From Candidatus Tumulicola sp. (GTDB lineage Bacteria > Vulcanimicrobiota > Vulcanimicrobiia > Eremiobacterales > Eremiobacteraceae), in NCBI GenBank assembly GCA_035601835.1, contig DATNNM010000003.1, forward strand, positions 1 to 64,000: a DNA stretch of 64,000 nucleotides. Reading direction: 5' to 3'. Below are positions 1 through 64,000 of this stretch, one piece after another. Position 1 is the first letter of the stretch; the number at the start of each line of letters is the position of its first letter. Position numbers and translations under genes: made by a program. Below the pieces are notes generated by a model, which worked only from the letters and a program-made list of their open reading frames with translations, was not told the DNA's origin and did not search any database.

Positions 1-93
1 TATAAACCGCCCGCCGCTCCCGGCATGTTCGTGTTCGGCGACCGGAACTTTTACGGCAGCTCGAACATGCGCACGGTTGTTATCGCGATGTAG
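1..93 (+). CDS. 3' end of an unknown protein (truncated by window edge)
   Basis: Frame 1 is open from the window edge to a TAG at 91-93, about 30 codons. Nearly every third position is G or C (for example ggc, atg, ttc, gtg, ttc, ggc, gac), which is the coding pattern of this genome. The visible C-terminus reads GMFVFGDRNFYG followed by a hydrophobic end TVVIAM. No family can be named from so little. It converges with the next gene and overlaps its stop by about 14 bases. Confidence 0.5.
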   Translation, partial: YKPPAAPGMFVFGDRNFYGSSNMRTVVIAM

Positions 94-769
94 TGGAGAT
101 CAGCGCGATCGTCGTACCCAAAGCATCGGCGGAGAGCGTGACTTGTTTGCGCGCTCCGCCGGCTTTCGTCTCGAAATTGGCTACGCCACCTTCACCTGAC
201 GGGATGAACGCCTTGAGGCTCCCCTTCGGCAAGCGTGACGCATAGAATTCTTTCACCTGCTGGAGCGAAGCCGGCGTGTGGTAGTACGCGGCGGTCACCT
301 CGTACAAACCGATCTTCTTCGATACGCCGCCGCCTTGGGCGGGCTCGGCGCCGGGATAGACCGGCAGCGCGATGACCTTCGAGATGCCCGGGCTCACGGA
401 ATCGGCGGAGGGCGCAAGCGTGCCGGTCAGATAGATCGTCACGCTGTCGTTGCGCCCCTCCAGATGGACGGTGCGCTTGCGATCGTCGAAGAGCGCGAAG
501 GTGGCTTGTCGTCGCGCGGCGCTCTCAACGGCCTGCGTCTGGCGCGGCAGGTGCTGTTCGTACCATGAATACACGTCGTCGAAAGGCGCGCTCGCGCTGA
601 ACACCTCGACGACGTGCGTGCCGGATGCGTCGGTGGGAGCCGGCGGTGGGCTTTGCGCGATCGCCCGCGGATACACCGGCAGGTGCAGCGTGGAACGTTC
701 CGCATTGTCGCCGCCCGCACAGGCGAACAGCGCTAATACAAGAGGCCAGACTAGAGTCCGGCATGCCAC
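80..769 (-). CDS. Two-repeat lipoprotein of unknown function
   Basis: About 229 residues from a GTG at 769. A hydrophobic signal ends in a lipobox-like LALFAC with the Cys near residue 17, so it is probably an exported lipoprotein. The mature part looks like two copies of one domain of about 90 residues: each begins LPVYP, then has a helix with a tyrosine-rich end (YSWYEQHLP, then VKEFYASRLP), and ends with a basic strand (RKRTVHL, then RKQVTL). The start lies 10 bp after the Mrp stop, and the GTG itself is the head of a REP palindrome (745-769), so the first codons of the signal peptide are repeat-derived. No upstream ATG exists in frame except deep inside mrp. Function unknown. Confidence 0.65.
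   Translation of the reverse strand: MACRTLVWPLVLALFACAGGDNAERSTLHLPVYPRAIAQSPPPAPTDASGTHVVEVFSASAPFDDVYSWYEQHLPRQTQAVESAARRQATFALFDDRKRTVHLEGRNDSVTIYLTGTLAPSADSVSPGISKVIALPVYPGAEPAQGGGVSKKIGLYEVTAAYYHTPASLQQVKEFYASRLPKGSLKAFIPSGEGGVANFETKAGGARKQVTLSADALGTTIALISTTSR
745..769 (-). repeat. REP-like palindrome, GTGG head
   Basis: On the minus strand the element reads GTGGCAT, then a 7-bp stem (GCCGGAC with one G.T wobble pairing to GTCTGGC) around a TCTA loop. It closely matches the element at 59420-59444. The start codon and first codons of the lipoprotein gene fall inside it. Confidence 0.6.
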
Positions 770-779
770 AGGCCAAAGC

Positions 780-1823
780 CTAGATGGCAGCGGGTACGCC
801 TCGCTTGAGGGCCGGCAGCACCTTGAGGAAATTCGTGGCGAGGTGCTCGTAGTCGGCGGACTGATACTCTTCGACGCGGCCCTCGTCGCACAACTGGGTG
901 AGGGCGGGATCGATCGGCAGCTGGGCGAGCAACGGCGCACCGCTCTCCACCACCAGCTGAACGCCCTTGCTTTTTCCGAACAGCTCGAAGCGCTTGCCGG
1001 TTTCGAGGTCATCGAAATACGCCATGTTCTCAACCAGCCCGATGATCGGGGTCTCCAATTGCTGCACGAGCTTGATCGCCTTGCTCACGATCATCGTCGC
1101 CAGCCCTTGGGGCGTGCTCACCAAAACGGTGCCCGAGACCGGAAGCGCTTGCAGCACGGTCAACGGCGCGTCGGACGTGCCGGGCGGCAGATCGATGAGC
1201 AAGTAGTCGATCGTACCCCATTCGAGATCGGTATAGAACTGCTTGATCGCGGCAGAGACCATGGGCCCGCGCCAAATCACCGCTTGGTTCTCGTTCTCGA
1301 GTATCAGGTTCATGGACATGATGGCGATGCCGGTGCGCGAGACCGGCGGGTGGGGCTTGGAGTCGGCACCCTGATATGGCCGCGCGGTGACTCCGAACAG
1401 TTTCGCTTGGCTTGGTCCGGTGATGTCCGCGTCCAAGATGCCGACCGAGTAGCCGCGTCGCTGCAGCGCGATCGCGAGCAGCGCGGTGACGAGCGATTTT
1501 CCGACGCCGCCCTTGCCCGACATCACGGCCACGACGTGCTCGATGCCGGGTTTTCGCTGCCGTTCCATCGGCGGCGTCTTGCCGGCCGCGCCCGACTTGC
1601 GGCGCGGCGGCGGCACGGTGCCGTCCTTGACGAACTGCTCGAGATCGGCCATGAGGGCCGCGAGATCCAGACTATGCACGGCGGCACCACCGCGGATGCT
1701 CTCCCGGGTGGAGACGTGGCAGCCGGCGCACGGCAACCCGTGCGCGCCGAAGACGGCCTCCGAGCCCTTGTACGTGTCGACGACCTCGCGGATCAAGGTA
1801 TCGGGAGAGAGAGACAGCGGCAT
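780..1823 (-). CDS. Mrp/ApbC-family P-loop ATPase with N-terminal DUF1858-like domain
   Basis: 347 residues. Residues about 1-65 resemble a DUF1858 module, with a PCAGC motif (Cys32 and Cys35). A linker with prolines follows, then a MinD/Mrp ATPase with the deviant Walker A GKGGVGKS at 103-110, DADITGPS, and the Mrp hallmark DLPPGTSD. Mrp/NBP35 proteins carry and deliver Fe-S clusters. The C-terminal CPxC that normally binds the bridging cluster after NMSYF is absent: here the segment runs NMAYFDDLETGKRF. The only CxxC is in the N-terminal domain. It lies 10 bp upstream of the lipoprotein gene on the same strand. Mrp-type ATPase is secure; an Fe-S carrier role is less so. Confidence 0.85.
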   Translation of the reverse strand: MPLSLSPDTLIREVVDTYKGSEAVFGAHGLPCAGCHVSTRESIRGGAAVHSLDLAALMADLEQFVKDGTVPPPRRKSGAAGKTPPMERQRKPGIEHVVAVMSGKGGVGKSLVTALLAIALQRRGYSVGILDADITGPSQAKLFGVTARPYQGADSKPHPPVSRTGIAIMSMNLILENENQAVIWRGPMVSAAIKQFYTDLEWGTIDYLLIDLPPGTSDAPLTVLQALPVSGTVLVSTPQGLATMIVSKAIKLVQQLETPIIGLVENMAYFDDLETGKRFELFGKSKGVQLVVESGAPLLAQLPIDPALTQLCDEGRVEEYQSADYEHLATNFLKVLPALKRGVPAAI

Positions 1824-1861
1824 AGGCGTAAAGTCTTCGGCGCGGTGCGAATGCGACCTTG

Positions 1862-2611
1862 TTATGCCGTGAGCAAGGACGTCACGTCCTCAAGCGCGCC
1901 TTCGCACGGATGGCCTTCCCCATAATAGTACCTCGTCGCCGCAGGCGACGAGCCGAGCAGCACGATGGCGCTGGAACGCGTGCCGTAGTGCGACGCCGGC
2001 AGGTGAACGCACAACCCTCCGTCGCGGCCGCCCGGACCATCCTCGTGATATTGAAGCAGCTCGTAGAGCGCGGGCGCGAGCGCACCGATGCCGATCGTCG
2101 CCAGCGGAAATGCGCGCGCCAATTCCAGCGCGCGGCGCGCCTTTTCGTCGCGTTGCGAGTCGAGATCCCAATTCGTGACGGCGTGCACGCCGTCGCTCAG
2201 CGGAGCGATCTCGAGTCCCCGCTCGCCACCGTGCGCGGCGAAGCCGCTGCGGCTATCGAGGGCGAGCAGAACGAAGGGATTGTATTCGTGCGCATCGATC
2301 TCGCGCAGCCGCGCCAGCGCGTCAGTCACGCCGGCTCGGGCGGCCAAGTCCGTCACGAGTCGTCCGCGGGAGCGCTTTGATGGATCGTGCTTGCCGGCGC
2401 CTCGGCGGTTGGTCAAGGCGACCACATAGCCGAGTGAGGAGATCGCAAGCCACGTGCCGCCGGCTTGCTGGTCGAGTCCGCCGACGACGCGCGGATCGCG
2501 AGAGAGCAGCTGCGGGCGGGTGGACGGGCGCCGTTCGTCTTCATCGCGGTTGGTGGCCACCACGACCGGATACTCCGGATGAACGTTTTTCCAGACGAGC
2601 AGCGTGCACAT
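1862..2611 (-). CDS. NRDE/TANGO2-family protein
   Basis: About 249 residues, starting at the ATG at 2611 so that the protein begins MCTLLVWKN, as is usual for this family. The signature VVATNRDED follows around residue 20, with GGTWLA and a later TNW motif. The family is related to Ntn hydrolases and the second-position Cys may be the nucleophile; the biochemical role of bacterial members is not settled. An in-frame extension of 30 codons upstream is open but would bury the conserved N-terminus, so I reject it. It is divergent from the amino-acid importer operon, with about 98 bp between the starts. Confidence 0.85.
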   Translation of the reverse strand: MCTLLVWKNVHPEYPVVVATNRDEDERRPSTRPQLLSRDPRVVGGLDQQAGGTWLAISSLGYVVALTNRRGAGKHDPSKRSRGRLVTDLAARAGVTDALARLREIDAHEYNPFVLLALDSRSGFAAHGGERGLEIAPLSDGVHAVTNWDLDSQRDEKARRALELARAFPLATIGIGALAPALYELLQYHEDGPGGRDGGLCVHLPASHYGTRSSAIVLLGSSPAATRYYYGEGHPCEGALEDVTSLLTA

Positions 2612-2709
2612 AGCGCACGCGTTCGCTGCGCTAAAAGGAGCGCCTTGCGCGCTCTCGAACCCGACCTGACTTTCGTTTTCCCGCGTCACCGACAGGAGCA
2701 CGTATCACG

Positions 2710-3957
2710 ATGCATGGACCATCGCTGACCTCTCGTTTCGCTTCACTTGCCGCAGCCGCGGCAGTAGTTGCGTCGATCGCAGGTTGCTCCGGCGGAGGCG
2801 GCGCGGGCGCCGGCGGGAACGTCATCAAGCTCGGCGTCGATCTGCCGCTCTCCGGTGCGGACGCCTCGATCGGCGTGCCTACCCAATACGGCGCCCAGCT
2901 TGCGGTCAAGCAAGCCAATGCCAGAAACGCGATCCCGGGATTCACCATTGAGGCAGACGTGCTCGATGACGCCGTGAACGGCGTGCACGATCCTGCGCAG
3001 GGCGCGAAGAACATCCAGTCGTTTGCGGCCGATCCGGCGGTCGTCGGTGTCGTGGGACCGTTCAACAGCAACGTGGCGCGGGCGGAGATCCCGCTCTCGA
3101 ACAGCCTTGGTCTGCCGCTGGTGAGCCCTTCGAACACGAATCCGACGCTCACCAAGGGGCCTGATGCGCTGGGCATGCGCAAAGATCACCCTGATACCAT
3201 CACCTACTTCCGAGTTTGCACGACTGACGACATCCAAGGTCCGGCGGGAGCGACCTACGAGTACAACGTGCTCAAGGCGCGCAAAGCCTACATCATCGAC
3301 GACAACGAGACGTATGGCAAGGGCGTCGCCGACCAGTGGGAAGCGCAGTTCCGCAAGCTCGGCGGCGAGGTGCTCGGTCACGATCACATCACGAAGGGTC
3401 AGCATGACTTCCACGCGCTGCTGACGCGAGTGGCCGGCACCCATCCTGACATGGTCTTCTTCGGCGGCAATTCATCCACCGGCGGCGGCGAGATCCGCAA
3501 GCAGATGCCCGACTCAGGTATGGGCACTTTGTTGTATGCCGGCGCCGACGGCATCAGCGATGATCAATTCCTCAAAGATGCCGGCGTCACGGCGGACAAC
3601 GTCTACGTCACGGTGGCTTCGGTGAATGCGGCGAAGCTGCCGGCGGCGGCGCAATTCCTCAAGGACTACCAAGCCGAATACAAGCAAGCGGTCGGACCAT
3701 ACTCGGCCAACGCGTACGCGGCGGCCTCTGCGATCATCCACGCCGCAGCCGAGGCGGTCAAGGCCAACGGCGGCACCGCGCCGACACGCGAGCAGGTACG
3801 CGCGCAGCTCGCCAAGACGAAGAACTTCCCGAGCGTCATCGGACCGTTCTCGTTCGACGCCAACGGCGACACGACCAATCGCATCATCTCGTTCTACGAA
3901 GCGGTCAAAGACAAGTGGGTGTTCGTCACGCAGCAGAACTTCGCGGTCGTGAAGTAG
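2710..3957 (+). CDS. Branched-chain amino-acid-type ABC transporter, substrate-binding lipoprotein
   Basis: 415 residues. A signal peptide ends in SIAGC with the lipid-anchored Cys at 26. The mature chain is a type I periplasmic-binding fold of the LivJ/Leu-Ile-Val class: IKLGVDLPLSG near the N-terminus, GVVGPFNS, PLVSPSNTNP, DDNETYGKGVA and a C-terminal GPFSFDANGD. An AGGAG ribosome site lies about 11 bases before the ATG. It is the first gene of a five-gene operon with two permeases and two ATPases, so it captures the substrate outside the membrane. Whether the ligand is Leu/Ile/Val, another amino acid or an amide cannot be read from the sequence. Confidence 0.9.
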   Translation: MHGPSLTSRFASLAAAAAVVASIAGCSGGGGAGAGGNVIKLGVDLPLSGADASIGVPTQYGAQLAVKQANARNAIPGFTIEADVLDDAVNGVHDPAQGAKNIQSFAADPAVVGVVGPFNSNVARAEIPLSNSLGLPLVSPSNTNPTLTKGPDALGMRKDHPDTITYFRVCTTDDIQGPAGATYEYNVLKARKAYIIDDNETYGKGVADQWEAQFRKLGGEVLGHDHITKGQHDFHALLTRVAGTHPDMVFFGGNSSTGGGEIRKQMPDSGMGTLLYAGADGISDDQFLKDAGVTADNVYVTVASVNAAKLPAAAQFLKDYQAEYKQAVGPYSANAYAAASAIIHAAAEAVKANGGTAPTREQVRAQLAKTKNFPSVIGPFSFDANGDTTNRIISFYEAVKDKWVFVTQQNFAVVK

Positions 3958-3984
3958 CGGCGCGGCGGACCGTTCGAGGCCCGC

Positions 3985-4905
3985 GTGGCGATCTTTCTCC
4001 AACAACTCATCAACGGAATAGCCCAAGGCGGGATGTACGCGCTCATCGCCTTGGGCTATACGATGGTCTACGGCATCGTCGAGCTGATCAATTTCGCGCA
4101 CGGCGACGTGTTCACGCTCGGCACGTTCATCTCCATCGCACTCTTGGCGCTCATCGGCGTGGGCTCGCAGGCCGGCATCATCAGCGGCTGGCAGGGCGCC
4201 GGCATCGCGCTGCTCGTCATCGTCTTGGCGGCGCTGCTGTGCGGCATCATCGGCGTGCTCATCGAGCGCTTGGCATATCGCCGTTTGCGCAACGCCCCGC
4301 GGCTGGCGCCGCTCATCACGGCCATCGGCGTCTCGTTCATCCTTGAAAACGTGATGCAGATCTGGATGGGACCGGCGGAGGTGTCGTTTCCGCAGTTCCT
4401 ACCGAACACCGCATGGACGTTCGGCCAGGTGCGCATCGACGCACGCGAGCTGCTGGTCGTCGGCGTGAGCGTCGTCATGATGATCCTGCTGCAGCTCTTC
4501 ATCTATAACACCAAGCTCGGCAAAGCGATGCGCGCCACCGCGCAGGATCGCGACGCCGCGCAGCTCATGGGCATCAACGTCAACTCGACCATCGCCTGGA
4601 CGTTTTTCATCGGGTCGGCGCTGGCGGGCGTGGCCGGCTTCATCGCGGGGATGTACTTCGGCACCACGGTCTTCACAAACGGTTACCAGGCGGGGTTGAA
4701 GGCGTTCACCGCAGCGGTGCTCGGGGGCATCGGCAACATCGGCGGGGCGATGCTGGGCGGTTTCCTCATCGGCATCGTGGAGGCCATGACCGCGCAATAC
4801 ATCTCAGACCAATGGACCAACGTCGCGGTGTTCTCCATCTTGGTCTTGATCTTGGTCTTCAGACCAAGCGGCTTGCTCGGCGAGAACTTGCCGGAGAAGG
4901 TGTGA
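3985..4905 (+). CDS. livH: ABC transporter permease, LivH type
   Basis: 306 residues from a GTG preceded by GAGG. It opens with the LivH-like segment LINGIAQGGMYALIALGYTMVYGI, here seen as FLQQLINGIAQGG and onwards, then INFAHGD. About eight membrane helices are visible. The cytoplasmic coupling loop (QDRDAAQLMGINVN) and the glycine-rich AAVLGGIGNIGGAMLGG near the C-terminus are typical. It lies 27 bp after the binding protein and 7 bp before the second permease. Together with LivM it forms the membrane channel of the importer. Confidence 0.9.
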   Translation: MAIFLQQLINGIAQGGMYALIALGYTMVYGIVELINFAHGDVFTLGTFISIALLALIGVGSQAGIISGWQGAGIALLVIVLAALLCGIIGVLIERLAYRRLRNAPRLAPLITAIGVSFILENVMQIWMGPAEVSFPQFLPNTAWTFGQVRIDARELLVVGVSVVMMILLQLFIYNTKLGKAMRATAQDRDAAQLMGINVNSTIAWTFFIGSALAGVAGFIAGMYFGTTVFTNGYQAGLKAFTAAVLGGIGNIGGAMLGGFLIGIVEAMTAQYISDQWTNVAVFSILVLILVFRPSGLLGENLPEKV

Positions 4906-4912
4906 CAAGCTG

Positions 4913-5968
4913 GTGAAGCGCGTCGAGCTGCCGCTCGGGTTCGGCACAGCCTCGCCGATGCAGCTCGCTGCGGCGCTGGCGGGGCTGATCTTGCTCGCGC
5001 TTTTCCCGCTGCTGGATCGCAACGCATCGCACGTGTCAGCCGTTGCGGATGCCGGCTACTTCGTGCTCCTGGTGTTCGGACTCAACATCGTGGTCGGCTT
5101 CGCGGGCTTGCTGGACCTCGGCTATGCGGCCTTCTTCGCCATCGGCGCCTACACGTACGCGATGGCGGCGTCGACGCAATTCAACCTGCATCTGAATTTC
5201 TGGCCGATGATCGTCGTGAGCGCCTGCGTCGCGGCGCTGTTCGGGGTGATCCTCGGCTTCCCGACGCTGCGGCTGCGCGGCGACTACCTCGCCATCGTGA
5301 CGTTAGGCTTCGGCGAGATCGTGCCGCAAGTGTTCTTGAATCTCGACAAGTACACCAACGGGCCTAACGGCATCTCGAACGTCGATCAGCCCACGATCGG
5401 CGCGTTTCATTTCGGTTTCAACCCGACGCCGTACTACTATGTCTACTTCGTCGCGATCCTGGTGTGCGTCGTGCTGCTCAACAACCTGCGGCGCTCTCGC
5501 ATCGGGCGAGCCTGGATGGCTATCCGTGAGGACGAATTGGCCGCGCGCCACATGGGCATCAACACGACGACGACCAAACTGCTCGCCTTCGCGATGGGCG
5601 CGTCGTTCGCGGGGCTGGCCGGCGTGATCTATGCGGCGAAACTGACGTTGATCAGCCCGGACGAATTCAACTTCTCGGTCTCGGTCACCATTCTGGCGGC
5701 GATCGTGCTGGGCGGCATGGGCAGCTTGCTCGGCGTTTTTGTGGGCGGCGTGCTGCTCGCACTGCTCAATTTCTTGATCCTGCCGCAGGCGACGAATTGG
5801 ACGCACGCGCTCGGCGCGCATCTGCATCTGCCGGCGCTGATGAGCCTCGATTTCACGAACTACCGCTACATGATCTACGGCGCGATCTTGGTGCTGGTCA
5901 TGTTGTTCAGGCCGGAAGGGCTGATCCCGACGGCCTCGCATCGCGCCGAACTGCGTGTCAAGAGATGA
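4913..5968 (+). CDS. livM: ABC transporter permease, LivM type
   Basis: 351 residues from a GTG. It has the LivM pattern: GLNIVVGFAGLLDLGYAAFF near residue 60, a middle hydrophilic segment after GFPTLRLRGDYLAIVTLGF, the coupling region WMAIREDELAARHMGIN, and AIVLGGMGSLLGVFVGG. About ten membrane segments. It overlaps the next ATPase gene by ATGA, indicating coupled translation. It pairs with LivH as the transport channel. Confidence 0.9.
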   Translation: MKRVELPLGFGTASPMQLAAALAGLILLALFPLLDRNASHVSAVADAGYFVLLVFGLNIVVGFAGLLDLGYAAFFAIGAYTYAMAASTQFNLHLNFWPMIVVSACVAALFGVILGFPTLRLRGDYLAIVTLGFGEIVPQVFLNLDKYTNGPNGISNVDQPTIGAFHFGFNPTPYYYVYFVAILVCVVLLNNLRRSRIGRAWMAIREDELAARHMGINTTTTKLLAFAMGASFAGLAGVIYAAKLTLISPDEFNFSVSVTILAAIVLGGMGSLLGVFVGGVLLALLNFLILPQATNWTHALGAHLHLPALMSLDFTNYRYMIYGAILVLVMLFRPEGLIPTASHRAELRVKR

Positions 5969-6729
5969 CGCCCCTCTTGCAGCTCGACAACGTGACGAAG
6001 CGGTTTGGCGGTTTGATCGCCGTACACGATCTCAGCCTGCAGGTCGAGCAGGGCGCCATCGTCAGCTTGATCGGGCCGAACGGCGCGGGCAAATCGACCG
6101 TGTTCAATCTCATCACCGGGATCTACGCGCCGACTTCCGGGTCGATCGAATTCAATGGCCGGCAGCTCAATGGTCTGCGGCCCGATTTGGTCGCCGCGGC
6201 CGGCGCCATGCGCACGTTTCAAAACATCCGCCTCTTCGCATTCATGAGCGTGCTCGAGAACGTGATGGTCGGGCGGCACGTCCGGATGCATGCGACCGCA
6301 TTCGACGGAGCGCTGAGAACGCCGCGAGCGGTGCGCGAGGAGCAGGCGGTCACCGATCGCGCGATGGAGCTCTTGGAATATGTCGGACTGACTCAGTACG
6401 CGTCTGAATGGGCGCGAAACTTGCCGCACGGCATGCAGCGACGCCTGGAGATCGCGCGCGCGTTGGCCGCCGATCCTACACTGCTGCTGTTGGATGAACC
6501 CGCAGCGGGGACGAATCCGGCTGAAAAGCAGCAGTTGATGAGCCTGGTGGAGTCGATCCGCGCGCGTGGTGTCACCGTGCTGCTGATCGAGCACGACATG
6601 AAACTGGTCATGGGCATCTCCGACTATATCCACGTGCTCGATCATGGGGATAAGATCAGCGAAGGGCGGCCCGAGCAGGTGCGCCACGACCCGCGCGTCA
6701 TCGAAGCGTACTTGGGGAAGGGCGCATGA
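5965..6729 (+). CDS. livG: ABC transporter ATP-binding protein, LivG type
   Basis: 254 residues, starting at the ATG of the ATGA overlap with livM; a longer open frame upstream is only a shadow. Walker A GPNGAGKST lies near residue 40, the signature LPHGMQRRLEIARAL near 155, Walker B LLLLDEPAAG near 175 and the switch His in LLIEHDMKLV. The long insert between Walker A and the signature and the NPAEKQQL segment are typical of LivG. It powers the importer together with LivF. Confidence 0.92.
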   Translation: MTPLLQLDNVTKRFGGLIAVHDLSLQVEQGAIVSLIGPNGAGKSTVFNLITGIYAPTSGSIEFNGRQLNGLRPDLVAAAGAMRTFQNIRLFAFMSVLENVMVGRHVRMHATAFDGALRTPRAVREEQAVTDRAMELLEYVGLTQYASEWARNLPHGMQRRLEIARALAADPTLLLLDEPAAGTNPAEKQQLMSLVESIRARGVTVLLIEHDMKLVMGISDYIHVLDHGDKISEGRPEQVRHDPRVIEAYLGKGA

Positions 6730-7445
6730 GCGCGCAGGTACTGGCGCTGTCGGGCGTCGAGGCGTTTTACGGGCGTATCCCGGCACTGCGCGGCATCAGC
6801 TTGACGGTCGGTGAGGGTGAAGTGGTCGCGCTCATCGGCGGCAACGGGGCCGGCAAGACGACGACTCTGCGCACGATCTCCGGCCTGGTGCGAGCGGCGA
6901 AGGGGAGCATCCATCTTCGCGACCGCGTCATCACGCACGTCTTGCCGGATCGCATCGTGCGCATGGGAGTCGTGCAGGTACCCGAAGGGCGGCGCATCTT
7001 CCCGCGCATGACGGTGCTGGAGAACTTGGAGCTCGGCGCGTTCGTCCGCACCGACAAGGCCGGCGTGCGCAAGGATCTGGACGACGTGTTCGCGCTGTTC
7101 CCTCGGCTGGCGGAGCGGCGCGCGCAGAAAGCGGGCACGCTGTCTGGCGGTGAACAGCAAATGCTGGCCATCGGGCGGGCGATGATGGCGAAGCCGAAGC
7201 TGCTCCTCTTGGACGAGCCGTCGCTCGGCCTTTCGCCGATCCTCGTCGACACGATCTTCTCGGTGATCGTCGACATCAACAAGGGCGGCGTGCCGATCCT
7301 GTTGATCGAGCAGAATGCTCGCAAAGCGCTGCAGGTCGCCTCGCGCGGTTACGTGATGGAAACGGGTACTATCGTCAAGGAAGGCACGGCGTCCGCCCTG
7401 CTCGCCGATGACGACGTGCGCAAGGCGTACTTGGGCGAGGATTAA
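6726..7445 (+). CDS. livF: ABC transporter ATP-binding protein, LivF type
   Basis: 239 residues, ATGA overlap with livG. Walker A GGNGAGKTT, the family block VPEGRRIFPRMTVLENLELG, signature LSGGEQQMLAIGRAM, Walker B LLLLDEPSLGLSP, and IEQNARKAL. It is the second ATPase subunit and the last gene of the importer operon; a REP palindrome begins about 5 bp after its stop. Confidence 0.92.
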   Translation: MSAQVLALSGVEAFYGRIPALRGISLTVGEGEVVALIGGNGAGKTTTLRTISGLVRAAKGSIHLRDRVITHVLPDRIVRMGVVQVPEGRRIFPRMTVLENLELGAFVRTDKAGVRKDLDDVFALFPRLAERRAQKAGTLSGGEQQMLAIGRAMMAKPKLLLLDEPSLGLSPILVDTIFSVIVDINKGGVPILLIEQNARKALQVASRGYVMETGTIVKEGTASALLADDDVRKAYLGED

Positions 7446-7449
7446 ATCT

Positions 7450-7473
7450 CCGGGGCTAAAGCCCCGGCACTAC
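7450..7473 (-). repeat. REP-like palindrome, GTAG head, TTTA loop
   Basis: Minus-strand reading: GTAGTG, then CCGGGGC-TTTA-GCCCCGG, a perfect 7-bp stem. It sits in the 41-bp gap between livF and the next gene and may also act as a 3' stabilising or terminating hairpin for the liv operon; no U-run follows. Confidence 0.75.
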
Positions 7474-7486
7474 AACAGTCAGGAAT

Positions 7487-8071
7487 ATGGGCTATACTGC
7501 AATGTCTATGCTTTTCAGACAGGTTCTCGTAGCGGTCTTGCTGGCCGTGTCCGTGGCAGGCTGTGCCCCCGCTGCTCGAGCGCCTGCGACGCCCGCGCCG
7601 GCCGAGAGCCTCGTGGTCGGGGACATTCCGGACACGCAGGCCTTCGTCACGTATAGCTCGCCGAGCGGCTATCAAGTCGACGTCCCCGAGGGTTGGAGCC
7701 GCTCTGCGCGTGGCAGCGCGGTCGCTTTCAGCGACAAGTACAACGGCGAGAGGATCGAAGTGCGCGCCGATGCCGCCGCCTCCTCTCCTGCGAGCCAGGC
7801 GCGCGCGCTTGACTGGATCCGCAGCATCGCGCAGGCGGTGCGAAATCTGCACGCCCTGCCGCAGACGCTTTCCGGACACCAGGTAGTGCGCGTCGACTTC
7901 ACGTCCGATTCGAAGCTGAACACCGTCACCGGGCGGAGCATCCGGCTTGACGACCGCGCCTACTTCTTCGTCCGTGGCGACAAACAAGCGATGCTCTTGT
8001 TGTGGGCGCCCGTAGGCTCGGATAACGTGGACCAGTGGAAGCGGATCGCCACGAGTTTCGGCTGGCGATAG
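7487..8071 (+). CDS. Lipoprotein of unknown function (PsbP/DUF1795-like appearance)
   Basis: Up to 194 residues. The signal peptide ends VSVAGCAPAA, a clear lipobox. The mature part has YSSPSGYQVDVPEGWSR, a pattern seen in PsbP-like and DUF1795-like domains, then alternating strands and a C-terminal helix QWKRIATSFGW. ATG codons at 7487, 7502 and 7508 are all possible; a TATACT at 7491-7496 could be a -10 box, which would favour one of the later starts. The family assignment is by look only. Confidence 0.65.
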   Translation: MGYTAMSMLFRQVLVAVLLAVSVAGCAPAARAPATPAPAESLVVGDIPDTQAFVTYSSPSGYQVDVPEGWSRSARGSAVAFSDKYNGERIEVRADAAASSPASQARALDWIRSIAQAVRNLHALPQTLSGHQVVRVDFTSDSKLNTVTGRSIRLDDRAYFFVRGDKQAMLLLWAPVGSDNVDQWKRIATSFGWR

Positions 8072-8083
8072 ATGGCGCTGCTG

Positions 8084-8102
8084 CCTTCGCTCGGAACACT
8101 AC
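8084..8102 (-). repeat. Partial REP-like element, GTAG head
   Basis: Minus strand GTAGTGTTCCGAGCGAAGG matches the start of the complete elements at 9174-9205 and 10961-10985, but the second stem arm is degraded. The TAG of the head is the stop codon of the propeller gene at 8099. Confidence 0.5.
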
Positions 8103-9154
8103 ATTTTGGTTGAACTTGGGGTCGGCGCAGGCGGCGGCAGCGATGGGTTTGGCGAGGGCGACGGCGGCATGAACTTCATCACGTAATCAGCGTTATCGCC
8201 GCCGTACGCGACCCACACGTTGTGCGTCTTGGGATCCACGGCGAGGGTGTGCGCGCCGCGCGGAATGGTCACGTCGCCGAGACGGCCGAAACCCACGCTC
8301 GTAGTGCCGATGACCGCCAACAGACCAAGGCCGCTGGCGCAATAGAGGCGCTGCAAGCCTGCATCCCAAGCGATTTGATCGACGCGCGGCGGGATGTCGA
8401 TCGCCTGCAAGACGCTGCCGGTGTTCATGTCGATGACGGCCAGCTTCCCGTTGCTGCCCGCGCTGAACAAGCGGTGCCCGGCTCCGTCGATGGCCAAGCC
8501 GCGCGGATCGCTAGCCGGAGCGATCGGCCACATGCCGGAGACCGCGTTGGTCTGAGGATCGATCACCACGACCGAGTTGACCGACGTGACGTTTTGGTAC
8601 ACGCGGTCGGTGACCGGATCGTACTCCAGATACTCCGGCCCTTTTGGGATCTCGATGGCGCCGCGGAGTTTATTGGTGCGTGAATCGATCACCCACACCT
8701 CGCCGCTGTCGCTGTGGTCCGCGTACAGCATGTCGTTCTTGGGATCGAAAGTCACTGCGCCGGCGGCGCCGGGCACGCTGATGCGGTCGTTCTCGACGAG
8801 ATATCTGCGGTGCACCACATCGACGATGCCGTCTTCTGTGCCGACGAAGATCTTGCCGTGCTTGACGTCGAGCGCGACGCCGTGGCCCGCTCCGGTTCGC
8901 ACGCGTCGCTCGATCTCGCCGGTATCCATGTTCACGACGAGGAGATCGTTGCTGCTGGTGTGAGCGGCGAGCAACCGCCGATACTGGCCGTCCACCGTCA
9001 TGTAGTCGAAACGGCCGGCCTCGCGGGGAACCGCGATGGCCGGCTGAGCAGAGAGCAATTGGACGTCGGCGACGGCGCGCGGCGCGCCAAGGCCTGCGAC
9101 GAGCGACGCGACTGTGAGTGCACCCAGCGCGACCAGATGCGAAAGGCGCTGCAT
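8099..9154 (-). CDS. Secreted YVTN/YncE-type beta-propeller protein
   Basis: About 351 residues from the ATG at 9154. The in-frame extension to 9202 reads through a REP element and is rejected. A signal peptide ends GAPRAVADVQ. The chain consists of repeated propeller blades with the pattern VIDxxTxxxxxxIxIP, for example VVNMDTGEIERRV, VIDSRTNKLRGAI, VIDPQTNAVSGMW and VIDMNTGSVLQAI, and ends in a proline/serine tail. Such proteins are exported binding or scaffold proteins of unknown ligand. Its TAG stop is supplied by a REP head. Confidence 0.75.
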   Translation of the reverse strand: MQRLSHLVALGALTVASLVAGLGAPRAVADVQLLSAQPAIAVPREAGRFDYMTVDGQYRRLLAAHTSSNDLLVVNMDTGEIERRVRTGAGHGVALDVKHGKIFVGTEDGIVDVVHRRYLVENDRISVPGAAGAVTFDPKNDMLYADHSDSGEVWVIDSRTNKLRGAIEIPKGPEYLEYDPVTDRVYQNVTSVNSVVVIDPQTNAVSGMWPIAPASDPRGLAIDGAGHRLFSAGSNGKLAVIDMNTGSVLQAIDIPPRVDQIAWDAGLQRLYCASGLGLLAVIGTTSVGFGRLGDVTIPRGAHTLAVDPKTHNVWVAYGGDNADYVMKFMPPSPSPNPSLPPPAPTPSSTKM

Positions 9155-9173
9155 GGTGTGGAGACTCCATTCT

Positions 9174-9205
9174 CCGAGCTCGCTGTCGCTCGCTCGGAAC
9201 ACTAC
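9174..9205 (-). repeat. REP-like palindrome, GTAG head, long stem
   Basis: Minus strand GTAGTGTT followed by CCGAGC, a GAGCGACAGCGA-type middle and GCTCGG. It lies between the O-methyltransferase and propeller genes. The head matches those at 8084-8102, 10961-10985 and 17197-17227. Confidence 0.65.
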
Positions 9206-9223
9206 ACCCGGTTCTTGTGCGCC

Positions 9224-9868
9224 CTAGCGTATTTTTGCAGCGACCCCGACGCCGTCGCCCAAGGGCAGGATCGTCGCATTGAAACTCTGATGGCCGAGCA
9301 GCAGCTCGTTGAAGCGGCGGATGGCCCGCGTGGCCTCTGCGTCATCGCCGCCCGGTGCTTGCGACGCGCGATGCGACCACAGCAAGTTGTCGACGATGAC
9401 CAGACCCGAATGCTTCACCAGCGGCACGACTTGTTCCAGGTAATCCGCATACTCTTCCTTGAGAGCGTCGATGAGAATGATGTCGTATAACCTCTTCGGC
9501 AGGCGCCCGAGCACGGCCAACGCGGGCTGATTGATGATCTCGATGCGCTCGGCCACGCCTGCTCGCTCGAAAAACGAGCGCGCGACGTCGGTGCGGCGCA
9601 CATCCGGGTCGATCGTCCAAATGCGCCCGGCCTCCGGCTGCGCGCGCGCCATCCATAGCGTCGAGCAGCCATAAGCGGTGCCGATCTCCAGGATGTTCGA
9701 GGCCAGCATGCAGCTGGTCATCACCGACAGGAAGCGTCCGACTTCGCGGTGGATGATCGGCACCTCGTCCCGTTTGCCGAGCGCCTCCAATTCGAGCATG
9801 AGCGCATCCGGCTCGCCGTGCAGGCGGCTCAGATACGCGAGGTCGCGGTCGTTCGGATTCTCGCTCAT
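9224..9868 (-). CDS. SAM-dependent O-methyltransferase (COMT-like)
   Basis: 214 residues. The class I methyltransferase motifs are visible: ILEIGTAYGCSTLWMA (motif I), IWTIDPD (motif II), YDIILIDALKEEY with the metal-binding Asp, and VIVDNLLW with the DN pair. This layout is that of Mg-dependent caffeoyl-CoA-type O-methyltransferases, which methylate catechol-like hydroxyls. Its ATG overlaps the stop of the oxidoreductase gene by ATGA, so the two are co-translated; the substrate is unknown. Confidence 0.85.
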   Translation of the reverse strand: MSENPNDRDLAYLSRLHGEPDALMLELEALGKRDEVPIIHREVGRFLSVMTSCMLASNILEIGTAYGCSTLWMARAQPEAGRIWTIDPDVRRTDVARSFFERAGVAERIEIINQPALAVLGRLPKRLYDIILIDALKEEYADYLEQVVPLVKHSGLVIVDNLLWSHRASQAPGGDDAEATRAIRRFNELLLGHQSFNATILPLGDGVGVAAKIR

Positions 9869-10941
9869 GCCGCTCGCCGTCGCGAGCCGAGCCGCACGAC
9901 TCGCCCCGATCGCGATGAGGCGCGCGCCGCGTCGAGAACCTCTTGCACGCGAACGCCGTCCTCAAACGTCGGCACTGAAGATGGCCGGCCTTCAAGGCTC
10001 TCGAGCATCTCGCTGACGAGGACGTAGAACGGACCCATCAGCCGGTGCTTGTCTGCGAACTCACGCGGATAGCGCGAAGGAGCCGTCACACGCACAGGAT
10101 CGCGCCCGGCGCGCAAGCCGAATAGCTCCTCGTCGTTGCGGATCGTCAGCGCACCTTTGGAACCGAAGATGCTGATCGAGGAGAACGACGCGCCGGCGGT
10201 CGCGCTCACGTCGATCGACGCCAGCGCACCGCCGGACAAAACCAGGCGGAGCGAAAAATTATCATCGGCGTCAACGCTGCCGCGCGGACCCTCGACCCGT
10301 TCGCGCTGTCGCACTTTGGTCTGCAGCGTGGCGCTCACTTCGCTGATCTCGCCTCCGAGCCAGCGGCAATAGTCGATGAGGTGCGAGCCGAGCGCACCCA
10401 GCACGCCGCCGCCGCTCTTGCTGCGCGACTGCCAGCCGAAGCGCAATATGCTGCTCGCCGCCATCCATGGGGATGCCTCGACGATCGCGATGCGTTGCAG
10501 TTGCCCTAGCCAGCCGTCATCCACGAGGTCTTTGGCGCGCCGCCGCACCGGGAGATAGCGGAATTCGTGGTCGAGGAATCCGGAACGCTTCGCGCGGCGG
10601 GCGGCCGCGAGCATGTGGCGCGCGTCTCGGACGGAAAGAGCGAAGGGCTTTTCGCACAACACATGCTTGCGCGCGCGCAACGCGGCGATAGTGATCGGCT
10701 CGTGCAGGTCCGGCGGCGTGACGATGCTGACGAGGTCGACATCCGGCCGAGCGACGGCCTCACGGTAGTCGTCCGTGAAATGCTCGATGCGATATTCGGC
10801 GGCCGCGGCCTTGGCGCGGGCGAGCGTCCCCGAGCATAGCGCGACGACGCGGGTCTCCGGGTGGGCCGCGAACACCGGCAATTGCACGCGACTGCCGAAG
10901 CCCATTCCGATGATCGCCACGCGCAGTGGGTTGGGGGTCAC
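9865..10941 (-). CDS. Gfo/Idh/MocA-family oxidoreductase
   Basis: 358 residues from a GTG preceded by GGAG. The N-terminal Rossmann fold has IIGMGFGSRVQLPVF, then IVTPPDLHEPI and the family motif CEKPFALS with the catalytic-site Lys around 95-100. The C-terminal alpha/beta domain has GALGSHLIDYCRWLGGE, carrying the conserved His. These enzymes oxidise or reduce sugars, inositols or related substrates with NAD(P). Coupling to the O-methyltransferase suggests a shared substrate, but none is evident. Confidence 0.85.
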   Translation of the reverse strand: MTPNPLRVAIIGMGFGSRVQLPVFAAHPETRVVALCSGTLARAKAAAAEYRIEHFTDDYREAVARPDVDLVSIVTPPDLHEPITIAALRARKHVLCEKPFALSVRDARHMLAAARRAKRSGFLDHEFRYLPVRRRAKDLVDDGWLGQLQRIAIVEASPWMAASSILRFGWQSRSKSGGGVLGALGSHLIDYCRWLGGEISEVSATLQTKVRQRERVEGPRGSVDADDNFSLRLVLSGGALASIDVSATAGASFSSISIFGSKGALTIRNDEELFGLRAGRDPVRVTAPSRYPREFADKHRLMGPFYVLVSEMLESLEGRPSSVPTFEDGVRVQEVLDAARASSRSGRVVRLGSRRRAA

Positions 10942-10960
10942 TACGATTCTCCGCTGGTTC

Positions 10961-10985
10961 TTCCGAGCTTCGCTCGGAACGCTAC
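10961..10985 (-). repeat. REP-like palindrome, GTAG head, GAA loop
   Basis: Minus strand GTAGCG, then TTCCGAGC-GAA-GCTCGGAA, a perfect 8-bp stem. It sits in the gap between the polymerase stop and the oxidoreductase start. Confidence 0.75.
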
Positions 10986-10996
10986 GTTAGGTCGTC

Positions 10997-13117
10997 CTAC
11001 AAGAGCGAGAGCTGATCGGGATGGTCTGACGCCGCCATTCTCGCTTCCGGCGGCACGAGGTTGCCGAAACGCGCGACGAAATCGACCACCCGTTTTTGCA
11101 GATACTCGCGATCTTCGTCTGCGGCATACTCCTCGGACAGCGCTAGCTCCCCTCCCGTCCGCTGATACACGCGGACTTTGTCGCCGACGGCGAGCCCCCT
11201 TTCGGCGAGCGCGTGCGCCAGGCGGCGGTTGCCCGGCGAGCTGAACGTCTTCGGCGTGATCGATTCGCGGCGGCTGAATTCGTCCAGGCTGAGCCGGCCT
11301 TGCCGCACCTTGTCGACGACCTGCTTGACGATCTCCGCGACGCGCTCGGGATGCCCGTCCATCAACGCGACGGTGATATCCGTCACGAGCGCGCGCCCAA
11401 AGGCTTCATCGCGCGCGGAACGCATCGCCGAGCCGCGCAGCACCACGCTGCCGTTGAGCCTGCGCAGCGCATAGTTCTTCGCCATGAGCGAAAGCATGGC
11501 GTCGTAGCGCTCCTCGCAGACCAGCCGCGCTTCATCGCCGAGCCCCAAGTCGACGCTCCCGACGATCGCTTGCGCATCCGCTCCGGCTGGAACCGTGAAA
11601 AAAGCGCCATCGGTGTCGGCTTCGATCACGAGACAACCCCGATCGCGCAACCCCTCGACGATCTTCTCCATCACCTCGCGGCCCGCCTCAGTGACGCGCG
11701 CCGCCGCGGCGGGGTCGTTGAAATGCAGCCCGTTCGTCCCCAAGAAGCCGAAGAACGAGTTGACGAGGATCTTGAAGGCCTGCTGCAACCCGTCGGCCGC
11801 GAGGTACGCGTCGCCGGTCTGGTCCCCTGCCGCCGCGGCGCGGCGCTTGGCTTGCATCCGGAAATCCCGCAGGCCGCGCAGCATCGGGAGAAAGACATCA
11901 AGATCGTCGTCCTGCGGCGCGATGTGGCGCGCCAGCATGAGCGACGGATACAAGCTCTCGACGTCGCACTTGACGACGTCGCGGAAGACGCCGGTCTCGA
12001 AAGCCGCTGTGAGCGCGCCTTCGATGGGCATGGACGCCCGCGGTCGCGGGATGGAATGATGCGCGCGCAGATACGCGCGCACCATCAACCGCTCGATGCG
12101 ACCTCCGATGCCCACGAACGCGAGCCCTTGCAACGACTCGGGCACCATTTGCGCCTGATAGAACTCGGACGGGGTGACCATCGCCGAGAGCCGGGCCGTG
12201 TCGCGCGCATCGTCGAGGCAGTAAGCCTTGAGCTTGGCTCGTTCGGCCGGATCGGCCCACAGCGCCCGCATGTTGGCGGCGTTGACGAGCGTCCGCGCAT
12301 CGTCCCCGATGCCGAGCGTGCGGACCACATGCTTCAACTTGTAGTTGGGCAGACGGCGCGCGACGTCCCAACGCATGACGCCGTAGAAGGTGTCGATGAT
12401 CTGACGCCCCTCGATGCGATAGTACCTCGCGACCATGCCGTTGGGGACGCTGCGGCGCAGGCTCTCGTCCACATACAAGGGCGTGCGTCCGTCTCGCCCG
12501 AGGATCAGCGGCACATCGAGGCGCCGCGCGCGCTGCGCCAAGTACCAGAGATCGAAATTGAAGACGTTGTGGCCCTCCACAAGGTCCGGGTCCAACGCGC
12601 GCACGATGCGCGCGAACTCTGCGATGAGCGCGCCTTCGTTTTCGAATTCGTCGAGCGCGAGGACCCGCTCGAAGCCGCTGGTGTCGGTCACCGCGATGAG
12701 ACAGATAGCGCCGTCTTCGCGGTCGGGGTACACGTCGAGCGTCTCGATGTCGAATTGTAGCCGGCGAAGCTGCGAGAATTCCAGCCCTCGATAAAAGGTA
12801 TCGCCGCTGTGCGTCAAGTGCGCGGTCACCGGATCTTGGTACACTAGGCGCTGATCGCTGGCGAGCGAGTGCGCGAATTCGACAGCCCGTCCGCTGGAAT
12901 TGACGAGCAGATGGCGCAGCGGGTGGGGCCCGGCGAGCTCGATGCTGTCGTCCATCTGCTTGCGCGCGAGCACCCAAGACTGCAGCGGCGCAACGCTGCG
13001 CTCAACGCGTGGCCCGTCGCGCTGGTAGATGACGACGTTGCCTGCAAGATCCGGCTCGACCGCGACGATGCCGGCGCGCGCGCCATGACCGAAGATCAGG
13101 GGATCGGTGGAGTTCAT
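10997..13117 (-). CDS. Family-B DNA polymerase with 3'-5' exonuclease domain
   Basis: 706 residues. The exonuclease motifs are present: FDIET (122-126), EGHNVFNFDLW (about 181-191) and YCLDDARDT (about 299-307). Polymerase motif A is DVESLYPS (385-392), motif B is KILVNSFFGFLG (449-460) and motif C is EADTDGAFF, with Asp501 and Asp503. Motif C has DTDG rather than the commoner DTDS. The chain is shorter than E. coli Pol II (783 residues) but all catalytic acids are intact, so it should be an active proofreading enzyme, probably for repair or translesion synthesis. Large antisense open frames over this gene are GC artefacts. Confidence 0.9.
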   Translation of the reverse strand: MNSTDPLIFGHGARAGIVAVEPDLAGNVVIYQRDGPRVERSVAPLQSWVLARKQMDDSIELAGPHPLRHLLVNSSGRAVEFAHSLASDQRLVYQDPVTAHLTHSGDTFYRGLEFSQLRRLQFDIETLDVYPDREDGAICLIAVTDTSGFERVLALDEFENEGALIAEFARIVRALDPDLVEGHNVFNFDLWYLAQRARRLDVPLILGRDGRTPLYVDESLRRSVPNGMVARYYRIEGRQIIDTFYGVMRWDVARRLPNYKLKHVVRTLGIGDDARTLVNAANMRALWADPAERAKLKAYCLDDARDTARLSAMVTPSEFYQAQMVPESLQGLAFVGIGGRIERLMVRAYLRAHHSIPRPRASMPIEGALTAAFETGVFRDVVKCDVESLYPSLMLARHIAPQDDDLDVFLPMLRGLRDFRMQAKRRAAAAGDQTGDAYLAADGLQQAFKILVNSFFGFLGTNGLHFNDPAAAARVTEAGREVMEKIVEGLRDRGCLVIEADTDGAFFTVPAGADAQAIVGSVDLGLGDEARLVCEERYDAMLSLMAKNYALRRLNGSVVLRGSAMRSARDEAFGRALVTDITVALMDGHPERVAEIVKQVVDKVRQGRLSLDEFSRRESITPKTFSSPGNRRLAHALAERGLAVGDKVRVYQRTGGELALSEEYAADEDREYLQKRVVDFVARFGNLVPPEARMAASDHPDQLSLL

Positions 13118-13135
13118 CCTTTGGTGAGAGCCATT

Positions 13136-14113
13136 CTAATGAAACGCGATGCCCTCTGGGAAATTGAAGCCAGTGCTGGGTCCTTTGATCTCAGCCAGTG
13201 GAGCGGCGTCGCCGTTCGCCGCCGGCGCGAATATCCCGACGGAGTTCCCGTTATAGTTGGCGACGTAGATGTTGCCGTTGGGCGCGATGGCCACTTGCGT
13301 TGGGGTGGACAGGCCGGTGTTCGGGCCTCCGATGTTGAGCGTCGGCGCGGCGTTGCCGGTGGCGTTGAGTGAAAAGACGAGCACCGAGTTTCCGTTCGTA
13401 TTGGCGACGTACAGCTTGCCGCCGCTGATCGTCAAACCCTCCGGTCCGTTCAGCCCGGTGTTGCTGCCCGCGATCGCGGCCGTCGGTTTGACGTCGCCGG
13501 TCGCGTTTGCGGGAAACACTTCGATCGCGTCCGTATCGTGCACGGCGACGTACATCGAGCCGGCGCCGTCAAGCGCGATGCCGCTCGGATAGGCAAAGCC
13601 GGTGTTAGCGCCCTTGAGGCTCGCCATCGGAGCGACGTCTCCGTTGGCGCCGGGCGAGAACTCGTCGACCGAATTGGAGAGGTTGCTGACCGCATAGATG
13701 TCGCCGCTGGCGTCGGTGACGACCGCGCATGCTTCGGAGAGTCCGGTGCTCGGCCCCGCGATGTTCTGGAGCGGCGCAGCGTCGCCGATCGCCCCGGCGG
13801 CATAGACGGTGACGCCGTCCGTGCTGAGGTGCGTGTTACCGACGTACAGCCGCCCCGAGACATCGAGGGAGATGTTGTACGGTTCGCTGAGCTTCGTCGC
13901 GTTGCCGAGAAGCAGCTTCACGGGGGCGGCGTCACCGCTCGCATTGCCGGCAAAGACGAGGATCTGATCTGTGGCGCTGTTCGTCACATAAAGCATCGGC
14001 TCGCTTGAGCCCGGGGTTCCTGCATTCGTCATCGCACCGCCGCCGCCCGAGCATGCGGTGAGGAATATACATATCAGCCAGATCAACGGCGCCATCTGCG
14101 GCCGCTGCATCAT
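13136..14113 (-). CDS. Lipoprotein with NHL/SMP-30-like beta-propeller repeats
   Basis: 325 residues. The signal ends FLTACSGGGG, a lipobox. The mature protein has about six repeats of roughly 43 residues with the pattern NATGDAAPxxxIxGPxTGL, xPxGIAxD and IYVANxxxNSVxVF, giving a six-bladed propeller. No enzyme residues are recognisable, so it is best read as a cell-surface repeat protein. It overlaps the next upstream gene by ATGA and is the last gene of a three-gene secreted-protein operon (13136-16127). Confidence 0.75.
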   Translation of the reverse strand: MMQRPQMAPLIWLICIFLTACSGGGGAMTNAGTPGSSEPMLYVTNSATDQILVFAGNASGDAAPVKLLLGNATKLSEPYNISLDVSGRLYVGNTHLSTDGVTVYAAGAIGDAAPLQNIAGPSTGLSEACAVVTDASGDIYAVSNLSNSVDEFSPGANGDVAPMASLKGANTGFAYPSGIALDGAGSMYVAVHDTDAIEVFPANATGDVKPTAAIAGSNTGLNGPEGLTISGGKLYVANTNGNSVLVFSLNATGNAAPTLNIGGPNTGLSTPTQVAIAPNGNIYVANYNGNSVGIFAPAANGDAAPLAEIKGPSTGFNFPEGIAFH

Positions 14114-15237
14114 GTCGGGCTCGGGCTGGGCGGCGCAGGCGGCGAAGCCATCGGTGCGTCACTCGATTGCGGGATGGGTATAGGCGGTAAGCTCTCGCTG
14201 GGAGCCGGGGTCGTCGTTTCGCTCGGCGCCGGCTGGGGCGACGAGAGGAAGAACGTGTTGGTCGGCCCTGGATGCGCGAGCGGGCTCGGGTTGCCACCAC
14301 CCGAAAAGATGGCGGAGTCGGGCGATGCGAACCTGGTGAGCGTGTTCAATGTGGGCTGCGCGTTCGGCGATGCGGGCGACACACCGGCGACGTAGCGCAC
14401 GAGCTTCACCGTGTACTGCGCGTTCAGGTCGTAGCCGCCGTGATCGCCGCGCGCGCTTGCGGCGTTGCCGCGGCTGCCGACCGTCAGACTCATGCCCAAC
14501 AACACCCCGCGCTCTTTGTCCACAAATGCCTGGATCACCGCCGCGCCCGCGCCGCGCAGCGTGGTCGATCCGTAGCCGGATATTTTCGTCGAACCCGAGA
14601 CGTCGGCGCTGCCGGTCGACGTCACCCCGATGACATTGGGCGGGCCATCGGCGCTCGGCGCGTTGGCCGTATTGGACATGTGCAGCGCGAGAGACGCGAG
14701 CGGCAGGTTTACGCTTGCCTCACTGCGCCATGTCATGCTCGGCTCGAGTTTGTCGGGCGCGGCTCCGGCGAGCACTCCGGCAAGCGGCGAGAGGTCGGCG
14801 AGACCGCCGTCGACGTTGACCGATCCATCTGAGCGGACGTCGGGACTCGGCGGCGGCGATGCGCTGGGCACGGCTTTTGGGCTCGCGCTTGGAGTCGCCG
14901 CCGCGCCCGCCGCGGGGCTCGCTATCGCTACCGCGGTCGCGACCGCGAGCACCGGGTTGCCCGCGCTGCTCAAGCCTTCGACCGTGAAGGCCACGCTTCG
15001 TCGCGTCGTTGATTCCAGATTTTTGACGTCGATCGAGCCATCCGGGCGTCTGAACCGCACGGTGAGCTTCGTGTTCTGCTCGATCGTGTACACTTGCTGC
15101 TCGCCGATGCCGAAAGATCTTCCGGGCACGAATGCAGTTGCCGTACGCGGAGGCGGCGCCGCGGCGGCTAAAGCTGCGACCGCCAGTGCCAGGACGCCGA
15201 ATGCGAAAAGCGGCGAGTGGTTTTGCGGACGGCTCAC
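14110..15237 (-). CDS. Secreted protein of unknown function with Pro/Ser-rich tail
   Basis: 375 residues. A signal peptide (LAVAALAAAAPP) is followed by a strand-rich domain (YTIEQNTKLTVRFRR), a low-complexity Ala/Ser/Pro linker, a second domain containing SMTWRSEASVNLPL and a C-terminal proline/serine/threonine tail of about 60 residues. It overlaps both neighbours by 4 bp. The plan (signal, 'property of bilinear form'-like strands, a TWRS segment) resembles the upstream gene, so the two may be distant paralogues. I recognise no family. Confidence 0.6.
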   Translation of the reverse strand: MSRPQNHSPLFAFGVLALAVAALAAAAPPPRTATAFVPGRSFGIGEQQVYTIEQNTKLTVRFRRPDGSIDVKNLESTTRRSVAFTVEGLSSAGNPVLAVATAVAIASPAAGAAATPSASPKAVPSASPPPSPDVRSDGSVNVDGGLADLSPLAGVLAGAAPDKLEPSMTWRSEASVNLPLASLALHMSNTANAPSADGPPNVIGVTSTGSADVSGSTKISGYGSTTLRGAGAAVIQAFVDKERGVLLGMSLTVGSRGNAASARGDHGGYDLNAQYTVKLVRYVAGVSPASPNAQPTLNTLTRFASPDSAIFSGGGNPSPLAHPGPTNTFFLSSPQPAPSETTTPAPSESLPPIPIPQSSDAPMASPPAPPSPSPT

Positions 15238-16127
15238 AAGCTATAACTCGGCGTTATGGTGGGCAGCGGGGCCGGTCCCAACCCGGTCGGCACCGCGGTC
15301 GGGACCTCGAGCGGCGTCGGCGAAGGCGTGGGAGCGGCGCTCGCAGCGGGAGTGGGCGGAGCGGCGGTGGCCTTCGCGCGTTCGATCGAGCGCAGCACGA
15401 TGTTGATGGTGGTGGACGAATCGACGTGCGAGCCGCGCGGTCCGTTCGAGACGAGAAAATCGTCGCGCAGCGCCTCGCCGACGAAAAGACGGTCGAGCTG
15501 ATCGTAGTAGTACGTGCCCGCGATGGTGAGCGACGCTTGCACCGGCTTGAACGGGTCTGCCGACGTATAGTCACCGCTGCCTACCGAAGCGACGGCGAAG
15601 GTGGGCAGTCCGTGAAGTTTTCCGGCGGCGGTCGCGGAGCGCTCGTATGCGATGATCATCGGGTAGTCGGTCGCGCGGAGCGATGAGCGCCACGTGGTTC
15701 CGCTGGACAGCCTGCGCCTCGCGATGTCGCGCACGCCTTGATTCGCAAGCACGAAGGCCTGGTCGATCAGCGGATCCACGCTGCGCGCGATGAGGACCTC
15801 ACCGATCGGCGTGATCAGCGCCGAAAGCGTGGTACGGATGATGACGGGCGTGCCCGCGCTTTGCCCCTGAATGTCAAGATCGATCGCGGCATGCGCAACG
15901 CCGGCGGAGTCCACGGAGTCGACCCTGATCGTCTCGGTCCCCGCTCCGACGCTAGCGACTGTGGTCTCGCTCTGCGTCGCGGCGTTGGGCGGCACGCGAT
16001 GCTCTTGCGCTTCGATCGTCAGATCGTATGTCAGCCGGTCGCCTGGCCGCAATGAATGTGCGAGCGCGCACAGGGGCGTGGCAAAAATAGCCGCCGCAAG
16101 CAGGAGCGCGGCGACGCTGCGCCTCAT
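15234..16127 (-). CDS. Secreted protein of unknown function, first gene of operon
   Basis: 297 residues. The signal peptide ends TPLCALAHSL. The mature part begins RPGDRLTYDLTIEAQ, has a TTWRSSLRATDYP segment near the middle and ends in a Pro/Thr-rich tail. It shares the TWRS motif and general plan with the next gene. It is divergent from the SGNH esterase, with 122 bp between starts that must contain both promoters. Function unknown. Confidence 0.6.
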   Translation of the reverse strand: MRRSVAALLLAAAIFATPLCALAHSLRPGDRLTYDLTIEAQEHRVPPNAATQSETTVASVGAGTETIRVDSVDSAGVAHAAIDLDIQGQSAGTPVIIRTTLSALITPIGEVLIARSVDPLIDQAFVLANQGVRDIARRRLSSGTTWRSSLRATDYPMIIAYERSATAAGKLHGLPTFAVASVGSGDYTSADPFKPVQASLTIAGTYYYDQLDRLFVGEALRDDFLVSNGPRGSHVDSSTTINIVLRSIERAKATAAPPTPAASAAPTPSPTPLEVPTAVPTGLGPAPLPTITPSYSL

Positions 16128-16249
16128 GGAGTCCTTCCGTCGATGCGTTTGGCCACGTTGCGATGCAGGTTCGGGGGCGGTTCGGCAAAAGACTTCTGTT
16201 TCGCGTCCGCGTTTCTAAAGATGCGCTTCTTTTGGGGGAGAGCACGACA

Positions 16250-17200
16250 ATGAGACTCCTGGTTCTACTGGTCTGCGCAACTGTTGCAGTGATGGCGTTT
16301 GCGAGCGGCGGCTGCACGACGAGCTCGAGCCCCGGCTTGATCTTCTTCCATACCACGTACTCGGCCATCGGCGCAAGCGACGCGGTCGGTGTCGGGAGCA
16401 GCGTGCCGTGCGGAACGACCGGCTCGCCGGCCATCGTAACGCCTGCGAATTGTCCGGGTGGCAAAGGCTACGTGCCCGATCTCACGGGGCTCTTGACCAA
16501 TGCGAGTTCGCAGGTCACGCTCGTCGACCTCGGTATCAGCGGAGCGGTGATCGGTCCCGACATCGAGACGGACGTCAACGCCTGCGGCCAAGGCGCGACC
16601 GCGAACTTCATCACCCACGAACAGGCTTTGGTGGCGACCAATTCCACACTGGTCACGATTTTTGCCGGCGGCAATGACACCAACGGCATCGTGCGATGCG
16701 CCATCGGCATCGTGCAAGGAGGCGGAAATCCAGCGACGTTCATCGCGGGCGAGGTCACGAAGTTCGGCACCGACTACGCTAACCTCATCGCTACGATCAA
16801 GGCGCTCGCGCCGAGCGCGCACATCTTCCTCGCCAACCTGCCGAATTTCAAGCTCATACCCGTCGGCCAGGCGCAACCGGCCGGCGTGCAGACGCTGCTC
16901 GACCAAGTCTCGCTGGCGATCGATGTGCAAGTCATCAATCCGCTGGCCAACTCACCGTCGGTGACCGGCGTGGTCGACTTGCTGTGCGATCCGCGCTCGT
17001 ACGCGACGGGGAACTTCTCAGCGGATGGCTTCCATCCGGACGACGCGGGTTATGCCATCTTTGCGCAATCGTACGACGCGCAAGTGCTGTCACTCGGTGC
17101 GACGAAGCCCGCCGCGAGCTGTCCTCCCTACTCGACGGCGGACGCGGTGCGCCCCCTGTCGGCTCGTGACGTGGCGGGCTCCCGCTTGCCGCGAATGTAG
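16250..17200 (+). CDS. SGNH/GDSL-family esterase, exported
   Basis: 316 residues from the ATG at 16250, which has a strong GGGGGAG ribosome site 9 bases upstream; the longer open frame from 16163 lacks one. A signal with a lipobox-like ASGGC comes first. The SGNH blocks follow: GASDAVG (nucleophile Ser, the usual GDS being GAS-D here), GGNDTN (block III, oxyanion Gly and Asn) and DGFHPDDAGY (block V, catalytic Asp and His). It should hydrolyse esters outside the cytoplasm; the substrate is unknown. Its TAG stop is provided by a REP head. Confidence 0.8.
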   Translation: MRLLVLLVCATVAVMAFASGGCTTSSSPGLIFFHTTYSAIGASDAVGVGSSVPCGTTGSPAIVTPANCPGGKGYVPDLTGLLTNASSQVTLVDLGISGAVIGPDIETDVNACGQGATANFITHEQALVATNSTLVTIFAGGNDTNGIVRCAIGIVQGGGNPATFIAGEVTKFGTDYANLIATIKALAPSAHIFLANLPNFKLIPVGQAQPAGVQTLLDQVSLAIDVQVINPLANSPSVTGVVDLLCDPRSYATGNFSADGFHPDDAGYAIFAQSYDAQVLSLGATKPAASCPPYSTADAVRPLSARDVAGSRLPRM

Positions 17201-17227
17201 CGTTCCAAGCGAGCGAAGCGAGCTCGG
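17197..17227 (+). repeat. REP-like palindrome, GTAG head
   Basis: Plus strand GTAGCGTTCCAAGC, then GAGCGAAGCGAGCTCGG. It matches the long-stem element at 9174-9205 but in the opposite orientation. The TAG of the head is the stop codon of the esterase gene. Confidence 0.6.
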
Positions 17228-17252
17228 ACGTCCGTGCCGATACTCTAGAGGT

Positions 17253-17843
17253 ATGATCCTGCGCTCGGTGTTGCTCGCCGCGATGCTCCAGTTCGCGTTT
17301 TCCGCGTCCGCTCGCGCGGACGACGGGTTCGCGTCATCGTTCGCCCAAGCGGTGCGGACGTCGACGGCGGCATACCGGCTCGTCGTATGGGCGCGAGCGA
17401 ATCAGTACATGCAGTCCAGCGATTACGTCGCCGGCTTGGGAACGATGTTCATGAGCGGCGACCGCTTCGACCCGAAGGACCTCGCCCATCCGAGCATGTT
17501 GGTCTACGATGAGGCGGGGCGGCTCGTGGCATGCGGCTATCAATTCCGGCCTGGCGTTTCAACGCCGCACGATTTCGACTCCGTGCCCGCAAGCGCATGG
17601 TATCAGATCCCCTCGCACGTCCACTACAACGTGCGCGTGGACGGCCAGATGCATTTCGGTCAGGCGCCGTGGGAGAGCAGCGACGCGCCTACGTTCGAAA
17701 ACCTTCGCAAGCGCAACCTCATCCCCGCGAACGGCAGGCTCGAGAATTCGCTCGTCCATCCGGCGACTCGCGCCATTATGGTGTGGGCCTGGCTGCCCAA
17801 CGACGCCGGCCTCTTCGCCGGGGAGAACAGCCAACTGCCGTAG
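17253..17843 (+). CDS. Secreted protein of unknown function
   Basis: About 196 residues from the ATG at 17253; the longer frame upstream overlaps the esterase gene and is a shadow. The signal peptide ends FSASARADDG. The mature part contains MQSSDYVAGLGTMF, VPASAWYQIPSHVHYNVRVDG and VHPATRAIMVWAWLPNDAG, with scattered histidines. No family is recognised. It converges with the phosphoribosyltransferase gene, with 2 bp between stops. Confidence 0.65.
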   Translation: MILRSVLLAAMLQFAFSASARADDGFASSFAQAVRTSTAAYRLVVWARANQYMQSSDYVAGLGTMFMSGDRFDPKDLAHPSMLVYDEAGRLVACGYQFRPGVSTPHDFDSVPASAWYQIPSHVHYNVRVDGQMHFGQAPWESSDAPTFENLRKRNLIPANGRLENSLVHPATRAIMVWAWLPNDAGLFAGENSQLP

Positions 17844-17845
17844 GG

Positions 17846-18961
17846 CTAGAGGACTCTTTCCAAACGCGGGTTCGGGCGATATGGGCGGCCGACTTTGTGG
17901 CACGCCACGAGCTTGCCGTCGCGCTCGGTCAGCGCGATGTCGGCCGTGAAATCGTACATCCCTTGGAGCAGCGCTGAACCCACCGCATACGCGTCGACCG
18001 GGATCTTGCGTTCTTCGAACATGCGGATCTTCTCCACGGTGAACCCGCCGGACACGATGATCTTCACCCACGAATAGCCCGCTTGGTCCAGCGCGCGCCG
18101 GACGTTGAGCACCAGCTCCGGGCATACGCCGGTCGGCTTGAACGTGCCCATGCTGTGCCACAGGCTCTTGTCCACCAGCGTCTCGGACGTGTCCAAGCGC
18201 ACGCCCCACAGACGGCGCCCGAGTTTGGCCGCGACGGCCTTCGACGTCTCCACGCAGTCGTTGTCGAAGTCGACGAGCGCGATGACATTCACCGAAGGAT
18301 CGATGTACTCGGCGAACTTGGCCGTCGCCAGTACGGTGTCGCCGTCATAAGCGGCGATGAGGCCGTGCGGCACGGTGCCGACACCCTTGCTGCCCCACCA
18401 TTCCGCTTGTGCATCCGTGCTGACGCCCAGCGCGCCGCTGACATAGGCCGCATAGCCGTCGCCGGTCTGCACGAGATGGTGATCGAAGCGCGCCGGGAAG
18501 AACAGCACGTTCTTGCCGTTGGCCGCGGCGACCACGGCACTGGTATTGGTCGCCACCTTGGTGCGCCGCGTCAGCACGCCGAGATAGTCCGTCTCCAGGT
18601 GCGCGAAGAGCGCGTAATCTCCCTCGATCGTCAGCACCACCTCGTATGGGGCGATGCGATCGCCGTCGTACAGCGCGCGCACGTCGAGCTTGGACCAGCC
18701 TTCTTCCCACGAGCCGTCGGCGCGACGGCTGCCGGCGCACAGCTTCAAGATCGCGATCGCTTCATCGATGCCGCACAGCACCGCGTTCTTCTTGTTGAAG
18801 ACTTGCATCAACACGCGCGGATGGTGTTTGTCGCGCCCGAGGATCTCGCGCACCCGGTTGAAATACGTGTCGGAGTAATACCCGTCGCGCATCTTCTCGA
18901 TCGGTAGGTTGAGGATGGCCGGATCGAGGCGCTTGCCTTTGGGCGGAGCTTGCGTCGCCAT
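17846..18961 (-). CDS. pncB: Nicotinate phosphoribosyltransferase
   Basis: 371 residues. It transfers phosphoribose from PRPP to nicotinate for NAD salvage. Visible family features are the N-terminal KMRDGYYSDTYFNR, the substrate loop HLETDYLGVLTRRTKVATNT, the PRPP/phosphate-binding SGGFT near residue 310 and VDAYAVGSAL. The length fits the short form found in archaea and several bacterial phyla rather than the E. coli type. It is divergent from polX across 62 bp. Confidence 0.88.
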   Translation of the reverse strand: MATQAPPKGKRLDPAILNLPIEKMRDGYYSDTYFNRVREILGRDKHHPRVLMQVFNKKNAVLCGIDEAIAILKLCAGSRRADGSWEEGWSKLDVRALYDGDRIAPYEVVLTIEGDYALFAHLETDYLGVLTRRTKVATNTSAVVAAANGKNVLFFPARFDHHLVQTGDGYAAYVSGALGVSTDAQAEWWGSKGVGTVPHGLIAAYDGDTVLATAKFAEYIDPSVNVIALVDFDNDCVETSKAVAAKLGRRLWGVRLDTSETLVDKSLWHSMGTFKPTGVCPELVLNVRRALDQAGYSWVKIIVSGGFTVEKIRMFEERKIPVDAYAVGSALLQGMYDFTADIALTERDGKLVACHKVGRPYRPNPRLERVL

Positions 18962-19023
18962 TGTCGGCGCCGTATTTCGGGCGCTCGTACGGGGATGCCT
19001 TGCCGTTCGCAGAAGATGCCGCC

Positions 19024-20748
19024 ATGACCAACGCAGACGTTGCGGCGCGGCTGTCCGAGATCGCCGCGCTCATGGAATTTGACGGCGAGCCTTTCTTCAA
19101 GATCAAGGCATACGAGCGCGCCGCGCGCTCGCTCGACGATCTCGAAACGCCGGTCCGCGAGCTTATCAAAGCGGAGAGCCTGCAGGATTTGCCGGGCGTC
19201 GGCAAGGCTATCGCCCAAAAGATCATAGACGTCGAAGCCACCGGCACATGCAAGTACTTGGAAGAACTGCGCGCCAAATTCCCGCCGACGATCCTTGAAC
19301 TGTTACGGGTGCGCGGCGTCGGTACGAAGACCGCTGTGGCCATGTATCACGAGTTGGGCATCACCGGCGTCGAGGACCTCAAGCGCGCCGTCGAGGACGG
19401 CTCTATAGAAAAACTCCCGCGATTGGGCCCCAAGTCGATCGAGAATTTGAAGACCGCGCTCGAGCATCTCCCGGCGCGCACCAAGCGCATGCGCCTCGGC
19501 GATGCGTGGCCGATCGCGCAGGAGATCATCGCGGCGCTTGCCTCGACGGCTTTCGCCAGGAACGTGGTGGCGGCCGGGAGCCTGCGCCGCATGGAGCCGA
19601 CGGTCGGCGACCTCGACCTCATCTGCACCAGCGACGATCCTGGTGAAGCGTTGGCGTTCTTCACCAAACTGCCGCTCGTTGAGCGCGTGACCGCGCTCGG
19701 CGGCACGAAAGCCACGATTTGGGCCAAAGCGGGCATTTCGGTAGACTTGCGGGTGGTGGAGCACAAGTGCTTCGGCAATCTGCTGCAGCATTTCACCGGC
19801 AACAAAGAGCACAACATCAAGCTGCGCGAGTTCGCGCTGCGCAAGGGCTTCAGCGTCAGCGAGTACGGACTTGAAGAAACCAAGAGCGGGAAGTTGCGCA
19901 CATCCGCAGAGGAGGCGGGCGTGTACGAAATACTCGGACTTGCGTTCATCCCGCCGGAGTTGCGAACCGGATTGGACGAGATCGAACTCGCGCGAAAGGG
20001 TGCGCTGCCGGCGTTGGTCGAGCTTGCCGACATCCGGGGCGATCTGCACGACCATACCACATGGAGCGACGGAACGCGCAGCATCGAGGAGATGGCGGCA
20101 GCAGCCGCGCAGCGCAAGCGCGAGTATCTATCGATCTCCGACCATTCCGTCGGACGTGCTGTGGCGAACGGCCTCACGATCGAGAGGCTGCGCGAGCAAA
20201 TGGCGCTGGTGCGCGCCGCGAGTACCAAGCACGGAACGCGCTTGCTGTGCTCATCGGAGGTGGACATACGCGCCGACGGTTCGCTGGATTTTCCCGACGA
20301 GGTGCTTGCGGAGCTCGATATCGTCGTGGCGTCCATCCATTCGTCGTTTCGCGCTTCGAAGGAGAAACAGACCGAGCGTTTGCTGCGCGCGATCATCAAC
20401 CCGTACGTGAACATCATAGGGCACCCCACCGGCGGGCTCATCAACGAGCGCGAAGGCTACGAATTCGACGTGGACACCGTGTTCCGCACCGCCGCGCAGA
20501 CAGGCACGGCGATGGAGATCAACTCGAACCCCGCGCGTTTGGACTTGAGCGCGCCGCTCGCACGGCGCGCGAAAGAATTGGGCTGCACGCTTGCCATCGA
20601 CACCGACGCGCACCACGTGGACTCTATGGATTACATGCTGTTCGGCGTCGGCACGGCGCGCAGAGCCGGTCTTACGAAGGCCGACGTGCTGAACGCCCGG
20701 CCGCTGAACGACGTGCTGTCTTTCGTAAGACTCAAGAGAACGCGCTGA
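19024..20748 (+). CDS. polX: DNA polymerase/3'-5' exonuclease PolX with PHP domain
   Basis: 574 residues from the ATG at 19024; the extension to 18961 has no conserved content. Order of domains: helix-hairpin-helix segments (DLPGVGKAI, VRGVGTKTA), the X-family nucleotidyltransferase core with GSLRRMEPTVGDLDL (the DLD acids) around 185-200, and a C-terminal PHP phosphoesterase with DLHDHTTWSDG, SDHS, HPTGG and DTDAHH metal ligands. It acts in gap filling during base-excision repair. All PHP histidines I looked for are present, so the exonuclease should be active. Confidence 0.92.
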   Translation: MTNADVAARLSEIAALMEFDGEPFFKIKAYERAARSLDDLETPVRELIKAESLQDLPGVGKAIAQKIIDVEATGTCKYLEELRAKFPPTILELLRVRGVGTKTAVAMYHELGITGVEDLKRAVEDGSIEKLPRLGPKSIENLKTALEHLPARTKRMRLGDAWPIAQEIIAALASTAFARNVVAAGSLRRMEPTVGDLDLICTSDDPGEALAFFTKLPLVERVTALGGTKATIWAKAGISVDLRVVEHKCFGNLLQHFTGNKEHNIKLREFALRKGFSVSEYGLEETKSGKLRTSAEEAGVYEILGLAFIPPELRTGLDEIELARKGALPALVELADIRGDLHDHTTWSDGTRSIEEMAAAAAQRKREYLSISDHSVGRAVANGLTIERLREQMALVRAASTKHGTRLLCSSEVDIRADGSLDFPDEVLAELDIVVASIHSSFRASKEKQTERLLRAIINPYVNIIGHPTGGLINEREGYEFDVDTVFRTAAQTGTAMEINSNPARLDLSAPLARRAKELGCTLAIDTDAHHVDSMDYMLFGVGTARRAGLTKADVLNARPLNDVLSFVRLKRTR

Positions 20749-20749
20749 C

Positions 20750-21550
20750 TTAGTCGCGCAGACGGGCCAAGAGTTGCGAGGGGGCGTCGAATTGCGGGTT
20801 CTCGTACGGCCCCTGAAAGTAGCCGTGCCAATCGCTGCCGCACGAGTAGAGCTTGGCTCGCGCCGTCGCCAACGCACGTAGTTCGGCTCGAGTATCCGCA
20901 TCGTAGCGAAGATACAGCGCTTCGAGTCCATCGAGATCGTCAAGCCAGCGCTGCGCGAGCCCTTCTTCTGCAAGTTCGGCAGGATGGGCGAGCAGCGCCA
21001 CGCCGCCGGCGGCGCGTACGATCGCGCCCGCTTGCGCCGGCGACGGAAGTTTCGCGTACGCCTCCGGCGGCAAGGCAGCGAAGAACGCGCGGAACGCCGC
21101 GTGACACTTCACGCCATCGCCGTCGGCAAAGCCTCGCCGGCACAGGCGCTCGATGAGCACCGGCAAACGAACGGGATGATCGTTGAAGTCGAGCTCCCAC
21201 GACACCGCTACGCCGCTCTTGGTCAGTGTTTCTATCCAGCGTCGCTGGTTTTGGTCCCATACCCCGCGCGCGTTGGCGTTGGCGAAGGTGAGCTCTTCAT
21301 CGCTGCTGCGCACGCCTAGTCCCAGCACGTGCACCACCCTGCCGCCGCCATAGGTGGTCAGCTCGATGCCGCCGATGAAACGAACGCCGCGAGCCTGCGC
21401 GCGAGCGTTCGCCTCGTCGAAGCCGTCGGTCGTATCGTGATCGGTGAGCGCGGCGATCGTGATGCCTGCGTCTGCGACGGTGTCGATCAGGGCCGAAGGG
21501 CTCAGTTCGCCGTCGCTGCAGTGGCTATGGAGATGAAGATCGCACCACAC
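20750..21550 (-). CDS. PHP-domain phosphoesterase (RNase AM/YciV-like)
   Basis: 266 residues. PHP motifs: CDLHLHSHCSDG at the N-terminus, LTDHDTTDG, the acidic IELTTY, LLAHPAELA, and the C-terminal GSDWHG. These bind the metal cluster that hydrolyses phosphodiester or phosphate monoester bonds. Homologues include RNase AM and 3',5'-nucleotide phosphatases; which applies here is not decidable. It converges with polX with 1 bp between stops. Confidence 0.85.
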   Translation of the reverse strand: MWCDLHLHSHCSDGELSPSALIDTVADAGITIAALTDHDTTDGFDEANARAQARGVRFIGGIELTTYGGGRVVHVLGLGVRSSDEELTFANANARGVWDQNQRRWIETLTKSGVAVSWELDFNDHPVRLPVLIERLCRRGFADGDGVKCHAAFRAFFAALPPEAYAKLPSPAQAGAIVRAAGGVALLAHPAELAEEGLAQRWLDDLDGLEALYLRYDADTRAELRALATARAKLYSCGSDWHGYFQGPYENPQFDAPSQLLARLRD

Positions 21551-21578
21551 GAGTCGGGTGGCATTCTGATGTGAAGAC

Positions 21579-21631
21579 GGCGCGACCTTCGGTCGCGCCG
21601 GTCATATCCGGGGCTAAAGCCCCGGCACTAC
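21579..21631 (-). repeat. Composite REP: GTAG-headed palindrome plus second hairpin
   Basis: Minus strand GTAGTG then CCGGGGC-TTTA-GCCCCGG (21608-21631), identical in stem to the element at 7450-7473. Eight bases further on lies a perfect 9-bp stem GGCGCGACC/GGTCGCGCC with a 3-base loop (21579-21599). Together they fill the gap between uppS and the phosphoesterase gene. Neither hairpin is followed by a U-run. Confidence 0.7.
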
Positions 21632-21647
21632 ATTTCGCTACTAAGGG

Positions 21648-22388
21648 TTAGGAGCCGAAACGGCGCTGACGGCTTTGATATGCCGCAAGCGCGAGCACGA
21701 ACTGCGCGCGCGTGAATTCCGGCCAGCAGACGTCGGTGACGAACAACTCGGTGTAGGCCATCTGGTAGAGCAAGAAGTTCGAAAGCCGGAACTCGCCGCC
21801 GGGCCGGATGAGCAGGTCGGGGTCGGGTATGCCCGACGTGTAGAGATACGAATCGAGCGTGTCGTCGCCGATCGCTTCCGGCGCCAGCACGCCGCTGCGC
21901 ACATCCTCGGCGAGCGCGCGAGCGGCGTCGCGCAGCTCGGCGCGCGCGCTGTAATTCACCGCGAGATAGAGCGTCGTGCCCGTGTTCGCCGCCGTTCCTT
22001 CGATCAGATCCGCCAGCGCTCGGCGCGGGGCAGGCGGGAGTTCCTCCCAACGGCCGATGACGCGAACGCGGACGTTCTCGCGGCGCAGGCCGTCGAGTTC
22101 GCGGCGCGCGAACACGCAGCAAAGATCGAAGAGCGCGGAGACTTCGGCCCAGCTTCGCTTCCAGTTCTCTTCCGAGAAACCGTACACGGTCAGCACGGGG
22201 ATCCCGAACTCCGAGCAAGCTCGGACGGCTTCGCGCAGGCTCGCGATGCCGCGCCGATGGCCCTCGATCGCCGGCAAGCCGTTCTCTCGCGCCCAGCGCC
22301 TGTTGCCGTCCATGATGATGGCGACGTGTTTGGGCAAGGCTTCTTCGAGCAGCGCCGGCGCGTCGGGGTTGACTTTTTGCAAAAGCAT
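21648..22388 (-). CDS. uppS: Isoprenyl transferase (undecaprenyl diphosphate synthase)
   Basis: 246 residues. cis-Prenyltransferase motifs: HVAIIMDGNRRWA with the catalytic Asp and the diphosphate-binding loop, GHRRG, YGFSEENWKR, the NYSARAEL region, and the C-terminal DLLIRPGGEFRLSNFLLYQ. It makes the lipid carrier for peptidoglycan and other envelope polymers from farnesyl diphosphate and IPP. It lies 18 bp after a regulator gene, with no obvious functional link. Confidence 0.93.
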   Translation of the reverse strand: MLLQKVNPDAPALLEEALPKHVAIIMDGNRRWARENGLPAIEGHRRGIASLREAVRACSEFGIPVLTVYGFSEENWKRSWAEVSALFDLCCVFARRELDGLRRENVRVRVIGRWEELPPAPRRALADLIEGTAANTGTTLYLAVNYSARAELRDAARALAEDVRSGVLAPEAIGDDTLDSYLYTSGIPDPDLLIRPGGEFRLSNFLLYQMAYTELFVTDVCWPEFTRAQFVLALAAYQSRQRRFGS

Positions 22389-22406
22389 GTGGTTGCCAGC
22401 GCCTTC

Positions 22407-22832
22407 CTATGTCGTCGCCAGACGCGGCAGCCGGCGCGCGTGCGCGCCCAAGCCCGCGCCGGCCTGCGAGTGCACGTCGCGAATCACGCCCTCGAGTTCG
22501 TCGATGTAACCGAGGAAGCGCGTGCGCCCGGCGTGCGTGATGCGGCACACGGTCGTAGGCCGACCGTTTCCGGTCTCCTTCGAGACCGCTACGATGTCCA
22601 TCTCGGCAAGTGCCGCGAGATGCCGAGCGAGATTGCCGTCCGTGAGGCCGCATGCCTCCTGCAGTTCGGTGAAACTCATGCCTTCGGGATGTGCGATCAA
22701 GCACGTGCACACCGCAAGCCGCCCGCGCTCGTGGAAGATGCGCTGCAACCCGGCGTAGGCGTATGGCGCCTCGCGCGTCGCGCTCTTCGGCGGCTTTTTC
22801 CCGATTTGATTGTGCGCCCGCTTCGGGCTCAT
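22407..22832 (-). CDS. Winged-helix transcriptional regulator (HTH_34-like)
   Basis: 141 residues from the ATG at 22832, which is preceded by a strong GGAGG with 7-base spacing; the frame to 22868 has no such site. The helix-turn-helix is around FTELQEACGLTDGNLARHLA and is followed by a wing with GNGRPTTVCRITHAGR. A C-terminal helix probably dimerises. The ATG overlaps the stop of the upstream membrane-protein gene (ATGA), so the pair is a coupled unit, a common wHTH plus membrane partner layout. Confidence 0.8.
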   Translation of the reverse strand: MSPKRAHNQIGKKPPKSATREAPYAYAGLQRIFHERGRLAVCTCLIAHPEGMSFTELQEACGLTDGNLARHLAALAEMDIVAVSKETGNGRPTTVCRITHAGRTRFLGYIDELEGVIRDVHSQAGAGLGAHARRLPRLATT

Positions 22833-23443
22833 GTTGATTCCTCCAACCCTTCTCTTGCGACGAGCCATCCGATGGCGAACTGACCGAGGCTAAATCCGGC
22901 GGGCATCACCCACCAGCGAAGCGGTAGCGACGCGCTCGGCACGAGAAGCAAGAATGCACCGATGATCCCGAACGCTGCAGCGATCGGCATGACCGCTTTG
23001 GGCACCATGTTGCGCGACGCGTACAGACCGAGTCCGTAGCACGCGTACCAAACACCCGGCAGCAGCGACGGCACCCCGTGCAGTGCCACTGCCAGACTCA
23101 GCACGGCGCCAAGGCCGATCGCCGGCAAAATCGTGATGCTCACCGTCCTGGTCTGTGCGCGCGCGGTGCGCCCCGACTTGCGCGCGTAGCGGAGCGCTAG
23201 ACTTCCGTAGTAGATGATCAAGGCCAAGGCGAGGCAAGACATCCAGATGACGAGATAGAGCTTGACGTCCGCGTCCGTGCGCGGCGCGGGCACGAGCAGC
23301 GCTTGCACGATTCCGCCGGCGATCGCAAAGGCGCCGCTGGCCGCGGCAACGCGACTCGAATAGCCGCGAAAACGCTGAACGCTGGCTAGCCGGTCGCGGA
23401 CCTCCTCAAGATCGGCGAGCGCGCGTTCGACCTCAACCCGCAT
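22829..23443 (-). CDS. Multi-pass membrane protein coupled to a wHTH regulator
   Basis: 204 residues with an N-terminal helix (VEVERALADLEEVRDRLAS) and about five or six hydrophobic segments, including YLVIWMSCLALALIIYYGSLAL and a positively charged loop RYARKSGRTARAQTRT. No catalytic motif is visible. By its coupling to the regulator gene it may sense or transmit an envelope signal, but that is only inferred. Confidence 0.7.
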   Translation of the reverse strand: MRVEVERALADLEEVRDRLASVQRFRGYSSRVAAASGAFAIAGGIVQALLVPAPRTDADVKLYLVIWMSCLALALIIYYGSLALRYARKSGRTARAQTRTVSITILPAIGLGAVLSLAVALHGVPSLLPGVWYACYGLGLYASRNMVPKAVMPIAAAFGIIGAFLLLVPSASLPLRWWVMPAGFSLGQFAIGWLVAREGLEEST

Positions 23444-23466
23444 ATCCTATACTTTGTACCACAAAG

Positions 23467-24582
23467 TTAGTGGGAATGCAAGGAAGGAGCCCGCTTCGCC
23501 CACCAGAGCAGACCCAGCACGCCGGCGCCGAATACGACGTTGAGCGCGGTCGTGTAGTCCAATCCGATGCGCTCGACGTCGACGAGCAGGTTGCCGCCGG
23601 GGCGCGGTATCGCGTGCAGGCCTGAGAACGCCACCTCGACGATCAGCCCGGCGCAGACCATCGAGAGGTAGAACACGCCTGCCATCGAGAGCGCGAGTTT
23701 CCAGCCGTAGTACTTCCTATAGATGTCGAGCAGCGGCAGCACGATCAGATCGGCGTAGAGGAACGAGACGACGCCGCCGAACGAGCTGCCGCCCTGCCAC
23801 AGCACGGCCGCCAGCGGCACGTTGCCGATCGAACAGACGAAACTCGCAACCGCGATGAGAGGCCCGACGAGCGCGTTTTCGATGAGCCTCACCGGCTCGG
23901 CGGCGTTCACCACGAATACGTGCTGCCAAACGGTCGCCGGCACTGCGACCGCAAGAAAGCCGGCGATGACGAACCCGAGAATGAGATCGGGTTGCAGCAT
24001 CGACCAATCCATTTGGAAATAGTGCGCGACGTAGCGCCAGCCTTCGGGCGAGCGCAGTTTGTCGAACAGCGTCCGGCCGGGTGCGAGCATGTCTCCGTGC
24101 TCGTGCTCATTCGCTTCTTCCGCCGCCTCGGCGTGGCGCCGGCCCTCCTCGACGAGCCGCGCGGGCAACAACAGTTTCGCCAGGATCACGAACACCGCGA
24201 TGAGCACAAAGCCGCCGAGCCATTCCGCGATGACGAAGGGCCAGCCCATCAGTCGCCACAGCACAAGGCCCAACTCGATCACGAGATTGGTCGATGCGAA
24301 CATGAAGACCATGGCCGTGGTGAAGTCCGCCCCACGCTTGAACAGCGATTTCGCGGTGGCCGCGGCGGCGTAGCTGCACGAGGAACTCGCCGCGCCTAGG
24401 CCGGTGGCAAGCGCGAGTTCCGGAAGGCCGGCGCGTCCCAAGGCTTTGCTCAAGCCGCCCTTGGGGACGTATGCCTGGATCATCGCCGAAGCGAGGAAGC
24501 CCAGCATCAGCGACCACAGCACGACCCAGAACATGGCGAACGACGCGAGCAGCCAGTGCCATAGGAACAATAGGAGCGACAT
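23467..24582 (-). CDS. Permease of the ArsP_1/YraQ (DUF318) family
   Basis: 371 residues with about nine membrane segments. The family hallmark ATGLGAASSSCSYAAAA lies near residue 60, and a second half has FVCSIGNVPLAAVLWQGGSSFGG. A hydrophilic, histidine- and glutamate-rich loop (EEANEHEHGD) lies between the halves. Family members export trivalent organoarsenicals or other metals and metalloids. It is divergent from csoR, and both upstream regions carry GC-box repeats like CsoR operators, so metal-responsive efflux is the best guess. The exact metal is unknown. Confidence 0.8.
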   Translation of the reverse strand: MSLLLFLWHWLLASFAMFWVVLWSLMLGFLASAMIQAYVPKGGLSKALGRAGLPELALATGLGAASSSCSYAAAATAKSLFKRGADFTTAMVFMFASTNLVIELGLVLWRLMGWPFVIAEWLGGFVLIAVFVILAKLLLPARLVEEGRRHAEAAEEANEHEHGDMLAPGRTLFDKLRSPEGWRYVAHYFQMDWSMLQPDLILGFVIAGFLAVAVPATVWQHVFVVNAAEPVRLIENALVGPLIAVASFVCSIGNVPLAAVLWQGGSSFGGVVSFLYADLIVLPLLDIYRKYYGWKLALSMAGVFYLSMVCAGLIVEVAFSGLHAIPRPGGNLLVDVERIGLDYTTALNVVFGAGVLGLLWWAKRAPSLHSH

Positions 24583-24593
24583 TAGGCTAACCT

Positions 24594-24612
24594 GATACCC
24601 CCCACCCGTATA
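24594..24612. promoter_or_regulatory. Putative CsoR-type operator upstream of the permease gene
   Basis: The sequence GATACCCCCC followed by ACCCGTATA resembles the AT-flanked G/C tract operators (ATACCCCCnnGGGTAT-like) bound by CsoR. It starts 12 bp upstream of the permease ATG, where bound repressor would block transcription. Confidence 0.5.
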
Positions 24613-24689
24613 TTAGCGCTGGCCATCTGCACGGTCAAGTGCTCTTGCCAATTCAGATATGATGCAAGTATGATGAGGCTGGTTCGAAA

Positions 24690-24702
24690 GGGGGTACCCC
24701 CC
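24690..24702. promoter_or_regulatory. Putative CsoR operator upstream of csoR
   Basis: A near-perfect palindrome GGGGGTACCCCCC centred about 30 bp before the csoR start. The G-tract/TA/C-tract plan is typical of CsoR/RcnR operators and suggests autoregulation. Confidence 0.55.
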
Positions 24703-24727
24703 TTGCCTAGCTGGAGATCAGCCTCGC

Positions 24728-25012
24728 ATGCGCCATTCGTACTACAAGGACAAAGCCAACATCATCGCGCGGCTGCGCAAAGTCGAGGGTCAAGTGCGCG
24801 GCCTTGCTCGCATGGTCGAAGAGGACAGCTACTGCATCGACATCATCACGCAATTGGCCTCGGCCCGTTCGGCATTGGAAAGCTTGGGCCTATTGCTGCT
24901 GCAAGACCACATCGAGGGCTGCGTTCGCGACACGCTGAAAGGTGACGATAAGGCAGCCTCGGACAAAGTGCAGGAGCTCATCGCAACCGTGAACCGTTTT
25001 GTCAAGACCTAA
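24728..25012 (+). CDS. csoR: CsoR/RcnR-family metal-sensing repressor
   Basis: 94 residues, all alpha-helical. It has the family core ARLRKVEGQVRGLARMV, then YCIDIITQLASARSAL and LLQDHIEGCV. The Cys-His-Cys set (Cys36, His61, Cys65 by my count) is the Cu(I) ligand triad of CsoR rather than the RcnR nickel set. It should repress its own gene and the divergent permease until the metal binds. The length and motifs are complete. Confidence 0.88.
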   Translation: MRHSYYKDKANIIARLRKVEGQVRGLARMVEEDSYCIDIITQLASARSALESLGLLLLQDHIEGCVRDTLKGDDKAASDKVQELIATVNRFVKT

Positions 25013-25032
25013 GCTTGCATAGGAGCACGAGA

Positions 25033-25992
25033 GTGGAGATCGGATCGATCATCATCTACCGCAGCGGGAAGTTCGTCAAGTACGAGGACGCGAAAGTGGG
25101 CATGCTCACGCACGGCCTCAACTACGGCACCGGCTGCTTTGAAGGCATCCGCGGCTACTGGAACGAGGCGCACGGCCAATTGTACTTCTTCCGTTTGGCC
25201 GAGCACTACGAACGCCTGACGGCCTCCGCCAAGCTCTTGATGATCGATCTCAAAGACTCGGTCGAGGACATGTGCGCCCACACCACCGAGCTCGTGCGGC
25301 GCAACGGATTCCGCGTCAACGTGTACGTTCGGCCGCTCGCGTTCAAGAGCGCCGAAGAGGTCGGCGTGCGCCTGCACAACGTGCCCGACGATTTTTCGAT
25401 CACGGCCGTGCCCAGCAAGGCGTATTTCGACCCCAACGCGGGTCTGCGAGCGTGCATCTCTTCGTGGCGGCGCGTGGACGACAACGTCGCGCCGGCCCGC
25501 GCCAAGCTCACCGGCATCTACGTCAATTCGGCGCTGGCCAAGAGCGAGGCGATCAAGAACGGCTTCGACGAGGCCATCATGTTGAACAGCGAAGGCCATG
25601 TCGCGGAGGGCAGCGCCCAGAATATCTTCATCGTGCGCGACGGCGTGGTGATCACCCCGCCCGTGTCGGACGGCATCCTCGAGGGCATCACGCGCCGCTC
25701 TCTGCTCGAGGTGTGCCGGACGGAACTCCACCTCCCGACGGCCGAACGCAGCATTGGTCGAAGCGAGCTCTACGTCGCTGATGAGGTCTTTCTGGCCGGC
25801 ACCGCGGTCGAGGTCACGGGCGTCATCGAAGTCGACCACCGCCCCGTGGGTGAGGGCAAAATCGGCCCGATAACCGCCGCCCTGGGCGGCCTATACCGCT
25901 CGATCACCCTTGGCGAGGTGTCGCGCTTCCGGCACTGGCTGACGCCTTCGTATCCGGTTGCGGCGCGCAAGCTTGGAGCGGCCGCTTCCTAG
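25033..25992 (+). CDS. ilvE: Branched-chain amino acid aminotransferase (class IV)
   Basis: 319 residues from the GTG at 25033, which has AGGAG 7 bases upstream; an earlier TTG at 25015 has none. PLP fold-type IV motifs: HGLNYGTGCFEGIRGYW, YVNSALAKSEAIKNGFDEAI with the PLP Lys, EGSAQNIF and GILEGITRRS. It makes the last step of Leu, Ile and Val synthesis, or the first of their degradation. It follows csoR by 20 bp but is not obviously linked to metal control. Confidence 0.9.
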   Translation: MEIGSIIIYRSGKFVKYEDAKVGMLTHGLNYGTGCFEGIRGYWNEAHGQLYFFRLAEHYERLTASAKLLMIDLKDSVEDMCAHTTELVRRNGFRVNVYVRPLAFKSAEEVGVRLHNVPDDFSITAVPSKAYFDPNAGLRACISSWRRVDDNVAPARAKLTGIYVNSALAKSEAIKNGFDEAIMLNSEGHVAEGSAQNIFIVRDGVVITPPVSDGILEGITRRSLLEVCRTELHLPTAERSIGRSELYVADEVFLAGTAVEVTGVIEVDHRPVGEGKIGPITAALGGLYRSITLGEVSRFRHWLTPSYPVAARKLGAAAS

Positions 25993-26107
25993 GCGCTTTT
26001 CCGGCCCGTAGAAACTCTGTCCCGTTGCTGCATTAGAAGAGGCTGAGTTCCCGGTTCGGATGAGCCCGGCCGGTAACAATGTGCTCTGGGTCACAGTCCT
26101 ATCTTTT

Positions 26108-26494
26108 GTGAACCGTCCATTGCACTTGCCGCGACCCGCTACTCGGCTCAACGCGCTGATCTCGCCGCCCCATGCCAAAGAGCGGGTGAGTCACGATCTC
26201 GTCATCGCGAACCAGTGGCAGGGTCCCATCGCCAATCAGAATATGGTCGTGCACGCGGGCCATCTGCGTGCCGAACCGACGCGCGGCGTCCTGGTCCTGC
26301 AAAGTTTTCCCCGCGATAAGAATCGCCGATCGGGGCGCTACATATTCGCCCCCAAGCGGAGCGGCTCGCTTCGCATCGTCGGTTCCGCCGGATCCAGTAT
26401 CAACATCAAGTCCGCGTCCGGCCAACAGTATCGATTCTCGCTTCCGGATGCGACGTTGAGCGACGCGAGCGGTCTGGCTGCCACGGCTTCCTAG
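26108..26494 (+). CDS. Unknown protein, copy 1 of a tandem duplicated gene
   Basis: 128 residues from a GTG at 26108, giving VNRPLHLPRP; a longer frame from 26060 is open but is not shared with copy 2. It is about 80 percent identical to the next gene over about 122 residues. The body is strand-rich, with GVLVLQSFPRDK, GRYIFAPKRSGSLRIVG and NIKSASGQQYRFSLPD. Nucleotide differences from copy 2 fall mostly at third positions of this frame, which supports real coding on this strand. I do not recognise the family, and neither copy has a signal peptide. Confidence 0.65.
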   Translation: MNRPLHLPRPATRLNALISPPHAKERVSHDLVIANQWQGPIANQNMVVHAGHLRAEPTRGVLVLQSFPRDKNRRSGRYIFAPKRSGSLRIVGSAGSSINIKSASGQQYRFSLPDATLSDASGLAATAS

Positions 26495-26504
26495 GCGAAT
26501 CTTC

Positions 26505-26885
26505 GTGAACCGTCCGCTGCACCTGCCCCGCCCCGCCCCTCGGCACAACGCGCTGATCTCGCCGCCCCTCGTCAAAGAGCGGGTGAGCGACGACCTCGTC
26601 ATCGCGAATCGGTGGCAAGGCGTTCTGTCCAATCAAAGCGTCGTCGTGCATGCCGGCCATCTGCGTAACGATCCCACGCGCGGTGTCCTGGTCTTGCTCA
26701 GCTTTCCTCGCGATAAGGATCGACGCTCCGGGCGCTACATCTTCGCGCCCAGGCGGAGCGGTTCGCTTCGCATCGTCGGATCCAACGGATCGCATCTGAA
26801 CATCAAATCTGCGTCGGGTGAGACGTATCGGTTTTCGCTTCCGGATGCGATCTTGAGCGACGTAAGCGGCCTTACCGCCTGGTAA
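26505..26885 (+). CDS. Unknown protein, copy 2 of a tandem duplicated gene
   Basis: 126 residues from a GTG at 26505, 10 bp after copy 1; the repeat unit is 397 bp start to start. The N-terminus VNRPLHLPRP, the segment LVIANRWQG, and GRYIFAPRRSGSLRIVG match copy 1. The differences cluster in the LSNQSV and NGSHLN segments. Long antisense frames exist in both copies but change freely between them, so I take them as shadows. Confidence 0.65.
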   Translation: MNRPLHLPRPAPRHNALISPPLVKERVSDDLVIANRWQGVLSNQSVVVHAGHLRNDPTRGVLVLLSFPRDKDRRSGRYIFAPRRSGSLRIVGSNGSHLNIKSASGETYRFSLPDAILSDVSGLTAW

Positions 26886-26947
26886 GCAGGGCGCGCCGAC
26901 GCGTGCCCGAATAACCGCAGCCCTTCGCCGCGATTGGGCAGACCCAG

Positions 26948-27898
26948 ATGAAAGTGATTCCGCAATTCCCCGACGAGCAGTCGGATGACGGCCGTTTCGT
27001 CCGGCAGCCCGATACGTTTTGCGATCGGGTTTCGGCGCAGGGTCGCGCCGGAACGTGCCCCGCCGAGGCCGGCCGTTATCATCTGTACGTCTCGTTGGCG
27101 TGCCCGTGGGCGCACAGGACGATCATCGTCCGCAAGCTGAAGCGCCTCGAGGATGCGATCGGGATGACGGTCGTCGATCCGATCCGCGACGAACGCGGCT
27201 GGGCGTTCCGTGATGGTCCAGGCTACTCTCGCGACCCCCTCAATGGATTTCAGTTCTTGAGCCAGGCCTATGTCGCGACCGACCCCGGCTACCGTGGCCG
27301 CGTGACGGTTCCGGTCCTATGGGATACGAAGACCAAACGCATCGTCAGCAATAACGACGATGACATCATGCGCATGTTCGAGACCGAGTTCGACGCGTTC
27401 GGCGACGCGTCGCTGGACTTGTATCCGCGCGAGCACCGCACCGAGATCGACGCGCTCAACAAGTTGATCTATGAGACCGTCAACGACGGCGTGTACCGCG
27501 CGGGCTTCGCCACGAAGCAAAGCGTCTACGAGGCGGCGGCCCGCCGGGTCTTCGAAACGCTCGACCAGCTCGACGAGCGCCTCGCGCATCGACGCTACCT
27601 TTTCGGCCCCTCGCCGCTCGAGACCGACTGGCGCTTGTTCGTGACGCTCGTGCGTTTCGATCCGGTGTACTACGGCCATTTCAAGTGCAACCTGCGCCGC
27701 ATCGTCGACTTTCCGAATCTTTCAGGCTACCTGCGCGATCTCTATCAGGTCGACGGCGTCGCGCAAACCGTCAATTTCGACCATATCAAGCGCCACTACT
27801 ACTTCACGCACGACGACATCAATCCGACCCGCATCGTGCCGATCGGACCGCTGCAAGACCTGGACGCCCCGCACGGGCGAGAGCGCCTGAAGCCCTAG
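26948..27898 (+). CDS. Glutathionyl-hydroquinone reductase (GST xi class)
   Basis: 316 residues. The thioredoxin-fold half has the xi-class motif SLACPWAHRT with catalytic Cys52, then VVDPIRDERGW. The C-terminal helical half has TEIDALNKLIYETVNDGVYRAGFA and LTTDWR-like ETDWRLF, with VYYGHFKCN. These enzymes reduce glutathionyl-hydroquinones, which implies the cell makes or meets glutathione or a similar thiol. It converges with the beta-lactamase-like gene, sharing the bases CTAG at the two stops. Confidence 0.88.
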   Translation: MKVIPQFPDEQSDDGRFVRQPDTFCDRVSAQGRAGTCPAEAGRYHLYVSLACPWAHRTIIVRKLKRLEDAIGMTVVDPIRDERGWAFRDGPGYSRDPLNGFQFLSQAYVATDPGYRGRVTVPVLWDTKTKRIVSNNDDDIMRMFETEFDAFGDASLDLYPREHRTEIDALNKLIYETVNDGVYRAGFATKQSVYEAAARRVFETLDQLDERLAHRRYLFGPSPLETDWRLFVTLVRFDPVYYGHFKCNLRRIVDFPNLSGYLRDLYQVDGVAQTVNFDHIKRHYYFTHDDINPTRIVPIGPLQDLDAPHGRERLKP

Positions 27899-28887
27899 AT
27901 CGACGGTGTTGGGCTGGGCTGGGCCGTTTCGCTCGGCTCGGGCGAAGACTCGAGCAGCGGCGACGGCGACGGGCCGGCTTGAGCGTTATGGGCGGCAACA
28001 GACACGGCGCGAAACGTTTCGAACGTCGCCCTCGATGCACGGCGGATGAGCCGCGCGCCGTCGTCGAGGTCGCGCAGATGCGTGGTCAGCACGCAGATGA
28101 CGTAGGGCGCCCCAGCCAGGTTGACGATGCCGACGTCGTTGAGCGTGTCGTGCAGCGTTCCGGTCTTGTGCGCGATCTCGACGCCATGCGGCAACGCCTT
28201 CGGTAAGAACTTATTGTGCCGCTGGCCGTTCAAGATCGCGAGCATGACGTCGGACGCCTGTTCGTTGATCAGCCGGTGCGCGGAGATCATGAAAAAGAGC
28301 TGCTTCATGTCGTTGGCGCTCGTGCGCAAAGACCGTATGTCGCCGGCGCTGCGGATGTAGTCGCCGAGGTAGGTCTGCGTGAGTCCGAGACCGGCCATCG
28401 TCTGGTTGATGTGGTAGCGCCCGACCAACCGGATCAGCATGTTCGTGGCCGTATTGTCGCTGTTCTCGATCATGATGCGGACGAGGTTGCTGACCGAAAA
28501 GCGCGCACCGGCCCGAACGTAGCAAAGGTGGCCGTATCCGCAATCGCGGTCGCCGGGCAAGAGCGTCACTTCGCGATCGAGCGTGAACCGGCGCAGCGTC
28601 ACCTGACGCATCACTTCGACCATCACGGGAACCTTGATGACGCTTGCGGCGGGAAGATTCCAATCGCCGTTGATGTCGATCTCGGCGCCGCCATGCAGGT
28701 CGAGCACCGAAATCGCGACCAGGCCCGGTGTTTGGTTCGCAAAGCGTTTGAGCTGCGGCTCCAATGCGCGCAGGTACGGCCCGGCGTCGATGGCCTGAAG
28801 CGAGGCGTCGGGCAGCGAGAGACCGCGAGACGGCAATAGCGCAAGCACGCTGCACGCGCAGATGAGCGCGCACGCAAGCGCGTTTAC
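27895..28887 (-). CDS. Class A beta-lactamase-like serine hydrolase, exported
   Basis: About 330 residues. The penicillin-recognising motifs are complete: ASVIK (SxxK nucleophile), ENSDNT (SDN) and HKTGTL (KTG). A hydrophobic signal (NALACALICACSVLALL) precedes them and a Ser/Pro-rich tail ends the chain. The start is odd: no ATG/GTG/TTG precedes the signal. A GTA at 28887 sits in a GTAA overlap with the upstream permease stop; the nearest standard codon is a GTG at 28848, inside the hydrophobic stretch. A class A-type hydrolase is clear; whether it destroys beta-lactams cannot be told, and no omega-loop Glu was confirmed. Confidence 0.75.
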   Translation of the reverse strand, partial: VNALACALICACSVLALLPSRGLSLPDASLQAIDAGPYLRALEPQLKRFANQTPGLVAISVLDLHGGAEIDINGDWNLPAASVIKVPVMVEVMRQVTLRRFTLDREVTLLPGDRDCGYGHLCYVRAGARFSVSNLVRIMIENSDNTATNMLIRLVGRYHINQTMAGLGLTQTYLGDYIRSAGDIRSLRTSANDMKQLFFMISAHRLINEQASDVMLAILNGQRHNKFLPKALPHGVEIAHKTGTLHDTLNDVGIVNLAGAPYVICVLTTHLRDLDDGARLIRRASRATFETFRAVSVAAHNAQAGPSPSPLLESSPEPSETAQPSPTPSI

Positions 28888-29807
28888 TGCTCGTAGGGAA
28901 TGCCGTCGGCGGCGGGCGCGCGTGATTTGCCGATGAAGCCGCCGATCGCCACGATGGTGAGCAGGTACGGGAGCATCTCCAAAAGCTGCGCCGGCACGTC
29001 TGCCCGCTGGAGCGCGATCTGCAAACTGCTGAAAAATCCGAAGAATATGCATGCGCCGACGGTTCCGAGCGGGCTCCATTTCCCGAAGATGACGGCCGCG
29101 AGCGCAATAAAGCCGCGCCCCGCAACCATGCCGTCCGAGTAGAGATCGACTTCTCCGATGGAGAGGTAGGCGCCCCCCAAGGCGGCGAGGGCTCCTCCGG
29201 CGATGGCCGCCCAATACCGGTACGCGAACACGTTGATGCCGGCCGTCGCGGCGGCGCGCGGCTCCTCGCCGACTGCGCGCAAGTGCACGCCGGCACGCGT
29301 CCGATACAGAAAGACCTGCATCGCGATGACGAGCACGACCGCCAGCCAGAACAGCGCGTAACGCAGCGGATGTGTGACGAGCGACACGAGATTGTTGCCG
29401 CCGCTCGAGTCACCTCCGAGCGACGCGAAGCTCGTGACCTCCGGCGACGCGCCGGGTTGCCCGAACACGGCCGAGAGCAGATACGCGGCGCCGCCGATGG
29501 CGAGGATGTTGATCGCCATGCCGACGATGATCTGATCGGCGCGCAGGCGCAGCGCGAACCAGGCCAGCAGCCAGGCGAGCAGCGCGCCCGCCATGACCGC
29601 CGCCAGCAGCGCGAGCGGCAGGCTGTGCGTGTAGTATGACGCGAGCACCGCTGCGAACGCGCCGGCGACCATCATGCCCTCGAGCGCGATGTTCACGATG
29701 CCCGCATTTTCGGAGATCACGCCGCCGAGGCCGGCGTAGATCAACGGGGTGGCCTTGATCAACGCGATCGCCACGACTGCGGCGATGATGGTCAACGCCA
29801 CCGTCAC
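28884..29807 (-). CDS. Nucleoside ABC transporter permease 2 (BMP system)
   Basis: 307 residues from the GTG in the GTGA overlap with the first permease; earlier in-frame codons are shadows. It has nine or ten membrane segments with the family segments LIYAGLGGVISENAGIVNIALEGMM, ADQIIVGMAINILA and GRGFIALAAVIFGKW. This is the NupQ/BmpC-type half of a BMP-family purine-nucleoside importer. It is followed by the beta-lactamase-like gene, which overlaps its TAA stop. Confidence 0.87.
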   Translation of the reverse strand: MTVALTIIAAVVAIALIKATPLIYAGLGGVISENAGIVNIALEGMMVAGAFAAVLASYYTHSLPLALLAAVMAGALLAWLLAWFALRLRADQIIVGMAINILAIGGAAYLLSAVFGQPGASPEVTSFASLGGDSSGGNNLVSLVTHPLRYALFWLAVVLVIAMQVFLYRTRAGVHLRAVGEEPRAAATAGINVFAYRYWAAIAGGALAALGGAYLSIGEVDLYSDGMVAGRGFIALAAVIFGKWSPLGTVGACIFFGFFSSLQIALQRADVPAQLLEMLPYLLTIVAIGGFIGKSRAPAADGIPYEQ

Positions 29808-30874
29808 GGCGCCGTCGCCTCGCCGGCCGCTTCGGCTCCAGGCGCGAGCGCTGCGGCAGTGCCGCGCAAACGCACCCGCTCGCCCAGCCAATTGGCGGCC
29901 ACGAACAAGATGACGAGACCCTCGACCACGGAAACCAGGTCTTTGGGCACGCCTGCGAGCGCTTGCATCGAGAGCGCGCCGTTCTGCAGCAAACCGAAGA
30001 AGAGCCCTGAGACGATGACCCCGATCGGATTCGAGTTGGCGAGCAGCGCGACCGCGATGGATGTGAAGCCATAGCCCGGCGAGAGCTGTGCGTTGAAGCG
30101 ATGCACCAATCCCAGCACCTCGGTCGCCCCCGCCAGCCCGGCGAGCGCGCCTGAAAGCGCCATCGCCTTGACGATCGTCCCCGCCACGTTGATGCCCGCG
30201 TAGCGCGCCGCCCGTTCCGAACGGCCAACCGCGCGCAATTCGTAGCCCGCGACCGTGCGCCGCAGCCACCAAGCCAGCAGCAACGCCGTGACGATCGCGA
30301 GCGGGAGCGCCGCGGTGAGGCGCGTGTCCGCGATCAGCGGAGCAAGTTGCGCGGTGTGCGCGATTTCAGCGGTTTCCGGCGCGGCCTGTACGCCGCGCAG
30401 CGGACCCGCGACCAAGTAGTTCGCGCCGAGAAATGCGACGTAGTTGAGCATGATGGTGGTGATGACTTCGCTCGCGCCAAAGCGCGCGCGCAGAATTCCG
30501 GCGATGCTCGACCACGCCGCGCCGCCGGCCATGCCCGCCATCAGGCACAGCGGCACTTCGATCGGCTTGGGAAGATGCAACGCTGCTCCGGCAACGGCCG
30601 CGCATAGCGCGCCGACGACGAGCTGACCCTCGGCGCCGATGTTGAAAAGGCCGGCCCGGAATGCGATCGCGACACCGAGACCGGCGAAGAGAAGCGGCGT
30701 GGCTTGCACGAGCGTCTCTGCGACGCCCTGCGCTGAACCCAGACCGCCCTGCAGTAATGCGCCGTACGCGGCCAACGGGTTCGACCGGAACACGAGCATG
30801 ATCGCCGCGCCGGCGATGAGCGCCAGCAGCGTCGCGATCGCCGGGCCGAGGATGCGGCGCAGCCATTCACGCAC
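29804..30874 (-). CDS. Nucleoside ABC transporter permease 1 (BMP system)
   Basis: 356 residues. Hydrophobic segments include LFAGLGVAIAFRAGLFNIGAEGQ, typical of the NupP/BmpB-type permease, then SEVITTIMLNYVAFLGANYL, INVAGTIVKAMALSGALAGLAG and YGFTSIAVALLANSNPIG. A Cys-poor, Ala-rich tail ends it. It overlaps the ATPase gene by 8 bp and the second permease by 4 bp. Confidence 0.87.
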   Translation of the reverse strand: MREWLRRILGPAIATLLALIAGAAIMLVFRSNPLAAYGALLQGGLGSAQGVAETLVQATPLLFAGLGVAIAFRAGLFNIGAEGQLVVGALCAAVAGAALHLPKPIEVPLCLMAGMAGGAAWSSIAGILRARFGASEVITTIMLNYVAFLGANYLVAGPLRGVQAAPETAEIAHTAQLAPLIADTRLTAALPLAIVTALLLAWWLRRTVAGYELRAVGRSERAARYAGINVAGTIVKAMALSGALAGLAGATEVLGLVHRFNAQLSPGYGFTSIAVALLANSNPIGVIVSGLFFGLLQNGALSMQALAGVPKDLVSVVEGLVILFVAANWLGERVRLRGTAAALAPGAEAAGEATAP

Positions 30875-32402
30875 CGGCGGCGACGCCTCCCATCAGCCGC
30901 CCAAGCGTGGCATCGTCTGCGCGTTCGGGCGCGATCTCGCCGACGACCGTGCCTTGGCTCATCACGATGATGCGGTCCGAGAGCGCGCGTACCTCGTCGA
31001 GGTCGTACGATACCAGCACGATGCTCGCGCCGGCGTCGCGCACCGCGCGCAGCCGCTGATAGATCGCCAAGGCCGCGCCGACGTCCACACCCCGTGTCGG
31101 AGCGAAGACGAGCACCACTTTCGCGTCTGCGCTCAGTTCGCGACCGACGATCAGTTTTTGCTGGGTGCCGCCGGAGTAGGCGCGCGCCTCAGCCGATGCG
31201 TGAAACGACGCGAGGCGATACTCGCGCGCGATGGCGTTCGCGCGCTCCGCTCCCCCGCGTGCGTCAAGCAAGAAGCCGCGCGCGGTGCGCCGCTGATCAC
31301 CGAGCAGCACGTTTTCGACGGTGTCGAAGTCAAGGACCAGGCCTTCACGCTGCCGGTCGGCGGGGATGTAGCGGAATCCGGCCGCTCGATGCTGCGCGGG
31401 CGTTGCATGGGTCAAGTCGCGTCCGCTCAACTCGACTGCGCCTGAGGTGACGGGTCGCAACCCGTAAAGAGCCTCGATGAGCTCCAGCTGTCCGTTGCCC
31501 TCAACCCCGGCGATGCCGACGATCTCTCCCGCTCGCGCGTCGAGCGAGAGACCGCGCACCGCTTCGGCGCCATCGTCGCGACGAGCATGCAGCTCGCGCA
31601 CGCGCAGCATCGCCGGGCCTGGCTGCGTCGTGCGCGGCTCGCGCGCATCGAGGTCGACCGGTTGCCCCACCATCATCGTCGCAAGCCTCGTCTCGTCCGC
31701 GTGCGCCCGGTCCATCGTGCCGACCACCTTGCCGCGGCGCATCACGGTGATGCGATCGGCCAGCGCGAGCACTTCTTTGAGTTTGTGCGCGATGAAGATC
31801 ACCGCGCGCCCTTCGTCGCGCAGCCGGCGTACCACGTCGAACAGCGCTCCGGCTTCGACCGGTGACAGCGCTGCCGTGGGTTCGTCCAAGATGACGATCG
31901 CAGCGTCGCGCTCGAGCACCTTGAGCAACTCGACCTGCTGGCGAGCGCCGACGCCGAGCGCTTCCACCCGCGCTTTGGGGTCGACGCCGAAGCGATAGCG
32001 CCCGGCGATCTCAAGCACGGCGCGCTCACCCTCAGCCGCGCGCACGAAGCCCAACGCGGCGGGCTCGCGTCCAAGCAAGACGTTCTCCGCCACGCTGAAG
32101 CGCTCGACCAGGAGGAAATGTTGAAACACCATTCCGATGCCGGCGCGCATCGCGTCAGCACAGCCGCCGAACGTCTGCGTCTGGCCGCGCACCTCGATGC
32201 TTCCTGCGTCCGGAGCCAAAAGACCGTACAGCACGTTCATGAGCGTGCTCTTGCCCGCGCCGTTCTCGCCGATCAGCGCGTGCACCTCACCAAAGCGAAC
32301 ATCGAAGTCCACGCCTTCGTTGGCGGCGACGGGTCCGAAATGCTTGACGATGCCGCGCGCCGCGAGGGCTGGCGACCCTTCGGGAGCAGCGGGCGGATTC
32401 AC
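30867..32402 (-). CDS. Nucleoside ABC transporter ATP-binding protein, duplicated (BMP system)
   Basis: 511 residues with two ABC domains in one chain. Domain 1 has Walker A GENGAGKST and VILDEPTAALSP; domain 2 starts near residue 260 and has GVEGNGQLELIEALYG, a degenerate Walker A, and SGGTQQKLIVGREL. This RbsA/NupO-type layout, with a weak second site, is normal for BMP-family and sugar importers. It energises the two permeases encoded just downstream. Confidence 0.9.
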   Translation of the reverse strand: MNPPAAPEGSPALAARGIVKHFGPVAANEGVDFDVRFGEVHALIGENGAGKSTLMNVLYGLLAPDAGSIEVRGQTQTFGGCADAMRAGIGMVFQHFLLVERFSVAENVLLGREPAALGFVRAAEGERAVLEIAGRYRFGVDPKARVEALGVGARQQVELLKVLERDAAIVILDEPTAALSPVEAGALFDVVRRLRDEGRAVIFIAHKLKEVLALADRITVMRRGKVVGTMDRAHADETRLATMMVGQPVDLDAREPRTTQPGPAMLRVRELHARRDDGAEAVRGLSLDARAGEIVGIAGVEGNGQLELIEALYGLRPVTSGAVELSGRDLTHATPAQHRAAGFRYIPADRQREGLVLDFDTVENVLLGDQRRTARGFLLDARGGAERANAIAREYRLASFHASAEARAYSGGTQQKLIVGRELSADAKVVLVFAPTRGVDVGAALAIYQRLRAVRDAGASIVLVSYDLDEVRALSDRIIVMSQGTVVGEIAPERADDATLGRLMGGVAAGA

Positions 32403-33439
32403 GGCGTGGTGGGCGGATGGAAGGCTTTGAGCTGATCCGGCGTCGACGGTACCACGAGTTTGCCCGCGACGATCATCTTCTTGAATTTGTCCACTGCGGC
32501 CAACGCGGCGGCGGGCACAAGGGCCCTCGTGTATTTCATCGGCGTGAGATCGACGCCGCCTTCCTTGAGGCCGAGCACGATGAGGCCGGCCGGGACCTTC
32601 CCTCGACTCACGGACTGAGCGAGCTTGAACACCGCGGTGTCCACGCGCTTGAGCGCGGACGTCAGGATCTTGCCCGGCGCGAGCGCATCTTGATCGGAGT
32701 CCACGCCGATGACGTACGTGCCCGGCGGGCGCGTCTTGACCTCATCGATAGCGCCGATGCCGCACTTGCCGGCCGCGGCGTACACCACATCGGCCCCTTG
32801 GTCGAACAACACCGTCGCGTACTCTTTGCCGGCCGCGACGTCGTCGAACGAGCCCGTATACTTCACGAGGACCTTGACGTTAGGGTTAGCGCTTTGCACG
32901 CCGGCTGAATAGCCCGCTGCAAATTTCTCGATCAGCGGCGAATCGATCCCGCCCAGGAACGCGACCGTGCCTTTTTTGGAGACGAGCGCCGCGAGCACGC
33001 CGGCCAGAAACGAACTCTCCTCCTCTTTGAAGGTGATCGAGGTGACGTTCGGCCGGTCCACGACCGAGTCGATGATCGCGAAATGCGTCTTGGGGAAACG
33101 CGGCGCCACCGAATTGAGCGAATCGTGCATGAGGAAGCCGACGGCGAAGATCAGCTGGTTCCCTTGCTGGGCCAGCGTTGAAAGGTTGGGCTCGTAATCC
33201 GCCGCCGAGCGCGACTGCAGCACGGTGACGTGCGCGTTGAACGTGGTCTGCGCTTCGACCAGCCCTCGGTGTGCGGAATCGTTGAACGACTTGTCCCCGA
33301 GGCCGCCGACGTCGGTCACCATCGCGATCTTTGGGCCGGGCGTGCCCCCGGAGTTCGGCCCGCCGTATTCGGCGGGCTTGGAGCACCCCAGCGCGGCAAG
33401 AACGCACAATGCTAGCCCGATCGCGGCATGACGTCGCAT
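32399..33439 (-). CDS. BMP-family substrate-binding lipoprotein
   Basis: 346 residues. The signal ends LAALGCSKP, a lipobox at about residue 19. The mature part has KIAMVTDVGGLGDKSFNDSAHRG, the hallmark of BMP/PnrA proteins, then FAVGFLMHDSLNSVAPRFP and VIGVDSDQD. Family members bind purine nucleosides. A strong GGGGGAAG ribosome site precedes the ATG. It is the first gene of a four-gene overlapping importer operon and is divergent from arginase. Confidence 0.9.
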   Translation of the reverse strand: MRRHAAIGLALCVLAALGCSKPAEYGGPNSGGTPGPKIAMVTDVGGLGDKSFNDSAHRGLVEAQTTFNAHVTVLQSRSAADYEPNLSTLAQQGNQLIFAVGFLMHDSLNSVAPRFPKTHFAIIDSVVDRPNVTSITFKEEESSFLAGVLAALVSKKGTVAFLGGIDSPLIEKFAAGYSAGVQSANPNVKVLVKYTGSFDDVAAGKEYATVLFDQGADVVYAAAGKCGIGAIDEVKTRPPGTYVIGVDSDQDALAPGKILTSALKRVDTAVFKLAQSVSRGKVPAGLIVLGLKEGGVDLTPMKYTRALVPAAALAAVDKFKKMIVAGKLVVPSTPDQLKAFHPPTTP

Positions 33440-33534
33440 ATCTTCCCCCTTGCGTGTAGCCCCGAATTAAGCGCCCCGCGCGCCCCCGCCTGCATGAATC
33501 GCCTGGTGCATCGCGAACGAGACGGCCGGTCCAA

Positions 33535-34443
33535 ATGATACACGTCACCAGCATCGATCTCATCGGCGTTCCGATCGACTATGGCGCCGGGCGCCACGGC
33601 GTGCGTCTCGGACCCGATGCCGTGCGCGAAGCGAACCTCCAAAAGAACCTCGAAGCCCTCAAACTGCACGTGCGCGACCAAGGCAACGTCGCGGTGCCGC
33701 AATCCGAAGGCGACGAACCCAGCGGACGGGGCCACGCGAACCATCTCGCATCGGTTCGCGCCGCATGCAGCGCGACTGCCGATGCCGTCGAACGCTCGCT
33801 GCGCGATGGCGCGTTCCCAGTCGTCCTCGGCGGCGATCATTCGATGGCGATCGGCGTGCTCGCCGGGATCGCCCGCGTCAAGGGGCCGAGCGGCGTGATC
33901 TGGATCGACGCGCACGCCGACGTCAACACGCCGGCCACAAGTCCGACCGGCAACATCCACGGCATGTCGATGGCGGTCGCGCTCGGATACGCGGCCGATC
34001 TCTTCCCCCCGTCGGTTTTTCCGACGCCCTCGGTCGATGCCGGCAGATGCGCCTTCGTGGGTCTGCGCGATCTCGACGCAGGCGAGCGCGCGTTCCTGCG
34101 CGAGCACGGCGTGCTGTGCTTCACGATGACCGACATCGACCGGCTAGGCATGGCGAAGGTCATGGATCAGGCGATCGAACGCGCTGCGCGCGGACCTTCG
34201 GGCGCGCATGTCAGTGTCGACATCGACTCGCTCGACCCCGCCCTCGCACCGGGAACGGGCACGCCGGTTCAAGGCGGTCTCACCTACCGCGAGGCGCACC
34301 TCGCCATGGAGTTGATCGCCGAGAGCGGCGTCGCGAACTCGCTGGAACTCGCCGAGGTCAATCCGATCCTCGACGAACACAATCAGACGGCGCGGGTCGC
34401 CATGGAGCTTATCTGCTCGGCGCTCGGCAAGAGCATACTGTAG
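33535..34443 (+). CDS. rocF: Arginase/ureohydrolase
   Basis: 302 residues. The manganese-binding motifs of arginases are complete: GGDHS near residue 100, DAHAD near 125 and SVDIDSLDP near 230. The VPIDYGAGRHGVRLGPDAVR opening and the ELAEVNPILDEHNQTA ending also fit. It splits arginine into ornithine and urea. Agmatinase and formimidoglutamase share the fold, but the overall sequence looks like true arginase. No urease genes are in the window. Confidence 0.88.
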   Translation: MIHVTSIDLIGVPIDYGAGRHGVRLGPDAVREANLQKNLEALKLHVRDQGNVAVPQSEGDEPSGRGHANHLASVRAACSATADAVERSLRDGAFPVVLGGDHSMAIGVLAGIARVKGPSGVIWIDAHADVNTPATSPTGNIHGMSMAVALGYAADLFPPSVFPTPSVDAGRCAFVGLRDLDAGERAFLREHGVLCFTMTDIDRLGMAKVMDQAIERAARGPSGAHVSVDIDSLDPALAPGTGTPVQGGLTYREAHLAMELIAESGVANSLELAEVNPILDEHNQTARVAMELICSALGKSIL

Positions 34444-34481
34444 CCTGGTAACTCAGGTTCCGCTAAACATCCTAAGGTAGA

Positions 34482-34829
34482 ATGAAGGTTATGACAGACC
34501 AATCGAACGCCTCGTACGGGCGGCTCCACGTATGGGGTCTTACCGTCGCCAGCGGCGCCGCGGCTTTGCTCATGGGGCTGCTCGCGCTCCCGCTACATCT
34601 GTTGAAGCACGTGCACGAGATGCGCGAACCGATGATGCGCGGGCCCATGGGCACACCCCCTGGGATGGGCTACCCGCCACAAGGTGTGATGGAGCCCCAC
34701 ACGTGGCATGCCGGCGGCGGGATCGGGTTGCTCGTGGTCGGACTCATCCTGCTTGCGGTGTGGGGAGGCATAGCGGGCGCCGTGGTGGCCGCGGTCTACA
34801 ACGCGCTGTTGCCGAAGAGCAAAGCCTAA
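34482..34829 (+). CDS. Small membrane protein of unknown function
   Basis: 115 residues (112 if the second ATG at 34491 is used). Two hydrophobic helices (LTVASGAAALLMGLLALPL and IGLLVVGLILLAVWGGIAG) flank a Met/Pro/His-rich loop of about 45 residues with MREPMMRGPMG and PPGMGYPPQG. The Met- and His-rich loop could hold a metal, but that is a guess. It shares the bases CTAA at its stop with the convergent hydrolase gene. Confidence 0.65.
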   Translation: MKVMTDQSNASYGRLHVWGLTVASGAAALLMGLLALPLHLLKHVHEMREPMMRGPMGTPPGMGYPPQGVMEPHTWHAGGGIGLLVVGLILLAVWGGIAGAVVAAVYNALLPKSKA

Positions 34830-35563
34830 ACCGCAACCGTCCGTTTGAGCTGACCCGTCAGCGTTTCGCCAGGCCTCAGATCAATGATATTGAGGCCTGC
34901 GATGTCTTTGGTCAACTCGCGCAGCCGCTCGGGCGTTCCGGTGAGAATGGGGAACGTGCCGTAATGCATCGGAATGACGTTCTTGACGCCGAGCAGGCGT
35001 ATCGCGTAGGCGCCTTGCAGCGGATCCATCGTGTAGAAGTCCCCGATAGGCAGCAGCGCGAGATCGGGTTTGTACAGCTCCCCGATGATCTTCATGTCGC
35101 CGAACACGCAGGTATCTCCGGCGTGATAGATGCTCACGCCGTTTTCGAATCTCACGACGTACCCGGCCGCTTCGCCGCCGTAGACGATGGTGTCGCCGTC
35201 TTGGATGCCGCAGCTGTGCACGGCGTGCGTCATGGTGACCTTCATGCCGTCGTGCTCGAACGTGCCGCCTTTGTTGAATCCCGTGACTCGCTGCGCGCCC
35301 TTTTTGCTCAGCCAGGCGCCCGTCTCCAACATGCACAGGCACATCGGATTGTGTTTTTTGATCAAGGTCAAGGCGTCGCCGATGTGGTCCACGTGCCCAT
35401 GCGTGATAAGCAGCGTGTCGACCTTGGCGGGATTCTTGAGCTTGGGCGGGCACGCCGGGTTCTGTTCGAGCCACGGGTCGATGATGACGTGTTTTCCGGA
35501 CGGGGTTTTGATCGCGAAGGTCGCGTGACCGCAAAAGGTGAGCTCGAGCGTGCCCAAGTCCAT
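34826..35563 (-). CDS. Metal-dependent hydrolase, UPF0173/MBL fold
   Basis: 245 residues from the ATG at 35563, with AGGA 7 bases upstream; earlier codons overlap the sirtuin gene. Metallo-beta-lactamase-fold motifs: FCGHATFAI at the start, ITHGHVDHIGDA with the HxHxDH ligands, HAVHSCG and YHAGDT, then MHYGTFP near the C-terminus. This is the YtkL/UPF0173 group, whose substrate is not known. Its start lies 2 bp after the sirtuin stop, so the two are probably co-transcribed. Confidence 0.87.
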   Translation of the reverse strand: MDLGTLELTFCGHATFAIKTPSGKHVIIDPWLEQNPACPPKLKNPAKVDTLLITHGHVDHIGDALTLIKKHNPMCLCMLETGAWLSKKGAQRVTGFNKGGTFEHDGMKVTMTHAVHSCGIQDGDTIVYGGEAAGYVVRFENGVSIYHAGDTCVFGDMKIIGELYKPDLALLPIGDFYTMDPLQGAYAIRLLGVKNVIPMHYGTFPILTGTPERLRELTKDIAGLNIIDLRPGETLTGQLKRTVAV

Positions 35564-35565
35564 GT

Positions 35566-36303
35566 CTAGATCCTTTCGACCACTAATGGCAGGAATGTCC
35601 CCGACGGCGCCCGGACGCAAACATCGCACAGCCCGGTGGCGGGAGTTTCTTCGGGATTCACCTCCACGATGAAGCCGCCTGCCGACTTGGCCACCTCCGC
35701 CAGGCCGGCAGCCGGGTGAACGACTGCGGAGGTGCCGGCGACGATGAGCACGTCGGCGCTTGCGACCGCCTCATATGCCTTCTCGAACACGCCTTCCGGC
35801 AGCGCCTCTCCGAACCAGACGATGTCCGGCCGCAGCATGGCGCCGCAGGCGCAGGTGGGAGGAAGCGCGCCTTCGAGCGGTGCCGGCACCCGCGCGTCGC
35901 AGCGCACGCAGCGCGCGCGACGAACGTTGCCGTGCAGTTCGATGACGTCGGGCGAACCGGCTCGCTCGTGCAATCCATCCACGTTTTGCGTCACGACAGT
36001 GAAGCGGGCGACGCGCTGCGCCATGGCGGCCAGCGCGTAGTGGCCGGGGTTTGGCTCAACGCCTGCCGCGCGCTGCAGGCGCTCGCGGTACCACTCCCAC
36101 ACGAGTCTGGGGTCGCGCGCGAACGCTTGCGGCGTTGCAAGATCCTCCGGGCGATGGTCGCGCCACAGCGCGCGTGGACCGCTGCGAAAGGTCGCGAGTC
36201 CGCTTTCAGCGGACACGCCGGCGCCGGTCAGCGCAGCGGCGCGGCGCGCGGCGCGCAGTTTGGCCGCGACGACGTCAGCCAGGGAGTTGAGCTGCGAAGT
36301 CAC
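35566..36303 (-). CDS. cobB: Sir2-family NAD-dependent protein deacylase
   Basis: 245 residues from the GTG of a GTGA overlap with queG. Motifs: ALTGAGVSAESGLATFR (NAD pocket), TQNVDGLHERAG, the catalytic His in ELHGNV, four zinc cysteines (CVRCDA and CACGAM) and IVWFGEALPE. It removes acyl groups from lysines with NAD. It is in a tight cluster with QueG and the UPF0173 hydrolase; that linkage is probably just genomic economy. Confidence 0.9.
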   Translation of the reverse strand: MTSQLNSLADVVAAKLRAARRAAALTGAGVSAESGLATFRSGPRALWRDHRPEDLATPQAFARDPRLVWEWYRERLQRAAGVEPNPGHYALAAMAQRVARFTVVTQNVDGLHERAGSPDVIELHGNVRRARCVRCDARVPAPLEGALPPTCACGAMLRPDIVWFGEALPEGVFEKAYEAVASADVLIVAGTSAVVHPAAGLAEVAKSAGGFIVEVNPEETPATGLCDVCVRAPSGTFLPLVVERI

Positions 36304-37457
36304 ATCGAGTCGAGGGCGAGCTTTGCCTCTTCGCGCACGTGCGCGTCGCATTCGCGTGCGAGCAAGGCTTCAAGCGCGGTTCGCGCGGCGTTGCCGCCGA
36401 GCCGGCCGAGCGCCCATGCCGCATGGCCGCGCACGAGCGGCTTACGATCGCCGAGCGCTTCGACGAGCGGCGGCACGGCTTTTTGCTCGCTTGAGTTTCC
36501 CAGCGCCACCGCGGCGTTGCGCTGCAGCACGGCCTTGCCGCGCCAAGCCATGGCGGTCGGGCCGAACCATTCCCGGAATTGCGCCTTCGTCATCCGCAGC
36601 ACGGCCGGCAGATCCATAGCGTTGCCGATGTGGGGCAGCGGCTTGAACGTATCGCTCTTGCGTCCACGCGCGGCCAGCGTTTTCCGCTCGTTCACCGGGC
36701 ACACCGTCTGGCAATCATCGCAGCCCCACAGCCGGTTCCCGATCGCGGCGCGCAAGTCCCGAGGAATCGAGCCGCGCATCTGCGTGAGGTCGGAGATGCA
36801 TTTGCGCCCGTCCACGCTGCCATCCGGACCGATCGCTCCGGTCGGGCACAGCGCGATGCATTCGGTGCAACGGCCGCAGTTCGTGCGCAGGGGCTCGTCG
36901 GGCGGCAACTCAAGGGTCGTGATCAGCTCGCCGAGCAGCACCCACGAACCGAACTCTTTGGTCAGCACGTTGCCGCTCTTGCCGAACCAGCCGATGCCCG
37001 CACGCACGGCGGCCGCCCGATCGACCATCGGCCCGGTGTCCACGCACGCAAGACAGCGCTCGCCTGGGAATTCTCGTTCGATGAAGCGAGCGAGTTGCCG
37101 TAAGCGGCCGGTGATGACGCGGTGGTAGTCGTTGCTCCACGCGTAGCTGGATACGGCTCCTCGAAGGCCCGGCTTCTTCGGGTCGTACGGCTCGACGTCG
37201 GTCAAGTATGAGGTAGCCGTGCACACGATCGACTTCGCGCCCGGCAGGCTTTGCGAAGGCGTGCAGTTGCGTTCGATGTCTTCATCCGGATAGTGCCAGT
37301 TGGCGAGCAGACCTTCTCGCACGCGCCGTTTGAACGTGCGCTCTTCGACGAGAAAGCGATCAGCCGCGCACACGCCTACCAGGTCGAAGCCGAGCTCCTT
37401 GGCGCGAGCGGTGACGAATGCTTTGGCTGTCTGTTTGATGCTTGAGCCGGAGCTCAC
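36300..37457 (-). CDS. queG: Epoxyqueuosine reductase
   Basis: 385 residues from the GTG of a GTGA overlap with the TonB-like gene. The B12-dependent N-terminal part has LGFDLVGVCAADRF and SSYAWSNDYHRVI. The two 4Fe-4S motifs follow: CGRCTECIALCP and CDDCQTVCPVN. The C-terminal 110 residues form HEAT-like repeats (ALGNSSEQKAVPPLVEAL). It does the last step of queuosine biosynthesis in tRNA. The other queuosine genes are not in the window. Confidence 0.92.
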   Translation of the reverse strand: MSSGSSIKQTAKAFVTARAKELGFDLVGVCAADRFLVEERTFKRRVREGLLANWHYPDEDIERNCTPSQSLPGAKSIVCTATSYLTDVEPYDPKKPGLRGAVSSYAWSNDYHRVITGRLRQLARFIEREFPGERCLACVDTGPMVDRAAAVRAGIGWFGKSGNVLTKEFGSWVLLGELITTLELPPDEPLRTNCGRCTECIALCPTGAIGPDGSVDGRKCISDLTQMRGSIPRDLRAAIGNRLWGCDDCQTVCPVNERKTLAARGRKSDTFKPLPHIGNAMDLPAVLRMTKAQFREWFGPTAMAWRGKAVLQRNAAVALGNSSEQKAVPPLVEALGDRKPLVRGHAAWALGRLGGNAARTALEALLARECDAHVREEAKLALDSM

Positions 37458-38257
37458 GTGCTCGCGAGGCCGGATGGAAATTCGATGGTGCACTTGCCGT
37501 GCACCGGCAATCCGTTCAGGGTGGCCGGCGCGTAGGACGACTTGCGGGCGGCATCGAGTGCGGCCGAGTCAACCGAGGCGTCGCCAGAGGATTCGACGAG
37601 CTTGACGCTTTGCACCTGACCGTCAGGCCCGACTTCGACCTCGACGCGGGCGCGCCGGCTGCTGATGCCGCCGCCGCCCGCCGAGGTCGCGAGAACGATG
37701 AGGCGCGGTGGATTGTCGTCGCCCCACTGGATCGAACCGGCGAGGCGCGCTTGGTCGGCCCCGCTATCGGATTGGGCGGTTTCTGTCGACTTGTTCTGAC
37801 CCGGCAACGGAATAACGTTGGTGGCTGCCGGGCTGTCGGGCGCGGCGGTCGGACTGGGCGGCGCGGCCACCTTCAACGAGAGCATGCTGGTGCGCCGAGC
37901 CGGGGTGCGAATGCTGTGCCGCGCTCCTGATCCGCCCATCTCCAAATATTTCATGGGCGCGAGTTTGGCGATCGTCCGCTTCACCACGAGCGGTGGCGGC
38001 GTCGGCGTCGGGGTCGGAAGCACGAAGGCGAGCTTTCCGCGCGAGAGCGTGACGATGGAGAAGCCTTGTTCGGGCACGTCCGGGGTGCGCCACATCGGCG
38101 CGAGTTTCGTCAGCGTCGGACCCATGACGAAGTGGACCGCCATCGAGATGAACAGAAAGACCGCAAAACCGATGATCACCCGGCGTCGAAAACGCGGCAT
38201 ACTGCCGGGTGCTGTTGGTATGAAACCCGCTGCAGATCTGGATGTGGATTGGGGCAT
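37454..38257 (-). CDS. TonB-family periplasmic/energy-transducer-like protein
   Basis: 267 residues. One N-terminal membrane helix (VIIGFAVFLFISMAVHFVMG) follows a basic segment, then a proline-rich spacer (LPTPTPTPPPLVV) and a C-terminal TonB-like domain, with QVQSVKLVESSGDASVDSAALDAARKSSY read in parts and the terminal CTIEFPSG. TonB couples the inner membrane proton-motive force to outer-membrane receptors, which would imply a two-membrane envelope. No ExbB/ExbD or receptor gene is nearby. Confidence 0.78.
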   Translation of the reverse strand: MPQSTSRSAAGFIPTAPGSMPRFRRRVIIGFAVFLFISMAVHFVMGPTLTKLAPMWRTPDVPEQGFSIVTLSRGKLAFVLPTPTPTPPPLVVKRTIAKLAPMKYLEMGGSGARHSIRTPARRTSMLSLKVAAPPSPTAAPDSPAATNVIPLPGQNKSTETAQSDSGADQARLAGSIQWGDDNPPRLIVLATSAGGGGISSRRARVEVEVGPDGQVQSVKLVESSGDASVDSAALDAARKSSYAPATLNGLPVHGKCTIEFPSGLAST

Positions 38258-38360
38258 CGTGATCGTATCACCCCAGTCTTCCGAACCGGCGGTCGGAACG
38301 CGGCTTTTAGGGGATAGTAGGTTCCAGGAGGGCTTGCGAGTCGCCTTTGAGGCGAACGGG

Positions 38361-39722
38361 CTAGAACTCGGTCGCCTCGCTGTCCCCGCTGTTGAAGAAT
38401 GAGAAGTCCCAGATGTGCTTGGGGAAGGTGAAATCGGACAGACTGTACGTCAACGCCTCATAGGCGGTCACCTTCTTCGCCAAACCGCCGCCTGTGTGCA
38501 CGATCGAGTCGGTCGACTCGCGGTCCATCAACCAGTAGCCGTTGACGATCGTGTACGAGACCTCCCACGTGAGGCTTGACGCCAGGCCTTGCGGAAAGAT
38601 CCCGGCAGAGCGCAGCTTGCGCGGCACGAACGCCTGCGTATCGATCCAAATGTCGCGCAGCCGGTAGTGGCCCGGATCGTGCACCGGGCGCAGCACGAGG
38701 TGATACGCGTAACGGGCGGCATATGGCTCGATGCCGGCAAGCGTGACCTCATAATCTTGCGCGAACGCCTCGATTCGGCCCAGCGTGCGGATGTCCGTGG
38801 CTTCGGGTTCGGGCGTCGGAAACAGCGACGGCAGGATCTCTCCGGGCGGGCGCAGTCCGAATGAGTACAGCGGCGAGATCTGCGGCACGCCGAACGGCTC
38901 CTCGTGGTTTTGGCTGTGCCCCGGATGGAAGCGCAGTCCGAAGATCGTGATGTCGGTGCCGTACGGGTTCTCCGGCTTATTGGTGCTGGCGAACGGAATC
39001 GTGTGGGTGGCAACGATATCGTCGCGCGTGCGCACGATCGACTGGAAGGATTCAGCGAAGGGTTTGCTGCCGATCGTCGCCCGGACGTTGACCACGAACG
39101 AGATGAAGGGCGGGTAGCGCAACGATTGCAGCAGCACGCGCGTGCGGCGGAGGATCTCTGGGCCGGACATGAACGTTCCGGCTGGCGGCGAAGAGGCGCG
39201 CGTCAGATCGAGACTGCCGATAGCGTTTTCGGGCTCGGTGGTGAAACGAGCGATCCGCTCCGTGAGCGCTTTGGGACATGACGCCGGCGCGTTGACGGTG
39301 CGCACGTTGAGGACGAGTTCGTACGTGGTCGATGGCTGCAGCGACGGAACTTTCAGTTTGCCCAGCGCGGCGGGCTGGCCGCCCAGATACACCGTCGCCC
39401 CGCTGTCGTCGGTTTGGGCGACGGAGTGCGCGAGGTCGTTCGCCTTCAGGCGCAGTCGCTGACCGGTCAGCGAGACGAGCTCGGCGCTTTGGACGATCGC
39501 GAAGTTGTTCGCGTCCGTCGCGAGCGTCAGCGAACCCGCATGATACGCGGCATCGGTCGAGCCTTCGTCGGGTGAGATGAGCCGGATACCGGGCTGCGTC
39601 GCCACAAATGACGCATCGCAACCGGCCGCGCGCGCGCGGTCCGGCTCGCTGGCCCTGCCTAGGATGAGGGCGAACAGCGCAGCGAGCGCCGCGCCGGCGA
39701 GGTATCGGTGGAGAACGACGAT
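38361..39722 (-). CDS. Secreted protein of unknown function with atypical start
   Basis: About 453 residues if read from an ATC at 39722, which has AAGGA five bases upstream. That start gives a fine signal peptide (VVLHRYLAGAALAALFALIL). The first standard start in frame is the GTG at 39605, 39 codons later, which would remove the signal and has no ribosome site. The mature chain has YELVLNVRTV, RTRVLLQSLRYPPFISFVVN, TDITIFGLRFHPG and YEVTLAGIEPY, and is rich in beta strands. No family recognised. It follows gdhA by 21 bp. Confidence 0.6.
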   Translation of the reverse strand: MVVLHRYLAGAALAALFALILGRASEPDRARAAGCDASFVATQPGIRLISPDEGSTDAAYHAGSLTLATDANNFAIVQSAELVSLTGQRLRLKANDLAHSVAQTDDSGATVYLGGQPAALGKLKVPSLQPSTTYELVLNVRTVNAPASCPKALTERIARFTTEPENAIGSLDLTRASSPPAGTFMSGPEILRRTRVLLQSLRYPPFISFVVNVRATIGSKPFAESFQSIVRTRDDIVATHTIPFASTNKPENPYGTDITIFGLRFHPGHSQNHEEPFGVPQISPLYSFGLRPPGEILPSLFPTPEPEATDIRTLGRIEAFAQDYEVTLAGIEPYAARYAYHLVLRPVHDPGHYRLRDIWIDTQAFVPRKLRSAGIFPQGLASSLTWEVSYTIVNGYWLMDRESTDSIVHTGGGLAKKVTAYEALTYSLSDFTFPKHIWDFSFFNSGDSEATEF

Positions 39723-39743
39723 GCTTATCCTTGTGCCTGGGCG

Positions 39744-41054
39744 TTAAGCGTAGATGCCCCGAGTCATGTAGCAGTCGACGACGCGCCTGATCGCCACCAT
39801 ATATGCGGCCTGGCGCAGCGGCACCTTGTAATCCAGCGAGATCTGCCACACTGCGTCGAAATTCTCGCGCATCACGTCGTTGAGCCGCTCGTTGACTTCC
39901 TTCTCTTTCCAGTAATAACCCATCTTGTCTTGAACCCACTCGAAGTAGGAGACGGTCACTCCGCCGGCGTTGGCCAGAATGTCGGGAATGATGATCACGC
40001 CCGCATCCGACAGGATCTTGTGCGCCTCAGGCGTGGTCGGGCCGTTCGCCCCTTCCGCGATGAGCCGGGCCTTGATCTTCTTGGCGTTCCTCTCGGTGAT
40101 CTGATTCTCTATCGCGGCCGGCACCAGGATGTCGCAGTCCAGTTCGAGCAGCGCCTCGTTGTTCACGCGCTCGGCTCCCGGAAAGCCCTCCAGGCTGTGC
40201 CTTTCGCTCTTCGCGATGTATTCGATAGCGGCGTTCGGTTCGATGCCCTGCGGATTGTGGATGCCGCCGAACTGATCGCTGAGTCCGACGATCTGGGCGC
40301 CACGCTCGTGCAGCAGTTTGGCCGAAATCGATCCGACGTTTCCAAAGCCCTGCACCACGACGCGTTGGCCTTTGAGCGCCTTGCCCATCTTCTCGAGCGC
40401 GTGGTCGACGCAGATGGTCACGCCGCGGCCGGTGGCTTCGACGCGACCACGCGAGCCGCCGATGCAGAAGGGCTTACCCGTGACCACGCCGGGCGTGTGC
40501 GCGCGCAAGTGCATCGAGACCGTGTCCATGATCCATGCCATGGTTTGCGCATTGGTGCCGACATCGGGCGCGGGTACGTCCTTGTCGGGTCCGATGATCT
40601 CGATGATCTCGGCTGCGTAGCGACGCGTGAGCCGCTCGAGTTCTCCCAGTGACAGCCGCGAAGGATCGCACGTCACGCCGCCCTTGCCGCCGCCGAAGGG
40701 CAGATCCACGACCGCGCACTTCCACGTCATCCAGAACGCCAGCGCCGTGACTTCATCCAGCGACACGTCCGGGTGATAGCGGATGCCGCCTTTGGCCGGG
40801 CCGCGCGCGAAATTGTATTGCACTCTGTAGCCCGTGAACACCTCGAACTCGCCGTTGTCGCGCTGGAACGGGATAGAGATGATCACCTGACGCGAAGGGT
40901 GCGTGAGGATGCGGCGCACCGTCTTGCCGATGTCCAGGCGGTCGGCCGCTTCGTTGAAGTACGCGATCGCTTCGCCGAAGACCGAGGCTTCGTGCGCATA
41001 GCGCTCTTTGGTCTGCAGCGTATCGCTCGGCTGGTTGTCGACCTTGGTTGCCAT
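39744..41054 (-). CDS. gdhA: Glutamate dehydrogenase
   Basis: 436 residues from the ATG at 41054, which has GGAGA just upstream; the longer frame is a shadow of the neighbour. Motifs: GGIRYHPDVSLDEVTALAFW, GGGKGGVTCDP with the catalytic Lys region, PAPDVGTN, the Rossmann segment VQGFGNVGSISAKLL, and EGANGPTTPEA. It interconverts glutamate with 2-oxoglutarate and ammonia. The cofactor preference cannot be read safely. Confidence 0.93.
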   Translation of the reverse strand: MATKVDNQPSDTLQTKERYAHEASVFGEAIAYFNEAADRLDIGKTVRRILTHPSRQVIISIPFQRDNGEFEVFTGYRVQYNFARGPAKGGIRYHPDVSLDEVTALAFWMTWKCAVVDLPFGGGKGGVTCDPSRLSLGELERLTRRYAAEIIEIIGPDKDVPAPDVGTNAQTMAWIMDTVSMHLRAHTPGVVTGKPFCIGGSRGRVEATGRGVTICVDHALEKMGKALKGQRVVVQGFGNVGSISAKLLHERGAQIVGLSDQFGGIHNPQGIEPNAAIEYIAKSERHSLEGFPGAERVNNEALLELDCDILVPAAIENQITERNAKKIKARLIAEGANGPTTPEAHKILSDAGVIIIPDILANAGGVTVSYFEWVQDKMGYYWKEKEVNERLNDVMRENFDAVWQISLDYKVPLRQAAYMVAIRRVVDCYMTRGIYA

Positions 41055-41076
41055 GGGAGTCTCCGAAATCGCTTTC

Positions 41077-42168
41077 TTAGACGTTGAAGCGGAAAGTGAC
41101 GACGTCGCCTTCTTGCATGAGGTAATCGCGCCCCTCGACGCGCAGCAGGCCTGCGTCTTTGACCGCGGCAAGATTGCGCAGCCGGGCCAGATCGTCGAAC
41201 GAGGCGATCTCCGCGCGTATGAAGCCGCGTTCGAGATCGCTGTGGATCTTGCCGGCGGCCTGCGGCGCTTTCGTGCCTCGTTCGATGGTCCAGGCGCGTG
41301 TTTCTTTTTCGCCTGCGGTGAGAAAGGTCATCAGATTGAGGAGCCGGTAGGCGCCGACGATCAGGCGGTCGAGGCCGCTTTGCTCCACTCCCAACTCTTT
41401 TGCAAGTGCGCTCGCCTCGTCACGCGGCAGCGCCGCGAGCTCGGCTTCGAGCTTTGCGCAGACGACGATGCATTCGGCCCCCTGGGATTGCGCGAACTTC
41501 CGCACTGCTGCGACGCGCTCCGATTCCTTGGTGAGGCCCGATTCATCGACGTTCGCGACGTAGAGAACGGGCTTTGCGGTGAGCAAAGTCAGTTCCTTTG
41601 CAAGGGACACCTCGAGCTCGCCGGCAGCCGCGATCCGAGCGGTCGTGCCTTCGTTCAATGCAGCGCTCAGCTTTTCGAGCGCGGCGACCTCCGGGGCGAG
41701 CTTAGGATCTGCCTTGGCGCGCGGTCTCGATTTTTCGAGCCGGCGTTCCACCGCTGCGAGGTCGGCGAGCGCGAGTTCGGTGTTGATGATCTCGATATCG
41801 TGCAGCGGATCCGGCGAATCTTCGACGTGCGCGACGTTCTCATCTTCGAAGCAGCGAACGACCGTGACGATCGCGTCGACTTCGCGGATGTGCGAAAGAA
41901 ACGCGTTGCCGAGGCCTTCGCCCTTGGATGCGCCGCGGACAAGCCCGGCGATGTCCACGAACGTGGTGGTGGACGGCACGATCTTCTTGCTGCGAAAGAT
42001 CTCGGCGAGCACGGCGAGCCGCGCGTCCGGGACCGGCACGATGCCGAGGTTCGGTTCGATCGTGCAGAACGGGTAGTTCGAGGCCGCGACGCTGCTGCTC
42101 GTGATGGCATTGAAGAGCGTCGACTTGCCGACGTTGGGCAAGCCGACGATGCCGGCTGCGAGTGACAT
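41077..42168 (-). CDS. ychF: Redox-regulated ATPase YchF/OLA1
   Basis: 363 residues. The P-loop GLPNVGKSTLFNA is near the N-terminus, with DIAGLVRGASKGEGLG and the family-specific NVDE in place of NKxD, which shifts specificity towards ATP. The C-terminal TGS domain includes TRAWTIERGTKAPQAAG and YLMQEGDVVTFRF. It is a conserved stress-linked ATPase. It overlaps the mscS stop (TAATG). Confidence 0.93.
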   Translation of the reverse strand: MSLAAGIVGLPNVGKSTLFNAITSSSVAASNYPFCTIEPNLGIVPVPDARLAVLAEIFRSKKIVPSTTTFVDIAGLVRGASKGEGLGNAFLSHIREVDAIVTVVRCFEDENVAHVEDSPDPLHDIEIINTELALADLAAVERRLEKSRPRAKADPKLAPEVAALEKLSAALNEGTTARIAAAGELEVSLAKELTLLTAKPVLYVANVDESGLTKESERVAAVRKFAQSQGAECIVVCAKLEAELAALPRDEASALAKELGVEQSGLDRLIVGAYRLLNLMTFLTAGEKETRAWTIERGTKAPQAAGKIHSDLERGFIRAEIASFDDLARLRNLAAVKDAGLLRVEGRDYLMQEGDVVTFRFNV

Positions 42169-42986
42169 TACTCGGGCGAGTTGCCCGGCAGCCAGCCGGC
42201 GGCTTGCAAACCCGCCGCGAGCCGCTCGCGCACCAAGGCCTCCGCGACGTCGACCCCGGCGCGCGCCGCGTAGAACTCGATCCCGAACGTCGCGCGATCG
42301 GCTTGCACGTCTTCGACCATCACGGAGACGCCATCGGCTGAGATGTCAGCGCCGCTCACAGCGCGGCCGACGATCTCGGCGATCTTCGCTCGCATGCTCG
42401 CGATGTCGGCCCGCAGCGGGATGCTGATCGTGATGTGCGCGCGCTTCGGCAGACGGCTCGAGTTCACGATATAGAGGATGTTGCCGTTCGGGATCGTGAC
42501 CGCACGGCCTTGCTCGTCGACGATGACGGTGGTGCGCAGGCTGATGGCCTCGACGGTGCCGGCGATGCTGCTGTTGACCGTCGTGATGACTTGGATGCGG
42601 TCGCCCACCTGGAATTGATCTTCCATCAGAAAGGAGAAGCCCGTCAGCAGGTCGCGCACCAGGGTCTGCGCCCCGAAGGCGAGCACCGCGGTGATGACGC
42701 CTGCGGACCAGACCGCCGGGACGACGTCGACCGACCAGATGTTGAGCACCAGCAGGAGCAGCGCGACGAGGACGACGGCGCGCAGTATCGATTTGACGAG
42801 GTTGGCGTATGTCGCGACGCGCGGGATGTAGCGCGCGACGAAGCGGCGCGCGAAAAAGCGGTCGACGACCGCCACGCCGAGTCGCCACAGCAGAAAGGCC
42901 GCAACGATTGCGATCGCTGTTGCGTAGACATGGTTGAGCAGGTCGTGGAACTGGGCGGGCGTGAGGCTCGCGAACGTCACAGACAC
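42168..42986 (-). CDS. Small-conductance mechanosensitive channel, MscS family
   Basis: About 272 residues from a GTG at 42986; the longer open frame antisense to the nuclease gene is spurious. Three membrane helices come first, the third being the Ala/Gly-rich pore helix (AGVITAVLAFGAQTLVRDLL). The beta domain FLMEDQFQVGDRIQV and IPNGNI follow. The protein is near the size of the E. coli MscS core and relieves osmotic pressure. Confidence 0.87.
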   Translation of the reverse strand: MSVTFASLTPAQFHDLLNHVYATAIAIVAAFLLWRLGVAVVDRFFARRFVARYIPRVATYANLVKSILRAVVLVALLLLVLNIWSVDVVPAVWSAGVITAVLAFGAQTLVRDLLTGFSFLMEDQFQVGDRIQVITTVNSSIAGTVEAISLRTTVIVDEQGRAVTIPNGNILYIVNSSRLPKRAHITISIPLRADIASMRAKIAEIVGRAVSGADISADGVSVMVEDVQADRATFGIEFYAARAGVDVAEALVRERLAAGLQAAGWLPGNSPE

Positions 42987-43085
42987 GGCGCGCGCCTTTC
43001 TGCCCCTGTTCCAGACGGTCCTGCGCTGCGTCACATAACGATAGGAACCGCCAATTTTCTGCGCGAAGGCCGAAAGCGATTTCAC

Positions 43086-43565
43086 ATGCGGCAAATGAAG
43101 GTTGACAAACTCGGCATCGACTTGCTGACGCACGATCCGGTCGTGATCCTGAAGGACCTGGAGGGCAAGCGCTACCTTCCGATCCTCATCGGCCCGTTCG
43201 AGGCCACTGCTATCCAGCTCGCGCTCGAAGCACAGCCCGTGCCGCGCCCGCTGTCGCACGACCTGATGAAATCCATCCTCGACGGACTGAACGCGAAATT
43301 GACCAAGATCGTCATCCACGACATCAAAGACAGCACGTTCTACGCCAAGCTGGTGGTCGAGGCAGCCGGAGAAGATCAAGAGATCGATGCCCGGCCTTCG
43401 GATTGCATCGCGCTCGCTCTGCGCGCGAACGCGCCGATCTACGTCTCGGACAAGATCGTCCTCGAGGAATCGGTGTACGACAAGAAAGCGGAAGAAGAGG
43501 AGATGCAGCGCTTCAAAAAATACATCGAGAGCCTCAAGCCCAGCGATTTTCGTTCGGAATCTTAA
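43086..43565 (+). CDS. Bifunctional nuclease family (DUF151) protein
   Basis: 159 residues. Start at ATG 43086 (a second ATG at 43095 is also possible). Family features: VVILKDLEGKRYLPILIGPFEA near residue 20, RPLSHDL, and the conserved IDARPSDCIALALR. Plant members have nuclease activity; bacterial ones are mostly untested. An upstream extension to 42435 is a shadow of mscS. It is followed 15 bp later by the MTA phosphorylase gene. Confidence 0.87.
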   Translation: MRQMKVDKLGIDLLTHDPVVILKDLEGKRYLPILIGPFEATAIQLALEAQPVPRPLSHDLMKSILDGLNAKLTKIVIHDIKDSTFYAKLVVEAAGEDQEIDARPSDCIALALRANAPIYVSDKIVLEESVYDKKAEEEEMQRFKKYIESLKPSDFRSES

Positions 43566-43580
43566 GCGTCGGGAGATTCG

Positions 43581-44384
43581 TTGAAGGACTCAGCTGAGAT
43601 CGGGGTCTTCGGAGGCTCCGGGTTCTACTCGCTGCTCGAAGGCATGCGTGAGGCTAAGATCGAGACGCCTTACGGCTCGCCGAGCGACGCGCTTGCGCTG
43701 GGGGAGATCGGCAGCCGCAAGGTCGCCTTCTTGCCGCGGCACGGGAAAGCGCACTCGCTGCCGCCGCACATGATCAACTATCGCGCCAATCTGTGGGCGA
43801 TGAAATCGCTCGGGGTCACGCGCATCATCGGGCCGACCGCTGCAGGCTCGTTGAAGGCATACGTGAAGCCCGGCGACTTCGTCGTGTCCGATCAGTTGGT
43901 GGACAGAACCACCGGACGCAAGGACACGTTCTACGACGGACCTGTCACGACGCACGTATCGTTCGCGCATCCGTACTGCCCGCAGGTGCGGGCGCTCGCC
44001 ATCGAGACCATCAGGGGTCTCAAGATCCCCGTTCACGAGCGCGGCACGGTCGTGACGATCCAGGGACCACGTTTTTCGACGATTGCGGAGAGCCGCTGGT
44101 TTTCTGCAGCGGGCTGGGAAGTGATCAACATGACCCAGTACCCTGAGGCGTACCTGGCGCGCGAGCTGGAGATGTGCTACGCGAACATCTCGCTCATCAC
44201 CGATTACGACGTCGGGCTGGAAGGGCAGTCCGGCATCGAGCCGGTGACGCACGAAGGCGTGATCGCCGTATTCAAAGCCAACAACGAGCACGTGAAAAAG
44301 GTCATCAACACGATGGTCGAGCGCATGCCCAACGAGCGTACCTGCACGTGCGGCTCCGCCCTGACCGGCGCCCGTATCGGCTAG
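43581..44384 (+). CDS. mtnP: S-methyl-5'-thioadenosine phosphorylase
   Basis: 267 residues from a TTG with GGGAG six bases upstream. Motifs: GVFGGSGFYSLL, RHGKAHSLPPHMINYRANLW, IGPTAAGSL and VVTIQGPRFST with the family-defining STIAES, then INMTQYPEAYLA. It cleaves methylthioadenosine from polyamine or SAM metabolism. A decarboxylase gene lies a few kb away, but no full polyamine pathway is visible. It shares CTAG at its stop with holB. Confidence 0.9.
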   Translation: MKDSAEIGVFGGSGFYSLLEGMREAKIETPYGSPSDALALGEIGSRKVAFLPRHGKAHSLPPHMINYRANLWAMKSLGVTRIIGPTAAGSLKAYVKPGDFVVSDQLVDRTTGRKDTFYDGPVTTHVSFAHPYCPQVRALAIETIRGLKIPVHERGTVVTIQGPRFSTIAESRWFSAAGWEVINMTQYPEAYLARELEMCYANISLITDYDVGLEGQSGIEPVTHEGVIAVFKANNEHVKKVINTMVERMPNERTCTCGSALTGARIG

Positions 44385-45493
44385 CGAACTCCATCCGCGC
44401 GCAGTTGGATCTGCAGCCAGCCCAGGATCGCGCTCGGCGCGACGTTAGTGGTGGAGTTCAATCGTTCGGCTTCGTTGATCGCTGCGATGGCGGAGGCCGG
44501 GCGCTCGTGCGCGCGCGCGCCAAGCGCCGCGATGGTCTTCTTGTACTCGGGCGCGCTTTCGCGGTCGAACGCCAATCGCTCGCCGCCGAGTGCGGTCACC
44601 ATCAGGTCGCGCGCGGTGATGCGCGCCTGGCGCAGGATGTCATCGAGTTGCCCGCGCGCAGCCTCTCGGTCGTCTTTTTCGAGCGGGGGTATCGGCGGCA
44701 GCGCCTGCGGCGTTCTCAAGCAGGCCAGAAACCAGTCGCGTGCCGCCTGCCGTAGACCTGCCGCTCCTTCATCGAGCTCTTCGATGGCGTGCCCAAGGCT
44801 GCCGAGGGACCGCGCCGCGATCGTCGCGGCACGCGTCTTGTTCTGCCCGTAGTGCCGGACGAGCTGCTCCGCGATGTCCTTTTCACCCAGCAGATCGAAG
44901 CGGATGGCGACCGTGCGCGAGCGGATCGTCTCGATGATGCTTTCTGCGCGCTCGGCCGTGATGAGAAACAGTTTGCCCGGATCCGGCTCTTCGAGCTGTT
45001 TGAGCAGAACGTTGTAGGCCTCGATTTTTGTCACGTTTTCGAAATCCGGCACGATGGTGATGAGGCGCCCGCCCTCGTAGCTCTTCATCTCCATGAGCGA
45101 GATGATGCGCCGGCTGGCCTCGATGCCGAAGTCGCTCGTCTTGCGCTCGGGGGTGCCGGCCAGTGCATCGGCTTCGTGGATGAAATCCTCGTCCACCACG
45201 ATCAGATCGCCCGACGACCCGGCTATGCCGCGAATGCACGGTCCGCACGTTCCGCAGTAACCGAGAGGAAAGGATGTGGGGCGCTCGCAGTGCAGCGTCC
45301 AGGCCAACGCGTTGGCGAACGAGCGCTTGCCAACGCCACGCGGGCCGTGGAACAGGTAGGCGTGAGCGAGACCGCTCGGGCCGATGCGGCGGAAGTAGTC
45401 GACGACGTGGCGCTGCCCCGTGAACGGTTTCGGTGGCTCGACTTCGTGCGGCGGTGGCGGTGGCGCGAGTTCTGCGCTTTTCTTCTTCGGCAT
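44381..45493 (-). CDS. holB: DNA polymerase III subunit delta' (clamp loader)
   Basis: 370 residues. The P-loop HGPRGVGKRSFANALA is near residue 50, and a cysteine cluster (CGTCGPC) is near residue 80 for zinc. The AAA lid and the SRC-equivalent IIETIRSRTV follow. It belongs to the clamp-loader complex that opens the beta ring. It is the last gene of a decarboxylase - R3H ATPase - tmk - holB block, an order recalling the Bacillus yaaO-tmk-holB region. Confidence 0.88.
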   Translation of the reverse strand: MPKKKSAELAPPPPPHEVEPPKPFTGQRHVVDYFRRIGPSGLAHAYLFHGPRGVGKRSFANALAWTLHCERPTSFPLGYCGTCGPCIRGIAGSSGDLIVVDEDFIHEADALAGTPERKTSDFGIEASRRIISLMEMKSYEGGRLITIVPDFENVTKIEAYNVLLKQLEEPDPGKLFLITAERAESIIETIRSRTVAIRFDLLGEKDIAEQLVRHYGQNKTRAATIAARSLGSLGHAIEELDEGAAGLRQAARDWFLACLRTPQALPPIPPLEKDDREAARGQLDDILRQARITARDLMVTALGGERLAFDRESAPEYKKTIAALGARAHERPASAIAAINEAERLNSTTNVAPSAILGWLQIQLRADGVR

Positions 45494-45510
45494 GTCGCCA
45501 GAGTTGGATA

Positions 45511-45535
45511 GCCGGAGCTAAAGCTCCGGCACTAC
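45511..45535 (-). repeat. REP-like palindrome, GTAG head, compensated stem
   Basis: Minus strand GTAGT followed by GCCGGAGC-TTTA-GCTCCGGC. Relative to the elements at 7450 and 49504 the stem has a paired base change (G-C to A-T) on both arms, so base pairing is kept. Confidence 0.75.
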
Positions 45536-45536
45536 A

Positions 45537-45560
45537 CCCGAGCTTCGCTCGGGTCGCTAC
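45537..45560 (-). repeat. REP-like palindrome, GTAG head, GAA loop
   Basis: Minus strand GTAGCGA followed by CCCGAGC-GAA-GCTCGGG, a 7-bp stem. It stands directly beside the element at 45511-45535, forming a tandem pair of the two stem types between tmk and holB. Confidence 0.72.
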
Positions 45561-45569
45561 ATCAGGGGG

Positions 45570-46199
45570 TTAGCGGGATTGCCAGCGGGAGAGCACGACT
45601 TCGCGCACTTGGGACGCGATCTCGTCCGCCGGAAGCGACCCTTCTAAGACGATGAAACGTCCGCCCTCCGCAACGGCCACTTTGCGATAGCCCTCGGCCA
45701 CGCGACTGTGGAACTCCGTGCTCTCGCGCTCCATTCGATCGCCGAAGCCGGGACGGATGTGCAGCCGCTCGCGCGACAGTTCGGTGGAGATGTTCAGCAG
45801 GAAGGTGACGTCGGGCGCGAGCCCGCGTGCCGCGAACCTCGTGATCCGCATGATCGTGTCCACGGGGATCCCGCGGCCGAATCCTTGATACGCAAGCGTC
45901 GCATCCCAGAAGCGATCGCACACGACCAGACGCCCCTCGGCCAGAGCCGGCTCGATCACCTTGTCCACCAATTCTGCGCGGGAGGAGCTCAGCAATAAGG
46001 TCTCCGCTTCGGGCGAGATCTGCCCGAGCGGATCGATCAGCAGCTCGCGGAGTTTCTCTCCCAGCGGCGTGCCGCCGGGCTCGCGCGTGAAGATGAACGG
46101 AATGGTGGTCTGCGCGAGGTATTCGTGAAGCAGCTTCACCTGGGTGGACTTGCCCGCGCCTTCGATGCCTTCGAAAGTGACGAACAGCCCAGATGTTAT
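45570..46199 (-). CDS. tmk: Thymidylate kinase, with apparent ATA start
   Basis: About 209 residues if begun at the ATA at 46199, giving MTSGLFVTFEGIEGAGKSTQ, the normal start of Tmk. The P-loop EGAGKST lies in this first segment. The next ATG is at 46139 and would remove the P-loop. AAGGAG lies 8 bases before the ATA. The ATA overlaps the R3H-ATPase stop as ATAA, in the same way as ATGA overlaps elsewhere in the window. Later motifs: TREPGGTPLGEKLR, DRFWDATLAYQG and RLHIRPG. It phosphorylates dTMP to dTDP. Confidence 0.9.
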   Translation of the reverse strand: MTSGLFVTFEGIEGAGKSTQVKLLHEYLAQTTIPFIFTREPGGTPLGEKLRELLIDPLGQISPEAETLLLSSSRAELVDKVIEPALAEGRLVVCDRFWDATLAYQGFGRGIPVDTIMRITRFAARGLAPDVTFLLNISTELSRERLHIRPGFGDRMERESTEFHSRVAEGYRKVAVAEGGRFIVLEGSLPADEIASQVREVVLSRWQSR

Positions 46200-47794
46200 T
46201 GGAACGACTCCTTGAACAGACGCACGCGGCGATTGGGCTCGGCACCGGTGGAGCGCGATTGCAGCTGATACTTCTCAGCCATTTGGTGCTGCAAGCGGCG
46301 TATGTAGGAAGATTGGGGCGAAAGCTCCACCGGGCGGCTGTGCAGCATCACTTGATACACCGCCTCCTCGGCCTCGCGCAGCGCCAATTCCTCGTCGTCC
46401 GTGCTGGGCAGCTCGTACAGGTCGCGCAGGCAATTCGTGATCTGCGACGTCGTATTCGTCTTGAGCGCATACACCGGGATGTTCTGCGCGGCGACGTCTT
46501 TGAGTTTGCCGTGATCGCGGCGCTCGAGCGCCTTGAGCGTGAGCACCACGTCGGCGTCATCCCACTGGCGCACCACTGCAGCGGACACGCGCAGGTTGGA
46601 GACGGCGCGCTCGATCTTCGAGCGGCTCACGCCGTAGGGGAAGATCTTGACGACCTCACCGCCGGACTCGTCGTCGGTGTCGGCTTCCCCGTTCTCGGCG
46701 GCCGGCACGCGCTCGTAGAAGGATGACGGGTGTGACGGCTGATTGAAGCGCGGCTGAACCGTCTGCGCTTCGGCTTTCTGCACCACTTCGACGCCACCGC
46801 GTTCGGTGCGCACGCGGACCTCCGGTTTGGGCTGGTGGCCGCGCAGCATGGCGTCGACGACTTCCGCGACCGGGGAGTGCAGGGCCAGCCGATTGCGGTC
46901 CTGGATCTCGATGACGACGTCAAACGTCGGCGGCGCCTTGCGCTCCAAAACCGTCTTGCGCGTGCCGCGGCGTTTGGCTTCTTCGTCCGACAACGTCACC
47001 GCACCGACGCCGCCGATGAGATCGGACAAGGTCGGGTTCATCAAAAGGTTTTCGAGGTCGATGCCGTGCGCGGTCCCGATCAGCTGCACGCCGCGCTCGG
47101 CGATCGTGCGCGCCGCCATCGCTTCGGCTTCCGTGCCGATCTCGTCGATGACGATCACTTCCGGCATGTGGTTCTCGACCGCCTCGATCATGACCGCGTG
47201 CTGGTTCAGCGGCACATCCACTTGCATGCGCCGCGCATGCCCGATGCCGGCGTGCGGCACGTCGCCGTCGCCCGCGATCTCGTTGCTCGTGTCGACGATC
47301 ACCACCCGCTTGCGCAGGTCGCCGGAAGAGAGCACGCGCGCGACCTCGCGCAGCATCGTCGTCTTGCCCACGCCGGGTTTGCCGAGCAGCAGTATCGACT
47401 TGCCCGAGCGCACGACGTCCAAGATGATGTCGATGGTGCCGTAGACCGCGCGCCCCACGCGGCTCGTCAGCCCGACGATCTTGCCACCGCGGTTGCGCAG
47501 GCATGAGATGCGGTGCAACGTCTGCTCGATGCCCGCTCGATTGTCTTTGCCGAACGCTCCGATCCGCCCGACGACGAACGCAAGGTCGTCGGGGTCTACG
47601 TGCGCCTGCGAGAGATAGCAGAAGTCATGCGGGAAACGCGCCTCAGGCAACCGTCCGAGGTCCAGGATCACTTCGATCAAATCATGGAGATTCGGGAGAC
47701 GGACGAGCGCCTGGCGAGTCGCCGGCGGGAAGATGTCGAGGAGCGCGTAGAGTTCCCAGTCACCGCTTGCGTTCGCGGCAAGGTCCTCTTTCAA
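46196..47794 (-). CDS. AAA-type ATPase with C-terminal R3H domain (ycf45/SpoIIIAA-like)
   Basis: 532 residues from a TTG directly after the decarboxylase stop. An N-terminal domain (about 1-120) precedes the ATPase core with Walker A LLLGKPGVGKTTM near 140, Walker B EVIVIDEIGTEAEA and a conserved GTAHGIDLENLL sensor. The C-terminal 80 residues hold an R3H-like RRLQH motif for single-stranded nucleic acids. Homologues are chloroplast ycf45 and the SpoIIIAA-type ATPases; their function is unresolved. It is co-transcribed with tmk. Confidence 0.85.
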   Translation of the reverse strand: MKEDLAANASGDWELYALLDIFPPATRQALVRLPNLHDLIEVILDLGRLPEARFPHDFCYLSQAHVDPDDLAFVVGRIGAFGKDNRAGIEQTLHRISCLRNRGGKIVGLTSRVGRAVYGTIDIILDVVRSGKSILLLGKPGVGKTTMLREVARVLSSGDLRKRVVIVDTSNEIAGDGDVPHAGIGHARRMQVDVPLNQHAVMIEAVENHMPEVIVIDEIGTEAEAMAARTIAERGVQLIGTAHGIDLENLLMNPTLSDLIGGVGAVTLSDEEAKRRGTRKTVLERKAPPTFDVVIEIQDRNRLALHSPVAEVVDAMLRGHQPKPEVRVRTERGGVEVVQKAEAQTVQPRFNQPSHPSSFYERVPAAENGEADTDDESGGEVVKIFPYGVSRSKIERAVSNLRVSAAVVRQWDDADVVLTLKALERRDHGKLKDVAAQNIPVYALKTNTTSQITNCLRDLYELPSTDDEELALREAEEAVYQVMLHSRPVELSPQSSYIRRLQHQMAEKYQLQSRSTGAEPNRRVRLFKESFQ

Positions 47795-49306
47795 CTAAAT
47801 CGTCACCTCGGATGGATTTGGCAGCACGCGGATGGTTCGCAGTTTCGGGTCCACCGGTCCCTGGATGTGGACGCCGGCTTTGAGTTCCAACCGTAGGTAC
47901 TCGATGATGTCGTTTGTGATCCGTTCCCCCGGACACAGAATCGGAATGCCGGGTGGATAAGGCGTCACCACCTCCGCGCATACTGAGCCCGCGCTTTTCT
48001 TGAAGGGGACTTCGACGTGGTCGCTCAGGAACGCCTCCCTCGGCGTGACCGCAAGTTCGGGAATCGGCGGCATCTGGTACGATTTCTTCTTCAGGCGATC
48101 TTCCAAGACGCCGGTCGGGGAGTAGATGTCGATGGGCCGGTCTTCGCGCGCCATCTCGCTGACCGCGTTGACGAGGCGGTCGATATGATCTTGGGTGGTG
48201 CCGATGCTGACGAGCGCCACCACGTTGAAGAGGTCGGCCAGCTCCACCTGGACGTTGTAGCGGTTGCGCAGGATCTGGTCGGCCTCGTAGCCGGTGTAGC
48301 CAAGTTTTTTGACCGTGATCACAATGCGGGTCTCATCGTAGCCGGCGATGCCGGGGCGGCCGATTTGGTCCGCGCCCATGCAGTAGATCCCCGCAATGGC
48401 GTTCAGCCGTTTTCGCGCCTGACGCGCCAGCGCGAGCGTGCCGCCGAGCAGCGCCTCGCCTTGCGTCGCCATCTGCATGCGGGCGACGTCCAGCGAAGCC
48501 AGCAAAACGAGATTGGGACTCGTGCTTTGAAAAATCCTGAGCGTGCTCTTCAGGCGGCCCTGATCGATGCGCGGCCCGCAGACGTGGATCATGGAGGCCT
48601 GACTCATGCCCGAGAGCAGCTTGTGCGTCGAGTTGACGCATGCGTCCGCGCCGATGGAGGTGGCCGAGGGCGGCAACTCCGGATGGAAGTGAAGGTGCGG
48701 CCCCCACGCCTCATCGACCAAGAACAGCTTATCGTGCTTGTGCGCGATCTCTTTGATCGCGGCAAGCTCCGCCGACGCGCCGTAGTATGTCGGACTCGTG
48801 ATGAAGACGGCTTTGGCTTCGGGGTGTTCTTGCAGCGCCTTTTCCACCGTCAGCGGCGTGACGCAGTGATCGATGTGCAATTCCTCGTCGACTTCGGGCT
48901 GCATGTACACAGGACGAGCAGCGCTCATGATGAGCGCGCTGGTGGCGGACTTGTGGCTGTTGCGGGGCAGCAGGACGGTGTCGCCGGGCCGCAGCGCCGT
49001 CATGAGCATCGCTTGATTGCCGGCGGTTGAGCCGTTGACCAGGAAATAGGTGAAGTCGGCGCCCCAGGCGGCTGCGGCAAGCGCGTGCGCTTCCTTGAGG
49101 GGACCGGTAGGGTTAGCGAGATCATCGAGATTGCCGACCTGCGTGAGATCGATGGCAAGCACGTTATCGCCGATGAAATCGCGCATGAGCGGATGCATGC
49201 CGATGCCCTGCTTGTGGCCGGGCGTGTGGAACGGCGTCGTGCCGCTGGTAACGTAGTCTTGCAGCACGTCGAAATACGGCGTTCGGCGCTGATTGAGTCG
49301 AGGCAC
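47795..49306 (-). CDS. Orn/Lys/Arg decarboxylase (PLP fold type I)
   Basis: 503 residues from a GTG at 49306 with AGGAG 9 bases upstream; the frame to 49438 runs through a REP element and is rejected. Motifs: TPFHTPGHKQGIG near residue 25, VNGSTAGNQAML, ITSPTYYGASAEL, the PLP-Lys region NSTHKLLSGMSQASM, and a C-terminal PPGIPILCPGE. It decarboxylates a basic amino acid, probably arginine or lysine, to feed polyamines. It leads a block with the R3H ATPase, tmk and holB. Arginase (33535) also draws on arginine. Confidence 0.9.
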   Translation of the reverse strand: MPRLNQRRTPYFDVLQDYVTSGTTPFHTPGHKQGIGMHPLMRDFIGDNVLAIDLTQVGNLDDLANPTGPLKEAHALAAAAWGADFTYFLVNGSTAGNQAMLMTALRPGDTVLLPRNSHKSATSALIMSAARPVYMQPEVDEELHIDHCVTPLTVEKALQEHPEAKAVFITSPTYYGASAELAAIKEIAHKHDKLFLVDEAWGPHLHFHPELPPSATSIGADACVNSTHKLLSGMSQASMIHVCGPRIDQGRLKSTLRIFQSTSPNLVLLASLDVARMQMATQGEALLGGTLALARQARKRLNAIAGIYCMGADQIGRPGIAGYDETRIVITVKKLGYTGYEADQILRNRYNVQVELADLFNVVALVSIGTTQDHIDRLVNAVSEMAREDRPIDIYSPTGVLEDRLKKKSYQMPPIPELAVTPREAFLSDHVEVPFKKSAGSVCAEVVTPYPPGIPILCPGERITNDIIEYLRLELKAGVHIQGPVDPKLRTIRVLPNPSEVTI

Positions 49307-49330
49307 GGTATTGGACTCCTGTCGCGAAAT

Positions 49331-49354
49331 GTAGGCCTGAGGCTTTAGCCCCGG
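49331..49354 (+). repeat. Degenerate REP-like element, GTAG head
   Basis: Plus strand GTAGGCCTGAGGCTTTAGCC, then CCGG. The loop TTTA and the inner pairs are kept but the outer stem has mismatches. It lies in the untranslated region before the decarboxylase start. Confidence 0.5.
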
Positions 49355-49503
49355 TTTCACGGCGTGCGAAAGAGCCCGGGGTTTACCAGAATTCCCAGAA
49401 GTGCCGGCAAGCGGGGAGCAGCCGGTGGAGTTGCTCAAGACAGGTCGCGCGAGCCATTGATGGATTGTTTTCTTCGCCTGGCTTTACGAACCTGTATGGC
49501 TAT

Positions 49504-49528
49504 GTAGTGCCGGGGCTTTAGCCCCGGC
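49504..49528 (+). repeat. REP-like palindrome, GTAG head, TTTA loop
   Basis: Plus strand GTAGT followed by GCCGGGGC-TTTA-GCCCCGGC, an 8-bp perfect stem, 18 bases before the ATG of the quinone oxidoreductase gene. A hairpin so near the start may reduce or tune translation. Confidence 0.75.
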
Positions 49529-49546
49529 AGTGAGAACCGAAACTGG

Positions 49547-50527
49547 ATGAAGGCCCTTCGCATCACCCAACCGGGCGGCCCCGAAGTTCTTGAAGTCGCC
49601 GAGGTTCCGACCCCCGCGCCGGGCGCCGGACAGATCTTGGTGCGCGTTCGCGCAGCCGGCCTGAATCGCGCCGACCTTCTGCAGCGCCGAGGGCACTATC
49701 CCGCGCCGCCGGGTTGGCCCCAAGACATCCCCGGCATGGAATACGGCGGTGAGATCGCGGCGTTGGGAGCGGGCGTGACGGACTTGCGCGTCGGTCAACG
49801 CGTGTTCGGGCTCGCGGGAGGCGGCGCGCAGGCCGAATACCTCGTGGTGCCTGCAGTGCTGGCGCTCCCCACTCCGGACAGCCTGAGCGATATAGAAGGC
49901 GGCGCGATTCCCGAGGCGTACATCACGGCGCATGACGCGCTGTACACGCAGGGTTCGCTCCAGCCGGGCGAACGGGTGCTCATCCATGCGGTTGGTTCCG
50001 GTGTGGGCATCGCTGCGTTGCAGATCGCGAAGGCCGCCGGTTGCCCCGTCCTCGGTACGTCGCGCTCCGCCGACAAACTCGCGCGCGCCCGAGCTCTCGG
50101 TCTGGATGTGCGCATCGACGCCGTGAAGGAATCGTTCGATGTCGCCACCATCCGCGCGACCGACGGCAGAGGGGCCGCTCTCATCATCGATTTCATCGGC
50201 GCCGAGTACTTGGAACGCAACCTGAACGCACTCGCCCTCAAAGGTAGGATCGTCTTCGTATCGACGCTTTCAGGCCAGCATGCGTCGTTGCCGATCGGAA
50301 CCGTGATGGCCAAACGCGCGCGGCTCATCGGCACGATGCTGCGCGGCCGCTCGCTGGATGAAAAAGCAGCCGCTTCGCGTGCGTTCGCGGAACACGTGCT
50401 CCCGCTGCTGGCGCGCGCGGCGATCAAGGTGCCGATCGACAAAGTGTTTCCGCTCGAGCAGGCGCCCGAAGCGCATCGCTATATGGAAGAAAACCGCAAC
50501 TTCGGCAAGGTCGTGTTCACCGTATAG
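49547..50527 (+). CDS. NAD(P)H-quinone oxidoreductase (zinc-free MDR family)
   Basis: 326 residues. MDR/PIG3-like features: MKALRITQPGGPEVLEV, LNRADLLQRRGHYPAPPG, HAVGSGVGIAALQIAKAAGC (NADPH-binding) and the terminal ENRNFGKVVFTV. The zinc ligands of alcohol dehydrogenases are absent. It likely reduces quinones or reactive enones. It is divergent from the decarboxylase gene. I use the ATG at 49547; no clear ribosome site is seen there. Confidence 0.9.
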   Translation: MKALRITQPGGPEVLEVAEVPTPAPGAGQILVRVRAAGLNRADLLQRRGHYPAPPGWPQDIPGMEYGGEIAALGAGVTDLRVGQRVFGLAGGGAQAEYLVVPAVLALPTPDSLSDIEGGAIPEAYITAHDALYTQGSLQPGERVLIHAVGSGVGIAALQIAKAAGCPVLGTSRSADKLARARALGLDVRIDAVKESFDVATIRATDGRGAALIIDFIGAEYLERNLNALALKGRIVFVSTLSGQHASLPIGTVMAKRARLIGTMLRGRSLDEKAAASRAFAEHVLPLLARAAIKVPIDKVFPLEQAPEAHRYMEENRNFGKVVFTV

Positions 50528-50634
50528 GAACCGCTCGCTCGCCTGCAACGCGCGCCGCATTAAGTCGCGATGAGCGACCTTGTTTCTCAGACTGCTCCCA
50601 GCGCTTCGTAAGGTTGCGACGATACACTGGTGAC

Positions 50635-51240
50635 ATGAGAAACTCAATCTTAGCCCTTGTGAGCGCGGTACTTGTGGCCACGGTCGGCATTTCGACGGTG
50701 CAGCCGGCCAAGGCCGATAACGCTGCGACCACTCGGGCCATCATCCTCGGCGCGGCGGCGCTCGTGGCAGGCGTCGCCGTCAGCGCGAACGTCGCGCACA
50801 AACGCCAAGTCGCGAACACGGTGGTCGGCTACCTCCAGGACGGCAGCACGGTGTATCAGGACGGCCACGTGGTCTCTCCGAACGGCCAGAGCTACTATCC
50901 GAGCCAATACGGGCAAACGGTCGCGTGCAGCAACCAGACGTGCTACCTCAACGGCGGCAACGGCAACGGGCCTTACTACGGCTACAACGGCAATAACCCT
51001 TACGGCAACAATCAATACGGCAACAATCAATACGGCAATAATAATGGGCAACCGCCGTTCGGACTCGCCGGCCAGGGTCCGTACTACGCCAACGGCAACG
51101 CCAACGGAAACCAGGGGAACGCCTGCCCCAACAACGGCTATAACAACGGCTACAACAACAACTATAACAATGGCTATAACAACGGCTACGGCAGCCAGAG
51201 CGCCGATCGCGGCAAGCGGCATCGCGTAGCCAACCGCTAA
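50635..51240 (+). CDS. Secreted Asn/Gly/Tyr-rich low-complexity protein
   Basis: About 201 residues from the ATG at 50635. A signal peptide ends VQPAKADNA, then comes a membrane-like helix (AIILGAAALVAGVAV) and a strand segment with VVGYLQDGSTVYQDGHVV. From about residue 85 the chain is a low-complexity region of NNQYG and NNGYN units. Two Cys (CSNQTC) sit just before it. The genome otherwise uses few AAT and TAT codons, so the composition is distinctive. It may form surface fibres or condensates. No family is recognised. Confidence 0.65.
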   Translation: MRNSILALVSAVLVATVGISTVQPAKADNAATTRAIILGAAALVAGVAVSANVAHKRQVANTVVGYLQDGSTVYQDGHVVSPNGQSYYPSQYGQTVACSNQTCYLNGGNGNGPYYGYNGNNPYGNNQYGNNQYGNNNGQPPFGLAGQGPYYANGNANGNQGNACPNNGYNNGYNNNYNNGYNNGYGSQSADRGKRHRVANR

Positions 51241-51261
51241 ACCTTCTTCGCGCACCTCGTC

Positions 51262-51304
51262 AGGGACGAACCTGTGCCCGGCAGCCTGGTTCGTCCCTTT
51301 CGTT
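51262..51304. terminator. Bidirectional-type hairpin terminator
   Basis: AGGGACGAACC (51262-51272) pairs perfectly with GGTTCGTCCCT (51288-51298), followed on the plus strand by TTCGTTTT. It lies between two convergent genes and can end both transcripts, mostly the plus-strand one. Confidence 0.75.
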
Positions 51305-51934
51305 TTACGTTTTGCGGAAAGCGTCGCCTTCGGTGACCGCGCCGGGCGTGATCACGCCGCAATACATGCCGAAGTCTTGTCCATGGCGCTCCGTCAAGAA
51401 GCGCAGCAAAGCCGGCTCGGCAACGCTTGTGTCGGGATCGAGGGTCGGCAGCACGCAGCGCTCGCACGGCTCGATCGCTTCAAGCACCACGCTGCCCACG
51501 ATGAAGCGCGAGCCCGGCCACCGCAGTTCCGCGAACGGCTCGAGATCAGCGCCATCGAGCACGATGTTCGGGCGGAAGCGTCGCATGTCGATCTCTTTGC
51601 CGTATTCTTCCGAGAGCGCGCGCAGCGTCGGCAGGCAGGTGACGAGCACGTCGCGCGCGTCGTGATTGCTGCCATCGGTCGCTTCGCGCACCGAAAAGCT
51701 TCGCCCGAGCTTGGCGCCGAGCGCATCGAAATCGACACCGGGACCCGGGATCGGCAGCATCGCCGGGAGTACCCTGGCGGAGAGCACTTTACCGCGCCGT
51801 TGCGATGAGGGCTCCTCGTCGATCAGGGCGTAGCGGCGGTCGTCCACCATTCCGCCTGCCGCAAAGTCGGCCGACGTCACGCGCTCGCCGCGCAGCGACT
51901 TGACGGGATAGCGCCAGAGCTGTTCGACTCGCAC
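51305..51934 (-). CDS. MOSC-domain protein
   Basis: 209 residues. The N-terminal beta-barrel has VEQLWRYPVKSLRGE, then RRYALIDEE, and the C-terminal MOSC part ends in CERCVLPTLDPDT and YCGVITPG, typical of molybdenum-cofactor-binding sulfurase C-terminal domains. It probably handles sulfur or Moco. It follows the hydrolase gene by 2 bp; no Moco synthesis operon is nearby. Confidence 0.82.
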   Translation of the reverse strand: MRVEQLWRYPVKSLRGERVTSADFAAGGMVDDRRYALIDEEPSSQRRGKVLSARVLPAMLPIPGPGVDFDALGAKLGRSFSVREATDGSNHDARDVLVTCLPTLRALSEEYGKEIDMRRFRPNIVLDGADLEPFAELRWPGSRFIVGSVVLEAIEPCERCVLPTLDPDTSVAEPALLRFLTERHGQDFGMYCGVITPGAVTEGDAFRKT

Positions 51935-51936
51935 GG

Positions 51937-52689
51937 CTAACGCGGCGCGTGGGCGAAGATCAGCAAGAACTTCTCCACGGCGGCCCAGTTCTCGGCCGCG
52001 CCCTGTGGATCTTCAGCGCCGTCCAGCGTTGACGAGCCGTGAATGCCTGCCGTTTTCGGGATGAATTGAACGGCCGGACGCACCGCGATCACATCGAGGA
52101 TCTGCTTCGCATGGGCAATCTCGACCGGGTCTTTCGCCTGCGTGATGAACACCGGGACCTTGAGGTTGCGCGCCGCATTGCGGACGAGGTGCTTGTCGGA
52201 GTCGAAGTATTCTCCAGGCGAAAACGCGAGCACCCCGGCGACGGCCGCCCGATGCCTGTCGGTCACGACGAAGACCAGCGCCGCCGAATAGCTGCTGCCC
52301 CACAACAACACCGTGCGCGCATGACCCTTCGCCCACCCAAGCGCGGCCTCCATGTCCGGGATGGATTCCAGGTAGCCGGCCTTTCGTCCGAAGCCGGCTG
52401 CGGTCTGATTCGTCGAATGGAAATCGTCGCCGCCGGAGCGCAGGTCGACTGCCAGGCAGGCAAATCCGTCATGCTTCAAGCGCGGGGCGATCGACGCGTA
52501 TTCGGCTTTGTTCGAGCCGGCGCGGTGAAAGAGCACGATGATGGAAGCTTTTGGATCCTTCGCCTGATAGAAATCGGCGAAAACGCGCACGCCGTCGGCG
52601 GCCTTGAACGTGACGCCTTGTTTCGCGGCCGCAGCCAGAGGCGCGCCGGCCAGAACAGCGAGCAGCAACAGGGTCAGCGCGCGCGTCAC
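51937..52689 (-). CDS. Exported alpha/beta hydrolase
   Basis: About 250 residues from a GTG at 52689; the frame to 52788 overlaps the HNH gene and is not used. A signal peptide (LTLLLLAVLAGAPLAAAA) comes first. The fold has IIVLFHRAGSNKAEYA (oxyanion region), WGSSYSAALVFVV with the nucleophile Ser, and a late IHGSSTLDG that can supply the His. It belongs to the dienelactone-hydrolase/prolyl-oligopeptidase-like group; the substrate is unknown. Confidence 0.75.
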   Translation of the reverse strand: MTRALTLLLLAVLAGAPLAAAAKQGVTFKAADGVRVFADFYQAKDPKASIIVLFHRAGSNKAEYASIAPRLKHDGFACLAVDLRSGGDDFHSTNQTAAGFGRKAGYLESIPDMEAALGWAKGHARTVLLWGSSYSAALVFVVTDRHRAAVAGVLAFSPGEYFDSDKHLVRNAARNLKVPVFITQAKDPVEIAHAKQILDVIAVRPAVQFIPKTAGIHGSSTLDGAEDPQGAAENWAAVEKFLLIFAHAPR

Positions 52690-52694
52690 GCGGC

Positions 52695-53225
52695 TTAAGC
52701 CTCGACGCGCTCTTCGATCGAAACGTCGTACAAGAATAGGAACTTGTACCACTCGCCCGGCACGGTGTGGCGTTTGATCTGGATCCATGGGATGTACTTC
52801 GGCCGCCGCGGTTTGCGCAGGAGACGCAGGTTCGCATCGTGCGGCGAGCGATTGTTCTTCCGATTATTGCAGGTCAGGCAGGCGCAGACGAGGTTCTCCC
52901 ACGTTGACGGACCGCCCACGCTCTTCGGCATGACGTGATCGACCGTCATCGGACCTTCACCCTTGCCGCCGCAATATTGGCACCGATAGTCGTCGCGCAA
53001 GAGCACGTTCTTCTTGGTCAGGGCCACTTCTTGACGCGGCCTGCGGATGTAGTACAGCATGCGGATGATGGACGGCATGCGCATCGCGAACGTCGCCGAA
53101 TGCAGGCTGCGCTCGTGCTGATGCAGCACCTCCGCTTTGCCCGCGAAGATGAGCTTCACCGCGCGCTGCAATGAGGTGACATTGAGCGCTTCGTACGTGG
53201 CGTTGAGGACGAGTACGTCGGTCAT
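52695..53225 (-). CDS. HNH endonuclease
   Basis: 176 residues. The core is CQYCGGKGEGPMTVDHVMP, then GGPSTWENLVCACLTCNNRK: the HNH metal site with two CxxC zinc pairs. The first part (VLVLNATYEALNVTSLQRAV) is typical of the free-standing HNH family found in many bacteria with no clear restriction partner. It lies with DUF1844 and PLP synthesis genes, with no sign of a mobile element. Confidence 0.87.
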   Translation of the reverse strand: MTDVLVLNATYEALNVTSLQRAVKLIFAGKAEVLHQHERSLHSATFAMRMPSIIRMLYYIRRPRQEVALTKKNVLLRDDYRCQYCGGKGEGPMTVDHVMPKSVGGPSTWENLVCACLTCNNRKNNRSPHDANLRLLRKPRRPKYIPWIQIKRHTVPGEWYKFLFLYDVSIEERVEA

Positions 53226-53233
53226 GCTCGAAA

Positions 53234-53590
53234 TCAGCCCGTCTTCATCACGTAGTCGACTTGCAGTTGCGTCAGCATCCCTTCGATGGCGAGCCGCTCG
53301 TCTCGCGACAACACCTTGCCGACGGCTGCCAGCAGCGCATTCGCGGCATCGATGGCGACCTTCGCGTCGCCGAGATTCAGCGCGTCCTTGCCGGCCCGCT
53401 CGCTTCCCGGATCCGCAGGCAGCGGCGTCGCCAAATGCGCGGCGGCAGCCTCGACCAGGAGCATGAGCATGGTGAAAGACAGCACGTGCACCGAAGGCGG
53501 CCCTTCGGTCGCCTTCGCTTGCTCGCCGGAAACCTGCGCCTGAGGGGCAGAACCTTCAGGTCCTGCTGCCTCATTTATCTCCACGCTCAT
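53234..53590 (-). CDS. DUF1844-family small protein
   Basis: 118 residues. The signature is the central helix HVLSFTMLMLLVEAAAAHLA, then DLNLGDAKVAIDAANALLAAV-type sequence (here ALNLGDAKVAIDA), and a C-terminal helix LTQLQVDYVMKT. The role of DUF1844 is unknown. It precedes the HNH gene by 8 bp on the same strand. Confidence 0.8.
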   Translation of the reverse strand: MSVEINEAAGPEGSAPQAQVSGEQAKATEGPPSVHVLSFTMLMLLVEAAAAHLATPLPADPGSERAGKDALNLGDAKVAIDAANALLAAVGKVLSRDERLAIEGMLTQLQVDYVMKTG

Positions 53591-53674
53591 CGCAAGAAAC
53601 TACCGTCCCCGCTAGACGTTGGGCACACGGGGGGAGGCTGCCCTGCTTGGGTGGGGGGAACGGACTTAAAAGTG

Positions 53675-54262
53675 CTACCGGCGTGCAGCCGAGACCATCT
53701 CCATGAACAGCTTGTGGATACGCACGTCGTCGGTCAATTCAGGATGGAATGACGTGCCGAGCAGGTTGCCCTGGCGCACCATGACGCCCTTGCCGTCGAG
53801 GCTCGCGAGAATCTTCGCTTTGCCCCACGCCGATTCGATCCATGGCGCGCGGATGAACACCCCCGGGAACGGTTTGCCGTCCAAACCTTCGACGTCGAGC
53901 GCCACTTCCGCGCTTTCGATCTGACGCCCGAAGGCATTGCGCTTCACTTCGATGTCGAGCATGCCCAAGGTCGGCTGTTTGGAGCCGACGATCTTATCCG
54001 ACATCACGATCATGCCCATGCACGTGCCCCACATCGGCATGCCCTTCGCCACCCGATCGTGTAGAGGCTTGGCGAGACCGAAACGGTCCAGCATGGCGCC
54101 CACGGTCGTCGATTCGCCGCCGGGCACGATCAAGCCGTCGACCTTCTTCAGTTCTTGCGGCGTCTTCACGCGCGTGGCGGTGACTTTGCAGCGCTCCAGC
54201 GCGAGGAGGTGCTCCTCGACGTCGCCCTGCAGCGCCAGCACTCCGATCGTCGGCGTCGGCAT
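53675..54262 (-). CDS. pdxT: Pyridoxal 5'-phosphate synthase glutaminase subunit PdxT
   Basis: 195 residues from the ATG at 54262, giving MPTPTIGVLALQGDVEEH; an ATG six codons earlier overlaps the pdxS stop and is also possible. The class I glutamine amidotransferase triad is present: Cys in WGTCMGM, His in TSFHPEL and the nearby Glu. GGESTTVG is the oxyanion strand. It makes ammonia for PdxS. It follows pdxS, as in most genomes. Confidence 0.92.
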   Translation of the reverse strand: MPTPTIGVLALQGDVEEHLLALERCKVTATRVKTPQELKKVDGLIVPGGESTTVGAMLDRFGLAKPLHDRVAKGMPMWGTCMGMIVMSDKIVGSKQPTLGMLDIEVKRNAFGRQIESAEVALDVEGLDGKPFPGVFIRAPWIESAWGKAKILASLDGKGVMVRQGNLLGTSFHPELTDDVRIHKLFMEMVSAARR

Positions 54263-54273
54263 GTTATGCCGCC

Positions 54274-55179
54274 CTACCATCCCCTGCCGGCGAGCAGTTG
54301 CTCTTTCGGGATCTGGCTGATCTCCAAACCGTGCATCGGCGCGCCCAACTCTTTGCTCACTTCGAGCACGACCTTAGGATCGTCGAAGTAGTGGGTCGCC
54401 TCCACGATCGCCTTGGCGGTCTTGGCGGGATTCGCGCTCTTGAAGATGCCCGAGCCGACGAAAACGCCCTCGCTGCCGAGTTGCATGCACAGCGCGGCAT
54501 CGGCGGGTGTCGCGATCCCGCCGGCCACGAACGTCACCACCGGCAAACGGCCATGCTCGGCGACGTCGCGCACGATCTCGACCGGGGCGCCCAGCTCTTT
54601 GGCGTTGGCGACGAACTCTTCTTCGGAGAGCGTGGTGAGGCGGCGGATCTCGCTCGTGACCGAGCGCAAGTGCCGGATGGCTTCCACGATGTTGCCCGAG
54701 CCGGCCTCGCCCTTGGTGCGGATCATCGCTGCGCCTTCGGCGATGCGCCGCAGCGCCTCGCCGAGATTCCGCGCTCCGCACACGAACGGCACCGTGAAGG
54801 GCCGCTTGTCGATATGATACTGTTCGTCTGCCGGCGTGAGCACTTCGCTCTCGTCGATGAAGTCGATGCCTAACGCCTCGAGCACTTGAGCCTCGACGAA
54901 ATGCCCGATGCGCGTTTTCGCCATGACCGGAATCGTGACCGCATCCATGATGCGCTGGACCACGTCGATCGCTGCCATGCGGGCGACGCCGCCTTCTTTG
55001 CGGATATCGGCGGGCACGCGCTCGAGCGCCATGACGGCGACGGCGCCCGCTTCTTGGGCGATGATCGCCTGCTCGGGCGTGGTGACGTCCATGATGACGC
55101 CGCCTTTGAGCATCTGCGCAAGGCCGCGCTTGACTTTCTCGGTGCCTTTTTGTTTCGGCGTGGGTGCGGGCGTGGGCAT
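54274..55179 (-). CDS. pdxS: Pyridoxal 5'-phosphate synthase lyase subunit PdxS
   Basis: 301 residues from the ATG at 55179, preceded by GGAGG with 10-base spacing. Motifs: [16 protein letters not shown] with the early catalytic Asp region, [37 protein letters not shown] with the catalytic Lys, and [14 protein letters not shown]. It assembles PLP from ribose 5-phosphate, glyceraldehyde 3-phosphate and ammonia. With PdxT it shows the DXP-independent vitamin B6 route. Confidence 0.94.
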
Positions 55180-55281
55180 GACGATGGGACCTCCGTCTTT
55201 TGAGTTCGTACGAACCACGGTATCAGAAGTACCTAGCTGAGCGTAACCCCGGTGGGGACAATCGAGACGCTTTTGGGGGGT

Positions 55282-55836
55282 TTAGCCGCCCCCGCCCATC
55301 AGCGGGGCGGGCGTTATTTGGATGATCGGGGCGAAGGTGGGTTTCGGCGTGGACGACGCCGTGTTGCGCGGGCTCGGCGGCGCCGGGGATGGGGTCGGCG
55401 TGGAGCGGCTCACGACCACTTTCACCGACGGAGTCGCCTGGATGGCCGTGGCCGCTGCGCTTGGCGACGGCGTGATTTTCGGCTGGTCCTGCGGCGTCGG
55501 AGTTCCCACGGAAAGGACGCGCGCGGTCGGCGATGGATCGGGCTCCGATGAGCCTTTCGGAAAGATCACTCGGCCCTCGCCGGGGATCTCGACGGCATGC
55601 ATCGCGCCGCCGGCGCTGCTGCCGGTGGCCAGCACGGTGGGGACGGCGGTCGGCATGACTTCGGTTTGCGCCATGGAGCGCGAGAGCAACGCGACTCCGA
55701 TGAGCCTCCCGACGCCTACCGACAGCACGAGCGTTAAGGCCGCCGCCACCAGGACGATCGGCCAGAAGAACTTGTTCCGTGTTTGGGCGGGGCGCGTCTG
55801 GATCTCCGCGCCTTCTGAGGGTTTTTTGTCCTTCAT
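55282..55836 (-). CDS. Single-pass membrane protein with Pro/Ser/Thr-rich tail
   Basis: 184 residues. A short cytoplasmic N-terminus (KDKKPSEGAEIQTRP) precedes one membrane helix (FFWPIVLVAAALTLVLSVGVG), then a long low-complexity tail rich in Pro, Ser, Thr and Val with PTPSPAPPSPRNT and ending LMGGGG. It lies downstream of pilT on the same strand, 72 bp away, and could be a wall-spanning partner, but nothing proves that. Confidence 0.6.
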   Translation of the reverse strand: MKDKKPSEGAEIQTRPAQTRNKFFWPIVLVAAALTLVLSVGVGRLIGVALLSRSMAQTEVMPTAVPTVLATGSSAGGAMHAVEIPGEGRVIFPKGSSEPDPSPTARVLSVGTPTPQDQPKITPSPSAAATAIQATPSVKVVVSRSTPTPSPAPPSPRNTASSTPKPTFAPIIQITPAPLMGGGG

Positions 55837-55908
55837 CGGAGACGCATGTATTCGCGCCGGCAGGGGCTCGACCGTGCCGACCAGGCGTTCGTTTTTCCTC
55901 GCGGCGGA

Positions 55909-57042
55909 TTAAAAGGTCGCTGAACCCTGCAGATCCGCGCCGCTCGTGATGTGTCCCTCGATCGCCAAGCGGAATTCTGTGGGACGGTCGGCCTTCGAGT
56001 AGGCTTCTTTTTCCGAGACGAGTCCGCTCTGGTAGAGATCGATGAGCGACTGCGTGAAGGTCTGCATGCCTTCCATCCGCCCGAGCGACAAGTAGCCGTA
56101 CATCTCGCTGAACTTGCCTTCCATGATGAGGCTCTTGATGGTCGGCGTCGCGATAAGGACTTCGATGGCGGGCACTCGTCCGGAGCCGTCCAGGCGCGCG
56201 AGCAAGCGCTGCGAGACAATGCCCCGCAGCGACGTCGCCAACTGTACCATGAACATCTTGCGGTTGGCTTCGGGCAGCGCGTCCATGATGCGCTCGAGGG
56301 CCTGGGTCGTGTTCTGCGTGTGGAGGGTCGAGAGCACGAGATGGCCCGTCTCCGCGGCGGTGAGCGCGGTGATGATGCTTTCCGGGTCGCGCATTTCGCC
56401 GATGAGGATGACATCCGGGTCTTGGCGCAGCGCTTGTTTCAACGCCACCGTGTACGACTCGGTGTCGATGCCGACTTCGCGTTGTGAGATGATCGACATC
56501 TTGTCCACGTGGATGTATTCGATCGGGTCTTCGATCGTCACGATGTGTCGGCGCTGCGTCGAGTTGATCAGGTCGATCATCGCGGCAAGCGTGGTGGATT
56601 TGCCGGTGCCGGTCGCACCGGTCAGCAAGATGATACCGTCCGGCTGCTGGCACAGTTCTCGAAGCGAAGCCGGCAGACGCAGCTCTTCGAAGCTCGGAAT
56701 GTCGAGCCGCACGGTTCTGAACGCCGCGCTGATCGTGCCGCGCTGGAAATACGCGTTGACGCGGAAGCGTCCGTGGCCGTGCAGGCCGTACGCGTAGTCG
56801 ATTTCCTTGGCCTCGAGGAATTCTTGTTGCTGCGGGCGCGTCATGGAAGAGAAAATGAGATTCTCGCACTCCGGCAGGGAGAGCGGCCGTTCGCTCAACG
56901 GCGTCAGTTTGCCGTGCACGCGCGCGATCGGCGGCGCTGCTGCTTTGAGGTGCAAGTCGGAAGCGCCCATGGCCAACATTTGGCGCAACAAGCTGTCGAG
57001 GTCCAGCGACTTCGCCGGACGGCCGTTAGGATTGTCAACCAT
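55909..57042 (-). CDS. pilT: PilT-like twitching-motility/retraction ATPase
   Basis: 377 residues. Type IV pilus ATPase motifs: MGASDLHLKA at the N-terminus, TGATGTGKSTTLAAMI (Walker A), EDPIEYIH (Asp box), ILIGEMRDPESI (Walker B), and HLVLSTLHTQNT (His box). The C-terminus has GRVPAIEVLIATPTIK. No other pilus gene is in the window. Its upstream region (57043-57195) has a TATAAT on this strand at 57103-57108 that may be its -10 box. Confidence 0.9.
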   Translation of the reverse strand: MVDNPNGRPAKSLDLDSLLRQMLAMGASDLHLKAAAPPIARVHGKLTPLSERPLSLPECENLIFSSMTRPQQQEFLEAKEIDYAYGLHGHGRFRVNAYFQRGTISAAFRTVRLDIPSFEELRLPASLRELCQQPDGIILLTGATGTGKSTTLAAMIDLINSTQRRHIVTIEDPIEYIHVDKMSIISQREVGIDTESYTVALKQALRQDPDVILIGEMRDPESIITALTAAETGHLVLSTLHTQNTTQALERIMDALPEANRKMFMVQLATSLRGIVSQRLLARLDGSGRVPAIEVLIATPTIKSLIMEGKFSEMYGYLSLGRMEGMQTFTQSLIDLYQSGLVSEKEAYSKADRPTEFRLAIEGHITSGADLQGSATF

Positions 57043-57102
57043 GTCGAGATTTAGCTCCGAGGGTGGTGCTGAACCGGACCATAAGGGCCCAGCCTTACAT
57101 CA

Positions 57103-57108
57103 ATTATA
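57103..57108 (-). promoter_or_regulatory. Possible -10 box of the pilT promoter
   Basis: TATAAT on the minus strand (seen as ATTATA on plus) 61 bp before the pilT start. No good -35 match at 17-bp spacing (CCGAAA), so this is a weak call. The rest of 57043-57195 shows nothing else. Confidence 0.35.
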
Positions 57109-57195
57109 TCGGCCTTTTTCGCGGCTTTCGGGAGGACCATCTTAATTCTCCAGAGCGCCAAAGGACGCCCTTTTCGCCCGTGCGAAGGCCTCGCG

Positions 57196-58086
57196 GTGAC
57201 TTCGCCGCTTGAGACCTTGACGCTCGCCGCGCGGGCCAAACTGAACCTGCGCCTCAAGATCTTCGGGCGCCGCCCCGGCGGGCTGCACGAGTTGTGTTCG
57301 CTCATGGCAGACTTGGCGCTGTCGGACGAAATGTCGGTCTTGCCGTCGACCGGCGGCCCCTTCTCTTTCGAATGCGAAGGCGCGCTCATCCCACAGCAAG
57401 AGAACCTGGCGTGGCGGGCCGCCAAGGCCCTTGGGGCGGACCTGTCCGGCTTACGAGTACGTCTGCGCAAGCGCATTCCGACGCAGGCCGGTCTCGGCGG
57501 CGGCAGCGCCGACGCGGCGGCGATGTTGCGCATCGTCGCGGAGCGGGCGCGAGAGCAGCAGCATGCGATCTCCGATGATGCGCTCGTGCGATTCGCCGCC
57601 CAACTCGGCTCTGACGTGGCCGCGTGTCTGTTCCCGGGCTTCAAGGTCGTCGAGGGGGCAGGCGAGCGCGTGCGTCCGCTCACAGTTCCGCCGCCGCCGT
57701 GGGGAATCGTGCTGCTCCAACCCGGCGTGCGGATAGCGACATCCAACGCCTACCGTCTCCTCGACGAGTCTCGCGGGGTCGACGTTCCCGGCCGCGAGGA
57801 CGACGGCATCGATGCGCTCGCCTCGGCCCTGCGCGCCGCCGACTTCTCCCAGGCCTGCGCGTTGTTGCATAACGATTTTCAAACGGTGATCGCGGGAGCC
57901 TTTGCGCCGATCGCCGGCGCCGCCGATCGGCTGCGCGCCGCAGGCGCCGCTGCCACGTTGCTGTGCGGCAGCGGATCGTGCGTCGCCGGCTTCTTCGAAA
58001 CGATAGAGGCGGCCCAGCGCGCGCACGCGACGCTGAGCCTCACACCGCAAGAGTGGTCCTGCGCGACGACCTTCGCCGATGCATAA
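57196..58086 (+). CDS. ispE: 4-diphosphocytidyl-2-C-methyl-D-erythritol kinase
   Basis: 296 residues from a GTG with AAGG upstream. GHMP kinase motifs: ARAKLNLRLKIFGRRPGGLHEL at the start, PTQAGLGGGSADAAAML (ATP loop), and LLCGSGSCVAGFF. It phosphorylates CDP-ME in the MEP route to isoprenoids, whose products supply UppS. It is followed 3 bp later by a MobA-like gene. Confidence 0.92.
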   Translation: MTSPLETLTLAARAKLNLRLKIFGRRPGGLHELCSLMADLALSDEMSVLPSTGGPFSFECEGALIPQQENLAWRAAKALGADLSGLRVRLRKRIPTQAGLGGGSADAAAMLRIVAERAREQQHAISDDALVRFAAQLGSDVAACLFPGFKVVEGAGERVRPLTVPPPPWGIVLLQPGVRIATSNAYRLLDESRGVDVPGREDDGIDALASALRAADFSQACALLHNDFQTVIAGAFAPIAGAADRLRAAGAAATLLCGSGSCVAGFFETIEAAQRAHATLSLTPQEWSCATTFADA

Positions 58087-58089
58087 CGT

Positions 58090-58878
58090 GTGCTGACCGC
58101 GGTCGCGCTAGCGGGCGGCGTTCTCGAACCCGACTTCCGCGGCGCCGGTTACGACGTTCCCAATAAGGCGTACCTGCGCATAGGTGAAGAGACGATGCTT
58201 GAGCGCGTCTTGTCAGCGCTGCGCGGCGCGTCCTCGGTCCGTCGCATCCGATGCGTGACGCCGCCTGAAGCGTACGATGCGGAATTCGGCGAGCTTGGCT
58301 GGGAGCTGTGCGACGAGGTCGTCGAGCCGGGCGCGGGCTTGATCGACAGCTTGCTCGCCGGCTTTGCGGGTCTTGCGGACGATGAGCTCGTCCTCGTCGC
58401 TGCGACCGACATCCCGCTCGTCACGTCTAGCGCGATCGACGCGTTTGCCGAATCCGCGCTCGCGAAGGATTGCGACGTCGGCTACGGCTTCGTGAGCCGG
58501 GCATCGCACGAGCGAAAATATCCGCAGGTACGCCATACCTGGGTGCGGCTGCGCGAAGGCGTCTTTTGCGGTGCAGGGGTGAGCTTGCTTCGAGCCGGCT
58601 CGGCGTCGCGCATCGCAGCGATTCTGCAAAAGGTCGTGGCGTATCGCAAGTCGCCGTTGCGGCTTGCATCGCTGTTCTCTGTGGGACTCGTGCTGAAGGT
58701 GGCTCTGGGCTACGCGCACGTCGCCGACATCGAGCGCCGTGCGGACGAACTGACCGGGCTGCGCTGCCGCGGCGTGCTCTCGGATGACCCGGAGCTAGGC
58801 GTGAACGTCGACGAACTGTCCGACTTGCGCGCAGTCGAGGCTATCCTGGCCGGTTCCGATCAGCCCGCCCACCGATGA
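58090..58878 (+). CDS. MobA-like NTP transferase
   Basis: 262 residues from a GTG. It begins LTAVALAGG, the nucleotide-binding start of this fold, then VPNKAYLRIGEETMLERVLSAL, and has LVAATDIPLVT with the metal-binding Asp pattern. The usual SxRMGxDK loop is changed to EPDFRGAGYDVPNK. That makes MobA-type guanylyl transfer uncertain; a sugar-phosphate or cofactor nucleotidyltransferase is possible. ATGA overlap with the next gene. Confidence 0.75.
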   Translation: MLTAVALAGGVLEPDFRGAGYDVPNKAYLRIGEETMLERVLSALRGASSVRRIRCVTPPEAYDAEFGELGWELCDEVVEPGAGLIDSLLAGFAGLADDELVLVAATDIPLVTSSAIDAFAESALAKDCDVGYGFVSRASHERKYPQVRHTWVRLREGVFCGAGVSLLRAGSASRIAAILQKVVAYRKSPLRLASLFSVGLVLKVALGYAHVADIERRADELTGLRCRGVLSDDPELGVNVDELSDLRAVEAILAGSDQPAHR

Positions 58879-59429
58879 AGACCCGGCCTGCTTCCAAGCG
58901 ATTTACAATAGCGGTGTGGGTCGCCATTATCGTTTTTCTTTCGGCCATCTATCTGCCCATTTTGCTTGTTTTTTCGCCGTTTGGAGATCAACGGTTAACC
59001 AAGGGTTTAGCCCTTTACTACATGATCATCTTGGTCATGTATTTCACCTATAGGGTCGTCACCGCGATTGTCTTCTCGGCAGCCGGCTTGGTTGGCTACA
59101 CGCGCGATGTTCGGAAGTTTCGAGCATTGGGGGAAGTGCCGCCCACACGCACCGCCGATCAACGGTCCGACGCTCAACTCGACCCAGGTCACGTCCAGTC
59201 GGCGCTTCGAGACCTCAATGTGGTTTGTGGCACGTGTCCTCGTTGGGTCAGTGAGGGCGTCGATGCGGTACTGGCACTTGCACCTGGTCCAGACCGTCGT
59301 GAAAAGCGTGCCGAGCTTCTTTCGCGACTCTACTGGCAGGCCGGGTTTTCTTCGGACCCTTTTGAGGTCCGCAGGGCATACAACCGCTTGCGCATCGCGA
59401 TCAACCCAAACGTGGACTCGCCGGACTAA
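58875..59429 (+). CDS. Membrane protein of unknown function
   Basis: 184 residues. Two membrane helices (FTIAVWVAIIVFLSAIYLPI and LALYYMIILVMYFTYRVVTA) lie near the N-terminus, and the C-terminal 80 residues are soluble, with VCGTCPRWVSEGVDAVLALA and PFEVRRAYNRLRIAINP. The CxxC (CGTC) may bind a metal. Its last codons and its TAA stop lie inside a REP palindrome (59420-59444). No family recognised. Confidence 0.65.
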   Translation: MKTRPASKRFTIAVWVAIIVFLSAIYLPILLVFSPFGDQRLTKGLALYYMIILVMYFTYRVVTAIVFSAAGLVGYTRDVRKFRALGEVPPTRTADQRSDAQLDPGHVQSALRDLNVVCGTCPRWVSEGVDAVLALAPGPDRREKRAELLSRLYWQAGFSSDPFEVRRAYNRLRIAINPNVDSPD

Positions 59430-59444
59430 AGTCCGGCATACCAC
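59420..59444 (-). repeat. REP-like palindrome, GTGG head, TTTA loop
   Basis: Minus strand GTGGTAT followed by GCCGGAC-TTTA-GTCCGGC, a 7-bp perfect stem. It matches the element at 745-769. The TAA stop of the preceding gene falls inside the loop. Confidence 0.72.
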
Positions 59445-59472
59445 ATTAGCCTAGGACCGCCTAGCGAGTCCC

Positions 59473-59478
59473 TATAAT
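59473..59478 (+). promoter_or_regulatory. Likely -10 box of the mutase operon
   Basis: A perfect TATAAT 65 bp before the mutase ATG. It is the only good -10 between the REP element and the gene. No strong -35 is seen. Between it and the start is a GGGAC, CGTGC-rich leader, then AAGGAG at 59523 as ribosome site. I see no cobalamin riboswitch: the space is too short. Confidence 0.5.
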
Positions 59479-59537
59479 AGCTGGGACCCGGGCACGTCGC
59501 CCCGTGCTCGTTTCAAAAGGGTCAAGGAGTTCGGCTG

Positions 59538-61223
59538 ATGAGCGCACAGACTCTCAAGCACGTTCCCCTTTCAGACGCGACGCGCGCTTGGGAGCAGATG
59601 ACGCTGCTCCCCTTCATCGAAAAGCGTCCGGAGCGACGACAAGTCTTCCGCTCCTTCAGCGGCGTTGAGATGAAGCGCCTGTATACGCCTGAGGACCTCG
59701 GCGATCACGACTACCTCGCAGATGCGGGCTTCCCGGGTCAGTATCCGTTCACGCGTGGTCCATATCCCACGATGTATCGCGCGCAGCCGTGGACGATGCG
59801 TCAGATCGCAGGCTTCGGCACCGCTGAAGATACCAACGCGCGTTTCCGCTACCTCATCGCGCAGGGCCAGACGGGCATCTCGACCGACTTCGACATGCCC
59901 ACCCTCATGGGCTACGACAGCGACGACCCGCTCAGCGAGGGCGAAGTGGGGCGCGAGGGCGTCGCCGTCGACACCGTCGACGATGTGCTCGAGCTCTACC
60001 GCGATATCGACCTCGAGAAGATCTCCGTCTCGCTGACCATCAATCCGACCGCTTGGATCCTTCTCGCGATGTATCTCGTGGCTGCGCAAGAGCGCGGCTT
60101 CGATTGGAAAAAACTTTCAGGCACGACGCAAAACGACATCATCAAGGAGTACGTCTCGCAAAAGGAATGGGTCTACCCGCCCAAGCCCGCGATCCGCATC
60201 GTGCGCGACACGATCGTGTTCGGCGCACGCCACCTCCCTCACTATAATCCCGTGAACATCAGCGGCTACCACACGCGCGAGGCCGGCAGCACCGCCGTCC
60301 AAGAGGTCGCGTTCACGCTTGCGGCCGGGATCGCATACGTCGAGGAAGTGCTCAAACTGGGCATCGACGTCGACAGCTTCGCGCCACGCCTATCGTTCTA
60401 TTTCGTCTCGCAGATCGATTTCTTAGAAGAGGTCGCGAAGTTCCGCGCAGCGCGGCGCCTTTGGGCGCGCATCATGAAGGATAGATTCGGAGCGAAAAGA
60501 TCCGAATCCATGAGGTTGCGCTTTCACTGCCAAACCGCGGGCGCCTCGTGCACGGCGCGCGAACCGCTGAACAACATCTCGCGCACGGCGCTCGAGGCGC
60601 TCGCGGCCGTGCTCGGCGGGGCGCAATCGTTGCACACCAACGGCTACGATGAGGCCCTATCCATTCCCAGCGAGGCTGCGATGAAGATCGCGCTGCGCAC
60701 GCAGCAGATCATCGCGGAAGAGAGCGGCGTCGTCGGCACCATCGATCCGCTTGCCGGATCCTATGCCGTCGAGCGGCTGACTTCAGACATCGAACGCGCC
60801 TGCCGCGATTATTTCGAGGAGATCGATCGGCGCGGCGGTGTGGTCGCTTGCCTCGACGCCAATTTCTTCCAGACCGAAGTGGCCAACGCCGCATACGAGC
60901 TGTATGGGCGAAAGGAGCGGCACGAATTCGAGTTCGTCGGCGTGACGAAGTATCGCGACGATAGCCCTAGCCCCGCGCTCGAAGTGCACCGCGTCGACGA
61001 GTCCGCGGCGAATCGTCAGCTGCAGCGGTTGGCCGCCACCAAAAAGCGGCGCCGGCAGCCGGCGGTCGACGCGGCGCTCGCAGAGCTCGTGCGCGTCGCC
61101 GCCACGGATGAGAACATCATGCCGGCGACGATCGACGCTGTGAGGGCACGTGCCAGCATCGGCGAGATCGTCCGTGCGTTAAAGCCGCTTTTCGGCGTCT
61201 ATGTCGAGAAGCCGGTCTTCTGA
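59538..61223 (+). CDS. hcmA: B12-dependent acyl-CoA mutase large subunit, probably 2-hydroxyisobutyryl-CoA mutase
   Basis: 561 residues. The (alpha/beta)8 barrel of the methylmalonyl-CoA mutase family is clear: YPFTRGPYPTMY, QPWTMRQIAGFGTAEDTN, TGISTDFDMPTLMGYDSDDP, RLRFHCQTAG, SLHTNGYDEALSIPSEAA. Residue 90 is Ile (RQIAGF); the equivalent is Tyr in methylmalonyl-CoA mutase and Phe in isobutyryl-CoA mutase, while Ile90 is the hallmark of 2-hydroxyisobutyryl-CoA mutase. The length (about 562) also fits. The B12-binding domain is on the separate small subunit. It starts at an ATG with AAGGAG upstream. The mutase family is certain; the HCM assignment is strong. Confidence 0.88.
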   Translation: MSAQTLKHVPLSDATRAWEQMTLLPFIEKRPERRQVFRSFSGVEMKRLYTPEDLGDHDYLADAGFPGQYPFTRGPYPTMYRAQPWTMRQIAGFGTAEDTNARFRYLIAQGQTGISTDFDMPTLMGYDSDDPLSEGEVGREGVAVDTVDDVLELYRDIDLEKISVSLTINPTAWILLAMYLVAAQERGFDWKKLSGTTQNDIIKEYVSQKEWVYPPKPAIRIVRDTIVFGARHLPHYNPVNISGYHTREAGSTAVQEVAFTLAAGIAYVEEVLKLGIDVDSFAPRLSFYFVSQIDFLEEVAKFRAARRLWARIMKDRFGAKRSESMRLRFHCQTAGASCTAREPLNNISRTALEALAAVLGGAQSLHTNGYDEALSIPSEAAMKIALRTQQIIAEESGVVGTIDPLAGSYAVERLTSDIERACRDYFEEIDRRGGVVACLDANFFQTEVANAAYELYGRKERHEFEFVGVTKYRDDSPSPALEVHRVDESAANRQLQRLAATKKRRRQPAVDAALAELVRVAATDENIMPATIDAVRARASIGEIVRALKPLFGVYVEKPVF

Positions 61224-61226
61224 CCG

Positions 61227-61640
61227 ATGCCGATCAGAGTTCTCGTCGCCAAGCCCGGACTTGACGGTCATGACCGCGGCGCGCGCATCGTGGCCCGCGC
61301 GCTGCGCGATGCTGGCATGGAAGTCATCTACACGGGGCTCCACCAGACGCCGGAGATGATCGTCAACGCGGCTATGCAGGAAGACGTCGACGTCATCGGC
61401 GTCAGCATCCTGTCCGGTGCGCATATGACCGTGTTCCCCAAAGTGATGGGCCTTCTCAAGGAGCATGGCGCGGACGACATGATCGTGATCGGCGGCGGCG
61501 TCATCCAAGCCGAGGACATGCCGAAACTCCAGGCGCTGGGCGTGCGCGCGCTCTTCGACGCAGAAGCCACGACGCAGGATCTCGTCGACGGCATCACGCG
61601 ATTGGTCGCCGAGCGAGAGTCGACACGGGAGAAGACGTAA
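61227..61640 (+). CDS. hcmB: B12-binding small subunit of the acyl-CoA mutase
   Basis: 137 residues, the usual size of HcmB/IcmB. It begins IRVLVAKPGLDGHDRGAR, in which His15 in DGHDRG is the lower cobalt ligand, and has VIGVSILSGAHM and VIGGGVIQAEDM, all typical of this B12 domain. It lies 3 bp after the large subunit gene, so the two are co-produced and form the active mutase. An acidic residue that contacts the substrate hydroxyl in HcmB cannot be placed safely without an alignment. Confidence 0.9.
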   Translation: MPIRVLVAKPGLDGHDRGARIVARALRDAGMEVIYTGLHQTPEMIVNAAMQEDVDVIGVSILSGAHMTVFPKVMGLLKEHGADDMIVIGGGVIQAEDMPKLQALGVRALFDAEATTQDLVDGITRLVAERESTREKT

Positions 61641-61644
61641 GAAC

Positions 61645-63054
61645 GTGACCGAAGCGGGATCCGCGCCGCTAACCGCGGCCTGGCCGCCCGTCTACGACTC
61701 CGGCTATCGTCCTCAAGCCAAGGAGCCTTATTGGGATCGGCGCCGAGAGACGATGTCGGCAGACGAGCGCGCATCGGTCGTCCTTTCGAAAATCCAGGCC
61801 GTTATGCGCTGGGCGTACGATCGAGCCCCCTTCTATCGCCGCCGTTGGTCCGAAGCCGGGTTGCAGCCGGGCGACATCCGCTCGCTCGCCGACTTTGAGC
61901 GCGTGCCGACGATCAACAAGGCCGATCTGCGCGCTGACCAGTCGGAGCACCCGCCCTACGGTTCGTATCTCTGCATCGAACCGCTTGAGATCGCGCGCAT
62001 CCACGGCACCTCTGGGACGAGCGGCCGGCCGACAGCATTCGCCTGGACGGCGGATGATATGGACCGCATCGCGGAGGCGCATGCTCGCATCATGTGGAGT
62101 TTCGGTCTGCGGCCGAGCGACACGGTGTTCGTCGGCTCGATCTTCTCGCTCTACGTCGGGTCCTGGGGGACGTTGCTCGGCGCGGAGCGCCTGGGTGCGG
62201 CGGTGTTTCCGTTCGGGGCCGGCGTCGCAGGCCAAACATCGCAGGCGATCCAGTGGATGAGGCAGCTGCGTCCGACCGCATTCTACGGAACACCGTCCTA
62301 TGCGCTGCGGTTGGCGGAGGTCGCTCGCGCTGAAGGCATCGACCCGCGCTCGCTCGGCTTGCGCATCATGTTCTTCTCAGGTGAACCGGGAGCCGGAATC
62401 CCGTCCATGAAGCGCTTGATCGAATCGACGTTCGGCGCGAGTTGCATCGACTCGGGCAGCATGGGTGAAGCGACGCCTTGGATGAACATCGCCGAATGCG
62501 CTCAGCGGACCGGCATGCATCTTTGGCAGGATCTCGTCTACACGGAATTGCTCGATCCGCGAACCTGGCAACGCGTGCCATACGGCGGCACGGGTACGCC
62601 CGTCTATACCCAACTCGAGCGGCGTTGCCAACCGATGATCCGGCTCGTCTCCGGTGATCTCGCCGAATGGACCGACGCGCCGTGCGCGTGCGGCCGGACC
62701 TACCCGCGTTTTCCGCGGGGCATCATCGGCCGGATCGACGACATGCTCACGATCCGAGGCGAAAATGTCTATCCGAGCGCCATCGAGGATGTGCTGCGCA
62801 GCTTCACCGGGCTCGGATCAGAGTTCGAGATCGTCGTCACGCGCGAAAACCAACTCGATGATCTGCGCGTTCGCGTCGAAACCACGCCAATCGGCGGTGC
62901 GCCCGACGATCTGGCGGGACGCGTAACCGCGGCGCTGCGCCGGGTGCTTGGCATCCGGCCGACGGTCGAGCTCTGCGAACCGAATTCACTCAAACGAACA
63001 GACCTGAAATCGCGCCGCGTCCGCGATGAACGTCGGCTCAATACACGGACCTAA
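61645..63054 (+). CDS. Acyl-CoA ligase of the phenylacetate-CoA ligase group, probably 2-hydroxyisobutyrate-CoA ligase
   Basis: 469 residues from a GTG. ANL-superfamily features: RIHGTSGTSGRPTAFAWT (AMP/P-loop), FYGTPSYALRLAE, FFSGEPGAG, DSGSMGEA, GIIGRIDDMLTIRGENVYPS (C-terminal hinge) and a late Lys in SLKRTDLKSRR. It is in the PaaK branch rather than acetyl-CoA synthetases. Placed 4 bp after the mutase small subunit, it probably makes the mutase substrate, as in Aquincola where a 2-hydroxyisobutyrate ligase is encoded with HcmA/HcmB. Phenylacetate or another hydroxyacid remains possible. Confidence 0.82.
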   Translation: MTEAGSAPLTAAWPPVYDSGYRPQAKEPYWDRRRETMSADERASVVLSKIQAVMRWAYDRAPFYRRRWSEAGLQPGDIRSLADFERVPTINKADLRADQSEHPPYGSYLCIEPLEIARIHGTSGTSGRPTAFAWTADDMDRIAEAHARIMWSFGLRPSDTVFVGSIFSLYVGSWGTLLGAERLGAAVFPFGAGVAGQTSQAIQWMRQLRPTAFYGTPSYALRLAEVARAEGIDPRSLGLRIMFFSGEPGAGIPSMKRLIESTFGASCIDSGSMGEATPWMNIAECAQRTGMHLWQDLVYTELLDPRTWQRVPYGGTGTPVYTQLERRCQPMIRLVSGDLAEWTDAPCACGRTYPRFPRGIIGRIDDMLTIRGENVYPSAIEDVLRSFTGLGSEFEIVVTRENQLDDLRVRVETTPIGGAPDDLAGRVTAALRRVLGIRPTVELCEPNSLKRTDLKSRRVRDERRLNTRT

Positions 63055-63068
63055 GGGTCCGTGGCTAC
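63044..63068 (-). repeat. REP-like palindrome, GTAG head
   Basis: Minus strand GTAGC followed by CACGGACC-CTTA-GGTCCGTG, an 8-bp stem. It overlaps both neighbours: the ligase TAA is in the loop, and the TAG of the head is the stop codon of the gamma carbonic anhydrase gene. Confidence 0.7.
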
Positions 63069-63607
63069 ACTAACGTCTCGTCGACGATGCCGATGCCTTG
63101 CTCGCGATAGTCCTTTGAAAGCCGGACGTACGCGTCGGCCGCGATCTCGATCCAGTGAGCCGCGCTGCCTTCGAGTTTCTTCTTCACCTTGGCCGGCGCG
63201 CCGGCAGCCAAACATGCCGGGGGTATTTCTTGGTCCTCCAGCACGACCGAGCCCGCGGCGATCAACGCACGTTCACCGATCTTGGCGCGGTCGAGGACGA
63301 CCGCGTTCATGCCGATGAGCGCACCGCGCCCGACATGGCAGGCTTCCAAGATAGCGCCGTGCCCGATCGTGACATGGTCTTCGATCACGGTGTCGTGACC
63401 TTCGTACACGTGGATGACGACATTATCCTGAACCGAGGTCTTCGCGCCGATGCGGATGCCGGCTTCATCGCCGCGCAGCACGGCGCCGAACCAGACGCTC
63501 GCGCCATCGCCGATCTCCACGTCGCCGATCAAGGCGGCCGTGGGCGCGATGAACGCGCCCTTGCCGATCTTGGGCGTCTTGCCGTTGAACGTCAGAATGC
63601 ACGCCAT
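63065..63607 (-). CDS. Gamma carbonic anhydrase-family protein
   Basis: 180 residues. A left-handed beta helix of hexapeptide repeats (for example VQDNVVIHVYEGHDTVIEDH and IGMNAVVLDRAKIGERALI) with the three metal-binding histidines in VIHVYEG, VTIGHGA and EACHVG. This is the YrdA/PaaY type; some hydrate CO2, others act as thioesterases. It converges with the ligase gene. Its stop is formed by a REP head. Confidence 0.88.
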   Translation of the reverse strand: MACILTFNGKTPKIGKGAFIAPTAALIGDVEIGDGASVWFGAVLRGDEAGIRIGAKTSVQDNVVIHVYEGHDTVIEDHVTIGHGAILEACHVGRGALIGMNAVVLDRAKIGERALIAAGSVVLEDQEIPPACLAAGAPAKVKKKLEGSAAHWIEIAADAYVRLSKDYREQGIGIVDETLV

Positions 63608-63618
63608 TGCGTTTAGCC

Positions 63619-64000
63619 CTACTCCTCGGTCTCGTCGATGAACGGCTCGCCAATAGGCGCCCGGAAGTGCGGCGCACCCTCGGGTGGTCCTCCGTCGGGG
63701 GCGTCCTCGCGTCGGCGTTCCTCCGCGCGTTCGCGCGCGCGCAGGCGGCGCTCGTCGAGATCGTCTTCATCCGTGACGAAAAGCGAGCTATCCGGGGTAT
63801 GCGCTTCTGGCCTCTGCGATGCCATCGGCGTTTCGAATTCGTCATCGGGCGGCGGTGGATACAGCTGCCGGATCTTGCCCTTGGGCGGCGGCGCCGCTCC
63901 CGGCTGCCGCTTCATGGCGCCATGCGAAGGCCTGCGACGCCCCATGGGCGGGTTCTTGGGCGCGGTTCCGCCCTCCACGACCGGTTCCGGCTCGCTTCCG
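63619..64000 (-). CDS. Disordered, proline- and charge-rich protein (possibly truncated at the edge)
   Basis: Open to the window edge. If the GTG at 63978 is the start it has 119 residues; no stop precedes it before the edge, so it may be longer. The sequence is Pro-, Arg- and Glu-rich (MGRRRPSHGAMKRQPG, then DEDDLDERRLRARERAEERR) and looks disordered, ending GEPFIDETEE. It lies 11 bp upstream of the carbonic anhydrase gene. Function unknown. Confidence 0.5.
   Translation of the reverse strand, partial: GSEPEPVVEGGTAPKNPPMGRRRPSHGAMKRQPGAAPPPKGKIRQLYPPPPDDEFETPMASQRPEAHTPDSSLFVTDEDDLDERRLRARERAEERRREDAPDGGPPEGAPHFRAPIGEPFIDETEE

Follow-up and report, generated by a model that had tools for sequence, protein, structure and literature searches.

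Class-wide fusion of DUF1858 to an Mrp-type ATPase without the C-terminal CxxC in Vulcanimicrobiia

Mrp/NBP35 ATPases are recognised by two signatures, a deviant Walker A motif GKGGhGK[ST] and a conserved C-terminal CXXC (excerpt of PMC6345978), and in the classical carrier the cluster is held by two cysteines of each protomer (passages of PMC8593673 and PMC6345978). Other ligand arrangements have been described as well. Nbp35 carries an extra N-terminal cluster (PMC6345978, in part), while the cluster of HCF101 needs C128, C347 and C419, and its cysteines C339x7C347 and C414x4C419 lie outside the CxxC spacing (passage of PMC5890173); nonetheless HCF101 is credited, with its subclass, with a conserved CxxC in a passage of PMC7980591. 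The coupling of ATP to the cluster in Mrp ATPases is unsettled: ApbC-directed transfer in vitro is not accelerated by ATP, and ATPase-defective ApbC still transfers (excerpt of PMC8593673). Natural Mrp variants with a retained ATPase but no cluster cysteines separate these two functions, and the bacterial class described below is a fixed natural experiment of this kind, in which one other thiol pair is present.

The DUF1858-Mrp gene and its product

The stretch of DNA analysed (the window; 64,000 nucleotides of a Candidatus Tumulicola contig) starts at the contig end of a 2.57-Mb genome that is 97.9% complete. The DUF1858-Mrp fusion gene lies on the minus strand at 780..1823 as a single open frame of 347 aa, with an ATG start and the stop codon at 780-782. 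In its product a DUF1858/TIGR03980 domain, found by profile matches (residues 6-57; 1653..1808, minus strand), is connected by a linker that is variable in alignment A1 (residues 67-92; 1548..1625, minus strand) to an Mrp/NUBPL P-loop ATPase domain (residues 94-323; 855..1544, minus strand), whose solved relatives are 3kb1, 2ph1 and 8zkc. The Pfam ParA/NUBPL family PF10609 is matched with 288.2 bits against a cut-off of 27.1 (E 6.4e-86). Three further PF10609 places in the same genome are over the Pfam cut-off at 45-63 bits versus about 289 for the Mrp, and because they are far weaker the window gene is taken as the single clear Mrp of this genome.

The first family signature is present as SGKGGVGKS (residues 102-110; 1494..1520, minus strand), and the DLPPGTSD motif occupies residues 211-218 (1170..1193, minus strand); both are identical in all full-length copies of the class (99/99), in which WRGP was likewise always found. 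The second signature is missing. Residues 265-279 read ENMAYF-DDLETGKRF, and the CPxC expected after ENMAYF gives place to DDLETGKRF (residues 271-279; 987..1013, minus strand). In the alignment with 3kb1, which we take to be an A. fulgidus-type protein (ENMAYFECPNCGERT, against ENMAYFDDLETGKRF of the window protein), the lost cysteines correspond to D272 and T275.

The more specific models of the family were not reached, since the MrpORP equivalog NF041136 gave 288 bits against a curated cut-off of 450 and the ApbC equivalog NF008669 gave 190.6 bits against 348. The Di-Nase domain of MrpORP is not among the Pfam families listed for the window protein, and neither the N-terminal DUF59 nor the C-terminal DUF971 of HCF101 is among the 14 families listed for it at E up to 1.

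On the 3' side of the gene there is a frame at window positions 80-769, on the same strand and with no Pfam match at E 0.001, and on the 5' side a TANGO2-family gene (1865-2701, same strand). An apparent branched-chain amino acid ABC transporter operon, named from sequence (binding protein, two permeases and two ATPases), covers window positions 2710-7445, and such an operon adjoins Mrp in close relatives too.

Distribution and history of the variant

The search of 117 genomes of the class, with E 1e-40 as the presence threshold, found the protein in 108, including 68 of the 70 good genomes (completeness of 90% or more, contamination of 5% or less). The two remaining good genomes, G008 and G040, have no copy; what matches DUF1858 in G008 is another, separate protein. 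All 108 copies were read, 9 of them cut at or near contig ends; the relative L035 is 81% identical to the window protein. Both features to which the sequence-only reading had drawn attention, the replacement of CPxC by DDLETGKRF after NMAYF and the N-terminal DUF1858-like domain with CAGC (Cys32, Cys35), extend to the whole class: the N-terminal CxxC is present in every readable copy (104/104), while the C-terminal one occurs in none (0/103), residues 262-290 being free of cysteine in all 103 aligned copies. The two cysteines of C32-A-G-C35 (1719..1730, minus strand) are the sole invariant cysteines in the alignment of 34 proteins and the sole conserved thiol pair of the fusion; beyond them the aligned part of the 99 full-length copies contains no cysteine in 38, one in 58 and two in 3.

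The gene is situated about 780 bases from the contig end in its own assembly, which could point to a misassembly or a frame error that joined two genes or removed the cysteines; but the same fusion and the same loss are shared by the full-length copies of 99 genomes, and this explanation, whose probability is close to nil, was rejected. The fusion and the loss of the C-terminal pair are real and fixed in the class with the ATPase motifs intact, and the protein is a real, lineage-fixed variant of a known Mrp family.

In the class genomes that have the protein it is the single match at E 1e-40, with the exception of G378. There an additional ordinary Mrp with CPHC was observed (L271; G378:C82:7000-9545) on a 9.5-kb contig, and its C-terminal part holds CRCALC, which resembles the DUF971 motif of HCF101 (passage of PMC7980591); it is either an HCF101-like gene or contamination.

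In the other classes of the phylum Mrp was found in 24 of 32 genomes (E 1e-40; 25 loci), and 24 of the 25 loci keep the CxxC. The exception, L079 (G058:C214), has IPNC in place of CPxC, with one cysteine of the pair left, in a genome that is 86% complete. As read by eye, the N-termini of these loci either resemble DUF59 or are short and then in several cases rich in cysteine, and no DUF1858 was seen at any of them (the N-terminus of L080 is off the contig); the DUF1858 matches of these genomes are at places other than Mrp. Among Bacillota, 217 of 299 genomes gave matches, and the best 30 loci, a selection biased towards proteins resembling the query, all have the CxxC and a short, often cysteine-rich N-terminus. 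The Bacillota matches listed start at query residue 46 or later, so that none of them reaches the DUF1858 cysteines. In viral contigs query P0002 found no relatives and query alignment A1 found 20 loci. The search of genome contigs gave two loci only, other phyla being thus thinly sampled, and DUF1858-Mrp fusions outside the class may have been missed.

Twelve named plasmid-borne copies, picked for variety from 352 records with a match, include ten with the CxxC; the C-terminal pair is absent from B. subtilis SalA (ENMAYYESAKTGEREYVFG) and from a Prevotella Mrp (ENMAWFTPAELPENKYYIFG). Each of these two proteins has one cysteine in its whole length, hence no CxxC anywhere, and the profile scan, in which SalA was the one of the two included, gave no DUF1858 match for SalA. 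Both lost the pair with no replacement, and so loss of the pair needs no compensation. Mrp homologues lacking the N-terminal domain have thus lost the pair too, which is the finding that the sequence-only reading had itself named as speaking against it, and these data do not support a necessary tie between the loss and the N-terminal domain.

The quick tree was built from 98 ATPase domains with the motif columns excluded; it omits L084 and L035 (seemingly conspecific with L009), the divergent L124, the fragments L080 and L081, and also L079 because of its half-lost pair and its incomplete genome. The class comes out as a single group, with SH-aLRT 92 where the program's mark is 95, and stands beside the CxxC-bearing Bacillota Mrps (joint group SH-aLRT 99), away from SalA and Prevotella, although several single rows, these two included, have long branches and their exact places are therefore unsure. 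The ATPase domain is from the short, NBP35/MrpORP-like Mrp branch. Three changes of the CxxC state are required on this tree, most simply explained by a loss on the class stem that is separate from the two other losses. The DUF1858 fusion maps to the same stem and the order of the two events is indistinguishable; gain and loss on one stem make a single coincidence, beyond statistical test, and a causal link between them is unproven.

These results bear on the explanation that the protein is a non-Fe-S ATPase, a MinD-like switch for regulation or another task, in which DUF1858 would sense the redox state or nitric oxide. SalA speaks for it, being an Mrp without CxxC that is described as a transcriptional regulator with Walker motifs (excerpt of PMC5035731); but the tree groups the ATPase domain with the CxxC-bearing Bacillota Mrps and not with SalA, and the presence in 68/70 good genomes, mostly as a single match, is as expected of a housekeeping factor. 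With the features of the N-terminal domain given below also counted, this explanation is considered improbable.

The N-terminal domain and the iron-sulfur context

The N-terminal domain passes TIGR03980 (51.8 versus 44.95), which NCBIfam names "hybrid cluster protein-associated redox disulfide domain", and it passes Pfam DUF1858 when taken alone (35.5 bits versus a cut-off of 32.2), while in the whole protein the score of 30.9 is just under. Among the members tested the DUF1858 model at E up to 1 is matched by 25/25 (best 1.7e-14) and TIGR03980 by 34/34 at E of at most 0.001. The N-domain profile retrieves the solved stand-alone proteins 2k5e (3.4e-13) and 2k53 (9.3e-9), which likewise have a CxxC and, after it, the same E and H. 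The idea that the CxxC moved within the protein was rejected, as the pair lies inside an entire DUF1858 domain that has CxxC-bearing stand-alone relatives. Thus the "gained" N-terminal CxxC of the sequence-only reading is indeed there; it is not a new motif in an old domain but came with the acquired DUF1858.

The AlphaFold model of this domain is poor (mean pLDDT 61.4; 2 sequences) and shows four helices, the cysteines lying between helices two and three; the whole-protein model (mean pLDDT 53.6; 3 sequences) is also poor, and neither model was relied on. Foldseek with the N-domain model gave no match at E 0.001, the top row of its 5 being 2k5e with E 4.1, and VIA-align over 11 chains gave Z 4.2 for 2k53 and 3.6 for 2k5e, values too weak to be used by themselves; neither listing contains a RIC/YtfE chain. 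In profile comparison 14/25 members also match ScdA_N, the N-terminal domain of RIC/YtfE, though weakly (E of 1 or less, 0.0024 at best), with CxxC where ScdA_N has CC; a passage of PMC9268430 describes ScdA_N as four helices with the CC motif in a loop.

In the literature, as far as the passages cited go, DUF1858 appears as a selenoprotein family with CxxU members (PMC9312934), fused to DUF59/SufT, an Fe-S maturation domain, in four proteins (PMC4982691), with DUF2249 in DrpB of Thermus (PMC6282519), and as a gene of the NnrR (denitrification) regulon of Bradyrhizobium (PMC6710368); these passages contain neither a DUF1858-Mrp fusion nor an established function of DUF1858. The weak likeness to ScdA_N and the denitrification regulon count in favour of the improbable regulatory role. 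The model name and the selenoprotein members suggest that DUF1858 is redox-active, and CxxU members, in the part of PMC9312934 cited, point to thiol redox chemistry rather than to a cluster site.

A second DUF1858 protein, unfused to Mrp, was observed in the genome of the window at C16:16240-16392 (L168, L173) and reads GGC-x-x-C-AISE-ETIEQVSEGYGI. Several class members also have such an Mrp-free protein (L085, L164, L169-L172, L174), and the copies of G024 and G014 carry an additional C-terminal part.

The SUF core runs throughout the 31 class genomes examined for Fe-S machinery: SufB/D-type genes are present in 31/31, in the genome of the window on another contig (C11), and DUF59 proteins in 31/31. 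Nfu-type domains are patchy (14/31, 13 over the cut-off, the positives inside the class serving as an internal control), and the genome of the window has none. A-type carriers were undetected, with 0/31 genomes having PF01521 and 0/31 passing the TIGR00049 cut-off (5/31 gave matches at E 0.12 to 0.8). The Synechococcus control genome, which presumably has A-type carrier genes, was matched by neither model, and so this search may have gaps.

In eight genomes of the window's family (L148-L155) the Mrp neighbourhood contains CoxD-like AAA (8/8), XdhC/CoxI (7/8) and CoxE VWA genes (6/8), each named from one representative. Genes of these kinds mature molybdenum hydroxylases. In the genome of the window this side of the neighbourhood falls outside the contig. 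For the other large family the scan covered four neighbour clusters (aminotransferase, M48 peptidase, FolE2/HPPK protein and amidohydrolase), and none of them is an Fe-S assembly gene. The counts come from a crude gene caller that leaves Mrp unlisted in L148, L154, L156, L157, L159 and L165; L164, L166 and L167 were retrieved on account of DUF1858 rather than as surroundings of an Mrp.

With the C-terminal pair gone, classical carrier chemistry is impossible at the usual place, and since the N-terminal pair alone is invariant any cysteine-held bridging cluster must use C32/C35. This part of the earlier proposal that cluster binding may have moved to the N-terminal domain is supported; that the loss implies relocation is not supported, as SalA and the Prevotella Mrp illustrate. 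If the bridging site was relocated, a labile 4Fe-4S cluster would be bound by the two N-terminal CxxC pairs of the dimer, with the tethered domains in the role of the C-terminal CPxC, and the protein would still be a carrier. The ligand count fits, with two per protomer and four per dimer from the sole invariant cysteines, the DUF1858 gain shares its stem with the CxxC loss, and ligands placed elsewhere have precedents in HCF101 and in the N-terminal cluster of Nbp35 (passages of PMC5890173 and PMC6345978). Also, a carrier would be useful where no A-type carrier was detected (0/31) and the genome of the window has no Nfu match. On the other hand, A-type carriers are missing from many phyla (excerpt of PMC2682760), so that their absence in the class demands nothing; SalA and the Prevotella Mrp show that the pair can simply be lost; CxxU members speak for a redox use; and the CxxC with the E and H behind it is common to the stand-alone proteins, so that no remodelling for a bridging site is apparent in the domain. 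On balance relocation is possible but rather doubtful. Its fuller version, in which a bridging 4Fe-4S cluster on two mobile, tethered DUF1858 arms makes the protein the main 4Fe-4S carrier where SUF is present, A-type carriers are undetected and Nfu is undetected in many genomes, is a little less probable still.

Proposed role and comparison with known systems

The first-ranked reading, tentatively preferred though short of an even chance, is that of an ATP-dependent Fe-S maturation factor that has no classical bridging cluster and whose N-terminal dithiol takes part in redox, persulfide or transient cluster chemistry. Relocation is ranked second and the regulatory non-Fe-S role third. In favour of the first reading are the ATPase motifs present in 99/99 full-length copies, the class-wide loss of the C-terminal cysteines with C32 and C35 invariant, the genuine DUF1858 nature of the N-terminal domain with its CxxU relatives, the known fusion of DUF1858 to SufT, and SufB/D-type genes in 31/31 genomes. 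Against it count the position of the SufB/D-type genes on another contig, the neighbour clusters of the other family, which are not Fe-S genes, the lack of a copy in G008 and G040, and the poor structure models; other carriers, such as glutaredoxins, may exist. As a maturation factor, DUF1858-Mrp would act with ATP beside the SUF machinery and would lack the classical cluster where the ATPase domains of the dimer meet. The C32/C35 dithiol would most likely cycle as a redox or persulfide-handling pair at a client or scaffold, where it could supply electrons or sulfur, or briefly bind iron or a cluster, while ATP binding and hydrolysis would open and close the dimer.

Among the known systems the Bacillota Mrps (PF10609; short, NBP35/MrpORP-like) agree with the window protein over the whole ATPase domain, including the deviant Walker A, WRGP and DLPPGT, with 46-57% identity among the matches listed, and differ in that the window protein is without the CPxC and has DUF1858 in place of the short N-terminus. 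The plastid Mrp-type carrier HCF101 likewise combines an Mrp ATPase with added domains, but these are DUF59 and DUF971 and not DUF1858. SalA and the Prevotella Mrp share the Mrp ATPase without the C-terminal CxxC, and SalA also the TG-x-R-x-x-x-FG run of the window protein, whereas their N-termini are different, they have no CxxC and they are in a different part of the tree. The stand-alone DUF1858/TIGR03980 proteins 2k5e and 2k53 correspond to the N-terminal domain, whose model has in them its best, if weak, structural matches, and differ in having no fused ATPase. Finally, the SufT-DUF1858 (S6) and DUF59-P-loop NTPase (S4) architectures given in a passage of PMC4982691 resemble the fusion in that an Fe-S maturation domain is combined with either DUF1858 or a P-loop NTPase; in those architectures DUF59 is the common part, while in the window protein DUF1858 is joined directly to Mrp.

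Follow-up and report, generated by a model that had tools for sequence, protein, structure and literature searches.

A probable 2-hydroxyisobutyrate utilisation cassette, apparently mobile and lacking its dedicated chaperone gene, in an uncultured bacterium of the phylum Eremiobacterota

Known systems and the locus in the window

The closest described counterparts of the locus presented here are the HcmAB-Hcl systems of Aquincola tertiaricarbonis L108 and of plasmid RPME01 of Methylibium petroleiphilum PM1, whose pathway and operon make-up have been described previously (PMC7176365). The product of the HCM type of 2-hydroxyisobutyryl-CoA mutase is (S)-3-hydroxybutyryl-CoA (PMC7176365), and the slow turnover of one known HCM restricts its use in synthetic pathways (PMC11599936). 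In PM1 the genes follow the order hcmB-hcl-meaH-hcmA, with a GntR gene upstream and genes for an adenosyltransferase, a lyase and a 3HB-CoA dehydrogenase downstream. Other mutases with which the locus must be compared are the (R)-3-hydroxybutyryl-CoA mutases (RCM), such as RcmAB of Kyrpidia tusciae, the isobutyryl-CoA mutases (ICM) and the methylmalonyl-CoA mutases (MCM).

The window (the whole stretch of 64,000 nucleotides that was analysed) comes from an uncultured soil-type bacterium of the phylum Eremiobacterota, whose genome (2.57 Mb, 18 contigs) is 98% complete. It encodes a large subunit, a B12 subunit and a ligase homologous to those of the Aquincola and PM1 systems, the two mutase subunits being separate in both cases. 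In contrast to PM1, the window locus consists of hcmA-hcmB-hcl alone, without meaH and without a linked regulator. Its features are the following:

59538-61223, plus strand: hcmA, 561 aa, predicted HCM large subunit with Ile90, Asp117 and Gln208 (ORF, profile, PDB search, tree)
61227-61640, plus strand: hcmB, 137 aa, predicted B12-binding small subunit (ORF, profile, PDB search)
61645-63054, plus strand: hcl, 469 aa, GTG start, predicted 2-hydroxyisobutyrate-CoA ligase of the PaaK branch (ORF, profile, PDB search)
59524-59529, plus strand: Shine-Dalgarno-like AAGGAG before hcmA (sequence)
63044-63063, no strand assigned: hairpin, 8-bp perfect, over the hcl stop codon (-15.9 kcal/mol, z -4.65)

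The three genes are arranged head to tail, with gaps of 3 bp (hcmA-hcmB) and 4 bp (hcmB-hcl), and the ORF listing agrees to the base with the lengths, gaps and coordinates given by an earlier, sequence-only reading of this DNA. HcmA matches the MM_CoA_mutase profile (671 bits) and HcmB the B12-binding profile (89 bits), the latter carrying the DxHxxG motif as LDGHDRG on a subunit separate from HcmA. The match of Hcl to AMP-binding/AMP-binding_C_2 bears out its earlier attribution to the PaaK branch. The hairpin, situated between the convergent hcl and gamma-carbonic-anhydrase-like genes, is possibly the transcript end; no T-tract was found at this hairpin, and a consensus terminator scan gave no match there. 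Similarly, a consensus scan did not find a sigma-70 promoter for the operon.

Assignment of the mutase and the ligase

Searches against solved structures place all three proteins with the 2-hydroxyisobutyrate system. The best PDB match of HcmA is the HCM large subunit 4r3u_A (700 bits, with 58% identity over 543 aa, so that a crystal structure of this similarity covers the protein), as against 462 bits for methylmalonyl-CoA mutase, and HcmB scores highest with the HCM small subunit 4r3u_C (160 bits). The solved protein closest to Hcl is the 2-HIB-CoA synthetase 6hdw (558 bits, residues 13-465), far above the score of about 250 bits obtained with phenylacetate-CoA ligase (PaaK).

Homologues were collected from GTDB genomes, from 61 and 149 related genomes, and from plasmids, and a tree of 114 rows was reconstructed by a quick search with SH-aLRT as the only support; the MCM/ICM diversity is under-sampled in this tree because its rows were collected by similarity to the window protein. 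HCM forms one clade of 56 rows (SH-aLRT 100), which holds 4r3u, the HcmA of the PM1 plasmid and the window HcmA. The sequence-only reading had singled out a position inside MCM or ICM as the outcome that would speak against it, and the window protein branches in neither. The host's remaining two large subunits fall outside the HCM clade, one (on contig C11) in an ICM-like group and the other (on contig C10) in the MCM group.

The diagnostic residues follow the same division. Residue 90 of HcmA is Ile in QPWTMRQIAGFGTAEDTN, as seen in the ORF translation and in the alignment, and the rule given in the sequence-only reading, Tyr in MCM, Phe in ICM and Ile in HCM, is recovered in these groups. 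Two further positions, which that reading had not used, are 117 and 208, which we take to have roles in stereospecificity and in carboxylate binding, respectively; their pattern across the sequences supports these roles. At 90/117/208 the window protein shows I-D-Q, identical to 4r3u and to the Aquincola and PM1 enzymes. This triplet is found in 54 rows including 4r3u, together with one L-D-Q inside the same HCM clade, whereas MCM rows show Y-A-R and ICM-like rows F-A-Q (one V-A-Q). Therefore, HcmA has neither the MCM pattern (Tyr90 with Arg208) nor the ICM pattern (Phe90 with Ala117), although it shares Gln208 and a separate B12 domain with the ICM-like proteins.

Using hcl as bait in class Bacilli, we found RCM-type mutases beside hcl in two genomes, with the triplet I-V-S, 44-45% identity to the window HcmA and a position outside the HCM clade; the genome used for the comparison with RCM is presumably that of K. 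tusciae DSM 2912. RcmAB of K. tusciae resembles the window proteins in being a B12 mutase with Ile90 that adjoins hcl, and differs from them in Val117, Ser208, 45% identity and its location in the tree. Given that RCM-type proteins likewise have Ile90 and lie beside hcl (PMC7176365), Ile90 alone is insufficient for an HCM assignment. Nevertheless, the window HcmA carries Asp117 and Gln208 instead of the Val117/Ser208 pattern of the Bacilli proteins, which makes an (R)-3-hydroxybutyryl-CoA mutase extremely improbable here. By its residues and its branching, the window mutase is of HCM type and not RCM, and an enzyme specific for (S)-3-hydroxybutyryl-CoA is expected from I-D-Q rather than Y-A-R, F-A-Q or I-V-S. 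The tree, the PDB scores and the residues Asp117 and Gln208 thus support the earlier reading of an HCM operon, and its identity as a 2-hydroxyisobutyryl-CoA mutase with its ligase is well supported, with activity, direction and stereochemistry as predictions from sequence.

Distribution of HCM in Eremiobacterota and beyond

At the strict threshold, HCM was detected in 22 of the 149 phylum genomes searched, as two lineages. The main Eremiobacterota clade (13 rows, including the window, G004 and others, with 69-91% identity to the window HcmA) is sister to the 43 other HCM rows sampled, and the named sequences most similar to HcmA come from bog and palsa MAGs assigned to Candidatus Eremiobacterota (Vulcanimicrobiota). 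The second group, nested among alphaproteobacterial HCMs and with a proteobacterial gene order, seems to stem from an independent transfer. A larger tree places I-D-Q proteins of haloarchaea, whose genes are linked to a ligase gene, immediately outside all bacterial HCMs.

The separation of the main clade from the clade of characterised enzymes, together with the 58% identity, would be consistent with a mutase-ligase pair of HCM fold acting on a related short 2-hydroxy acid (e.g., 2-hydroxy-2-methylbutyrate) instead of 2-hydroxyisobutyrate (2-HIBA). However, the three compared active-site positions are all identical to those of characterised HCM, and among solved ligases 2-HIB-CoA synthetase is by far the nearest to Hcl, so we regard such a substrate as unlikely and retain 2-HIBA.

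The enzyme kind is already known; the novelty lies in the phylum, in the order of the genes and in the lack of a dedicated chaperone. A search of the open-access literature gave no report of HCM in Eremiobacterota; within this scope, 2-HIBA metabolism is extended to a further phylum, and Eremiobacterota add a set of HCM enzymes that is separate and diverges deeply.

Two other gene clusters were observed on plasmids. The haloarchaeal plasmids L183 and L184 (Halomarina, Natrinema zhouii) carry clusters of the order TPP lyase-like - hcl - mutase (I-D-Q) - B12 domain - MeaB. A plasmid of Sinorhizobium sp. C101 (L187:1485-7033) encodes a V-D-Q mutase with a class III aminotransferase, an enoyl-CoA hydratase and a non-HCL ligase, and the substrate of this mutase possibly differs from that of HCM.

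Probable insertion site of the cassette

In seven family members, the corresponding site lacks hcm and keeps the order PilT - IspE - nucleotidyltransferase - gamma-carbonic-anhydrase-like - RNase E/G. In the window, hcmA-hcmB-hcl is flanked by the nucleotidyltransferase side, where there is one additional ORF, and by the carbonic-anhydrase-like gene:

59440-63032, plus strand: DNA cassette shared with G004 at 84.4% identity (blastn), in another chromosomal place there (synteny)
58875-59429, plus strand: ORF of 184 aa between the nucleotidyltransferase gene and hcmA, G+C 0.557, lower than its neighbours
63065-63607, minus strand: gamma-carbonic-anhydrase-like gene, conserved in the family as a housekeeping neighbour

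Among 14 family genomes, HCM is found elsewhere only in G004, on a different contig and with different neighbours, and the site corresponding to that of the window is free of hcm in G004. The DNA common to both comprises the operon and about 100 bases upstream. Insertion in one or both of these lineages is the simplest reading, the alternative being loss from the other family members combined with rearrangement, and the cassette is apparently horizontally mobile. Its G+C hardly differs from the surroundings, so that any donor probably had a similar base composition. The extra ORF had no match in Pfam/NCBIfam searches, and no homologue of it was seen at the empty sites of the relatives.

The carbonic-anhydrase-like gene was considered as a pathway member and rejected, since it has the same housekeeping neighbours in family members whose sites lack hcm. 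Separately, many Proteobacteria (loci L135, L136, L186 and others) encode, downstream of hcmA, a gamma-carbonic-anhydrase-like protein of 340-460 aa with two domains in tandem.

Proposed pathway and the missing chaperone

We consider it very probable that the window holds a horizontally mobile, stripped-down cassette for 2-HIBA utilisation, with the reactions, their direction and stereochemistry, and chaperone sharing predicted as follows. Hcl would activate 2-HIBA with ATP and CoA, and HcmA and HcmB with adenosylcobalamin would then catalyse a radical 1,2-shift of the thioester group, giving (S)-3-hydroxybutyryl-CoA. A chromosomal 3-hydroxyacyl-CoA dehydrogenase and a thiolase would convert the latter to acetyl-CoA; the host genome has four genes for each of these enzymes, one pair being adjacent on C11, which should in principle suffice for this conversion.

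The operon could also run in reverse, from 3-hydroxybutyryl-CoA to 2-hydroxyisobutyryl-CoA or 2-HIBA, e.g., to supply the precursor of lysine 2-hydroxyisobutyrylation. In its favour, the reaction of the mutase can proceed both ways (PMC7176365), and no 2-HIBA-forming genes (2-methylpropane-1,2-diol dehydrogenases, lyase) were recognised near the window operon. In contrast, the presence of an ATP-dependent ligase in the operon argues for the activation of free 2-HIBA, and neither an acyltransferase nor a thioesterase is linked to the operon, which renders the reverse direction very unlikely and utilisation of 2-HIBA the preferred reading.

The sequence-only reading had noted that meaH, the gene of the MeaB-like chaperone, is absent from the window, and indeed no dedicated meaH was found in the whole host genome (98% complete). 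The whole-genome search adds a single MeaB on another contig (C11), which clusters with the MeaB proteins of family members lacking HCM. Most HCM loci have meaH inside the operon, and in the main Eremiobacterota clade it is usually located, where present, between hcmA and hcmB. As G004, G037 and some other HCM loci likewise have no meaH near hcmA, this gene is not a defining feature of the family. The dedicated G-protein chaperone MeaH may have been lost or never acquired; from its absence we infer that the single housekeeping MeaB, which would also serve the ICM-like and MCM paralogues, loads and protects HCM, or that HCM does without a chaperone. The locus would thus offer a natural case of a mutase obliged to work without a dedicated chaperone.

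The host genome has three mutase large subunits against two recognised B12-binding domains of this kind. The ICM-like paralogue on C11 (Phe90, Ala117, Gln208) is accompanied by a separate B12 domain, 60% identical to HcmB. The MCM paralogue on C10, of the same family, differs from the window HCM by Tyr90, Ala117, Arg208 and its neighbours: its large-subunit gene (C10:68479-70023; L119:8468-10045) adjoins those of a biotin carboxylase and a methylmalonyl-CoA epimerase. This epimerase is fused to a Clp-N-like domain, and the C10 MCM has no B12 subunit of its own.

2-Hydroxyacyl-CoA lyase in related clusters

In four related genomes (G014, G042, G039 and G022), the genes hcmA, hcmB and hcl are joined by one for a 2-hydroxyacyl-CoA lyase, and a gene for a GntR-type regulator adjoins them. 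Against the NCBIfam profile NF058623 (2-hydroxyacyl-CoA lyase), whose cut-off is 600 bits, these lyases reach 816-997 bits. The lyases inside or beside Eremiobacterota hcm operons are located as follows:

L127:12012-13754, lyase (NF058623)
L124:11652-13367, lyase (NF058623)
L128:12648-14360, lyase (NF058623)
L129:3938-5647, lyase (NF058623)

Among solved structures, the G014 lyase matches the 2-hydroxyacyl-CoA lyase 7pt1 best (679 bits); the residues aligned with Q128 and E493 (PMC8760513) are kept, a numbering offset of 11 fitting both. Lyases above the cut-off also occur near hcm genes in L013, L021, L023, L030, L034, L037 and the PM1 plasmid, while the lyase-like proteins of L011, L019 and the haloarchaeal L184 score below it. 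At the strict threshold, the host genome has no 2-hydroxyacyl-CoA lyase.

The mutase and lyase routes with hcl have been treated as alternatives, the only organism combining them being an acetone degrader that lacks hcl (PMC7176365), and a 2026 paper considers that in Mycolicibacterium ELW1 a lyase encoded close to the mutase may provide a minor route. A search of the open-access literature gave no report of a combined mutase-lyase cluster from Eremiobacterota. Since the relatives keep the lyase in their hcm cluster, Eremiobacterota HCM might belong to a natural acetone/formyl-CoA route, with 2-hydroxyisobutyryl-CoA as the hub between acetone plus formyl-CoA and 3-hydroxybutyryl-CoA, and the window cassette would be the part carried off without lyase and chaperone. 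We put this forward tentatively, as a possibility that is less probable than not; the lyase-containing clusters of the relatives bear on the natural origin of 2-HIBA or its CoA ester.

A 986-aa protein beside the lyase clusters was considered as a formate dehydrogenase and rejected, being a PAS/GAF/SpoIIE regulator. In a 1243-aa fusion in L124, the mutase domain alone was recognised, and the long N-terminal part overlaps a GntR gene on the opposite strand and is probably not real. Finally, on plasmid RPME01 of M. petroleiphilum PM1, a classic MTBE degrader, the lyase gene (L135:10577-12337, 742 bits) lies just downstream of the hcm operon, and its product is annotated merely as a TPP-binding protein.
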